From Dermatophagoides farinae (lineage: Eukaryota; Arthropoda; Arachnida; Sarcoptiformes; Pyroglyphidae), in NCBI RefSeq assembly GCF_024713945.1, contig NC_134677.1:2607001-2671000 (forward strand): a DNA stretch of 64,000 bases. Reading direction: 5' to 3'. Below the pieces are notes generated by a model. The model was not told where the DNA came from. It saw nothing but the letters and a program-made list of their open reading frames with translations, and did not search any database. Positions 1 through 64,000 of the stretch are shown in pieces. The translations under genes were made by a program, and so were the position numbers. The stretch's first letter is position 1. The number at the start of each line of letters is the position of its first letter.

Positions 1-1048
1 ATCATCCAATCCATTGTGTCATACAACGGATACACACCAATCCTTGGGGTCCAAAGTAATGTGTGTGTGTGTGTGGTTTGTTCTATCTATCATCCATCCA
101 TTATATATTATTCAATCATCGATCATCATTGAAAAAAAGGAAATATTTCGATTAATGACTGATGAATTGTTGTTTTTTCCTTTGTCAACGAAAAAAAAAC
201 ACGTAGTTGTGTGTGTATGTGTGTGTGTGAAAAATCTCATCGATAAGGAATGAAAATGAAAAACTTCTTTTTTTTCCTTTCTCAATCCTGAATTTATACA
301 TGTGTAATTCATATATCACGAATTTGTAATTTTTTTTCTCTTTCTCAGACTCTTTCGTATTTATTATTATCGAATCAAATTCTTGATTCATTTCTATTCT
401 CCGCTCTCTTTTTTTTCCATTGAAAAAAAAATATTTGCCTTGATTATTTCCGATATAATCATATATATTTTTTTTCTTGTTTCCATTCTGGCTATTTTTT
501 CTTACTAAAATATCAGTGTTATCATTTGTTTGTTATTGATGTTCGATGTGTGTGTGTGTGTGTGTATGCTTGTTTGTTATCAATCGTTTGGAGATTTGCT
601 TGTTGTGATTGATTGATTTTGATCGATCGGATTAATTGACGCATTACTTATTATTATATACACAAATTACCATAGGTGATCTTGATTTTCATCAATTTCT
701 ACATTTTCAATTCATTCACATTGATGATTTTTGGTGAAACGGAATTTTTTCAGAGCAAAAAAAAATTTAAAATTTCTTTTCATTCTGTGAATTGATGATA
801 AATCTCTTTTTTTTTAATTTGGAATCTCTCAACTTTCTTTTTTCTGTGTCTCAATTTGTTTTTCTTTTCTTTTTTTTGTTCTTGCTTTATCATTTTCACA
901 CCCATCACACACCCATACACACACATAATATTAATCCATTACACACATTTATTATTATCACATTTTTTTTCTCTCTCATTTTAATTTATAAATTCACACA
1001 CACACGAAATCTTATTTATATAATATAACAAAAAATGATGCAAATATC

Positions 1049-1073
1049 CACACACACACACACACACACACAC
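1049..1073. repeat. (CA)n microsatellite
   Basis: A perfect CA dinucleotide tract of about 12 units, one of more than twenty CA/TG tracts in the left half of the window. Confidence 0.9.
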
Positions 1074-1730
1074 CGATGGCCCATTAAACACTCACAATAT
1101 ATATTTATATTATTATCAATTGAACAAAAAAAAAAAAAAAAACAAACGAAAAGAATTTATTACCAAACAAACACACCTACAAATGTTATTGATACACTGA
1201 TTATGTGAAAAAAAAATTTATGAACAAAAATAAACACTACACATTTTTAAATTTGTAATATTGATTCACACACACACACACACGATGAACAAAAAAAAAC
1301 GCATACAGAATAATATCATCTGGCTCATCATCATCATCATCAACATGACACAGTGATCGCATTAAAAGTCAATGAAAAAAAAGAATTTCTTTTTGTTTGT
1401 TTTTTTTTTGGATGATTTTCTTTTTTTTATATATATATATAATCACACATTATTTTTACTTGAAGATGATGATGGAAAAAACTTGAACTTTTTTTTTTGT
1501 TAAACATTCTCTCTTTCACTCTCAATGTGTATGTATGTGTGTATTGAGATTAACTTTATTGATTGATTAATGATTTGATTTTTTTTTTGATTGATTGATT
1601 AATTCATTGAATGATTATTATTATTATTATTATTATTGATTATTATTGATTATTTCATGAAACAATTAAATTTTTTAATATAAAAAAACCCACTGTCTTT
1701 ATCTTGTTTTCTAAATTTGGTTATGTAACC

Positions 1731-1752
1731 AAAAAAAAAAAAAAAAAAAAAA
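1731..1752. repeat. Poly-A tract (22 A)
   Basis: An uninterrupted run of 22 A. There is no target-site duplication or retroposed body next to it, so it is read as a simple repeat rather than a retrocopy tail. Confidence 0.9.
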
Positions 1753-4228
1753 TCAACCATTCTCTCCATCAAATCAAATTGTAATTTATTTGGGTGGTTA
1801 CAACGACGGAATCCGAAATATTTTCAATTCAAAAAAAAAACTGAAAATGATTATGAAACAAAAAAAAAGTGTAAAAAATTATCTCAATCTGTGTGTGTGT
1901 GTGAATGTGTGTGTCATAAATCATCAATCAATCAATCAAAGCTGATGCTGATAATAATAATTCACCGAAAAAAAATTGATAATGCTAATTGATGGATCCT
2001 AATTATCATTCGTTTGCTAATATTTTAAAGTGTCTGACATGACATCATCTTCATTGTCAATTGGTCGACTTCGAATTTGATCTCTCTCTCTCCATATGCT
2101 TTGAATTTGGTCTATTGATCTATTTTTAAATCCCCTCATCAAAGTTTGCTGCATCGCCCCCATCCACACACACACACACATCACAAGACCAGGATCAACT
2201 TGTTTTATTTTCTTTTTATATTTATGGTTGAAATTTTTTTTTTCTTCACTTCTATTTTCGGATGATTGAAAATAAAATGGTGTATTTTTTTCTCTGCTTC
2301 TTTCATATTTCAATTGATGAATTCTTTTTTTTTTTGTTGTTGTATAATTTTCGTTCAATCCATATCCGAGTTAGAAAGATTGAGAGTTGAATTTTTTCAT
2401 CTTGTTTCAGATAAATTTTCTTTTTGATTTTTGATTTTTTTTTTTGGATAAAAATATCTGGTATGAATGTGGTAAAGAAGAAGAAGAAGAAGAAGAAAAG
2501 AAACCACATGATCACATCCAAAGTATGGAATTTTTTTTTCAATTCAAAGAATTGAATTAATTTAAACTCAATATATATGTATTTTTTTCCGCTAATAAAT
2601 CCAAAATGGACGGTTAAATCGGTTTCTGGCCTCGTTATATATATAATGATGACGATAATGAGAACAAAAAACAAAAAAAAAGATAAAAGAAAAAACCTTA
2701 ATCAAATATATTTCTGGATAACCAATGATCGATGATTGATCGAATCGGTTTTTTTTTGCATCTTGGTTGATCATTAACATTTAATCGATAGCCAAATTAA
2801 ACAAGAGAAAAAAAAATTATAGATATGGTTTATATATAAATAAACATTGAAGGTGGGATGAAAATCATTTTTTTTTAAAAACCATTTAGATACTACTAAA
2901 ATAGTGGAAAAAAAATGAAAAATTTTAATTCAATTCGAATCTGATTCCAACATGTGTCAACTACAAGTTTGATTATACAGTTGTTGTGTAATGGTAAAAT
3001 ATTATTATTATTATTCACTACCGTTATATGGCTTTACTGGTATATGGTATTTTTTTTTGTCTAGTTTGTCTCTGGTTTCCAATGAGAAGATATTAATTTT
3101 GACAATAAATATATGTGTTTTGTGTGTGTGTGTGTGTTTATAATATACAGAAAAAAACAACAAAATTATGCCAGAAAAATGAGAGAGAGCGAAAAAGGAA
3201 AAAACATAATCCATCATAAAACATAAAACCAGCTAAATATGGTTAAGATAAATATCATATAATATGATTGGAAAAAAAATTGATGAAAAAGATTTCCTTG
3301 TTTTTGTTGTCAACCGTATTTTTTTGTTTTGTTTTGTTTTTATTGTTGCTGTTGTTGTTGTTGTTGTTGTTGTGTACGTGTGTGTATTATTGATCTTTGC
3401 CCAATCATAGAAACATAGAACCATACACACATTGTGATAATGTGATTACTTGTTGATTTGATAAATTTATTTTTTTTTCGAATTGAATTATTATTGAAAA
3501 ATAAAATTGAATGATAATAATTGAAAATTAATATAAAAAATTCAAATGATTGAATTGATGATATGTTTATAATCATTAATTTTTTCATCATTTTTTTTTT
3601 GCTGCCCATTTCATTAGCTAAATGCCACGACGATGATGACGATGATGATGATGATGGAAATGGGTAGAAGAAAAACAATTGAAACGGAATCAATTTCACC
3701 GGAACTACTATGTAGATTTAGTCAGCAGAAAAAAAAATTTTTGCTTTTGCTGCTACTGCAGCTATTGCCTACCAATATATAATTTTAATGTCCATAAAAC
3801 TAAAAATCAGTCAAAATTCATTTCAGGACAAACATCAATCATAATAATAATAACAATAATAATAACTACACACATATATGAATGAAACCTAAATAATAAA
3901 TACGATCATCGTATTGACAAATTGAGGACAACAATAATAACAAAAAACATTTTTTTTTATTAAAATGAAAAAGGAAACATATGTGTGTGTGTGGTATAGT
4001 TGTTTTTGAAACCATATATATTGTGTGTATGTGTGTGTGTATGTGTATGTGTATACAGTATTCAAAGTGTTTCACTAAGTGAATCAGTCAACGAGTCAGT
4101 ATGTAAAATATCGAAAATGATGAATCGATCATCACAGGATATGTGTTTTTTTTTGTGGTTGTAAATGTGAATTATATATGGACATTGCATACGTTACGTT
4201 TCATTTATAATAATGATGATGATTTTCA

Positions 4229-4229
<1 letters not shown>

Positions 4230-4271
<42 letters not shown>

Positions 4272-4272
4272 G
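4230..4272. repeat. (GTT)n microsatellite
   Basis: A GTT/TTG triplet tract of about 13 units with one GTC interruption. It gives a poly-Val frame on the plus strand, which should not be taken as coding. Confidence 0.9.
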
Positions 4273-5789
4273 ATGTTTATTCATATATACACATTGGAAC
4301 AATTACCGACAATTTTGTTTTTCTGGCTATCTCATTGAACCTTTTTTTTCTGATATTTTTGTTTGGTTGTTTGGTTGATTGTTTCTGTTTGTTTCATAGA
4401 AAAAAAAATTGCGAATTGAATTTAAACGGAATTGAATCTCTATCATTGACCTTGTACATTTGGATTTTTATGTCATCATAACAATGTGTATGCGTGAAAC
4501 AGTGTATCCGCGTGAACGAACACACAGCAGCAGCAGCAGCAGCAGCTGTATCCGCATCGTGTCATTTATGATAGTGGAAAGGAAAAAAAATTTGGTCATT
4601 ATTTTTATTGAAAAAAAATAGGAAAAAAAACACTAATTAACTCATTCAATTTATGTCAACATAAAATGATAACTTTTTTTTCTATGGAAAAAAAAATTAC
4701 AAACAGCTGAAAATCAAAATATAATATGCGCATATGATAAGTATTGGTCACTAGCCACAGCCATCAACCAATCATTATCATTATATTAGACGTCATCGTT
4801 CTTTGGTGAAAGAAAATAAGCTTATTCATCATCATCCATTGCTAACATCAAAATTATCGACTGGAATATCAATCAGAATTTCATTTCAAAAAAAGATAAA
4901 ATTAAGAATGAATGAATGAATGAATGGCATGAAATGAAATTGAATAAAAAAAATGGCAAATGAAATAAAAAGTACCTGAATACCAATTGAAATTGAAAAA
5001 ATACTAAAAGATTAAATGAAAAAGGAAAAAAAAACATTACCTTTACCCATAATGAATGAGTGTGATAATTGAAGAAATAACTAAAAAAATTAATCACATT
5101 ATTCGGCTTTTTTACATTATTCAACAATGATAATCGTAATTGATGTTTGTTTGATGACGTTGATCATTACCGAATCTTTTTTTTATTTTTTTGCTAAAAG
5201 TTTTATTTTTTCATCAACACAATCTATTAAAAATTTTCTTTTTTTTCATTTATTTCAAAGGAAAATGAGGGATAATTTTTTTTTTGTCATAAACGGACAT
5301 TTTTGGTTCGTTTAAAAATTTAAATATTTACATTTGAGATATTTGCCAATATACAAGATGTCCTTGGAGAAAGATGACTCTATTTTTATATATAATCGAT
5401 ATATGCCGGTCATCATTTGAATGATTCATCATCATTGGCAATGTACAAAATTCACTTTCTTTTCCTTTACTTAACTTTTATTAATTGATTGGAATAGACA
5501 ATAATCAAGGTTATCAAATCAATGGAATTCGATTATGTTACCGATACGAACCTTAAAAACAAAACACAAAAAAACACCAATATAATCGATTCATATGAGC
5601 TCATTAATTACCATTTAAAATACATCAATGATATATTCCAATATCCAAATGAAAACTAAGGAATTAATTAATTTCATCGAATCAAGTTGTTGTTCAATCT
5701 TGAATTTTTCTAGTATTTATAAATCGGTTTCATGTTTTTTCCCTTTCTTTTTTTTTAATTTACATCATCATAATCATTTGATATTTTAG

Positions 5790-5856
5790 TGCATCTGGAT
5801 CGTGGAAGAAATGAAAAATATCCAGTTTTTCGAGGACACACAAATACACACCGAAG
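5790..5856 (+). other. Candidate short exon, unrecognised
   Basis: A 67-base, non-repetitive, relatively GC-rich island sits between a pyrimidine-poor but plausible acceptor (ATATTTTAG) and a GTGGAG donor. One frame is open and reads HLDRGRNEKYPVFRGHTNT; a second frame is also open. The composition differs from the repeats around it, which is the reason for listing it. No family is recognised and neither splice partner could be identified. It may belong to the same plus-strand gene as the candidate terminal exon at 10895-10969, but that is a guess. Confidence 0.2.
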
Positions 5857-7607
5857 GTGGAGGTGGTAGTCATCTTTGTATTCGTTATTATTATTATTTG
5901 ATCGTGATGTTAGAAATTCACTTTCACGATTTCACTATTACGTGATGAATACAGAGAGAAAAGGAGAGAGAGAGAGAGAAAAGATATTTATATACACTTT
6001 ACCAGTCAAGTATGAAAAGAGATCATCATCGAACAAGGCAAACATTGGCCATCATGATGATGATGATGATGAACAGAAGAAAACCTGAATCATTTCACCA
6101 AAAAAGGTAGGTAGGAGCCATTCATTTTCCATCCATCTTCAATGTATGTAATGCTTGATTTGTTTTTCTGTTTTCAATCGTTATTGTTGGTTGGTTGGTT
6201 TGCTAATTTCAGGTTGGAAAAAAAGGCGAACCTTTTTTCAGGTTTTATTTTTTTTCTCCTCCATCTTCAAAGAAAAAAAAGAAATACTAAAATGGTTGTC
6301 TGTCGGGTATGTACTTGCACACACTTGTGTCTTCTCATTATTCTTCATTTTTTTTCACTGATTTTATTTTTACTTTTCACCTGTTGCTGATGATGATGAT
6401 GATCCTTGGTGCAAACCTGTTTGAATTCTATTCTTATTTGGTTTCGTTTTTATTTCTTCTTCTGATCTCATACATTTCACATTCATATTCACATCATGAA
6501 TATATCTCTGTTTTTCTTGTTCGCTTTTCTTATTTCTACCTTTATCATCATCATCGTTATTATGTCAGTCGATATGATGATTTGGTGACCAAGTCGCCGA
6601 GAGAAGGAGAAAGAGAAAGAGTAAATGAATGAATAAAGAAGCCTGCTGACTCACTGACTCACTGACTGACATTACATTAATGATTGTCGTCAGTGTATCT
6701 ATGTCGAATTCACCATTGATGATGATGATGATGATGATGATTGTAATCAAATCAAATCAAAGAAAAAAAAATTTGGTTTAAAAGGGAAAAAAACATCAAA
6801 TAGAGAAAATCATATGATCATCAGGGTCCAAATTATTATTATTTTTTTTTATTGTTATTGTTGTTGTTGTTGTCATCATTATTATCATCAACAACCCAAT
6901 CTTAGTTTGTTTTTTTTCTCTTTCTCCAATGTAGAAATATATTTGAGAATCAAAATCGACCTTTACCTGTGTGTGTATGTGTGTGTGTGTGTTTGTTGTT
7001 TATATAAGCAAAAATATTATTATTATTGCAGCCATTATTTTTTATCTTTCTATTTTTTTTATGATATTTATTTATCTCGAATCGTTTCGTTTAACATAAC
7101 AAAAATAATCAGAAAATAACGTCTTTTTATTTTTTTTCTATTCTGGAAAATAACACATACAGATTTTTTTTTATTTTTATTTTTTTTCACCTGGATTAAG
7201 TATTGAAAGTGTTGAATACATACATACACAATAACTCAAAAACAAATATTATACATTCTTGATTTTAGTGAAAATGGTGGCCATGACCATCTTCTTCTTT
7301 TTTTTTGTTACCATATGATTGACACTCTTATTTATAGTTGTAGCCATCATCATCATCATCATCTCATTATTATTAGAGATGTAAAGATCTATCTTTCAAT
7401 GTGTAAATTGGTTTTAACAAAAGTATAGATAATTTTTGTTGCTTTGATTGTATTTGGATCCTTGTTGTTGTTGTCGTCGTTGTTGTTGTTGTTGTTAAGA
7501 GAAAAAAAAATTGTCGATTAGTGAATCATCATCTGTACGAATGAACACAGTGGCAATGAAAAGAAATGACAATCACAATAGAGGCTGGGTGGTTCTGGTG
7601 TAATCTA

Positions 7608-7629
7608 TTTTTTTTTTTTTTTTTTTTTT
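7608..7629. repeat. Poly-T tract (22 T)
   Basis: An uninterrupted run of 22 T with no recognisable adjoining retroposed sequence. Confidence 0.9.
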
Positions 7630-8526
7630 GATTCCATGGTCCAATGAAATGTTTAATGAAAATGAAAAAAAATGATCAATCCTTTAATTCATATTTTTTC
7701 AACCCTGTCAATTTTTTTTTACTGCACTATAGTTGAAATGCTTCATGGCCCGAAGCCTAATTTCATGGTCAAAATAATTTTGATGAGAATGACGATAATG
7801 ATCATCATGATGATGATGATCATCATCATCATCAATATCAATAACTGACAAGAACAGCAACCTACAACCACAACAGCAATTCAAAAAAAAAGTCAATCAA
7901 GAAAATCGGGTTTTTTCTTCACATTTTTTTTTTGCTTCTCATTTGAAAACATATATGAAGATCATCAGTTTTTGATTATGAAATTTTTTAATTAAAAAAA
8001 AGAAAGAGAAAAAATTTTATTAAATCCCACTTATTTCTAACCAGAAAAATTTTGATAATAGTAAAATTACTTTCTCCATCACTCTCTCTCTCTCTCTCTC
8101 TCTTGAAATTTTCAAAAAAATTGAATTGAAAATCAATTGATGTGTGTGTGTGTTTTAAAATAGAATCCATTTCGTCCTGTGTGTGTGTGTGTGTGTGTGG
8201 CAATCTATATCCAAGTATGGCATTGAATCAAAGAATGAATCCATTATATTTGTAGGTTTTTGGTCACAATTATAATGATGATGATGATGATGAAGGTGTA
8301 ATAATAACAACAACAACAACAACAACAAAAACAACAACGACACAACACAAATAACAATAAATCACCGAAACAACAACAAAATGATAAATAAAAGCTCTGT
8401 CCTTTTACACAACAACAACAACTTTGTTTGGATATATATATGTGTTTATAGAGTGGTTGTATATCATCATCATTACTATTATTTTAGATTACTTTATTTT
8501 TTTTTCTAAACTATTATTAGCACAAA

Positions 8527-8593
8527 ACACACACACACACACACACCAATATGGTAAACATTTTTTGGCATGTGTGTGTGTGTGTGTGTGTGT
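8527..8593. repeat. Inverted CA / TG repeat pair (hairpin)
   Basis: A CA tract (8527-8546) is followed, after about 24 bases, by a TG tract (8571-8593) on the same strand. The two arms are perfectly complementary over about 20 bp, so single-stranded DNA or RNA from here can fold into a long hairpin with a short loop. A second arrangement of this kind lies at 17738-17825. Confidence 0.8.
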
Positions 8594-9536
8594 TATCAAT
8601 TAGCATCATTATTATCATTAAAAATATTAAAAAAAAAAAAATATCCAATTCTCACTTGATCTTAACACAATAGTGGTATATATACTGATATTTATTTTGT
8701 GTGTGTGTGTATGTTTGTGTTTTTAGGTGGATTCATTATTATTTTGTTATTATTGTTTTTTTTTCTGAATTTGTATTTTGTTTCAAAAAAAATAGTGAGA
8801 ATTTACGTGAAATGAATATGTGATTATGCATTCATCCGTTTTTTTTAAACAAAAAAAAAATGTACCAGAAACGGAATCCATTTTGTAACAAAACAAAACA
8901 AAAAAAAAATTTTATTTTTATAAATCCATAAATATATAATATTTCGAGTAACAAAAATGAAAAATACAAAACACTAAAAGTTAGTTAATCATAATATATG
9001 ATGATGATAATGATGATGATGATTATTATAATGATAAATAATGTATATATTGTTCATCAGAGACACACATATATATACACACAATGCAAATTGTTGTATA
9101 CAATGTCCACATTGGAAAACAGAAAAAAAAAATTGGCCTTATCCTTGAAATTGAAAATTGTTGCATTATAACACAAAATAAATACAATGGCGCCAACCAT
9201 GTGTGTTCTATTCATACACACACACACACATACACACAAATTATAATGGATGTGAATTAGATGGTGATGATGGTAGCTAAACAAAAAAAAAATGTGCAAA
9301 AAAAATATTGACACGTTCGTTAGTTGTTGTTGTCGTTGTTGACCCCCTTTCATTACATTTCCCTTTTTTACTTTCCCTTGTTTATTTCATCAACACCATC
9401 ATCATCATTGCTATGGATCATGGCCATCATTTATGAACTAAACACATACAAACACACACTGCCACCAGTAGCCATTCAATTGAATTCATTTCCATTCAAT
9501 TTCAAATGTATGAAGGAAACCATAATAGTCGGTTGA

Positions 9537-9566
<30 letters not shown>
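9537..9566. repeat. (GAT)10 microsatellite
   Basis: Ten perfect GAT units. This triplet is the most common simple repeat in the window and also appears inside real exons as Asp, Met or His runs. Confidence 0.9.
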
Positions 9567-9567
<1 letters not shown>

Positions 9568-9704
9568 GCTCAGCGTAGAATATGAAAGAAAAAAAAAATG
9601 CAAAATCACTAAATCATCCTCAAGATATAGCAGTTGAATGAATGAATGAATGGATGGATAGGCAAAAGACAATAAGACAACACCATCATCATATAATCAC
9701 CATA

Positions 9705-9706
<2 letters not shown>

Positions 9707-9736
<30 letters not shown>
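9707..9736. repeat. (CA)15 microsatellite
   Basis: Fifteen perfect CA units, among the longest pure CA tracts here and a likely polymorphic marker. Confidence 0.9.
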
Positions 9737-9738
<2 letters not shown>

Positions 9739-10894
9739 TAGTCATTTACACAGAATGATGACTTTCCATCATCGTGATCATCATCATCAACGGTTCTATT
9801 CTATATAGTAGATATAAATGAAATGCATATACATTTAATAATGACGAGTTTCAGAACCTGTCTTTTTTTCTATATGGTAATAATAATATAATAATCATCA
9901 ACACAATATACAACAATAGTTATGGATAATTGTGATGATGATGATGGTGGTGGAAAGTAGTGAAGATTGACTTAATTTGCTTTCACTTCTACGAAAAAAA
10001 ATATATAAATTCTTTATGCCCATCATTATTTTCATAGCTGAATAAAAAAAAAGAATGAAAGAAAAAAAAAACAAGAAAAGAAACAAAAGTAAATATGGTT
10101 TGGTAGGAAATTATTTTTTTTTTTTTTTTTTTGTTATCCATTCTCATATTCATCATTTTGAACACTTTAGAATCTACTAAAGTATAGATTTTTTTTATCG
10201 TATACCGATGGCGGAAGATTTGATGATCAATTTTTTCCATATGAATGATGTCAATTTTGTTATCGTTATTATATATTGTGCATGTGTGTGTGTTTTTTTA
10301 CTACTTGAATATAAAATGTTTCCTTGGGCGCCATATGGAATTTTTTTCTTTGCAAAAAAAATACTTCAATAATTTCACCTTTGGACCATCATTTTGAAAT
10401 AACAATATCGGTGAGGATGATGATGATGATGATGAAAGGAACCAAATGATGCATGCATGTTCAAACAAAACTGGACTGAAAACTAATCGACCAGTAAAAC
10501 AGAGGTGTATGTTATCGGACCAATAAAATATAACAATGGATGTTATCATTATTACCACTTCTAATGATGATGATGATGATGTTGGCGAATTCTCGTTTTT
10601 TCCAATGTTCCTATTTTCTTTCTTTATTCACTTTGATAAGCTGCATTGATTTTTTTTACGGAGATAATAATAGTGAAAAAAAACTTTCGTCTTGTATCAG
10701 AATACTATTTTTGGATATTTTAAATCGAATCAATTGGTAATTATTCCCAAATATTTCTTGTATCTTGCATACAAAGCTACCGGATTCTGTTCTAAAAGTC
10801 TGATAAACACACACACACACACAGACAGATACAAATACCAAGCATGTCTATCTCCTATCCATGAAGATTTTTTTTCATAATAAAATTATTCCAG

Positions 10895-10969
10895 GTGTTG
10901 TTTAGTCTATACGATAATGATAATGATAATTTGCCGGATGGACCAATGATTATATTATATCGAAATTAA
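10895..10969 (+). other. Candidate terminal exon with poly(A) signal, unrecognised
   Basis: An acceptor-like ATTATTCCAG is followed by 24 codons and a TAA at 10967-10969; an AATAAA follows at 11011-11016. The frame reads VLFSLYDNDNDN then LPDGPMIILYRN. The Asp-Asn part comes from a GATAAT repeat, which weakens the case, but the flanking codons and the stop/poly(A) spacing look like a real last exon. No homologue is recognised and no upstream exon is assured. If real, a plus-strand gene with long introns ends here. Confidence 0.25.
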
Positions 10970-13900
10970 ATGTTAACTATTTCTCATTATTTTTCTCTCC
11001 ATATAATTCCAATAAAAAGGTATGTTCCCATCAACAACAAACATCTCAAATTGACAGCATCACCATCAACAGCAGCAGCAGCAGCAGCAGCATGCTTGTC
11101 AATTATTTTCATGGCCGTATACAAAAAAAGCAAACCCTTCAGGTTGTATTTTTTTTATGCAATAAATCTCTTATTATACAACAAAGATGAAAAAAACCAT
11201 TTATTTCATTGAATAAATTTTTTTTCATCATCATCATCATCATCATTTCATTATCAAGAAACTTTTCTTGATCAATCAAGTTTCTTTTCTTTATTTTTTT
11301 ATTTTCTTACTGTCGGCCAACAACAATAATAATCCATTACAGCCAATAGATGTAATAGAAAACAAAAAGATTGACTGAGAGAAAGAGAGAGAAACAATTA
11401 TTCTTCCAACAAGCAAATCGGTAATGAGGATGATTAGACAATTTGCTTCAAATGAACAACACACACACACTCACACACATACACACAACTATGACAATTT
11501 GATGATGATTTAACCAACAAACAAAATAGAAAAAAAAATGAAATGTTACCATCAGTTTTTTCTTCCACTATTCAACTTTGTAATATTTGATCTCATCGAT
11601 ATCATAATAAAAAAAAATAAAAAAAAAGAATATTTCTATTTATCGATTGTAGATCATCGTAATTTTTTCTTATTGTATTGTACTGGATCAGATAATACAG
11701 TTTGAACAAATATTGTTATCACTAATAAATATTGAATTGGGAAATACATTTTTATGACATTTTTTCAATCATTATTATTTTGTCCATTGAATCAAATGAT
11801 GATGATGATGATGATGATGACAACAAGATCTTCATCGTTTCTGTGTGATAAAAAAAAAATATTTTTCAATCTAAATGTTACCTAAAAATTATATGGGAAA
11901 CACTTGAACGATATAAACACACAAAAAAAACAAATAAAACCATTTTTTGGATTTTTATTTTCTCAAACAACAAGTTGATTTCGACTTGACAACAACAACA
12001 ACAACAACAACGACAATACCAGTATATCTATGTTTGCTCATAATAATTTTCTACGATTCTTATTTAAGAAACGGCAAATAATTTATTTTCAATCTGATAA
12101 TTATTATGACTTTATTATTGTTGTTGTCGTTGTCATTGTGTTGTTATCAGCTAAAAAAAATGATAATAATTCATCTTGTTTTGCCATTTACGTCATTATC
12201 ATTAACATCATTTTATCTAAATGAAAATAAGAATTCAGGAAATAAAAAAAAAAAATACAAAACAAAGTTAATCAAATCCTAATCATATTGAAAAGAATTT
12301 GATCATTGAAAATGTGAAGAATTATTATTATTATTTTTTTAATTTTATTTAAATAATGATAATCCTATCATATCATTCACTTTTTCTACGATTCGTCATT
12401 TAAACCGATTCACTGATAATCATTATTGGCCACAAAACAATGTCTGATATCATCATTGTCTGTGTGTGTGTGATTATCATTGTTTAGATTTTGAACATAA
12501 CGATCAAATATCGAAAATGTTTTCTATGGAAAATAAGCAAAAGGGGACAGATAATTTGAACGAAAACAACAACAACAAAAATCAAGCAAATAATCCATAA
12601 ATTGATGACGGAATTAATCCGCAATAAATTTGATTTTTTTTTGCACTTATCAATAAATTATCTTCGATACATTACATATCAATTTGAATTTTTTGTTCGG
12701 TTCCTCTTTTTTTTCTTTATATGGATGGATAATGGTGAATTATTTGATACTCGGATTATGTTCTGATACATCATAATCAGTGTGTCTGTGTGTGTGTGTG
12801 TGGTGTGTGTATCAAATCGAATTTAAATTCAAAAAAAAATCATTCCGTTTCATCGTGTATCCAGGAATGAAACAAATTCAATCAAATCCATGGATCGATA
12901 ATTGTTATTTTTATAAATAAAAAAATTATTTGATGTTGTTACGGTGACATTTATGACCTTATGTGTAGCCATTACGATGATGATGATGATGATGATAATG
13001 TTTCATCACTATGATATCACTTTAAGCGGAGAGCAATAGACTAAACAAAAATTTTGTTTTTCTTTTCCATCGTTATTTACGTTTTTTTTTAAATATGCAA
13101 ATGGAAAAGAAAAAAAAAACCGAAAAAAAACTGCAAACGTAGTGTCTTGTCTGGATTATTATTATCATCATCATGTCTCTGGTGTTTGTTTATTATTAAT
13201 ATCCATTGATTGATTGATAAGTAAAAAAAAAAAAATTTCATTAATAATTATGATAATGAAAGTGGTGCCATATATGAAATCTTCACGTTTCTGGTCACGT
13301 ATCATTATCATCATTATCATATCCGTATGCATCATGTTTTTTTTTTTTTGCTGATTATTCACTTATTGTTTGTTTGTTTCATATTTTATTGTAATTGATT
13401 TTTTCACAGAAAAAAAAACAAATATATTGTTTCATTAATAATGATTCATCATTAGAATGGAATATAATCTTTTCACCTTACAGGTACTACTTTGTTATTA
13501 TATTTGAAAATTTTCCTCATTATATCATGGGTTTTTTTTCTTCGTCTTCTTCTTTTTGCCTTTATTTTTTTTTCTTCAATGATTTTGATTCAATTTTTAT
13601 ATATTCAATATGTAGAAAAAAATATTTTTTTCCTTTTTTCTTTGCACACGTTTGTCGTTGTCATTCATCAAAAGAAATTCCTTTACACTGATTTATCGAT
13701 CAAGGAAAACCCTGCAAAATCATTGTGTATGGCAAAATAGTGAAAGAGAAAGAAAGGGGAAAAAAAGGTTAAAGCACTTGTACAATAAAAGAAAAGTTCT
13801 TGTAGGGATTTTCTTCAATGACAAAAACTTTAAAATGTTTTCAACATTATTATCTAATTTGTATCACATGAGAAATTGTGTTTTTTTTTAGTTTAAAGAA

Positions 13901-16900
13901 TAAACAAAAAAAAACCATAAAACCTGAAATAAAACCAATTGATCATCATGATGATGATTGAATTATATTCAATTTGTACATGTGTAATCTGATTTTTGTT
14001 TTCGTAAAATTTATAATATAATGCTGTTGTTTTATTCATCAAATTCAACAACAAAGCTTTGCATTGGAAAATATCTCAAGGAAGAAGAGAAAAAAAATTT
14101 AGTCATTTGGTCCTTGTATGATGATCATTTTTTCCTTGCTAACACATTGTTATTTACGATGAAAAAAAATGTGCCATAAATCAAACGATTTACGGTTATT
14201 TTTTTGACAAAAAAAAACTTTAAAAGAATTTCCTTAAATTCAAACATTTAAAGAAATTAAAAGAATCTACGGCTCATGTTGTTGTTGTTGTTGTTGTTGT
14301 TGTTGCCATATGATCACTTTACTTTGATCTTGTTTTTCTTCCGTAAATTTTTCTTCAATTTCTCAATTGTTTCTATGGTTCTAAGTTTAATTGAATATAT
14401 ACATATGATATTTAGTGGAAATGCAGATGTCATCGAACTGCTTGTTTTTTGGTTTGTTTTGATATATAGTTGATGTGAGTACACACACATACACACACAC
14501 ACACTGCACAGTTGTTGCTACCGTTGCAGGCAAATGATCAAAATTGGATATTATCCTATTCGGATATATAACACACACACACACACACACACATATATAT
14601 GTATGGAAAAAAGCTTTATGTTTCTTGTCACATCTGTAGATTGTACATACACACACATTCATTTCTGTGTATTTGAAAAAAAATAATAAAAAAAACGATA
14701 TTCTTTTTTTTCCATACGAAGAATGTTTGTTACAAAAATGTCAAAAAGAAAATCTAAAGCCAGAGCGTTCAACGTAGCTAACTGACAAAAAAAAATTTTT
14801 TTTATTATATTCATACTTTGAAACAAGATCAATTAACAAACAAACAACGATGATGATGATGACAAAGAAACCTGGGTTCATGACCATAATAATAATAATA
14901 ATTGCCAATAATAACATTTGGACTTCCTATTCATTGCACCATGACAAGCATACAAACAACACACAGGTGAACACATTAAATGAACACACATTTGTTTTAA
15001 AGCCAATTTTGATTTTTTTTTGCTTTATAACATCATCATCATCATCATATTAATCTAAAATGATGATTGAACCTTTGCATGAAGATTGAACAACTACTGT
15101 GTGTACTTGTGTTGTTTTCGTTTTAGGAGTTTTTTTCTGGTTGTTATACTTCCGATGCAGAAAAAAAATGAAATGAACGCATCATACTTTTTCGATGCTG
15201 ATGTTTTTTTTGTCTATATGTCATTTAATGATGATGATTTTTTATTATGATCTTCGTTTTTTTTTTGCTGGATTCAGACATCTAAATAATAAAAAGAACA
15301 GAAACCATCTGCATTTTTTTTCCTATAACAGCATCAGACTTCGAACTATACACACAGGTCAAATGAAAAAAAATCGTCATCATCATCATCATCATTTCGC
15401 AGTTTATTGGCCTGAAAATGAACATTTTTTTTTGCATCCAACAATCCAATTGTTTTATTCTAAATGCTTGTAATGATGATGATGATGATAAATATATTTT
15501 TAGATAAATTCGTATCTCATCTACAATTGGTATTTTTTTCAATTTTTATAAAAAAAAAATTAAATCAATCAATTGATGAGAAATGGAACAGCACACATCC
15601 ATGATCGATTCAATTTTTTTTCCTATTTTATTCATCCATTTTCATTTATCGATTTTCAAACCTAATCAATGAATAATCGTTTTCAAATATTGATGATCAT
15701 TTAATTAATGTAATTCATTCAAACTAATAATGGTTCATTGGCCAATGAAAATGATGAATATTCAGGTGTTTCAATATGCAAACTTGAATATTTTTTTTCA
15801 TTTTTTCTAGTTTTTATTAGATAAAATCATCATCATCATCAACATCATCATCATTAAATGCCAATGAACTTGGATTGATCTAAATTTTATTTTTTTTTTT
15901 TTTTAGAATGTAGAATCAAATGATACACGATTATTGTATTGAGCAACAAAAACAACGTAGGAAATTGGCAAATTTATATAACTAATGGTAGATATATTTT
16001 ATTCGATAAATGTGATAGAGTTTTTCTTTTGGTAGCGTTGGGTGATTGTGGGGGAAAAAAATACAGGACATCATTTTGTGTACATATCGAACAAAGTGCA
16101 TTCTCAAAAATATTATTACATATAAATGCATTTATAAGTAGCAATAACAACAACAACAACGACGACGACGACGATGATGATGATGAAGAAAAAAACCCGA
16201 GATATCTCTATCTCGTCCATAAATGATGTTGATCATCATCATCATCATTTTTTTCATTCATTTTGACATTTTCCTCAATTATTATTAACCAACAAAAAAA
16301 AAGAAAAAGAAAATTGCACCAAAATCTATTATTTTTGGCCTTCATAACTTTTTATATTTGGGCGATTATTTAACCCCCTATCTTTTTTTTTACATCGAAA
16401 TAATATAGTTGGCCAGGTTCAATAATTTAAATTGACATCACAAACATCATTTTGGACAACGAAAATGATGTCATCATCATCATTCTGGTTTGGTTAATAA
16501 TAATTGAGGAAAATGTCAAAATGAATGAAAAAAAAATGATGATCATCATCATCATTTATGGCCAAAGATTGAGAAACACATTTTAACACATTATTTAAAG
16601 TTAATTAATAATATAATATAATAACTAACTGGCCGAACAAATATTTAAAACAAAATTCATTTTTTAAATTGCTTTCCATATTTTTTTCCGTTTTTACATA
16701 TTTATAATCATCATCATCATCATCATCGTTAAGGTACACAAATGATGTGCACTTAAAAAAAAAAACAGAAAAAAATATTTGACAATTAAGTATTGATTAC
16801 ATATTGATAATATATAGTCAGATATAAATAAACAAACAACAGGGATATACACATACAGAAAGTCTTAAAATTCTTGCATCATTTAGAACAAAATAAAATT

Positions 16901-17737
16901 ATCATTGTCATTCAAAGAAGAATGACTACAAATACGACAACAACAACAACAGCCATTATTTTACAGAATAAGAAGAAAATTTCAGAAAAAAATGAAAACA
17001 AAAATTTTTTTTTTATTTCTGCACATTCATTGTCAATATCACCATTTTTTTTTGTTCTCTAAATTTAGATCTATTATTCTAGATGTTATATTGCAGAATT
17101 ATATTGTTATTGTTTTTTGTTATTAGACGTTAAATAATTATAGCTGTAAAATAATTTTGTCAATTCATCATCATGAATGTTTTCCAGAATTTTTCTACAT
17201 GTGTCATATATATGTCTATTTTCTTTTCTGGTGCATTTTTAGACCAATTTTTTTTTGTCCCAACATGTCAAATATCGAATGACAAATGTTGAATTTATTT
17301 TTGGAATTTTCTCTCTCTTTTTTATCATTGTTTCCAAATCCTCATCATCATCATCATCATACACATCGGATTCAATTGGTTTTTTTTCATCATTCAAAAA
17401 TGATGAATAATTTTTCAATTTTTGTTTGAAAAAATAAATTTATCATATCATTTTTTTTTGTTTTGTCTTGTATTTTGTATTTCTTCATTCAATCAGTTTA
17501 ACATGTACAGTCAGTGTGTTTGTTTATAGAAATTTTTTCCACATTTTGTGACATTGAAAATGTCATTTTTTATTTTTTTTTCTTCAAATTTTCATTCCTT
17601 TATTCATTTTACATACATCAAAAAGTGTATATATATGCAACAAACTTATTGGACAATATTTTTGTAAGAATTATAATTGTCATCAGTATGAAAAAGAACG
17701 AGAAAAAATATGATTATGATGATGAGGATGTAAGTGT

Positions 17738-17825
17738 TGTGTGTGTGTGTGTGTGTGTGTGTGTCGTCAACATTTCATTCATTCATTGCATGACAAATAT
17801 TCAAACACACACACACACACACACA
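17738..17825. repeat. Inverted TG / CA repeat pair (hairpin)
   Basis: A TG tract (17738-17764) and a CA tract (17805-17825) face each other across a 40-base loop, giving a perfect stem of about 20 bp. The orientation is opposite to that of the pair at 8527-8593. Confidence 0.8.
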
Positions 17826-18438
17826 AAGTCATCCACATATGGATCCAATGAAGGATGCCAAGAAACCAAAACGAACGAAAAAAAAAATCTAAATTCACTT
17901 TTACATATACATCATATATACGTATTTTACAATGGCAAAAAAAAACTGTGAAACGACGTCGAAAAAAAAACCTTTAAAATAAAATTCACATACATAACCC
18001 CAGCATAGGCAGAAAAAAAAATGATAAAAAGTTAAAATAGAAAACAATCTACAGTGTGTCAAAAATGTGTATGTCTCTTGTTGTCTGCTGGTGAATTGTG
18101 CAATAATTTGAATATAACAAAAAAAGAAAAAGAAAATTTATGAATATGATGACTGAAATCTTTGATGCATGGTACCCTTTTTTTCCCGCATTGTTAATGT
18201 AGAATATTTGTTGATATCACTTTTTTGTTGGTGCTTCCCATTCTATATTTATTTCGTTTAACAATCGTTTTGAATGAATGTTTTCTTTTTTCTTCCATTT
18301 TCTAGAACAATAAATCATTTTATATTGTTGAAATTATGTATATTTTGCATACACACACACACACACACACACTGAGAAAGATAGATAGAAAGATAATAAT
18401 TCAGAAGAAAAAAAAAACAGGTAAAACAGGATGAATGT

Positions 18439-18464
18439 GGATGGATGGATGGATGGATGGATGG
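18439..18464. repeat. (GGAT)n tetranucleotide repeat
   Basis: About six perfect GGAT units, a repeat class much rarer here than the di- and trinucleotides. Confidence 0.85.
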
Positions 18465-20814
18465 TAGATAATTTGAAAGTGATTTTCTTTTTTTTATATT
18501 GAAAATATCATCGAAAGCGAAAATGATAAACAAAACAAGAAATAGTGAAGAAAAAAAAATTTAATCTTATCTATCGATGAATGATGGTGATTGATTGATG
18601 TTGCCAATGATTAAATTTTTATTTTCTAGCACAGAAAAAAAATTGTTAAATAGATAAATAAATAACCTTTGACTTTCGTTTTGGTGTGTGTGTGTTGAAT
18701 CTATTTGCGATATTTTTTTTTCTTCATAATTAGGACAGGCCAATGATTCAATTGAAATCAATTATTAGGTCAAACCTAATCGATTTTTTTTTTTTTGGCT
18801 ACAAATTCATATGCGAAAAACTTCCAATTCATTGTACTTTTTCTTTTTATTGTAGAGTGTATCTTTATTTTATTTTATTTTATTTTTTTTTTTGACATTC
18901 GTCTTCTATGTTCTCAAATTTCACAGACAATCAAACGGTTTTTGTTCACAAATCCAATTCATGCTTATTGAAAATATAAATAGAGCGAAAATGTTGTATG
19001 GTTGATTGATGTGAATTCATATATGAATGAATTTTTGGCCATTGCCTTGTCCTTCTGTACCTATCTTTGCTTTCATTGTCATGGATTCTGTCAGTTTTCA
19101 TTCATTTTAGACAGAAAATTAAATCAATTCTATGCATTCTATGTACATTTAGTACATAATATTGAAATACATCCAAAAAAAAAAAAAATAGTTTACCTAA
19201 TTGATGATAATCACATTAACAAGCCGTATAAATATGTATAAAACAAAATTTTCATATTTTTTTTTTGAACAAAATTTTCTTCTTTGTACGTTTTTGTGAG
19301 GCCTCTCTGTTCTTGTTCGAGCAACAACATCATCATAATGCACTAAGATCATCATAAACAACATATAATACAGAATATTTAGAATATTGTTTTGAAGAGA
19401 GAAAAAAAAATTATAATTAATTAGCATGTTCGTCTGTTCAGAAACCATTCAAAATGATAATGATGAGTGTTATGCTAACAAAAAAAAAAAAAAGAAAAAT
19501 ATTCTCATTTATTATAACTCCAAAAACGAATTCTAATTTTTTTTTTCCAAAAACTTATCATTTTCGACTTTTTGAACACACAAACATACAAACAAACTAT
19601 AACGGAAAAAAAAGTTATTATATAATGAATGATGATAATAATAACCATAAGTATCATTATTATTATCATTATCAAACAAAAATTGTTGATAGATTTACAA
19701 TCTCATATATATATTTTTTTCTACTTGTATTTGTAAATAAACGAAATAATTGAAATTTATAGATTTTTTTTGGAGAAAAAAAAATTATCTGGATTAATAT
19801 TGTCTATGTATGTGTGTGTTGTTGTTGTTGTTGTTGTTGTTATTGTTGACTTATGATATACACATTTCCCATGTTAGTCGATGATAATTCTCTTCATTGT
19901 TATATGTATAATCTACAAATGACAATATTTTTGTTCATCAAATAACCGATAAGTTTTTTTCCCAATATTTAATTGTCCGCTATTGAGATCATCATTATCA
20001 TCATGAGCAGCCACAAACGATTGATTTGAACGTACAAATATTTGTTTTCGCATAACCTGATACGATATTATTATTATTATATCGATCGATGATGAGAGAT
20101 GTGTTTTTTTGTTTGTTTGTTTATTAGTTCTGATAACCTGATCTAACCTGTTGTCATTTCATTTAATCTAAATTTAGTTGTTGTTGTTGTTGTTTTTTCC
20201 ATGAAAAAAAATTTTTTAGAAAAATCCAGTCAAATTTTCTAATAGCTAGCTGATGAAAATCTTTGGTTTCCTGTGTACGACCACCACCAATACAAGTATA
20301 AGTTAATTTAAAGAATCAAAGATTATTATTATCTTATTTAAACGTTCAAGAGACCGAATAAGTAATTTGAGAGTCCTGCATCTAGTTGTTTCCAACAACA
20401 ACAACAACAACAACATCATCATCAAAAACAAAAATGCCAAAGTCAAAGTCAAAGTCTACTTATGTGTTTTTTCAAATCTTGTCAAAATGACAAAAACATT
20501 CATTCGGTATATTCATTCATTAGAAATAAGCCGACGTTGTTTTTCATCATCATTTGTTTTCGTTTTCTTTTTCACTATCAGAAATCACTCTAAAAATATG
20601 ACCAATAAGCTTTTAGTGGTAAATCTAAATGAGAAAAATGCAAATTCTCTTAAAACTTTTATTTTTTTGGCTAGCTGTAACAAGAATATATTTCGAAATG
20701 AATCAAACAACACAACACAACAGTAGAGTGAATTGACTGTGATTATCATGTGTTGGCAAGTACAGAAAAAAAACATACCGAAAATAAGTATGAATAAGAA
20801 TGGAGACGATGAAC

Positions 20815-20837
20815 AAAAAAAAAAAAAAAAAAAAAAA
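20815..20837. repeat. Poly-A tract (23 A)
   Basis: An uninterrupted run of 23 A, the longest homopolymer noticed in the window. Confidence 0.9.
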
Positions 20838-23800
20838 TAGACCAACAAATGACATGCATGTGTGTTTGTCTTCTATTCAGATCTTTTTTTTCTTTTTCAT
20901 TTTTGTAAATCTTTAAATAAAATATATATAATGATGAATAACCGACAGACCAACCGAATCGTCTGAAGGTCGTCATCGTCAACAACAACAAAAAATTAGC
21001 ATGAATTTTTTTTTTTTGGATTCATTTTCATCATCATCATCATCGACCATCATTGGTTCGTTGATGTATTATTTTCATCATCATTTATCCAAGGTCATCA
21101 GTATCAAGTCTAGTCTAGATTGACATTAGGGTATCCCTTTTCAAACTGAATTTCATTTTATTTTTTTTTTTTTTAATTTTTAAATGTCGATGCCATGCTA
21201 TTACTATACAAATGTGAATACGTATACATACTATCTTGTATGTATTTGTTGTTGTAAGATTATAACAATTTCTCTTTTTTTATCTCACACTATCGTTTTG
21301 AATATTTCAAGTTTACCAGACCGAATAATTTTTTTTATGTGTAACTTTTGTTGTTGTTGTTGTTGTTGTTCATCTTTTCATTCATTCATTCAATCATTTT
21401 TTTCTGAATTAAGAATTTTTTCTTAAGAAAACTTTTTTTTATTTATAATAATAATGAAAATAGACGACGATGACACCTTTAATCTAGTCCATATGTGATT
21501 ATTGCCTGAATACTGTAATGGAATAAAATTCTCAACGTATTCATTCATCCATCCATCCATTAATACAATTTTTTTTTGTCTGAAAGTAATAGCAAACAAT
21601 AAAACATCGAAACAAAAAAAACTGGCCGAATCATTGTGCCGTGACTATGTGCTATGTGGTTATTGTAATGTAATGTAGTTTGTTGTCACACCAAACAAAA
21701 TGTTGTCAATTTTCATTGTGTCAATCTATTTTGTCTTGTTATCGTTCTCGTTTTGTTGTTGTTGTTGTTGTTGTTTTTTTTTGTTTAATTACCATTATAC
21801 CAAATTATCATTATGGACGAATGAATTTTTTTTTTTGCATAGTTATTTGAAGAAAAAAAAATCATTTCACAATCCAATGAAAGGAGAAGGTGAGATTTGA
21901 GATGAAAAAAAAAAAATAAAAGACTGACCATTGGCCATTAAAAATAATGGCAATTGTCAATATAAAACCATACTTGATGATGATGATGATGATAGCATTA
22001 CAATTGGTCATTATGGTAATATTTCACAATTCTCATCAACCCAATTGTATATAGAGCATCAAGTGCAATGATCAATCTTTCGGTTGTTTACCGGAACATT
22101 TAATGTGTTTTTTTTTGCAGCTGGGAATGAGTTTATTTTTATCCAAACAAAAATGATCCATGAAAAAAAGTGATATTCATCCATCATCACACTATAGCTG
22201 ACATCACAACAATCCTGGCCATCTAAAGATTGAGAAATTATTGTTACATTTCAATCATCATTCACACCTGTTTTATATTCCATTCAATATCATAAACAGC
22301 CAATTGATTTGATTTATTTCAATAAAAAGAAGAAGAAACAAAAAATTGATAATCAAAAATTAATATTATGACGTTACCACGTCACCACAACTGGTTATTT
22401 TTTTTTTTGAATTTAATAAATGTACATTGTGTTCATGTGTGTGTGCAATAATTACCATAATCATGATGTTGATGGCGATACAAACTAATTTTACATTCGG
22501 GAAAATACGACAATGATGTTTATGGCGACAACGAGGATGTAGTCGTCGTCGTCGTCGTCTTCACCATCATGATAGATGGATTGATAGATAGATATGATTG
22601 AAAGAATTCCTTTGGCAGCATATTTTCTAACTTTTATATACACGGTTCAATGCTATTACTATGAACAATTTTTTCTTTTTACTTTCTTTACATTTTACAT
22701 ATGATCAAGAATGAATAATAATATTATGATGATGCACTTGATAAATTCATCAAAAATAAAGAGAAAAGAAAATCCAAATATTGATGCATTGAGAAAAAAA
22801 AACATTTGACAAATAATAAAATGATGAAATAAAAATGCAACAACAAATGATGATGATGATGATGATGATACGATACGATGTACAACAACCACAATCATAC
22901 AGAGAAAAAAATAAAAGAAAAGAATTAAAATGTACGAATAAATAGTCACGTTTTAGGTTCATCATCATCAGATGGATAGACCTGATCTTATGTTTTATTT
23001 TTGGTTAAATATTCATATATACCAAATTATAATGATATAAATCCATCTTATTTGGTCATCATATGAAGTTTCTTATTTTTTTTCCATTTTTATTTTATTC
23101 ATTTATAATCATTCTAATGGTAATTATATCACCATCATTATCATCATCATCATCGTGATTATCATAAGAAAAACATGAAAATTTTGAAAATGAAGAATCC
23201 TGGATGCTGCCAATAATAATAATAACAACAACAACAATAGCCTACAGTCTGGTGAATTTTAATGGATATGTCCATGGACACACACACACACACACATATA
23301 CACACCTTTTGGGAATTTTATTGGCCGTTTCACCTGGGCGCTTTTTCAACAACAATACTGGTTACCCGAACAATGTTTGAATTGTTTGTGTATGTCGCCC
23401 GATATTCATTTCAAACAACAGAAAGAAAGAAAGAAACATTACCACATAAATATTTTTAAGATTTTTTTTTTCATTTGAAAGTAAAAAAAAACAAAATTAA
23501 ATTCAAAAAGAACTAGAAAATTCTTTGTTAGAAAAATAAAAAATGAAAAATGAAAAATAAAATTCAATTCAATTTGTTGCCAACCAAACAAAACTGAGTG
23601 AAAATGAATGAAATCATTATTTATTTTTTTTTTTTTTTGCTGGTATACACAATGTTGATGATAATCAATACAGACATATAGGACAAGTAAGGTAAATTAA
23701 TTCAACTACATCAACATAATTATAATTCACAATAACATCATGTTCACCACTATTTAGCGTTGTATAACACCATCTATTACATTTTGTCGTCGCCGTTTTC

Positions 23801-26800
23801 ATATGCTTTTGTGATCATTGATGATTTTGATGGGTAAATATATACAATGATGATGATGATGATGGTAATCATGATTTGGTTGTGGATTGCAAACAAAACC
23901 TACAAACATTGTCCGAATGAAATAAATAGAAAATACATCCATTGGCCTTGTATCTCTCATTTTTTTTTCATTCTTTCTTTCATTCAACTATCATGTTTTC
24001 AATTCAACCAGAAAATTACTTTAACTATTTTTATTATGATGATGATGATTGCAACATTCATCATCATTACAAAATGATCGAGCAAGGGGTGATGGGGTGT
24101 GTTAAATATCATTCGTCCAAAAAAAAACAACGACAACGACAACAACAACAACAACAACAGCATCACCATCAATGACCAAAGTAAATATAATCACTTGACA
24201 TTACTAACCGAGAAACCAAATGACTTATATTTGGAGAAAAAAAAATAGGAATGAATGAATGATTGATATCATACTCTATGTATGTGTATGTGTATGTGTA
24301 TGTATTTCTATAGAAAAAAAAAATATTTCGTACTTGAATCATTTAATGAATAAATGAATTTATGAGGGAAATAAATGAATGAATGAATGATCCAAGGTCT
24401 CAATAATCCTGGTCATTATGGAAATATATATAAAAAACAAGTTTGATGGATACACATACACACACACAATACACATTTCCCATATGTGTGAACATTTTTA
24501 TTTTTTTTTTTTTTATAAATAAAAATGACACAATCAACAAACCAATATAGTACTCCCACATATAAATTTATCCACACATATTTCAAGATTTTCTTGTTTT
24601 GTGTTAATTTCATAAATATGAAAAAAAAGTTAATTAAAATTACAATGATCATTTATTATTAATGATCATAACTGTAAGTGCTTGCAATTATTTCGATTCA
24701 ATTAATTTATTCATTTTCGATTCAAAAATTTGATTGGATCGAATTTGATGACAAAAAAAAGAATGTTACACCTGATGATAATGACACACAATGTTCAAAT
24801 TTAAATTGAAACGTTTTCTTTCATTTCTGTTCTGTTTATGCGTAGGCCCCTTTCATTCTATATCATATCATATCTCATCATTTGAACAATTTAACAGTTT
24901 TGCAATATATTTTTTTTCCAAATAATTCGTTTGATTCAATTATTTCAGTTTTTTGTTATTGTCGTTGTTGTTGTTGCTTCTAATTCAGATTAAGTCAATG
25001 TTTATGACTTTGGTTTATCAATTCTAAACATTGAAGAAGAAAAAGAAGAAGAAGAAAATGCTGATAAAAAACAGGACACAAACTATATGATGATAATAAT
25101 AATAAATACACACACACACACATACACAGATGGTAGATGATGGTTGAATTCGTGGAAAAAAAAGAAGCAACAGCAGCATCAAGAAAAAAAAATTTACGAT
25201 TATAATCCCTACTGAGAAATAGAAAGAGAGAAAATAAAAGGAAAAAACCATCACCATTTTTGTCTTTTGTACCAATTTTTTTTTATTCATCGTCGTCGTC
25301 GTTGTTGTTGGCATTTATTTAGTTATTTATTTATTCATTCATTTCCATTAAATCCAAACGAATGTAACCAAACCAAACCCAAAATGATGACACGTTTGAT
25401 TGCTGCTGTAACGGTGTCATCTGTGGTATAGATTTTTTTTATTACTATTCAGATTAGATGTATTCAGTTCACTGTTGTTGTTGTTTTTTTTGTTACTGTT
25501 GTCGATGTTGTTATTATCCTGAATTTTCTTCTGTTTCTGTCTCCCATCTCTCTCTCTCCATTTTCTCACCATTATATTACATCTTTATGTATTGATGATG
25601 TTTTATTACGCGTTTGCATTTATTTTTTCACAAAAAAAACCATCGCTGAATCAATCAAAAAGTGATTCTAATGAATTTTTGATAGAAATTTCTTTTCCCA
25701 TCTAACAAAATTATGAAAAGTTATCGAAACAAAACTTGAAAAAAATATCTCTCTATGAATCTGAAAAAAAGATGAATGATTCTTGTTACATTCTTATTCA
25801 TAAACACAATTTATTGGCTTAAAATCTTTCAAATTTTTATTTATTTTTATTCAATTATCAACATCAATGATGATGATAATCAACAGGTGATAATCAAATC
25901 TGAATTTATATATAAGCTAAAAAACTGTCAAAAACATGTCCTAAGGTGTTTAGAAATCTTGTTTGTAGAATATAATGGTGAAAGTATAAAAAAAAGTGGC
26001 TACCACACACAAACACAAATTATCATTTTTGTTTTTTTTTTTGGATACTTTGAAGAATTATTGCCCACACATTGAGCACATGAACACATTATCATCATGA
26101 TCATTCTTATATTGTGGCCATATTCATATTCAGGCTATATATATATGATATGTCCATTCGAATCATTCACAAACACATATACACATCAATAAAATCAAAG
26201 TGAATGACGCCAATGAAAATCTAATAAGTAATAATAGTTATTGGTTATACCAACGACAACAACAACATATCGACGAATAAAAAAAAACAAATCTTTTCCT
26301 CACGATCATTGATCATTGATTTAAACATTTTTCTGTAGTTGATTTGTACGCAAAAAAAGGATTATATTTAAGGGTATCGATATCAATTTTTTTTGTTTGA
26401 TTCAAAATTTGATTTTTTCATTTTGAAAAAAAATAATATTTGACGGTGATTGCCCATTGGTTACATACGCAAAAAGAAATGATTTTGAATGCTTGCTTGT
26501 TTTTTTTCAATTCACTAGATTGGATTCACTAGATTGGATGTGATTAATTTTCACATTTCTAATTCATGAATTAAAACACACACACAGAGAGACAGAGACA
26601 CTTGGTAATTTGATTGCAAATTTTTTTTTGTATAAAGAGGTATTAAAATAATAATTGCAATCATAATAATAATAATAATGACAACAACAACAACGGCAAA
26701 AAAGATTATTGATTTAAAGATATAAATCTTATTATGATGACGATGATTGCTCGATATCAATGATCTGATATCGAACAGTAACTAGTATTGCATTGTATAT

Positions 26801-28791
26801 GTGTATTCTTCATTTAAATGATCTGATGAAATAATAAAATGGTGGAATTTTATTTTTTCCTCCATATTTTGCTTTGTAATCTGTGCATGATGATGATCAT
26901 TAAAAAAAGATTTTCTTCACCACTCAATTTTAGTTTTGTTTATTGATGATTGAAATAATTGATAATTCAATCATCAATCATTAAATACCTTTACATTATG
27001 TAAATGAATAATTATAACTGTAAACATTTAAATTTTAATTTTGATACATTTTTTTGTGAAAAAGAAAAAAACAAATTCGAAGAAAGCTATCAATCGATTA
27101 TATGAAGAAGATGATATTATCATTCAAAGTTGAATTTGAAATCCAATGCTAATGCTATCGACTGTCGTTGATAATGATGATGATGATGATAATGTTCGAA
27201 TGTTGATCGAATTACGGTTTAGAAGAAAAAAAACAACCTAAATTTAGTTTAATGATGATGATGATGATGATGATGAATGGAAAAGTATTTTTTTCTTAAA
27301 AATCTGGAAATTTTCCTTCCATCCCTCTATTTCGCAATACAAAAAACATTTTGAACACTGATTCTTTCTTCACTGACGCAATGCAAAAATAAAAATAAAA
27401 AAGAAAATTATTCCGCATTTTTTACATAGTTTACCCATTGAAAAATAAAATTGTCAATATGTAAATAAATTTGAATCAAACAAGTGATTAATTTTTTTGT
27501 GTTTCTTCTTTTTTTTTCTCTCATACCCAAAAATAATGAGAAAAATTATGAACAGTGGGAAAAAAAACGCGAAATCTATTCTGGGTTTTCTAGCTGAATA
27601 GTATATATTGCTTTCTCTAATATTTAACCAAGGCCATGATCACATTCAAGAATTTATATACCATCACTTGACTACCGGATTAATGGCTAGATGGTTAGGT
27701 TTTCAGTTTTTTTTTCAATAGTTTGAATGAATATATGAATATTCGATACAAAAATGAGTAAGGAAAAAAAAGTAAAAATCCAAATTGAAAGTGAAAAAAT
27801 TTTCGCTAGATTCATTTTTATAAATCCACATTATAAACATTATTATTATTATTAATGAAATATGAGAAAAATGAGCAAGATTTTTGCAAAAGAATGACAA
27901 ATGATGATGATGAGAATGAGAAGACGACGACGAATCACATGGGGATTAAATATGCAATAACGACGAAAAAGAAAAAATGTAAAACGATTCTATTTAATGA
28001 CGTTAATAGATGATGATAATGATGAAAACAAATGTCGTGTCTACCGTCTAGTACACACACACACACACAAACACGAAAAAAAACGAAAGGCAAGGCCTTG
28101 ACCTTCAAAATTTGTTTTCATCAATTTTTAACGAATAAATACTTATTCCATACGAACAGAAATTCATCTTTACATTCACATTTTGTGTTTATGTATTTCA
28201 ACATTTCTGTAAAATTTTGTCTTCTACCCACCTAAAACCAGAAAAAAAACTGCTTGATTTTTTGCCAACTGGAACAGACGAATTTATAATCATTTTTTTT
28301 TTCTTCACGAAAATATTATTATTACGAAACACTATTATCATCATCAAAAGAAAAAAAAATTATTATGATCATGATGATGATGGCATTGTCTGTTCAAAAT
28401 TGCTTTCAACTTCAATGAAATACCTGAATTTAGATGAAAAAAATAAACCTGAAAACCTGCTTGACTAGGCTTGGTTTTTGTCGTGATTGCCAATCTTTTT
28501 TGCACATCTTTTATTTTTTGCCATCAGCCACATACACACACCGAAACACACTTTCTGAACACTGGCACAGACAAATCATTTTTTCATTCTTGAATTTCGA
28601 ATTTTATTATTATTATTATTATTATTATCATAACAACTGAAGAGAAAGTCAAGGTTCTTTTCATTTTTTTTTCTTTTACCTGAATTTTCACTTTCGGTCT
28701 AGTAAGTTGGTTGATCATCAGAAAAAAAATAATGATTACTGATTATGTATTTATGAGATTCACTATTGCCAGACTTGTTGTTGTTCAGAAT

Positions 28792-28793
<2 letters not shown>

Positions 28794-28843
<50 letters not shown>
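28794..28843. repeat. (CT)25 microsatellite
   Basis: Fifty bases of pure CT on the plus strand (GA on the minus strand). It is the longest uninterrupted simple repeat noticed. A homopurine-homopyrimidine mirror repeat of this length can adopt a triplex (H-DNA) form, and GA tracts bind GAGA-type factors in arthropods. Confidence 0.95.
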
Positions 28844-28844
<1 letters not shown>

Positions 28845-29112
28845 ACACACATACATCAACTTTATTTGTGAAATTGGTGAAAACAAAACAGAAGAAAAAA
28901 AAATCTTTTGAAAATCCACCTGGTTCATCTCATTTTAGTTTTTCATTCATTCATTCATTCATTCATCTATCTAGCCATTGATAATTGTAATTTGTGGCCA
29001 AATAATGATAATACTGATTTAAAGATTTTTAAAAATTTTCAAGATTTTTCTTGGAAATTTTTCCCTCATAAATTTGAGGAAGAAATTTTTTTTTCCAATG
29101 AATGTACGCTTT

Positions 29113-29144
<32 letters not shown>

Positions 29145-29145
29145 G
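29113..29145. repeat. (GTT)n microsatellite
   Basis: About eleven GTT/TTG units followed by three GAT units. Confidence 0.9.
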
Positions 29146-30830
29146 ATGATGATGTTAACCAAGATTTTTTTTTGTTGTAAAAAAAATTCGATTGATTCAT
29201 TCATTAAAAAGTAATAATATCAGACTATGATTTGATAATGATAAAAATTTATTTTATTTTCACTATCCAATATAAAAAAATGTCTGGATTTACTGGTTTT
29301 TACGTTATTATTATTATTATCAATGATTGTACCAATGATAATCAAACTAATAGGAAAACTCTTCGATTTCATTTCAAAAAAAAAAAAATCATTTTTAATC
29401 ATTACCATCATCTATGTCATTCGTATTCATATCATTAAAAACACACATACACTGATTTCCAATAAATTTGTCGGCTGTTGTTGTTGTTGTTGTTGATAGT
29501 GATGATGATTTTTGTTTTTGCCTGTCGTTCGATATTTTTTTTCCATAACGATGATGGTGATCAAAAGAAAAAACGAATCAAGATGGCAACCAGGCAAGTA
29601 TTCTAGTCCGATCATAGTAACAATAGTGTCATAAAATGATTCGTCAATCATTCTTTTATTCTGGAATGATAATCCAATTATATTGGTATATATGTGTGTG
29701 GATTTACGTTATGTCACAAATTAATGAAAGAAAGGTACTACTACTACTACTACCACAATCACTTCCGCATTATTCTCAATATCATTCTTAACATCAATTT
29801 TTTTTATCGTTAATTTTACCATTTTCCTTATCTTTGTAAAAAAATTGAGATTTTCAAACATTTTTTTTATTTATCTCACTTTTATGACGATAAATCACAA
29901 GACAAATATACGAGACGGATAAATTTGTTATTCAACTTTGTTTTTGTCATACTGATTGCGTATTTTTGTTTCAAATATAAATAAAAATAAATAGGAAAAA
30001 CAAATGTCTGGTTCATTTTTAAACTTTTGCTTTCTTCCAACCGAATCAATCTCATCATAATCATCATCAACAACGAAAACAACAACAGCACAGGCATCAA
30101 TGAGAAGACATATCGTTTGATTTGAGAATAACAAAGTTACATTTTTTTTCCTTGATTTCCAGAAGGTAGACAGATAAAATTAACGTAGATTAAATCTATC
30201 AATTTTACTGGTTGATTTTATCATTCATTATCATTCTATCAACTTTTTTTCAATTTAAAAGCAAAAAAAAAAACTGATGTGATTCGATAATCATCTAATT
30301 GATGATCATAAGGCTAAAATTGTAAAAGAAAAAAAAACCATTGCAATGATGATGATTATATATTCATTTCTTGAGCCACAAAAAAAACAAATCACATAAT
30401 AATTTTATCTGAAAAAAAATCTTTAAAATTCTGGACATGTCCCAACTGAATCCGTACGTATGGTAACCATACAATGGGAATCAATCAATAAATGTTTCGG
30501 TCAGAGATCTTTTTTTATATTATAAATATATTATGATGATACAATAGGAAACAATAATAATGACATTTTTTCCATTTTACTTTGGATCCATTCACAGTTG
30601 TGTGAATCAAACAATCAACAACACAATTAGGAATTGTGTTTGTACAAATTGAATCAATATGAATCAACAACAAAAATGACAAAAGTAAATTATTATTTAT
30701 TGGAAACCATACATGAAAACAGCAATAATTTTTTTTTTGTCAGAATAAAAATGGTGTAACCTGGAAAAAATTGTACATGAAAACATTTCCCATGATTTTT
30801 TTGTTGATATTTTTTTTGTGAGACATTTAA

Positions 30831-30861
<31 letters not shown>

Positions 30862-31016
30862 AACCAGGATTTTGCCTCTTCAACTTCAACATCAAATTGT
30901 CGCTGTTGTTGTTATATTTTACGGGTTCTCAACGAGTTATCTCATTAGGTCAATGGTTGATAAGCTTCATCAATTAGAAAAGACAACCAGAGCAACCGGC
31001 AAATTTGTTTTTCCTA

Positions 31017-31200
31017 TTTTTTTTCAATTCCAATACTGAAATAATTTTTCGATTATTGGCAGCTAAAGAATGTTGGCTAGTGATCGATGATTGATGATGA
31101 CGATATATAGCTCTATGTGTACCAGATATCAGTCGATGACCCGATATATACCGTTTGTGTAGTGTGGATAAAACAGAACGAAAGAAAAATCGACACCAAA
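31017..31200 (-). other. Candidate coding exon, unrecognised
   Basis: The minus strand is open for about 90 codons. After a Phe-rich repeat translation there is a non-repetitive segment that includes LHKRYISGHRLISGTHRAIY and SLAANNRKIISVLELKK, with varied residues and ordinary codon use. A GTATTG donor directly follows the codons for KIIS. The basic segment running into a hydrophobic stretch vaguely resembles the end of a third intracellular loop of a GPCR, but that is speculation. No partner exon could be placed. Confidence 0.2.
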
Positions 31201-33110
31201 TAAATTGATCAAAAAAAAAAAAAAAAGAAAATAAACCATAATGGTCGATTTTTTTCATTATTTTTTTTTATCGATCGTTTATCGGATTTGGTTTTAAAAA
31301 AATCAATAATCAGAAGAATTAGAACTCAGGCTGCCATCTACGAACAAAAGCCATAATCTATAGATTATTATCAAATTCATTTCTGTCAATTTGTAATGAA
31401 TTTTTTTTCATTTAAAAGACGAAACGATTCTTACACATTAATTTTTTTTTTGGCCATTTTTCATTACACACTATAGTTGACATTAGGTGTAATCTCCATA
31501 ATTTCAAGACAAACAAATAGTAATAGTAATAATGATTTATGATCGAAGAAAAAAAAAAGAGAAAAACAAATTCAATAGCAATTCAAATAAAAACTGAAAC
31601 AATCAAACAAACAAAAAAGGGTTGATTTCGCATTCGATGACCATGAGAATATTGTATACTTGTTTTTGATCGCCACTTATTTTTCAAAACTTTTACGAAA
31701 TATATCTAACACTATGCAAAGAACAAAATGCTGAATTGTCAAACCATTCAATTTCAATCAAATCGATGAAGAAAAAAAAATTCAAGAATATAATGACAGT
31801 AGACAACCCCTTTTATTTTGGTGAAAATGAGATTTTGTTATTATTATTGCCATCTCAATCCATGATCATCGGAATAGATCGACACACACACACACAGACA
31901 CAAACACGAATTCAATGTTTAATGTTCATCACGAATGAATGAAAGTGCAAGGTTACACACCAAAATGATGATGATAATGATAAGTGAACATCATCATTCG
32001 CGCCATTACCGTGAATCCATCATCATCATCATCATCATCTAAAAGAAAAACAAAAAAAAAAGAAACGAAAAGCCCACAGCAAAATAAAGTGGTTGGCTGA
32101 CAGTTTCAAAAAAATGACAGCAGCAGCAGCAGCAAAAAAAAAATAACAATAGGAATTGTAATGAACACACATCGTCTTGTTGTTGTTGTTGTTTTGTTCG
32201 CAATAATCATCTTTCAATGACCATTAAGTTTTTTTTACGAGAAAATGATTGACGATTCTAATCATCAACTACCAACAACCACCACCACCACCATCGTAGT
32301 CGTCGTCTTCGTTTCATGAAAATATATTTATAATTTGAGTTTCATATTGATAAATGATGATTGAATGACAATCCATTGATGATGATCATCATCATTATGA
32401 TAATTTCCAACAAGTAGTTTTGATAGATGTGTTGTTATTGTTTTCTTTTTATATGATGATCATGGAGATCATTTGCATCCGATTTCGAAACATGGACAAG
32501 TAAAAAATAAAAAATATCATTAAAAATGATAGTATAAAAATAATTTTATGCTTACTGAGAATTGGTAGCAAACCAAATAATATGGAACATTTTCATCATG
32601 AGATAATTATAGTGGAATTATTCAATTTCAGTCGACAATTATAAATTTTGATTCTGGTGTAGCCATCGGCAACGCATGCAAAAAAACCGGGAAAATATTC
32701 TTCCTATTTCAACGAGAATGTCGGTTATGAGAATTCCAGATTGTTCCACAAATCGAATAATAATTTGACCAATTTTATTATTTGCCTCATAACACACTGG
32801 CAATATTTTAGCTTAAATTAGCACTGCCATCTATTGTAAAATGGTTGATTTATAGTTTTTAGTTTTTAACACCAGATGACAATCAGTTCAGACAGAGCAG
32901 CTACTGAGCAGAATAACAACAAAATTTCGCTCCAAAACGACCGTCTAAACTTGGCAAACTCTAAATCAACCGTCATTGTTTAAGTTACTAAAACAATCGT
33001 TTATTCGATGACCAATAGTTGAAAATTACTGGTGTATAGTCAGCAAAATTGAATTTTCAGAATGTTACATTACAATGATAATGGACAATTGAAAGTTTAC
33101 AAAAAAAAAA
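31201..33110. other. Intergenic flank of the histone cluster
   Basis: No gene is supported. The left part is repeat-rich. From about 32,540 the sequence becomes less repetitive and unusually free of microsatellites. Two CTGCCATCT motifs lie at 31331-31339 and 32824-32832. A possible minus-strand donor (GTAAGC near 32555) has no convincing exon behind it. No H1 gene, with its lysine/alanine-rich tail, is visible here. Confidence 0.5.
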
Positions 33111-33126
33111 TACTCTTATTCGTAAT
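33111..33126 (-). promoter_or_regulatory. Histone downstream element-like purine motif (H2B)
   Basis: On the minus strand the sequence ATTACGAATAAGAGTA begins 8 bases after the H2B stem-loop. An almost identical motif lies at the same distance behind the H4 stem-loop. In animals a purine-rich element here pairs with U7 snRNA to direct cleavage of histone pre-mRNA; the AAGAG core fits that role. Confidence 0.6.
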
Positions 33127-33134
33127 TAAATTGT

Positions 33135-33150
33135 GGTCCTGAAAAGGACC
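33135..33150 (-). promoter_or_regulatory. Histone mRNA 3' stem-loop (H2B)
   Basis: Read on the minus strand this is GGTCCTTTTCAGGACC: a 6-bp stem and 4-base loop matching the canonical metazoan histone stem-loop bound by SLBP. It starts 32 bases after the H2B stop codon. It marks the gene as replication-dependent with a non-polyadenylated mRNA. Confidence 0.95.
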
Positions 33151-33181
33151 GTTTTATATGATGAATTAAATAATGAAATTA

Positions 33182-33559
33182 TTATTTGCTGGATGTATAT
33201 TTGGTGACGGCTTTGGTTCCTTCGGATACGGCATGCTTGGCCAATTCACCAGGTAACAAAAGTCGGACAGCCGTTTGAACTTCTCTCGATGTAATGGTTG
33301 TTCGTTTGTTGTAATGTGACAAACGCGATGATTCAGCAGCAATTCGTTCGAAGATGTCGTTCACAAACGAATTCATGATTGACATGGCTTTCGATGAAAT
33401 ACCGGTGTCCGGGTGGACTTGCTTTAACACCTTATAGATGTAGATCGAGAAAGATTCCTTCCTGCGACGACGGTGTTTCTTCTTCTTGTCCGTAGCGCGG
33501 ACAGATTTTTGGGCTTTGCCGGATTTTTTGACAGCTTTACCAGTGCTTGGTGGGGCCAT
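33182..33559 (-). CDS. H2B: Histone H2B
   Basis: The gene encodes core histone H2B of 125 residues, one half of the H2A-H2B dimer of the nucleosome. The start was chosen at the ATG for [15 protein letters not shown] because the open frame upstream is unrelated promoter sequence. The N-terminal tail is Lys/Arg-rich (residues 1-36), with [29 protein letters not shown] entering the histone fold. The fold runs from about residue 37 to 103 and includes the segments [19 protein letters not shown] and [19 protein letters not shown]. The C-terminus AVTKYTSSK is typical of H2B. It is intronless, is transcribed divergently from H2A with 298 bases between start codons, and carries the 3' stem-loop of replication-dependent histones. 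Identity is certain; species-level subtype is not assessed. Confidence 0.98.
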
Positions 33560-33643
33560 TGTTGCAGATTTGTTGTTGAAACTCCAGTTGTTGATCGAAA
33601 AAACCAAACAGACAGAATAATGATTTTTGCCATCCAATTTCGA

Positions 33644-33651
33644 CTTATATA
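33644..33651 (-). promoter_or_regulatory. TATA box of H2B
   Basis: TATATAAG on the minus strand, about 85 bases upstream of the H2B start codon. Confidence 0.7.
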
Positions 33652-33679
33652 CGATTCTAAGTGGTATACGCAGCACGAA

Positions 33680-33684
33680 CCAAT
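33680..33684 (+). promoter_or_regulatory. CCAAT box in the H2A-H2B bidirectional promoter
   Basis: CCAAT followed by CACG lies between the two TATA boxes, nearer the H2B side. CCAAT boxes are usual in divergent H2A-H2B promoters. Confidence 0.5.
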
Positions 33685-33713
33685 CACGTTTCAAAAAAGG
33701 AGGAGCTAAAAAA

Positions 33714-33721
33714 TTTGGCGC
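33714..33721 (+). promoter_or_regulatory. E2F-like site in the H2A-H2B promoter
   Basis: TTTGGCGC fits the E2F consensus TTTSSCGC. Similar sites occur upstream of H4 and H3 in this cluster, which suggests shared S-phase control; this is a sequence match only. Confidence 0.5.
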
Positions 33722-33761
33722 GTTTTTGCTACGTACACCACTTTTCGAGTGAAACACAAAG

Positions 33762-33769
33762 TATTTAAG
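33762..33769 (+). promoter_or_regulatory. TATA-like box of H2A
   Basis: TATTTAAG lies about 96 bases upstream of the H2A start codon, mirroring the TATA box of the divergent H2B gene. Confidence 0.55.
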
Positions 33770-33794
33770 CTAAATCATTGCAATACATTTCTAA

Positions 33795-34232
<438 letters not shown>

Positions 34233-34284
34233 TTTCATTTTCATTCAATTTCATTTACATTTATCCATTATCATCATATAAAAC

Positions 34285-34300
34285 GGTCCTTTTCAGGACC
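34285..34300 (+). promoter_or_regulatory. Histone mRNA 3' stem-loop (H2A)
   Basis: GGTCCTTTTCAGGACC, the same perfect stem-loop as for H2B, lies 52 bases after the H2A stop. A downstream element containing ACCGAATTTGAGCATT follows at about 34312-34327 and resembles the one behind H3 (CGAGCATT). Confidence 0.95.
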
Positions 34301-34339
34301 ACAATTCATTTACCGAATTTGAGCATTTTTTTTGTATAA

Positions 34340-34700
34340 TAAAATTTTCATTTCGTAAATAATTTTATCATTTGAAACACTTTGATTTATTTATCATCAC
34401 TAGAATATGCGAAAAATTTGAGTTGCAGATCAGGGGGTTATGTTTTTGTTTAATTTTGTGATTCAAAGTTGTTACTCGATCAAGTTTTTTATTTGTAATA
34501 ATATAACCGAAAAAGGTTGAAATAGAAAACAAACCAACATATGACAACCCAAATAACCAAAATAAAAAAAAAAAAATGGAAAAAACAAACAGATTTTTCC
34601 AAACCCATGAAAATAGTGTTCTCACTGTTCTGATTAAAATTTAGACAAAGAAATAATGATCAGAATCTTATTTTATTTAAAAATTAAATTCAAAATAAAA
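34340..34700. other. Spacer between H2A and H4
   Basis: AT-rich sequence with no gene seen. It separates the 3' ends of the convergent H2A(+) and H4(-) genes. Confidence 0.6.
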
Positions 34701-34703
34701 ATA

Positions 34704-34718
34704 GCTCTTATTCGTAAT
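34704..34718 (-). promoter_or_regulatory. Histone downstream element-like purine motif (H4)
   Basis: On the minus strand ATTACGAATAAGAGC lies about 10 bases after the H4 stem-loop and is nearly identical to the motif behind H2B, supporting a conserved U7 snRNA target. Confidence 0.6.
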
Positions 34719-34727
34719 GTAATTGGT

Positions 34728-34743
34728 GGTCCTTAAAAGGACC
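34728..34743 (-). promoter_or_regulatory. Histone mRNA 3' stem-loop (H4)
   Basis: Minus-strand GGTCCTTTTAAGGACC: perfect 6-bp stem with loop TTTA, 74 bases after the H4 stop. Confidence 0.95.
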
Positions 34744-34817
34744 GTTTAATGAAATGTATTATGACATGATGAATGGATGGATACAAATTGTAAAATGATG
34801 TGAATGATAAAATGGAA

Positions 34818-35750
<933 letters not shown>

Positions 35751-35778
35751 TGCTCGAATCTCAATTGGATAAAAATGT

Positions 35779-35794
35779 GGCCCTAAAAAGGACC
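35779..35794 (-). promoter_or_regulatory. Histone mRNA 3' stem-loop (H3)
   Basis: Minus-strand GGTCCTTTTTAGGGCC forms a 6-bp stem with one G-T wobble pair and loop TTTT. It is the most divergent of the four stem-loops but fits the family consensus, 46 bases after the H3 stop. Confidence 0.9.
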
Positions 35795-35840
35795 GTTTGT
35801 ATATGAATGATGAATTAGAATAGAATGAAAATGGATAGAT

Positions 35841-36257
<417 letters not shown>

Positions 36258-36339
36258 TTATTTTGTTTTCGATCTGAAAATACGAACGTCACGAATACCA
36301 ACCAACAAATGAGTAACGAGACTTGGTGTGAATCGCTTT

Positions 36340-36345
36340 TTTATA
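36340..36345 (-). promoter_or_regulatory. TATA box of H3
   Basis: TATAAA followed by more A on the minus strand, about 90 bases upstream of the H3 start codon, the same spacing as in H4. Confidence 0.75.
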
Positions 36346-36392
36346 GTCGACCATCAGAACAAGACAAAACTCGAAGGCGGAGCATGAAAAGA

Positions 36393-36400
36393 GCGCGAAA
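36393..36400 (-). promoter_or_regulatory. E2F-like site upstream of H3
   Basis: TTTCGCGC on the minus strand, about 48 bases upstream of the H3 TATA box; it matches TTTSSCGC. Confidence 0.5.
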
Positions 36401-36516
36401 TTTAAGTTTGGAGGGAAAATCAGTGGGAGGGACTTTTCATCGTGAGTTTTCATGTTTGGCTCGATTTTTTTAGAATATCAAACACAAATTAAAAATAATG
36501 AAAGAATACACAAAAA

Positions 36517-37814
36517 TTAGATAAGATGAATCAAATTTTTGCTTATCAACGGTGATGATGTTCGCCATGATGAAGATGGTCGATTCATCTTAAAACTGGA
36601 TTCCTCATCTTTCAGATTGACCGTAAATAATTCAACGGCAAAACGTTCGGTGCTGAAATCAATATCAATAAAACGAATACCGAAAAATTTCTTTTCCATT
36701 ATTATCGATCTTATTTTCGATAATTTGCTAAAACCAAAATCAAAGAAATTCATAAATAGATGAAGAATAGTAGAAAATTACACAAACCTTTTATTATTAG
36801 GATAGCCATGTAGTTTACATACAATAGCAAATGGTTTAGCCATTTTAAAACGATCATCCAGATGATAAATGTGTTTCAATGGTACTTGAAAATACCTGCC
36901 AACATCAATGGCATAAATAATGTATCGTGTGGTATAATCATGTAATGAACGACGTCTTAGTGACAATGTTTTTTTCTGTTTCATTGGTCTATCATCATTG
37001 TCATCGTTAGGCACTTTGAGCAAATCTTTCACGCTTTTTGATTCAGTTATTGATTCTTGTTGCTGTTGTTGTTTATCATAATCAACATTTTGTGATTCCA
37101 TTATCATATCACGACCGACAATATGCCCACGAAGAAAAAGACCGGATTGTTGATCATAGAATACAATAGTACTGCTTGTATTATTCTGTTCGAATACACA
37201 TTGTTCGGGTAAAAGTCGTAACGATGATGATTGTTCTTGACGATAAAATTCTCTGAAATATAAAAATTAGTCAAAAGAAGACAATTACATTTTACATTTC
37301 TTACGTCATATCACTGACAAATTGACGGAATGGTGTTTGAGATTCTTGTGTGTTCCGTACAAATTGTCCTAATTGTTCAGAATCAATTTTTCGTTCACCA
37401 AATGGTAATATTCCAATGAATTTATTTGGTTCAAAATAACAGCTTATAAACAACAAATAGCTTATCTTGTCCGGCATGAATGTTTTTTTCAATACAACAT
37501 GACGTGAATGTTTTTGAATGATCCAATCTGAAAATAATCAATTCAATTCGATTATTATTCTCATTTATTACACAAAAAAAACTTACTTGATAATCGTGGA
37601 TCATGATGTAATGTATGACAATAATGATCAAATATTGATGAATCATGATTGTCAGAATCATCAATCGATTGTTTCAAATAGTCAATTTCTTTCTGTTCAT
37701 GGGTTATGATGTTGTTATTCGGGATTGAGGTTGAATGGTGGATGGCTATACTAATCTGAATTATAGCTATTCATGAGAAATGAGAAGAATTCACAAATTT
37801 AAAAAATATTCCAT
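36517..37814 (-). CDS. Second Tudor module: alternative 3' exons or a separate small Tudor gene
   Basis: Four coding exons on the minus strand: from 37745 or 37750 to 37587, 37527-37305, 37252-36788 and 36727-36517, with good GTAAGT/GTAAGA/GTTTGT donors and TTTTCAG, TTTCAG and TTTTAG acceptors. The product contains an extended Tudor domain: IVFYDQQSGLFLRGHIVGRD, then IIYAIDVGRYFQVPLKHIY and PFAIVCKLHGY, then the SN-like strand FFGIRFIDIDFSTERFAVELF. Two models keep the frame. First, a phase-1 acceptor (TATAG before 37745) joins it to the large Tudor exon ending at 38436, giving a 1379-residue two-Tudor protein. Second, a 20-nt first exon (37814-37795) and a 44-nt intron make an independent 360-residue protein. 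Tudor domains usually bind methylated arginine or lysine on partner proteins. The exact gene name is not recognised. Confidence 0.75.
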
Positions 37815-37960
37815 TTTATTCCACACAAAAGAATGTCGTTGCAATCATTATTAAATCATTGAGATTTGAGAAGCACTAAACATTGCTACGTTTGTTTTAT
37901 AAATTCAATAATTCTCAAGCAGCATCGATTGTTGAATTAAGCATAATTCAATAATTTTTT

Positions 37961-40900
37961 TTAAAAAATAAAAGTCGATGACGATGATGATGATGAAATG
38001 GCTGCTGTGAATGTTATGAAAAAGCTGATTATGAATAAGAATAATGATGTTGCAGCCAACCAATACAATGGTGGTGGTTGTGAATCATCTGTTTTCGGCA
38101 ATCGTTTTGAACTGTTTTCGGCAATCATCTTGTTGTTGTTGCTGTCGTAATCATCTTCATTATGTTATTGTTGATTGATTTTGGATTCGTTTTCATTAAA
38201 AAAACAATAAATAATAAGAAAGATAATAAAGCGGTCAGATAATTGGATAGCGGCTAGCTGAATTCATTCATTCAACATTTGTGGATTCTGATTCAAGGGA
38301 GAGGAATTCATATGAAAATTGAAATGAATCATGTTGAACTCCCTAATCGATATTGAATTCAATTTGATTATTATCAGTATAATGCTAAAGAATTTTTTTT
38401 TGTAGATTTTTTTCTACCATTTGATTGACACTTACGTTCAATGGATAGTTGTAGCAAGCTATTCGGTGATTTGGAAGGAGATGGAGATGATGGTGGTAAC
38501 AATGAATGTGGCTCTTGTTGGTGTTTAAAACTACGGTTGTCTGAAGATGAACAAATGGACTTTTTGATCATCTTTTCGTTGTTCACGGTTATCGAATTCG
38601 ATGTTTTGCCTAGTGAATAATTCGTTTCCGATTCGATTGTCGTTGTATTGTTGTTGGTGATGCTGGTATTCGTCACGGATGGTTGTTGGCCGTTGACGTC
38701 GACGTCTCCAATCATCGGTATCGGTACTGCTGGTCGATTGATGCAGGAATCGGGACATTCGTTGTTCTCGTCTTTGGCTTCGTTCAATGAACCTTTCTTT
38801 TTTTTACTTCTAGTTTTGATCTTAATTTTTCTATCCATTTGTTTACTACTAATCGATTCATTATTGCCTACCACAGGGTTGACATATTCGGTGTTTGGAG
38901 CTGTTTCCATCGATTTCATTGATCCATTCGATTCAGGTTGAGCATTATCATTATTGTTTATTGTTTGGAATGCAGGTGGTAAAACTGTAGCTACAATAGC
39001 CGTTTCATCTGTCGGTTTTGCAAGTTGAATATTGAAACAGGTTTCGATATTTGGTGATTCTGGTGATGGTGATGCAGCTACGTTATTATTAAGAACTTCA
39101 TTAAATTGATCCATCCATGAATCATCGTCGGCTACATTGCTTGCATAATTCAATTCAATCAATTTACGATTGATGAAAATTTCATAATCTTCAGCTGATG
39201 TACACCAAAGTAGTACGTGAGCAATTTCATCATCAAGATTTCCATTGATTTCCAATGATTGTTGGTGTCCGTTCGAATGATTTATTTGCAGAACTGATGC
39301 TGTCAATATCTGATCATAGGTCATATCTTCAAAAAATTGACAACATTCCATTGGCCATTGATCATAGTATTGATCATCACGTCTATTATTGACATGAGAT
39401 GACTGTTGTTGATGATGATGATGTGGATAAATAAATGCTAATGATGAACGTACAGCGAATGCTGGTACTTGTGCCATTTCATAGGTTAATGGCCGTATCA
39501 TTTGTATATGCACTAGGCTTGAATAACCGGAATCAACATCTTTGACCATAATGAATTCATCATGATTATTACTATCGGAACTATAATGGTCATCAAGATT
39601 GGATCGTTCAATAATCTGTACACGGCGCCAATCCAATTCATCATCAATATAGCATGCCCAATATGAACCGATTGTCAATGTTTGAGTTGATGGTGGTATA
39701 CTAACCAACATTCGTAACTGGCGTTCTTCATCATCAACATCATCAATATCATCATCATTCACATTGCCATCTTGTCCAATTGCTTCGACTGATTTGTAAA
39801 AATTTTGAAATCGTTCCAGAAAATCTTCGAATGCATTCGTACCGATTTTTTCATCATTGATTATAAGATAAAAATGCGATGGTGAAACAATGTGACAAAT
39901 TTCTACTAGTAGGTAACGATTTAGATCAATTTTCGGTGAGGGAATTATTGAAATAGAATCGATCGATGTTAATGGCATGATTATGGTCGGCGAAATATCT
40001 GGTTGATTCTGTTGTAATAAATGTTGATCATTATCACGGTTCGTTTCGGCTCCAGCTCGTCGACGACTTTTACGCTTTTTTGATAATTTTTTCGAATTAT
40101 ATCGTTGAACAGGTGGAGCATTGAGCAAAAATTCATCGACATCACCTGCACCAGATTCTTTATCATTGTTATGATCATTATCACAGCGATATTTATCCAA
40201 ATGTTGGCCATAATCACAATAATTTGGTGATGGTGTTTTCGCTATAAATGCATTCGCATACATCGCATCGATTGTTGATGACTGATCAATATTAGTGGTG
40301 ATTTCGGTTGGATGACGTTTTTTCATTTCACCGTCAATCATTGTACTTTGTCCAATATTAGGAGAGCTGATCAAACCGCCATCGTTTTCATCATTTGATC
40401 CATGGCAAACAATAACTTGGGGTGATACCATAGTCGTATTTATCGATGATGATTGTTGTTGTTGATGTTGGTCACTAATCGTTTCCGTCGGTCTGCCGAA
40501 CAATTGCCTTATTTGATCTGTAACAGTTTTAAGTAATTGTTGCTGATTTGAATTGTACATACAATTATCATTTAAATTATCGAAATTTGACATACTGCTA
40601 CAATCGTAGAATGTACCGGCTGATGAACTAACTGCCGTTGATAATGTTCTTTGTTCTTGTAATCCATTGGTTTGATTATAAACCATTTGAATGATTTTTG
40701 CATTACCAATACCACGTATTTCATCCAACGATGGTGATCGATCTGAATTCCTCGATGAACCACTATTTACACCGATTAGTTGATTACTACCTGAATCGCT
40801 ATTATTATTATTATCATGATTCAATAAATGAGCATAAAGTGTTGATATGTCATCACGTGAATGCGAACGTATTGTTTCATTTGTATGATTATTTGATGAA

Positions 40901-41672
40901 GTTTCATCACTACTTTGATTTCCTGAGGGCGATAATTTACCTCTATTATTAGAGCTATCAATATTGTTATTATTGGCAATATTTGTTTTGAAAGCAATAG
41001 GTGGTGTCAAGAGCATTAATTGATTTTTCGAATTTGTTGATGGCAACGATGATTCGGTACTTAAATTAAATTCAGTGTTTTCTTGAATTGGAACACCTTC
41101 TTCTCGATGATGATAGCTACCAGCTGATGAAGCCGGTGGCTCATAACCAGTAGCACTGGAATATCGTCTTGGAAATGCTGGCATAGAATTGACCCTACAA
41201 GAAAAAACAACAGCATGATCATGATCAAGCGATCATTTCGGCGTAATAGTTGGGCAAATAAAAAAAACAAAAATTCAATACTTACACAGCATAATCTCTA
41301 GGTCGATCATGATGGATCATCATCGATATTTCTCCATCCGAATTTATATTCAAACATTCAATCTTACGTATTAATTCATCATTTTCTTCTCGTATTTCTC
41401 GAAGTTCTTTACCAAGAAAATCTACTTCAGCGGTACGAACATCAAGTTCATCTTTGAGCGATTTATTCTCAGCAGATAAGAATTGACGATCTTCTTGTAT
41501 GCTACGATAAGGAAACGGAAAATTCCATACAAACATCAGCGAAACGTCGTAATTCACCAATGAATAGTTCACTGAATTGATTGATCATTGATTGTGTATC
41601 TGAAACAAATCGTTGTATACACAGCTGCAATTGTTCATCTTTTTCCATCAATTTCGATGCAGTAGTAGCCAT
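37961..41672 (-). CDS. Tudor-domain protein with coiled coil and C-terminal membrane anchor
   Basis: Four exons, minus strand: 41672-41558, 41493-41286, 41194-38436 and 38154-37961; the phases agree and give 1091 residues. The start is the ATG for MATTASKLMEKDEQ. Residues about 35-100 form a coiled coil (ENKSLKDELDVRTAEV, ELREIREENDELIRKI). A long Ser/Asn/Gln-rich region follows, then an extended Tudor domain at about 530-795: LLVEICHIVSPSHFYLI, GSYWACYIDDELDWRRVQII, VKDVDSGYSSLVHI, a PAFAVRSSLAFIYP segment and an AEDYEIFINRKLIELNY strand. The last exon adds DDSQPPPLYWLAATSLFLFI, a membrane span near 1057-1080, and only about 11 residues after it, as in tail-anchored proteins. The two least certain junctions use AAG acceptors (41494 and 38155). 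Such proteins often organise RNA-silencing granules; that role is inferred. No orthologue name is assigned. Confidence 0.8.
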
Positions 41673-41932
41673 GATGATTATTATCAATAAGTGGTCATGT
41701 GATAAAAAACAATAATTTCATTTTTCAAAAATCATGATGACAATAATAATGAAATCGATCAAGAGTGGAAATTCAAAAATAAATCGGATGATGATTCATA
41801 AAATGTTCATTGAATAAAGTAGGTTTTTTCTCATTCTATAATTGACTTTGAATTGATGTCGCCATGAAATGAAAAGTAGCAATCAAAACATTGAATAAAA
41901 AAAATTATTACTCAATGAATGTATAGCTGTTA

Positions 41933-42354
41933 TCAAGGAAAATTGAACAAAATTCCTATTATGATTGTCGTCATCGACAAACACACAAAGTGTACCGGTA
42001 ATGTTTGAAAATTCGTAAAGATCACAAGATGGTGGTAATCATAAGAATCGTATATTTCTGGCTGAAAACATCAAGATTGCAATGACGACAATGAAGATTT
42101 GCAAAAAAAAAAAAAAAAAAATTATCATCCACTTTTTCACAAAGTTGAAAAATATTTTTTCTCATTTGCATTATTACCGTTGTAACATTGCTTTCGTTGT
42201 ATTCAGTTCGAATTAGTTCATTTTCAAAGCTGTATACAGTTATACTGTGCAAAGATTCTTGGCTCGAATTCAGTTTTCTCTTCTCATTTTTTGTCTTAAT
42301 ATTCATTATTATTATTATTTGGTTCGCAACTTGGATGCCAATATTCATCATCAT
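41933..42354 (-). CDS. Possible two-exon small gene, unrecognised
   Basis: Exon-like segments 42354-42178 and 42061-41933 join in phase 0 through a GTAATA donor and a TTTTCAG acceptor. They would encode 101 residues, including RKLNSSQESLHSITVYSFEN and PEIYDSYDYHHLVIFTNFQT. Codon use resembles real genes here, and the hydrophobic plus-strand frame over the same DNA looks like its antisense shadow. A 19-nt poly-T lies in the proposed intron. There is no recognised domain, no poly(A) signal was found, and the initiator Met lies in an ATG repeat. It sits head-on upstream of the Tudor gene, so it could also be untranslated leader. Confidence 0.25.
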
Positions 42355-42891
42355 CGTTATGGTATACTTTTTATTTTCATATATGAATTTAGGTGACTTT
42401 GTCGTTTACTATATGTATGTTATCACAATCATTAATTTTCTTCGTTCTGGATTGGTGAGCGTTATGTGTTGTTTTTTGTTAGAAAAAAATAACCCTCACT
42501 TTTTATTGCATTTCATGAAATATATTTTGAATTTTATATAAACTTTGAAAATAGAATTAGAAAAAGAAGACGTTATTTTTGTTTTTTTTTTTGGCAATTT
42601 TTCCAATTATTCATTTTCATGTTGTGATCATAATTTTTACCAATAATAAGCTCATTCATTTATAATCATGAACGCTTGATTGAATATTGAACTTTTGTCA
42701 GAAAAAATTATTGCTAATTTATCGGAAAAAATGTGGAATAAAAATATCGATGAAGAAAAAAAAATAAAATTTTACCGGCGTCTATTTTGACTCCATAGAC
42801 ATCGTTGAAGAAAAATAGTGACAGAATCATGTGTTTACTTTTTTATAATTTTTTTCTACTAAAATTTTTCCGATTTTTGGACATAAAAATC
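42355..42891. other. Upstream region of MRPL46
   Basis: AT-rich sequence with no supported gene; it should hold the MRPL46 promoter. No TATA box of clear standing is visible near the start codon. Confidence 0.5.
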
Positions 42892-43986
42892 ATGTCTTTA
42901 CAACGTGTTGCATTGATTCAATGTATTCGCGTGAATCGATTTTGTCAACAAATTTTCTATCGATCTATATCTAGTAATAATCCATCACAATGGGATTTAT
43001 TTGCTGGCATCTGTCTTCAACGATGTCCATTGATTGTGCCTGAATTGAATTGGCTTGAAAAAAGGACACAGAATATGTTCAACAAATTTGAACTCGCTAA
43101 TAGTCTTTATTCTGATCACGAAATGAGACATTTCGAAGATTTGTAAGTGCCAATTAATCTGTAACATTGATCTGAAATTGACATATATTTGTTTATTAGA
43201 CGTCGTGCCGAACGGATTGCATCCGGCGTAAATGTTGATGAAAAAGATTTGGAAGAAGCAGCCAAACAAACAGCTCAAGATTTCGAAGAAGCTTCGATTG
43301 AAGAAATGAAACAATTTAAATTTGGCAAATCTGTAACAAGTGAGTTAATTTGATTTTCAAAAATTAGTTTCATTCTGTTTTTATTCTATTGTATAGAAGC
43401 TGATTTATCCAATAATGAAAAATCCATTGATAGATCATTGGATAAACATCTTTATTTGGTGATCAAAACAAAATTTGGCTCTGATGAACATTGGCTTTTT
43501 CCACAGGAACAATATCAGGCCAACATGGATAAATCATTACGACAAACTGCCGAACGTGTATTGGAAAATTGTTTTCCATCTAAAAAAGATAAATCTCCCA
43601 GTGTCATTGTAAAATTTTTTGGAAATTGTCCATCGGCTTTTTATAGTTATAGATATCCTAGACAAGTGGTTGATGATCGACAAAAATTAGGTTCACGAAT
43701 ATTTCTATTCAAATGTCAGCTAGATGTCAATGAAGAAGGCAAACATTCAGCGATTCAAGATGAAACATTTGGCGATCGAATTCTAAAAGTTGAAAACTAT
43801 CTAGATTATAATTGGTTAACACGAAATGAACTTTATCAAAGAATGCCTAAGCAATATTGGAAACAATTTGGATCAACAATCTATCCGGATGAATTAATCA
43901 ATATTGAAACAATGATGAAATCAACAAAACATAGAAATATAAATAGACTGACGAAACGATTAGATAGAATCGAAGCTTCGAATTGA
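42892..43986 (+). CDS. MRPL46: Mitochondrial ribosomal protein L46 (mL46)
   Basis: Three exons: 42892-43142, 43200-43339 and 43397-43986, with GTAAGT and GTGAGT donors and introns of 57 nt each, giving 326 residues. The protein is a component of the large subunit of the mitochondrial ribosome and belongs to a NUDIX-like fold family without hydrolase activity. Recognition rests on WDLFAGICLQRCPLI followed by ELANSLYSDHEMRHFEDL near the N-terminus, and on HWLFPQEQYQANMDKSLRQT with the downstream GNCPSAFYSYRYP and IFLFKCQL segments. The first 30 residues (RVALIQCIRVNRFCQQIFYR) are basic and hydrophobic, as expected for mitochondrial import. A start further upstream in the same frame is possible but would bury the presequence. 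The gene converges on ALG5. Confidence 0.93.
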
Positions 43987-44011
43987 ATTTGAAAAAAAAA
44001 TTATTTATATA

Positions 44012-44017
44012 AATAAA
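44012..44017 (+). terminator. Poly(A) signal of MRPL46
   Basis: AATAAA 26 bases after the MRPL46 stop codon. Confidence 0.7.
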
Positions 44018-44019
44018 AG

Positions 44020-44025
44020 TTTATT
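44020..44025 (-). terminator. Poly(A) signal of ALG5
   Basis: AATAAA on the minus strand, 84 bases after the ALG5 stop and only two bases from the opposing signal of MRPL46. Confidence 0.65.
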
Positions 44026-44108
44026 TGTTTTTCTCATTTTTTTCCATTGATTAAAGATAGAATTTTTATCTATACAAAATGACATTCGAATATTTTTCTT
44101 TTCTTCGA

Positions 44109-45218
44109 TCATAATAATTGCTGTTGTATCATGATACCATAGATTTTTTCAAATGGTGCTTTGGGATAACGATATGCACCGATTGTATAATTCCAAAAAA
44201 TCAATGAAACATCGATACCCATTTGTAACCAAGAAAATACCGGTACAATTTTCGATCCTTCAATTTCGGTCCATTCGACTGGTATTTCACCGATTGGTAA
44301 ACGTAATCGTTCGGCCAATAAAAGTAATTCAACATCAAAAGCCCATCGTTCAATATGTGTATGTGTGAATAGAATTTGTGCTATTGTACGTGGAAACATT
44401 TTAAATCCACATTGAGTATCATGTGCAGATTTCACTGTCAATAACCATACGATAAAATGAAAACCCCACATTAGAATCGTTCGAAATAATGATCGTTGTG
44501 CTATTGATTCCTGTTCCAGATGAGCACGAGATCCGATTGCAATTGGAAACATTTGAGCATCAAATCCGTTGCCAAAATTTTTCTCTATACAAATAAGTTC
44601 AGTTTTACTGTATGATTTTCGTCTTTCCTGAATGAATTGATTCAATTTTCCCAATTCGGAAAATTTCGTCGCTCCATCGGCATCAGCAAAAAGACAATAT
44701 TCTCCACGTGCAGCTAGAATACCGATTCGAATTGCACCACCTTTGCCACGATTTTTCACCAATGTTATGACACGAATTTTTTCCGTACCATATTTTTGTA
44801 CATAACCCAATGCTATTTGTGTGGTTTTATCACGACTTCCATCATCAACAATGATTATCTCATATTTATATGATTGTTGTTCCAGATAATCGATCGCTTC
44901 ATCCAACATTGTTGGCAGGCGATTCTGTTCATTATATGCTGGTACAATCACCGATAGGTAAAGGGTTGATGGTTGAATATCCTGATAAGTGACTGAATGT
45001 TTTTTGCTCAAAAATATTGTTCCCAATTGTGGCAACGGATGACGTTCACCAGAAATCGGATCCAGATAATATCGTTCATCTTTATGAATTATAATTCGTG
45101 GATATGGGCTTGTTGTCAAACGAATCAATATCGAAATGAATAAAACAGAAAGAATTATAATCACAAACAAAGCTATCAGATTATTGAACGTAAAAATTTG
45201 ATGAAAAATGCACGACAT
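44109..45218 (-). CDS. ALG5: Dolichyl-phosphate beta-glucosyltransferase ALG5
   Basis: Intronless frame of 369 residues. The enzyme moves glucose from UDP-glucose to dolichyl phosphate, making the Dol-P-Glc donor used to finish the N-glycan precursor; it acts at the cytosolic face of the endoplasmic reticulum. The N-terminus has one membrane anchor (about residues 12-32, LIALFVIIILSVLFISILI). The GT2-family domain follows: VPAYNE at 92-97, IIIVDDGSRDKT at 121-132, KNRGKGGAIRIG at 155-166 and the DADGAT metal/nucleotide motif at 179-184. Further on lie QCGFKMFPR and ERWAFDVELLLLAERL, which are characteristic of ALG5. It is slightly longer than the human enzyme (324 residues), mainly at the N-terminus and in a loop. 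All catalytic motifs look intact. Confidence 0.95.
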   Translation of the reverse strand: MSCIFHQIFTFNNLIALFVIIILSVLFISILIRLTTSPYPRIIIHKDERYYLDPISGERHPLPQLGTIFLSKKHSVTYQDIQPSTLYLSVIVPAYNEQNRLPTMLDEAIDYLEQQSYKYEIIIVDDGSRDKTTQIALGYVQKYGTEKIRVITLVKNRGKGGAIRIGILAARGEYCLFADADGATKFSELGKLNQFIQERRKSYSKTELICIEKNFGNGFDAQMFPIAIGSRAHLEQESIAQRSLFRTILMWGFHFIVWLLTVKSAHDTQCGFKMFPRTIAQILFTHTHIERWAFDVELLLLAERLRLPIGEIPVEWTEIEGSKIVPVFSWLQMGIDVSLIFWNYTIGAYRYPKAPFEKIYGIMIQQQLL

Positions 45219-46026
45219 ATCTTTCCTGTTATTGATTTAATGAGATTATTAAAACAATAGTCAAACTTTACATAATTTCGTTTAAAAAAATAAAATTCTG
45301 GAATTCTTGATACCAAAAAAAAAATTGAGACACGTGTACACAATATTTTTGTCAGCAGTGATGATATATATATCAACATCAAACCAGGATTTTTTTTTTC
45401 GATATACGGGTGAACCGACATTACCATCTATTGGTCGTCAATGGTAAACAAAAAAAAATCAAAACAACAAAACGGCGCCATCTGTTGATGAAATATGTGG
45501 CAAAAATTTTGAATTTTGAATTTTTAACAGCAATCAATCATTTTGTTGAAGACGAAAGATGGAAAGCTTGTTTTTTTTCTGTTTGTTTGTTTCCTGAACG
45601 AACATCCATAGGCTTTTGTTTTCAATTTCATCTAGACAATAGAATTCCTGAGAATTCTAAATATAGCAATACAACAACCACATGCAAGTGCAAACAAACA
45701 AAACAAAGAAAAAAAAATTTCAAAGTAGTTTATGAATGGTAAAACAAAATTAAATGCTCCATTAAATGGATAACCATAATCAAATGAATAATGTTATTAG
45801 GTTTTTTTTAATCGATATAACTTGTAACTTTTGTATATTGAGATAAAAATAATAATTTATCATCTATTCATCAGCAATGAATGTCCAAATGATGACGAAA
45901 AAAAAAGAAAAAAATTAAATTAAATCCAGATTTTCCGGATTCTTTTTTTTTGGATTTTACCAGAAAAAAATAACAACAACAACAACAACAACTTAATGAA
46001 AGCTTTGATGGAGGTCGAAAATAATA

Positions 46027-46264
46027 ATGTACATTTTCCATTTCTTTTTTTTTCTCATAACTAATTGTTCATTACAATTCATTTCAACCATTACCGACAA
46101 ATGTATTTCTGTGTGTGTGTGTATATATATAAGTGACAAAGTTGATGACGAGACATTGTGTGTGTCTGATGACGATGATGATGATGATGATGATCATCAT
46201 AATGTATTTGTTCAATTTTACATCCATCCAGATTCTAGATTTCATCATTGGTTGGTTTATGGTG
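46027..46264 (+). other. Possible first exon of an unrecognised secreted protein
   Basis: From ATG at 46027 the frame begins with a hydrophobic stretch (MYIFHFFFFLITNCSLQF) that resembles a signal peptide. It continues through a Cys-Val/Ile-Tyr repeat and an Asp run into a less biased segment, FVQFYIHPDSRFHHWLVYG, which ends at a strong GTAAGT donor. The last segment and the donor are the only real support; the rest is repeat-derived. No second exon was found and no family is recognised. Confidence 0.2.
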
Positions 46265-48502
46265 TAAGTAAAAAAAAAAATGATTAAGAGACTTGATTAT
46301 TCAAAAAGAAGGAAATGTTGATTCATGAATGACAAATTTTTTTCATGTTCTACATTGAAAGAATTCTAATATGAATGGCTAATAATAGTGTTCTTTATGT
46401 ATCTTTCTCTGTTCACTTGATTCTTTAATGATGAAACTGATACCACACATACACACACACACACACACATGCAAAAAATTTTTAATGGATGATAAAAAAA
46501 ACTTGGCTAATGGATGATATAAAAAAAAACAATAAAAAACACTCTGAAATCGACAATGAAAACCCAACAAGTTCTTTTGAATCTCAATATACTTAAGAAA
46601 TAAAAATGTCGAATCAGCCATTATCATCATCATCATCATCATCATCAACAAAGAAACGACAACAATGAATAAAAAAAAAGAATGTTCATCAAGATGATGA
46701 TAAATTACTAGGTGAATAAAGAATTTTTAAATTTCGTTAAATAAATGAATGAATAAATCAAGCCAAAAAAATGAACAATATATTGAGATCATGAATATAA
46801 CAATAGAATGAACGATGAATCCAAGTAAACTATAAGTGACTAGATTCTGGATTCTATTTTCAGCCAATTCTTTGAAACTATTAAAATTATTATTTCATTT
46901 GAAAAAAAAATAAAGAATTTTTAATGATGATGATTGAATAAACTTTTATTTTTCCTGATTTTCATCTGTTTTTCTTATTGATGTTCTTTTCAGCTGAAAT
47001 CAAATTGATTGATTGACAGATTCTGTTTGCTATTTTCAAGAAAGTTTTCATCATAATCATCAGCATTCAGAATAAACACATAATACAGCCAATCATTTCA
47101 TATTCATTAATCATTTTCATTTTGTATAAAAATAGCAATATGAATGGAAAAAAAATTCGAGAACAATCAAACGAAAAAAACTTATGGTTGATGATGGTAC
47201 TGAAAAAAAATGTTTGGAACAACAAAAAAATCACATGAATATACAAACAATAAATCATCATCTGTTTGGATCAATGATTGCGAAAACGGATATTTTTACA
47301 TCATAGATTGAAATGTCAATAACAATGATGACGAAAATAATGATATCGCACTATAGGTGATCATCATGATCATTAGTATCAACATTTTCTAAAGTTTGAA
47401 ATGACAAAAACAGAAATGATCCATTGAAAATGAATGCAATGCTAAATGTAAATTTTCTATGCCCTTTCACTCTCTATATGAATAATTATCATTATCATCA
47501 TCATCATCATCATCATCAGGATGATGGTAGTATGGATATGGTTAAATGAAATAAAAATTTACTTAAAGAATTGAAAAGAATAAACAACAATAATAGTTGA
47601 AACTTTTTATTTCGTATCATTAACAAAAGAGAAATTTTTTTTTTTACATCATTAAAAATTTCTCAATATCAAACATAACCACAACATCTTCACTTTCTCT
47701 TCATCATGATTGACAATCATTATCATCACCAAACCAACAACAATATTCGATGATGATGATGATGAAAATTTAGATTTAGATACAGGAAAAAAAATGAAAC
47801 AAATCCTTATATCCTTGCATCATTGCATTGATGGAAAAGATTGTTGTTTTATCACCATCATCATCATCATCATCATCATCATTGTGGTGGTAGATGAATA
47901 AAAAGAAAAATTTTCTCCAACTTTCGATTTACCGCTTACAATTATAAATGGCGGATATAATAAAATCGAAGAAGAACAAGAAAAAGAGATCCATATGGTT
48001 GTAGAAATGATGGCAATGTATTAAAGCGAAAAAAAGCATAGAAAACAAAATTCGTTGTCGATGTTTTCATCATCATGATATACGAGAGTAAAAGAAGGAT
48101 AATAATCTTCATGTCTATACAATATAGCACAAAGTTTCATTCATCTAAGATGTTCATCATCGTGATGATGATGATGATGGAAATGGATTGGTAAGCAGAC
48201 AACAAAGAAATTGAAATTGTTGTTTTTTTCTCTTGAATTAAATTGTGAATGATGATTTTTTATTGCAAAAAAAAACCAATATAATTTGCGAAATAAATCA
48301 ACGTTCATGTGTGTATTTGAAATTCTAAATATGAGTTTCATTTTTTTTTATCCGGTTTGATCCAAACGGCTTTAACGGATTATCATAATCATAATCATCA
48401 TCATCATCATTCATTTAATCGTCAAATGGGAAACAATAACCGTCTTTGAAATATGTCAACCATACGATGATGATTTTGACGATATGTCTGTGACAGACGA
48501 CG

Positions 48503-48556
48503 ACCATCATCATCATCACCACCACCACCACCACCACCACCATCACCACCATCGTC
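48503..48556. repeat. (ATC)n-(ACC)n compound microsatellite
   Basis: A CAT/CAC triplet tract of about 18 units, upstream of the ZCCHC24 coding start. Confidence 0.9.
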
Positions 48557-48929
48557 AATAATTTGAACATTTATAAATATGTTGACGGCATCCACGAACG
48601 TTATAATACACTATAGTTTTTTTTCAGAATCGTCTGTGATATAGAAGAAAAAAAATTCAGTTTTTTTTGTCTGTTTGTTTTTTTAATTTTTTTTTTTGTT
48701 GTTGTTTATTTTGGCCATCAAAAAAATTTTTTTTTCTTGTTTACATTCATGTATGTGACATTTTTTTCTTTTCTAGCAAGAATTATTTTTTGATTTATTA
48801 GTTAGATATTAATCCTTACGTAAACGGCAATTTTTTTGTGTCTGTTTTATTATAATGAGTTTAATGACAAAATTGTGAAAAAAATTAATAGCATTTTTTC
48901 AATTTTCATTGTCAATCATTAAAAATCAA

Positions 48930-50129
<1,200 letters not shown>

Positions 50130-51284
50130 TTGAAAAGAATTTGATATAGGAATTTAAAAAATTATTACAACTTTTTTTTGAGAAAATTATAAAAATTGGT
50201 TAAAATTAATTTTTTTTTTTTTGAAAAACGTCATGTCGCCATCTTGTGATGAGAACTATAACTCGTTTTTCGATGATTAGTCATTAGATGGGAGTAAAAG
50301 CAGCGTTTCAATTTCGAATATCATTTCGTCAATATAAACAGCCACACAGAATTCAAAGGAACAACAAAAATTTATTTACTTTTAAAATTAATTAAACTTT
50401 TTTTCGCGAATAAAGAAAGAAATGGAAGAAAAAAAAGTTGTGAGAAATATGCTCCAAATGAATCAAGAACAGTGTATTTGTGTGTATAGGAACTTTTCTT
50501 TGTTTCAAATCTCACCAGACAAGAATGTTTAAAGGCCATATTTTCTTCTTTCGTTTTTAATAGACATAACGTATAATAATAAATGACTGCAAATTTATCA
50601 CAAAAAAATATAAAATAAAATGTGTTCGTATTTAGAAGGAATAAAAAGTTTATCTTCATTTTTATATTTCCAAAAAATCCAGACTATTCTTTTATGAAAG
50701 AAAAAGCTGTGGATTTTTTTGCATTTGTTTGAAAAAAAAAATTTAAGAAAATTCCAAAAAAGTTTCTTGACTTGAACCCAGTCGTATTTTTCTAATTAGA
50801 TTTTTTTGTTTGTCATTCATTCATTTTGAATTCAAATGCATAAAAAGGAAGAGTGAATTCAAGAATGAAAAAAGAAAACATTTTGTATTCGGTAAATGTT
50901 TGCACCGTTTTAAAATTCCCCGCAGACGGAACCAATAAATGAAAGTATCCGAATTTCCAAGGATATTTGTTTTTCTTCTTATTTTTCCCAATTGCTGTCT
51001 TCACCCATGAATTCATCATCCGTTTATTCATTCATTTATTAGAATTTCAAAAGAATTTTAATTGACTAACCGGAGATGTTTGCTATTAGTGAATTACATG
51101 ATTCTATATGGCCATAATAAATTTCCTTTACCAATAAAAATACAAACACTATCAAAGAATTAAATTTTCCGCCTAGATAGTCAAAAAGAATCTGGTCATT
51201 TCAATGGAATTTCAAATTGAATTCAATGACGACGTTTAAGGAAGCAATTTGATTGATTTTTTTCGTCTTCTTCCTTGTATGTTT
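50130..51284. other. Intergenic region between convergent ZCCHC24 and CEP164
   Basis: Holds the 3' untranslated regions of both genes. An AAGATGGCGA (minus strand) element at 50235-50244 resembles YY1/CTCF-type sites. The minus-strand frames at 50372-50659 and 50813-51031 are Phe/Lys-rich and carry no domain. Confidence 0.5.
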
Positions 51285-54200
51285 TTAAATTTGTGTAATT
51301 TTTTGCTGTTCAATAGCAGTTGAAATCTTCATCAATCGATCATTGACTGAATTACGAATCGATTTCATTCGTAACATTAGCAATTGATCTTCATGTTGTT
51401 GTTTTTGTTGCTGTTGATCATCCCTTGCGGTCAATTTGAACATGTCACTAGTCGATTTAAAGTTATTTTCCAAAATTCGATTTGTTTGCCCATATAATGA
51501 TGATGCTGATAATGGCAGTGTTCTTAACCACAAATCATCATCATCATCATCAACATGATTGACTGATGATGATGTTCGTATCATGGCATGCAAATCATCA
51601 TCACCATCATCATACCGACCACCAAGCATATCCAAATTATTCAATTCTTGCTTTAATTGATTAGTAGTCTGTTTGATCATCGATATCAATGAATTTGTTG
51701 CAATACGAACACGATGTTGAGCTTGTTTATTATTATTATTATTGATATATTTTGAATTGAATTTTATAGGTGAATTTGAATATGATCGATGATTTCGATG
51801 ATTCATCATCGTTTCATTTGGACGTATGGATGTATCTATAAAATGTTTACCATGGCTATATCCATGTCGATGATGATGATGATTATGATTTCGACTTTCA
51901 GTTCGATGTGGATGATTATCGTGACCTTTTGATGATATTGATGATGACGATAACTGTAATGATGAGTTTGAATTTGGCGTCGACACTGATCTAAAATTAC
52001 AGAAAAGAAAAAAATTTACCTAAATCTAATAATCAATCATTGGACTTACTGATATCTAGGTTTCGATTCGATAGTCGTCGATCTACTCAGTGATTCGCTG
52101 CCATCATCTGAAGATTTTCGCCTAATATTTCGATGAACAAATTTTGATCGCTGATCACGTCGTTTATTACGTCGAACACCGCCGTAGTCTTTTGTCCTTA
52201 TTTTTATTGGCTGAACTATATTGGATTTGGCAGATTTTTTCTTTTCGATACAATTTTCATCAACTTTCATCACATAAAATTCTTGCAAAAAATCTTTCAA
52301 ATTGCTACACTGTTCTAAAAGCTGTAAATGTTTTTCATTAGCAGTTTTATTCACAATTTTCGTCAATGGTAATGTTCCATAGTCGCCATCACAATTATTA
52401 TCATTATCTGTTCGGGTTGTTGGAATTTGTTTTGAGCCATCAGTAGCATTATGATGATGATTGTTGTTGTAATTGATCAAAGTTGTTTCATTAACATTAT
52501 CATTTTGAACCAAATGATTATAATCATCATCATCATTATTTTGATAGACTTTTATTATTTTTGAATTCGAATTTTCTTTGCACAAAGTTGTTGGAAAAAT
52601 TCCTGAATGATTATGATGATCATTATCATTACGGTAATTTTCTTCAGACATAATCACGGTTGAAAGTTTTTCTACATTGGAATTCTTTGAATCACTCAGC
52701 ACTTTATTATCATTATTATTCATCGATTGTTGCCGAGAAATATCCGAATCTAACGATTATAAAAATCAGAATTTTGATTAAAAAGAAATGAAATAAAATA
52801 AATATCCCTGAATAGAATTACCTCTAGATGATTGTTGATATTGATGAATAGTTTTTTCGAATTGATTCAATTTCGAATCGATCTGTTGCATAAATGATTC
52901 AATTTTCTCATCCAATTCATTCAATCGTTTCATCAATGATTCTCTTTCCTCATCGATCATATCATGTATTTGTTGTCGATGCTGATGGTGATCGGACGAC
53001 GATCGATTCATCGAAACAGTCACACTTGAATTCTCTTTATCTTTTTTCAATAAATGAGCAATATTCGTATCGATTCGATGAAAGTTTTCTTTAGCAAAGT
53101 TTCGATCCTGTTCAATCATTGATCGTAAAGTTTCAACACTTTTCTGATTTTGGTTGGCCATTAATCGACATTGGTCAATGAACGGATGAAATTCATCTCG
53201 TATTCGATCCCATGATAATCTATGATTCGTTTCACTCATTTGATTTTCGTATTGTTTCAATGATTCAGATATTCGAAGTGATAACTCCTGCCTTAACGTT
53301 TGTTCTTGTTTGGTCAACAACTTTTTTTCAATCTGTTCGGAAACTTTTTCGATTTCATTCGTAATTGTTTTATCTAGATTAGCACTGATTCTATGCAATT
53401 GTTCGGATAGATTTTCATTCACTTCATTCATCATTGAATTTACTTTTTTTGTGAATATTTTGTTACCCATTTCTTCAGCTATATTCGTTTGTTGTTGTTG
53501 CTGTTTTCGAATCGAATCGAATGACAAATTGAGCCCATCAATTTTACGGGATAATTTTACTTGCTCATCGTTATGTTCAATGTGAATCATATCCATTCGT
53601 TTATTCATGGAAAGAATTTCATTATCCATTTGTTTTCTCAACAATTCTTTACTTTCATTCAATTCTTTTCGTAAATTTTCACGTAAATTTGCAATATCCA
53701 TTTGCATTTGTTCAGTGATTGTTTGAAATTGTTGCTGGAATTCATTATCAACATCCAAATGAATCCTATCATTACTATTATCACTATATTGAATGCTATT
53801 ATTTTTCAATTCTGTTTGCCGTTGTTGGATGGAATTTGATTCGGATTCAAATTCTTCTTCTTCATAATTATCATCTTCGAAAACTTTTTCGTCGTCATTA
53901 ACTACGGAATATTCACCATCATCTTGATCCCACCGTTCGTCGCTTAGATTGGTTATTTCATTCATGCCATTCAATGATTGATGTTCATCATTAATTTGTT
54001 GCCGTTGTTTCTGTTGTTGTTCCACGCCATCTAATAATATTGCCTTAGTGGCTGCTTTAATATCGGTATCTTTCGGTTTTTCATTCAAGTATTTTTGACT
54101 ATTTTCGCCTTTTTCCGATTTGGTTGTTGCTGTTGGCTTCGTTGGCTGGATGATGAATCCCATTTGACTCATTTGATCAGAATTCTTGATTCTGCTGTTA

Positions 54201-57200
54201 TCCGTGTTATCGTCGTTGTTGTTGTTGGAAAAAGATTCGTCTTTTTGTCGTTTACGAACGAAAATACCAACCAAACGACGAAAACGTAGAAAAAAAAGAA
54301 AAAAAATGCAATTTATTATCAACAGCAACATAAACCATTGCAATGTATAGTTTTTATATACATAGAAAATTTTTCAAGAATAGGATATTAAAATGGAATC
54401 CTCGAAAATGAAAAAAAAGTACTCGAACACACTAGGAAAAGTGGAAAAAATTATTAGATAATGTATGTAAAGCTCACTACATGTTTTGATCTTGCCTGAA
54501 ACTGAACTAGCTTCGATCGTAATGGCGAACTAAACAACTTTTTTTCCATTTAATAAAGATTAATTGTAATAATTAATAACTATTTTTTTTCTTGTTCCAA
54601 ATGTAGGTTGCTATTGGGGTGTATATTGAAGAATTATTATTATGATAATACAAAACAGCGTTTGTATTTTGGGAACGATGATTCGAATTCAGTACATTTG
54701 TGCAAATGTGGTTTTTTATTTGCCATTAGCCATATATGAAATAGTGGTTGAATGTTGAATCTGAGGGAGAATGGTATCAAAGAATTATGACAACCTACCA
54801 TTTTGTGGTTCATCTGTTGGTCCATCTTCATCATCCTCTTCAAATACAGCTTCTAACGATGTTGCTGTATTGGTACGTGCCATTATTGTTCGATTGTTGC
54901 TGATGTTGGATTTATTTGATGATAATTCAGGCTGATGCTGATTCAACAGAATTTCATTCATCGATGTTTTTGCTGTGATTGTTGTTTTAGTTATTGTTGA
55001 TGATGATGGTTGTCGAGCTGATTGAGGTCGTTTTCGTTGTTGTTCATGATTCCCTGTACGGTCATTACTATTATTGAATACATCTTTTTGTATCAAATTT
55101 TCCATCAAATCACTGAAGATTATATCGTCATCATCGCCGTCTTCGTCCAGATCTTTATGGATTCGAAAAAAAAGAGAAAAAATATCAAAATCAAAGTTAC
55201 ACAATATTTTATATTACAGAATGATATAATGAGAGAAAAAAAATCAGACAACCTTAATAACAAAAATCTAAATGGAACTCGAGGGATAGTTTCATATAAC
55301 AAGACTCTCTTTTAAAACGTATGTGTGTGTGTGTGTGTGTGTGTGATTGATTACCGAATTGTATATGTATCAAATACATAGTGGGTATGAAAAAAAATAA
55401 TGGAAATTCAATTAGCATCAAATATAGCAAATCATGAATGATTTTTTTTCACCCAAAATGGTAAAATGATACTATTTGAACATTTTAAGAAATGTTAATG
55501 CCAATTTTTTTTTTGCTATTCCACAAATGGCCTGAATCTTTTTTTCTTCCTCTTTTTCTTAGTTTGTGTAATTTTTCTCCAAAATTTCATATTGTGTTCA
55601 TATGATAACTATATTACAATGAATGAATCCAAAAGAGGATGTATGGATGGGATATAAATAAATGATGATCTATGTCATAAGTGGTGATGGTGGTAGTGGT
55701 GAACTAAGAATGACAAGAGATATGTATCCTAACAATAATAATGTCAATTCTTTTTTGCTATTAACTTATTATCACCATCATAATCATGGTTGGAACAAAC
55801 CAAAATTCTAGTATTCGTATACACATGAAAACGATTGAAAAACAAATCAAACCAGTTAGTTTTTTGTTGTTGTTGTTGTTGGAAAGAATCGACAAACAAA
55901 CTAAATAAATGAATGGATGATGGTCCCAATGAGAATCCGATGATGATGATGATGGCTGGCGGATTGTTGTTATTTTGGGAACCACTTTCGTCATGTTATT
56001 ATTACATGGTATTTAGCGTTAGTACAATCCCTAGTATTTTCTTTCCCCCTATTGAAAACATAAAATCATCATCACTAATAGATGTTGTTGTATTTTTTTT
56101 TCTATAATTCTTTTGTGAAAAGAGTGGGCCTAAATAGCCCATCGTCATTTTCGTTTATAATACCCCTGAACAACCAATAATTTCGAATGAGAAAAACTAT
56201 TTTGTAGCTTTTTTTTTGTATCTGTATCCATAGTGTATACAGATTCTGAATTTTTTTTCTGTTGCCTGATGATGGGTGTTAATTGTGAACAGATTCGTTT
56301 TTCTTTTTCTTCTCCTTCTTTCCGTGTCGTCCAATCTGGTCATTAGTTTTACTGCGAAACATCTATCCATATTATATAATAATAATAAGTCTAGGCGCCA
56401 AAAATTGTGTGTGTGTGTGTGTATGTGAGGTGATGGCTAATTGGCCAAAACATTTTATACTAGAATGTAACTATGGTAAATGTTGAAAAACCATCAATGA
56501 GAATCATTGAAGAATCTCTGGATTTATATTACAGTCGACAGTTACAGATGGAGCGAACGCATTTTTTTTTTATTCTTTTGGCTAGAATTTCGATTCGGAC
56601 AGATAAAGTGTCGTTCCGAATTGGAATGAAATTTTTCGTTTATTTTTTTTTTTTTTGCTCATCTTCGTTATCATTAAAGCTTTACAGAAATTCACATCTG
56701 AAACGAAACTAGAATTATTTAATGTATAAAATCAAAAGTCAGTCAAGAATCTTTAATTCAGCAAGCTTTTAACGTTGGCATCTATTTCAAAGCTTTGAAC
56801 ACATAATTAAGATTTACGACAATTACAAAGACAGCAATGAGAAAAATAGAAAAACATTTTCTTATTCATGATAAAAAAAACTGGTTCATTTTGAATAATA
56901 CCAAAATGCTCCACATCTAGATCCATGTATCGTATATATAGTTTATTGTATGGTGAATAAAAATACCTTTACTATCACCATCATCATCATCACTACCAAA
57001 AAAAAACAATGGCATTTTGGATTTTTTTTTTACGATATTCACAGAAAATAATGATGCTTGAGAAAACAAAAACAAAACAGAGCAGCGTGAAAATAAGTAA
57101 ATCTCAAACTCAATGAAATAAATAAAATAAAACAAAACTTTTTGCAGTGCCGGCATCATCATCATCATCATCATCAAAATGGATCAGTTTCTTTTTTTAT

Positions 57201-59677
57201 CGTATTCGAGAGTGTGTAATTTAAATTTTCGCTTTTTTTCTGTTAAATTAAGATTCCAATTTTATGCTATTTATATTCGGGCCGTAAATCTCAATCAAAT
57301 TTTCGAATAATAATATAAGAATCAAAATAAACAAACAAAACAAAAGAAATGAAAATCAATTCAAATGGGAAAATTACCTTTTTTCATAGATGTTGCCGGT
57401 GTTTCGATTTTAGCTATTGTTGATTTCGTTTCCAATGTTTGTTCTTCATTGTTATTTGTGGAATTTCTCATTAATACGACTGCTTTCAATGAAGCTATGC
57501 TTTCATCATCATCATCTGAATGTTGATTTTTATGATATTCTGGTTCAGTTTCATCAACGACTTCATCGATACTATCAATAATTTCAACAATTTCATCCAC
57601 ATCATCATTATCATCAACTTCTTCAATCAATTCTTCATCAATATTTTCAATTTCAAATTCAACCGATTCTAATGACGATGATGATTTCGATTCATGATTT
57701 CCATTATCATTATTATCCACTGATGGCTTGTATTTATCTGTAATCGATGTCGATTTGTTTGTTTCTGTTTGGTTTTATATACATGCAAATTTTAAAATTC
57801 AAACAAAGGCAATTATCGACAAGTAGAAAAAAAGGATTAGATAGAATAGAATGGAAATTGTACAAACAAACAAACAAACAAACGAAAAAAAAAATTTTGT
57901 TTCAATTGCCCAAGTACAAGTAGCTAGAGCCAATCAATCAATTTGATCGATAAAATAATCGATCGATCGATCATCATCACGAATCGTAAGAGGAATCGAT
58001 TCATACAAGACATTCAAAACTTTCGAATCATTGGATGGTATCATTGTTACTTGTGGTTTTTTGGTGGACATTTTTTTCCGAATTGCAACATTCATTCGTT
58101 TCTAACTTAATAATTTATACGGCAAAAAAATCAAATTAGTTGCAACCAAATAAACAAAAACAAAGATAACGATCAGTTTTTCTTGTGGTAAACATTCGAC
58201 TACATTCTAATGAATAAGTTGAAATTTAAATTTTTGTTTTTTTTTGTTTCTTGAAAATTTTAAATGATCAAAGCAATTAGTGTGTTTGAAATATTTCTTT
58301 TCTAGTACTTCAAATGACATTTGATACAAGAACCTACAGATAAATTGTTCATTTCGTCCGAACAACGTACAACCCCGGGTGAAGTCTGATAATGATTAAG
58401 ATGATCATGAAAATGGCTCGAAGGCAATCAAACCATCGAACCTGTGTGGTTTTTTATTTTATTTCAATGACCAGTTTTTTTTGTCATTGACCACCACCGA
58501 TAATATTCGAAATTAAGGGTGGTGGCCATTTGTATATACGGTGGCAACTTGGTTAACGAGCAAAATTCGTTATCAGTGTTAGCACTGGCCATCGTGAACA
58601 TCGATACCACTGTAATGGATTTTTTTTTTCGTTTGTTTGTTTATTTGTTTGGCTTTCTTGGCAAACATTATGAATACATACGGATAGAGTTGACTTGTGG
58701 TTGATCAGCTTCTGCAAGTTCATTTTCATCATCATCATCTTCGTTGTCGTCGAAAAAATGCAAATTAGCAATTGAACTAAAATGGCCAACACGATTGATA
58801 TCATTGATGGCGAACCCACTCATTATGTTATAAGGATTGCTATTTTGATTTTTATTCAAAATTGATGATGATTCGATTGAATTGGATGTAATTGTTGCAA
58901 TTCCACTGCTGATGCTTGTTGTTTGATTTTGGTTATTGTGTTGGTTGAAAGATGGATTAGTAGCTATAGTATCCAATGCAGCCAAAGATGATAATGATGA
59001 TGTTGGTGTACGATTGTCATTGGTTACAATAGCCGAATAGGAATTCCGATATCGTACAACCAATGTACGATAATATGAATCGGTTGGATGTTCCCAGCTG
59101 GATTTTTTATTCTGCTGATCGTAATAATAAAGTCGACCTTTTCGATCTTCACTGTTGTTAAAATAATACCAGAAAAGAGAGTGGGATACAAAAGAGGGTA
59201 TGGAATAAAAAAATATAAAACAAGATTAATCAATCAATAAAATTGGTGATTCTCATATAATGAAAAAATAGTGGCCAACGACTAGTAGAGAAAAAAATGG
59301 AAAATCACAAAAAGTTGATCACGTACACGGCAATCCAACCAGATGGTAATGATGAAAGCAATCCGGCTCGAGCTATCCACAATAATTCCGGCTCGGATAT
59401 TGGATCGATTCCAATTAATTTGGCGTAAAATATTACATCTATATTAACAAACACAACACATATAGCATGATTCCACAAGAGAGAATAAATATTACATCCA
59501 AAATATTTTGGTAAGAATGTTATCATGAAAATAGAATCGCTAACAGAGAAAAAAAAATTGTGATGTCAAACCATCAGTAATACCTTCAGTATCCAAATCG
59601 GATGGCAATATATTCAATTCTTTCAATATAATTCGTGAACAGCTATTATTCTTATGGATAGAATTTTTTGTTGTCAT
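51285..59677 (-). CDS. CEP164: Centrosomal protein CEP164 (distal appendage, WW domain)
   Basis: Eight exons on the minus strand: 59677-59584, 59438-59327, 59151-58682, 57737-57378, 55152-54799, 54240-52822, 52749-52050 and 51990-51285. Phases agree at every junction and give 1404 residues, close to human CEP164 (1460). CEP164 sits on distal appendages of the mother centriole and recruits TTBK2 to start cilium assembly. The N-terminal signature is unmistakable: IFYAKLIGIDPISEPELLWI followed by a WW domain at about 62-95 (SGWIAV, GRLYYYDQQNKKSSWEHPTD; both Trp present). A long acidic, disordered region follows, then a coiled coil in exon 6 (for example LRENLRKELNESKELLRKQM, DEERESLMKRLNELDEKI) and a Ser/His/Asn-rich C-terminus. 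Exons 5 and 6 use AAG acceptors and are the least certain. A further 48-nt in-frame exon is possible in intron 3. Confidence 0.9.
55153..57377. other. CEP164 intron 4 (2.2 kb)
   Basis: The longest intron of the gene, filled with repeats like those of the left half of the window (a TG tract near 55321-55344, GAT runs, poly-T). The plus-strand frame at 56473-56712 reads partly like protein (SMRIIEESLDLYYSRQLQM) but has no splice partner or domain. Confidence 0.6.
57738..58681. other. CEP164 intron 3 with candidate cassette exon
   Basis: A 944-nt intron. It is mostly AT-rich, but holds a GC-richer 48-nt island at 58338-58385 with its own splice signals (listed separately). Confidence 0.6.
58338..58385 (-). 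other. CEP164: Candidate 48-nt cassette exon of CEP164
   Basis: On the minus strand the island is bounded by ATTATCAG and by GTAGGT. It is 48 nt long (a multiple of three), about half G+C against an AT-rich background, and open in the reading phase of the neighbouring exons (phase 1), where it would insert FTRGCTLFGRNEQFI plus a junction residue between exons 3 and 4. The coding capacity, length and both splice signals agree, so it may be an alternatively or constitutively used exon. Confidence 0.45.
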
Positions 59678-60162
59678 CAGCAATCACCCCGGTTTTGTTC
59701 GGTTTATCTGGATTTTTCTTGAATCATCAACGTCATGATAAATATCGCACATATATTTAGGAACGATACAAAAAAAAAGGATGAGATGCTATTATAACAT
59801 GACCATGGACAACAATAAATAATCTACATATACAGAATTGCGAACACGATAAAGAAAGAATTTCTAAATTGACTCGGATATGATGATGTTGATAATATCT
59901 TCTATCTTTCACGGATAATATAATGTCTGATATATTTTATTCGAAACATTCACATAGATATGGTTTAATGGCACACACAAACACATGAACATTTGGCTGT
60001 AACGATGTCAAACATTTATGATTTTTATGATGATTATGATGATGTAAATATTCTTGGGTGGTATTTGTAAATAATAATTTCAGTACAGAATTTAGAAAAT
60101 TGACCTGAATTCTAGTTTGATTTGGGATAAACCGATGAAACATAATGCGATAGTGTAGTTTT
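59678..60162. other. Upstream region of CEP164
   Basis: AT-rich, no supported coding sequence. Likely contains the CEP164 leader and promoter. Confidence 0.5.
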
Positions 60163-60480
60163 CTATTTAGTTTGCCAAAGACAAGGTTTTTTGTTGTTAT
60201 TGTTCACTGGGTTGTTAGATTGCACATTACACATACCATGGAATTCATGCCATCCAAATGTGTTGCCATAGTGATTTATACAGGACATTTTCTTCTCCAT
60301 TCCATTGATGAAGATTTTGGACCGAACAATTTTACGTTGTCGGCACGTTGCCATGACATTAGCTTTTTATATATAGGTGTCATTTGTATCATATGTCTCC
60401 GATTGAAACAACATTCTCCAGGACGAACGCCAGGAGGCAGATCTGATGGTGATGATGAATTTTGCCCTTTACGTTAAGAA
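60163..60480. other. Non-repetitive open segment of uncertain strand
   Basis: This block is free of microsatellites and is open on both strands. Plus: from ATG at about 60238, KCVAIVIYTGHFLLHSIDED and KQHSPGRTPGGRSDGDDEF, stop at 60477, with AATAAA near 60588. Minus: a frame with RPGECCFNRRHMIQMTPIYK and another from ATG at 60354 that reads to a GTATGT donor near 60234. Neither product is recognised. It looks like part of a small gene or a conserved leader, but the strand cannot be settled from the sequence. Confidence 0.25.
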
Positions 60481-60772
60481 AATTCAATTTTCCGTAGTTA
60501 TATTTCATTATATAACAATCATTGATTGTAAACTTTTCAATTAACATTTGTAACTAATTAATTATAATAATAATCAATTCATAATAAAAATGACTAATTT
60601 TGTTTCAATATATCCTAATGAAAATTTTGCATTGGTATTTTTCCATAGACGTCATATATGACAGGCATGAAAAGTTGCTCAATTTATTGAAAATGTGATT
60701 AATTTGTGATTCACTTTTAATTTTTCTATATCATTTGAAACTAAGCTTGCTTTGTTTTAACAAGTTGAAAAC
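60481..60772. other. Upstream region of the Gag-like gene
   Basis: AT-rich, with no long terminal repeat, no primer-binding-site-like sequence and no other gene seen. Confidence 0.5.
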
Positions 60773-61552
60773 ATGGAACAGCAAACGAATCATAATCAAC
60801 AAAAAGATATTCCCATTTTGAATTTCTCAAATTATAATCAATGGCGAACTCTAATGATGACTAGATTGATGGAAAAAGATTTAGATAAAGTCGTCTGGGG
60901 CAATGAAAATGATCCATCATTACCATCAGAAATGAATGCCGAAGCATTATTATTCATATACAAACATTTGGATCGTACATTACGACAACGATTTCGAAAT
61001 GAACGAAATGCAAAACACTTATGGACCGAATTGACCGGATATTTTGAACGCTCTAAATCGACATTTATTACATTCATACGTTTGAAATGTCAAAAGGGTA
61101 AAAGTCGTGATTATTGTACGCAATTTTTCACCATGATCGAACATCTTAGAATGTATGGTATTCAATTCGATGAAAATATTATCCAAGAATTACTCTTATC
61201 GAAATTACCAGCTGAATTCGATTCATTAATACATTCTATTCGTTATAATACACAGCATCGTGCCTATACACTTGAAGAGCTTAAATCTTTGATTTTTTAT
61301 TACGAATCGTTATTTGAAAAAAAATGTCAACAGCAAAATGCCAAACAACATTGTCAACATCATCAACAACAACAGCAACATCAACAACAACAACAACAGC
61401 AGCAGCATCCAATGAATAATTTCTGGATCCCAAACGGTTTTTCACAACCATTTTTTCATCCCCAATTTACCTTTATTCCACAAAATTTTGCTAACCCATA
61501 TTATACAAATCAACAACAACAGCAAACTAACTATATTCCTAGATCAAAATGA
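60773..61552 (+). CDS. Stand-alone copia-type Gag protein (retrotransposon-derived)
   Basis: An intact intronless frame of 259 residues. Residues about 14-185 match the Gag core of Ty1/copia retrotransposons (DUF4219/UBN2 type): ILNFSNYNQWRTLMMTRLME near the start, AKHLWTELTGYFERSK in the middle, then YCTQFFTMIEHLRMYGIQFD and the hallmark ELLLSKLPAEFDSLIHSIRY. The Gag zinc knuckle (CxxC with H and C) is absent. Instead the C-terminus is Gln/His-rich (about 186-212), then rich in Phe, Tyr, Asn and Pro (FWIPNGFSQPFFHPQFTFIP). No protease, integrase, reverse transcriptase or flanking LTR is visible within the 500 bases on each side. The intact frame and replaced tail suggest a host gene captured from a retroelement; an alternative is a recent truncated insertion. 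Function is unknown; Gag-derived proteins elsewhere can form capsids or bind RNA. Confidence 0.8.
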   Translation: MEQQTNHNQQKDIPILNFSNYNQWRTLMMTRLMEKDLDKVVWGNENDPSLPSEMNAEALLFIYKHLDRTLRQRFRNERNAKHLWTELTGYFERSKSTFITFIRLKCQKGKSRDYCTQFFTMIEHLRMYGIQFDENIIQELLLSKLPAEFDSLIHSIRYNTQHRAYTLEELKSLIFYYESLFEKKCQQQNAKQHCQHHQQQQQHQQQQQQQQHPMNNFWIPNGFSQPFFHPQFTFIPQNFANPYYTNQQQQQTNYIPRSK

Positions 61553-62155
61553 TAAAAAAAAATCTAAACACAATATTTACTTCAATAACATTTTCTTTTT
61601 TTGTCTTTTTTTCTCTAAATAAATCAACTTTTTTCGATATATTTTTTGTTCTTATCTCGTTTTCTCCTTCATTCACCATTGATCACAATCAAAATTGAAA
61701 TGAAATTTATTTTCCAAACCACAGGTAGCCAAACATTTATGGCTGGTCAGCTTGATTTGCCATTGACAACGACGATCCATAGCCATAAAACATGTCACAT
61801 AGCTATAGTATCACTATAGCGCCATTGATCGATGATCACAACGATGGTCACCATACATTCTCATGGAAGGTTATTCATCGATCAAGAATTTTTGAAAGGA
61901 TTTTTTCTCAAAGAAAAATGAATTGCTATTTGGCTCCAATTGTCTTATCTTGGTCTTTGTCTCTGTCTGGTCCAAAAATGTAAGCTAGGTCCAAATTTTG
62001 AACTAAAGGTGAATTAAAGGTGTGTCACTCAGATAGATTGGTTGGTGGTCCTTGGACAAAGTTTATTTAAATCGATGACCAAACATGTCTGGTTGATCAT
62101 TTCGTTTTGTGCCATTGTCATTGATTGATGCTCGGTAATTTCGAAATTGATAATA
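61553..62155. other. Intergenic region
   Basis: No supported gene. After an acceptor-like CAAACCACAG near 61725 a 27-codon frame is open (QTFMAGQLDLPLTTTIHSHK) and stops at about 61812; no donor partner was found. No retroelement pol or LTR remnants follow the Gag gene. Confidence 0.5.
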
Positions 62156-62983
62156 ATGAAATTTTCGATTGTGTTTTTCATTTTTTTAATCGTCACATTA
62201 ATGACGAATCTTTGTGCATCTAATGAAACTAATGAGACAAATGCTGAACAAGAAGTTATCGAAAAAATTTCGTCAATAAATCCTGTTCCAGTGCCGGCCA
62301 GGCTGCCACGTCAACAACGACAACAATTATCACAACAGCAGCAGAAGCAGCAAGATTCGCCCATAAATTCGGCTATCGAAATGTTGAACATGGTCACAAA
62401 ATTTACAACACAAACAAATGAAATGTATCAGGCTGCACAGAAATTGGCAAAAGAAAATGGTTTCGGTAATGGTATGGTCGATCCAATAACATTCATACCA
62501 AGTATCATAATCTATGGTGCCATAAAAATCGTTTCCTATTTGGTATCCACATTTATTTATGCTAGTTCATTGATTGCTCCATGGCAAATGGATCCGAATG
62601 CAAAAATTTCATTTATCGATCTAGAATCATTGAATAATATTGATTATGATACTATTTCGAATTCTGTAAGATCAGTCCCGGAACGTTCATTTAAATTGCT
62701 GGACATTCGTGAAGAGGAATGTAAATCGCGTGCTATGTGTGAAATTGGTCAACATATCCATAGTTATTGGCCTCGTGTGGCTACTTATATTCGTTTAGCC
62801 GTTGATCAATTGAACGTTGCAAGTGATGATAATAATACAATGGCAATGTTACGTGGACTTGGTTGGGCCGATTGTGAAGAAACATTTCGACAATCACAAT
62901 GTCAACGTTCACCATTTAGAAAATTTTATCAGATTCTAACATCATTACAAAAATTACTTCAACAACATTATTATCAATATTAG
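62156..62983 (+). CDS. Secreted or membrane protein, function unknown
   Basis: An intronless frame of 275 residues. The start chosen is ATG at 62156, which puts a classical signal peptide at the N-terminus (MKFSIVFFIFLIVTLMTNLC, cleavage likely near residue 22). An Asn/Thr/Glu-rich segment with NET glycosylation sites (24-29) and a Gln-rich linker follow. Residues about 113-141 are strongly hydrophobic (IPSIIIYGAIKIVSYLVSTF) and could span a membrane. The C-terminal 90 residues hold four cysteines (189, 195, 240, 249) that may form two disulfides, in FKLLDIREEECKSRAMCEIG and GLGWADCEETFRQSQCQ. This layout resembles uncharacterised arthropod secreted proteins, but no family is named with confidence. 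Confidence 0.65.
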   Translation: MKFSIVFFIFLIVTLMTNLCASNETNETNAEQEVIEKISSINPVPVPARLPRQQRQQLSQQQQKQQDSPINSAIEMLNMVTKFTTQTNEMYQAAQKLAKENGFGNGMVDPITFIPSIIIYGAIKIVSYLVSTFIYASSLIAPWQMDPNAKISFIDLESLNNIDYDTISNSVRSVPERSFKLLDIREEECKSRAMCEIGQHIHSYWPRVATYIRLAVDQLNVASDDNNTMAMLRGLGWADCEETFRQSQCQRSPFRKFYQILTSLQKLLQQHYYQY

Positions 62984-64000
62984 ATCGAATAATTCATGAC
63001 AATATTTCTTAATGAAAAAAAATGGAACGAAATTATCATTTTTTCAAATTTTTCAATATCAAAATTTTATTTCTCTTTGAAAAATTCTATTCGCTTTAAT
63101 GTTTTTTTATTTTGCATATATGCATGTGTGTGTGTGTTATAACCCGAGTTAAAATTTTTCGATAATAATAATAAAATGGAAAATTTTTCATTTCAAGAAA
63201 AAAAAATAAAGCAATTAAAATGGATCAAAATTATCTCCAATTATTATTAGATGATGATGATAATTAAAACATTTTCTTTTACTTGTTGTTGTTTTTGTTT
63301 TTCATGCTCATTATTCAATTTATTAATTGAAAAAAATGTTCATTGCCAGTTTGGTCATCTGAAGATGCATATCTACAAAAATTTTTTTCCTCACTAATTG
63401 GACATTTTTATCGTCCAAATTTCATATTATCAAAATGATATGACTTTTTCCCCTTGAATGTGTGAACATGGCTAACATTTTGAACTCATAAATCCAATTG
63501 ATGAGTGAATATTTGAAAATTTTTTATTCGTTGGCTCATTTTCTTTGGTGTTTAAATTTCAAAATTCGAATTTAGTCCCCATATCTATAGTTAAAATGGA
63601 AAAAGAAATACAACAAATTGACCAAAAAGAAAAATTTAAATTCTTTGCGTCGATTTTTGTTGTTGTTGTTGTTGTTGAATTCATAATGATATCATGGCCA
63701 TATAGTGATGGTTGTTTTCTGCCTCGGTTATTGGTTTTTCGCTTGACATAATCAATATAAATTGTGCCCAACATTGACAATGATGTCATCTTGTTTTTTT
63801 TGTTGTTGTTGTTGTTGCTGGTTGGATGATATCAGACTTGTTTATCAGATGAAATGAAAATATTAAAAAAAAGACATTGTCCAGGCGTCCGTTCAAAATC
63901 ATTTCTGTTATACCAATGATGATGATGATCATCATTTTTTTTGCACAGTACAATAGTCAGAATATTATGTTGTCGACTTTATCATTGTTCTGTTGTTCAA
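62984..64000. other. AT-rich tail of the window
   Basis: No supported gene. There are poly-T/A runs, a short TG tract near 63125 and GTT repeats near 63658-63676 and 63801-63817. A minus-strand frame at 63559-63789 reads partly like protein (TIYIDYVKRKTNNRGRKQPS) but shows neither splice sites nor a domain. Confidence 0.5.

Follow-up and report, generated by a model that had tools for sequence, protein, structure and literature searches.

A solitary gene in a mite genome, probably domesticated from the Gag of a Ty1/copia-type retroelement

The window, namely the whole stretch of 64 kb that was analysed here (C1:2607001-2671000), belongs to a genome of 62.4 Mb in 22 contigs and carries an open frame of 259 codons on the forward strand, which is complete from its ATG start codon at 60773 to the TGA stop that ends at 61552. 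Under a simple base-composition model, a random frame of such length has a probability of about 3.6e-10 per start, and this value together with the protein family match given below excludes a chance frame. The features of the gene and of its surroundings are as follows.

58668..59225, reverse strand: open stretch of the neighbour gene, encoding a WW domain (E 1.3e-6)
59700..60772, no strand assigned: 5' flank, single-copy DNA, without LTR or significant pol match
60758..60760, forward strand: in-frame TAA stop, 12 bases 5' of the start codon, whose context is GAAAACATGG
60773..61552, forward strand: copia-type Gag gene in one intact open frame of 259 codons, with a PF14223 match
60773..61330, forward strand: capsid core (residues 1-186, PF14223 at 32-175), predicted to be all-helical
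61094..61330, forward strand: region resembling a C-terminal capsid lobe by weak fold matches (residues ~108-186, boundary approximate)
61322..61549, forward strand: tail containing Gln/His and Phe/Tyr/Asn (residues 184-259), in place of the CCHC knuckle of a nucleocapsid
61553..62150, no strand assigned: 3' flank, single-copy DNA, without LTR or significant pol match
61618..61623, forward strand: AATAAA, a putative polyadenylation signal at the 66th base past the stop
62156..62983, forward strand: open frame 3' of the Gag gene, with no Pfam match at E 0.01

Regarding the neighbour on the reverse strand, the sequence-only reading had named it CEP164, and the WW domain in its exon bears out this name only that far. 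Elsewhere in the window, a histone 3' UTR stem-loop (Rfam RF00032) is found at 33110-33155 on the reverse strand with a score of 34.3 bits, barely above the cut-off of 34, and a Tudor domain (E 4.3e-5) lies in an open frame of 952 residues at 38374-41232 on the same strand. Elsewhere in the genome, L050 encodes a protein similar to group-2 allergens, which has a mite-like appearance.

The earlier description of the frame as an intact gene with the Gag core of Ty1/copia elements is confirmed by the Pfam family Retrotran_gag_2 (PF14223), which matches residues 32-175 with 48.8 bits against a cut-off of 27 (E 7e-13). We aligned this Gag with those of 11 other loci, which were taken from the 31 other PF14223 matches in the genome, and the L-P pair within the LLLSKLPAEFDSL motif is invariant across all 12 rows. 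The profile of this alignment, in which the window protein makes up one row, matches the Drosophila copia capsid (8vvw) with an E-value of 8.6e-28; a PDB search with the single window protein sequence gave nothing meaningful (best E 0.43), and a search of NCBIfam gave no match. With respect to the fold, 8vvw is the best Foldseek match for both models of the window protein, and the region of the C-terminal lobe weakly matches the Drosophila copia capsid and the CA-CTD of Ty1 p22 at 3.1-3.9 A over 72-79 columns, with E-values of 1.4-3.2; VIA-align did not tell helical folds apart for this protein. The capsid assignment is thus supported by sequence, namely the PF14223 and 8vvw profile matches, and weakly by fold.

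Behind the capsid core stands a tail rich in Gln. A pattern search finds no CCHC zinc knuckle in the window Gag, just as had been noticed from the letters, and the pattern is present at 18 of the 22 distinct Gag loci examined (L010 and L020 being counted as one locus); the other four are the window gene and three copies with a shortened frame, in which the search ended at the frame cut. The tail comprises 26 Gln, 8 Asn, 7 Pro, 7 Phe and 6 His, with four basic residues and no acidic one. It had been regarded as prion-like, and its richness in Gln stands. However, the CAG/CAA tract of the gene (query 556-650) has at least 47 other DNA matches in the genome, and another Gln tract occurs in the open frame at 62156; since Gln tracts are so common in this genome, the tail says little in favour of a special function and may be a local habit instead of a special prion-like device.

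To search for remnants of pol, 28 protein pieces of the genome's own copia elements (7 of Gag, 7 directly after Gag, 6 of reverse transcriptase and 8 beside reverse transcriptase) were compared with the whole window by tblastn. The sole significant match is that of the L020 Gag to this very gene (E 3.4e-13), and the 69 other rows in the window all have E-values of 0.09 or higher; the sensitivity of this search is limited, as only one of the seven Gag pieces detected the window gene. In a permissive run on the gene with about 2.5 kb per side, five of the seven Gag pieces detect the gene at E-values up to 0.02, and the best match in the flanks is a stretch of 24 reverse transcriptase residues on the opposite strand at ~63.5 kb, whose E-value of 0.008 is not significant for 28 queries. 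The profiles of RVT_2, gag_pre-integrs and rve integrase have 50, 28 and 53 matches genome-wide, respectively, none of which falls in the window, and the nearest RVT_2 on the same contig is 1.03 Mb from the Gag gene. Recognisable pol was hence not found in these 64 kb, in which neither integrase nor reverse transcriptase is significantly matched by the pieces or by the profiles. No direct repeats of LTR size exist in 59000-63500, and when the 5 kb before the gene are compared by blastn with the 2.4 kb after it, no LTR pair emerges; as a control, the same blastn test recovers repeats of 155-298 bp in three of the three copia elements tried. On all these points the sequence-only reading, which had seen no integrase, reverse transcriptase or LTR beside the gene, holds. 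The repeats of the three full-length control elements (L020/L058, L022/L059 and L027/L060) are 98.9-100% identical, which points to probable recent transposition of copia elements here.

The DNA of the gene occurs a single time in the genome, the other DNA matches listed for it being all within the CAG/CAA tract, and each of the two flanks likewise occurs once. A comparison of the flank DNA with the retrieved loci listed one match of 24 bases (E 7e-4); it falls in L007, which was itself recovered through the CAG/CAA tract. A protein search of the genome at E-values up to 10 gave 11 matches including the window gene, and the nearest relative is the Gag of an intact copia frame of 1302 residues (L020, C10:577900), with an identity of 28-29%. 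The check for near-identical copies bearing LTRs thus found none in the genome, and an active or multi-copy element is contradicted by the single-copy DNA and the lack of LTRs. In a tree of 13 Gags, where 2 of the 10 inner branches are starred, the window gene stands beside L020 with a support of 92/91 on a branch which is not starred, and its own branch is long, namely 1.9 as compared with 0.91 for L020, i.e. twice as long. No relatives were found in collections of viral and prokaryote contigs, a result of little weight as these collections may omit near records.

A Gag match without pol is by itself no rarity in this genome. Of the 32 PF14223 matches, 21 lie no more than 6 kb from an RVT_2 match and the other 11 have none at that distance, and hence a missing reverse transcriptase alone proves little. 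Among these 11, the window gene, L054, L055, L056 and L057 were opened with their flanks, those at C8:1068040, C10:1072958 and C5:3302931 were compared as Gag pieces only, and those at C6:4896198, C5:644360 and C4:2152260 were left out. In L057 the start of the L027 Gag is copied at 92%, with integrase pieces adjoining, the start of L054 resembles L038, and L056 is a frame of 125 residues that is partly 38-44% like L022/L027. The window gene stands apart from these in that it is complete across both putative capsid lobes and distant from all the elements that were found.

If the frame had changed neutrally, its probability of being free of stops would be 0.36, 0.076 and 0.006 at 0.02, 0.05 and 0.1 substitutions per site, respectively, and would drop further with 10% indels assumed. 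Because the locus bears no sign of other element parts, a very young age is unlikely, barring a deletion of the rest. At the positions of conserved identity the window Gag keeps 16/24 residues at the 60% threshold and 11/13 at the 75% threshold, inside the range of the nine other Gags; at the positions of conserved residue class it keeps 33/56 and 32/44, the lowest of the 10 Gags compared, where one row each was taken from the pairs L022/L023 and L031/L034. The codon usage leans towards host genes, with a score of +0.045 per codon. Eight other frames of at least 200 residues in the window, presumed to be host genes and in part verified, range from +0.005 to +0.096, and the copia Gags range from -0.085 to +0.048, with eight of nine being negative and the window gene scoring above eight of nine. 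The codon usage is supporting, not decisive, evidence for a host gene.

As the gene is intact, isolated, divergent and host-like in its codon use, the best reading is that of a domesticated capsid gene: a solitary, host-resident gene which is derived from a Ty1/copia-type (Pseudoviridae) Gag and was probably domesticated. That the host has retained it by selection is what we infer from its intactness and isolation. Domestication, which had been proposed at the outset, is in line with the single copy, the intact frame and the lack of copies bearing LTRs; the residue-class count, in which this Gag comes last among the 10, and the 11 Gag matches that have no RVT_2 nearby call for caution in this reading. 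The scenario would begin with an old copia insertion or a captured gag, from which pol, the LTRs and the nucleocapsid end were lost and the capsid part was kept by selection. Most likely, the putatively two-lobed core would still associate with itself and form oligomers or shells through capsid contacts, and the Gln-rich, weakly charged tail would offer low-complexity, multivalent contacts instead of the RNA binding of a zinc knuckle. The product would then be a capsid-like scaffold or a granule protein and not a packager of its own RNA.

Another reading, which we regard as unlikely though worth serious weighing, takes the gene as an orphaned and functionless relic, namely a piece of a copia lineage otherwise gone from this genome, which a deletion separated from pol and LTRs so recently that its frame is still unbroken. 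Incomplete copies are indeed frequent, given that 11 of the 32 Gag matches have no RVT_2 in their vicinity, and the loose conservation by residue class agrees with such a relic. However, the opened L054, L056 and L057 are truncated pieces of extant families or close to them, whereas for the window gene no kin above 29% identity was found, and a recent insertion would be expected to have left behind an LTR, a stump of pol or a repeated flank, none of which was detected. The frame might instead be a single exon within a larger host gene into which a Gag domain was captured, and plants are reported to have fusions of Gag with host proteins (PMC9784723); yet its own start and stop codons, the in-frame stop 12 bases 5' and the AATAAA 66 bases on make this very improbable. 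Least probable of all is a sequence which is still mobile, either as a non-autonomous Gag-only element or as a reverse-transcribed Gag transcript: Gag-only LTR elements of plants (TR-GAG) and a spliced Gag transcript of copia are described (PMC9784723, PMC11835246), but the window gene is single-copy and without LTR.

The most concrete alternative to a self-associating capsid protein is a restriction factor, in which a Gag kept by the host would poison copia particle assembly in the way that Drt2 and p22 act on Ty1 in yeast; we consider such a role improbable here. It would find its likely recently active targets in the full-length copia frames with near-identical LTRs, and the loss of the knuckle is compatible with a dominant-negative action. 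The C-terminal capsid lobe, reported as inhibitory in p22 and Drt2 (PMC12530519), is also present, as far as the fold matches at E 1.4-3.2 can tell. Nevertheless, p18m and Drt2m are described as subfamily-specific within Ty1, where the Gags of these subfamilies share 78.9% identity (PMC12530519), while the window Gag is only 28% identical to that of the nearest resident element, so that co-assembly with the present elements is unlikely and the target could be only an element outside the assembly.

In respect of known systems, the domesticated capsid gene favoured here may be compared with several groups. Host genes derived from retroelement capsids, such as Arc, PNMA and PEG10, act in RNA transfer between cells or have developmental roles. 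Arc, PNMA, RTL/SIRH and Gagr are likewise single host genes from a retroelement capsid, but they are described as being of Ty3/gypsy (Metaviridae) origin (PMC11011659, PMC7231272), whereas the window gene is of copia type (Pseudoviridae). The Drosophila copia Gag and the capsid of its spliced copia-gag (8vvw; PMC11835246) belong to the same capsid family by the profile match noted above, and it has been proposed that Drosophila copia is possibly in an early phase of domestication (PMC11835246); however, the protein of its virus-like particles carries the CCHC knuckle and is the product of an LTR element that possesses pol, both of which the window gene lacks. Apart from this proposal, the domesticated animal capsids named in the literature drawn on here are all of Ty3/gypsy type. 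Drt2 and p22 of yeast are likewise derived from a Gag of Ty1/copia type (PMC12530519, PMC4599808). Drt2, in the literature drawn on here the one clear case of a domesticated copia-type (Ty1) Gag, is described as the fixed-locus product of an endogenized Ty1' fragment, which works through the C-terminal capsid lobe on its parent subfamily (PMC12530519); unlike it, the window protein has both putative lobes and the Gln-rich tail and stands far from its nearest element. The domesticated Gags of plants are also host-resident and without LTRs (PMC9784723, citing Wang and Han 2021), and they are described there as multi-exon fusions with host domains, one with PF03732 (PMC9784723). Unlike them, the window gene consists of a single open frame carrying PF14223, in which no fusion with a host domain was found. 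A survey of the human genome reports no Pseudoviridae capsid sequence (PMC11011659), and none of the literature matches listed concerns a copia-type domesticated Gag in a mite. Domesticated Gags are thus already known, and one of copia type in an animal would be unusual, which makes the window gene a candidate from an uncommon source. If the reading is true, the retention of a capsid of copia type in an animal would mean that the second great branch of LTR elements also yields host capsid genes, and the replacement of the knuckle by a Gln-rich tail would be a natural test of a capsid without its nucleocapsid.

Two further loci on another contig bear on how often this may have happened. L055 (C8:2122798-2123250, forward strand; nt 2299-2751 of the locus) is a Gag-like frame of 151 residues with a PF14223 score of 31 bits, which combines the N-terminal lobe with a CCHC knuckle and is without the C-terminal lobe; an LTR pair was not found for it, and the nearest RVT_2 is 86 kb off. 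Its closest kin is L061 (C8:2421789-2422565, forward strand; nt 1290-2066), with an identity of 32% over the N-terminal part. L061 comprises 258 residues, its start being placed at an internal Met (nt 1290) within an open frame that extends further, and resembles the N-terminal lobe of Gag, with a PF14223 score of 17.4 bits, below the cut-off of 27, and a different tail. These two loci suggest that the genome may hold several Gag-derived genes. A tentative and rather improbable extension is that the lineage domesticated copia-type Gag repeatedly, with the window gene, L055 and L061 being host genes that retain different parts of it; if so, the three would constitute an animal Pseudoviridae counterpart of the Arc/PNMA/RTL families.
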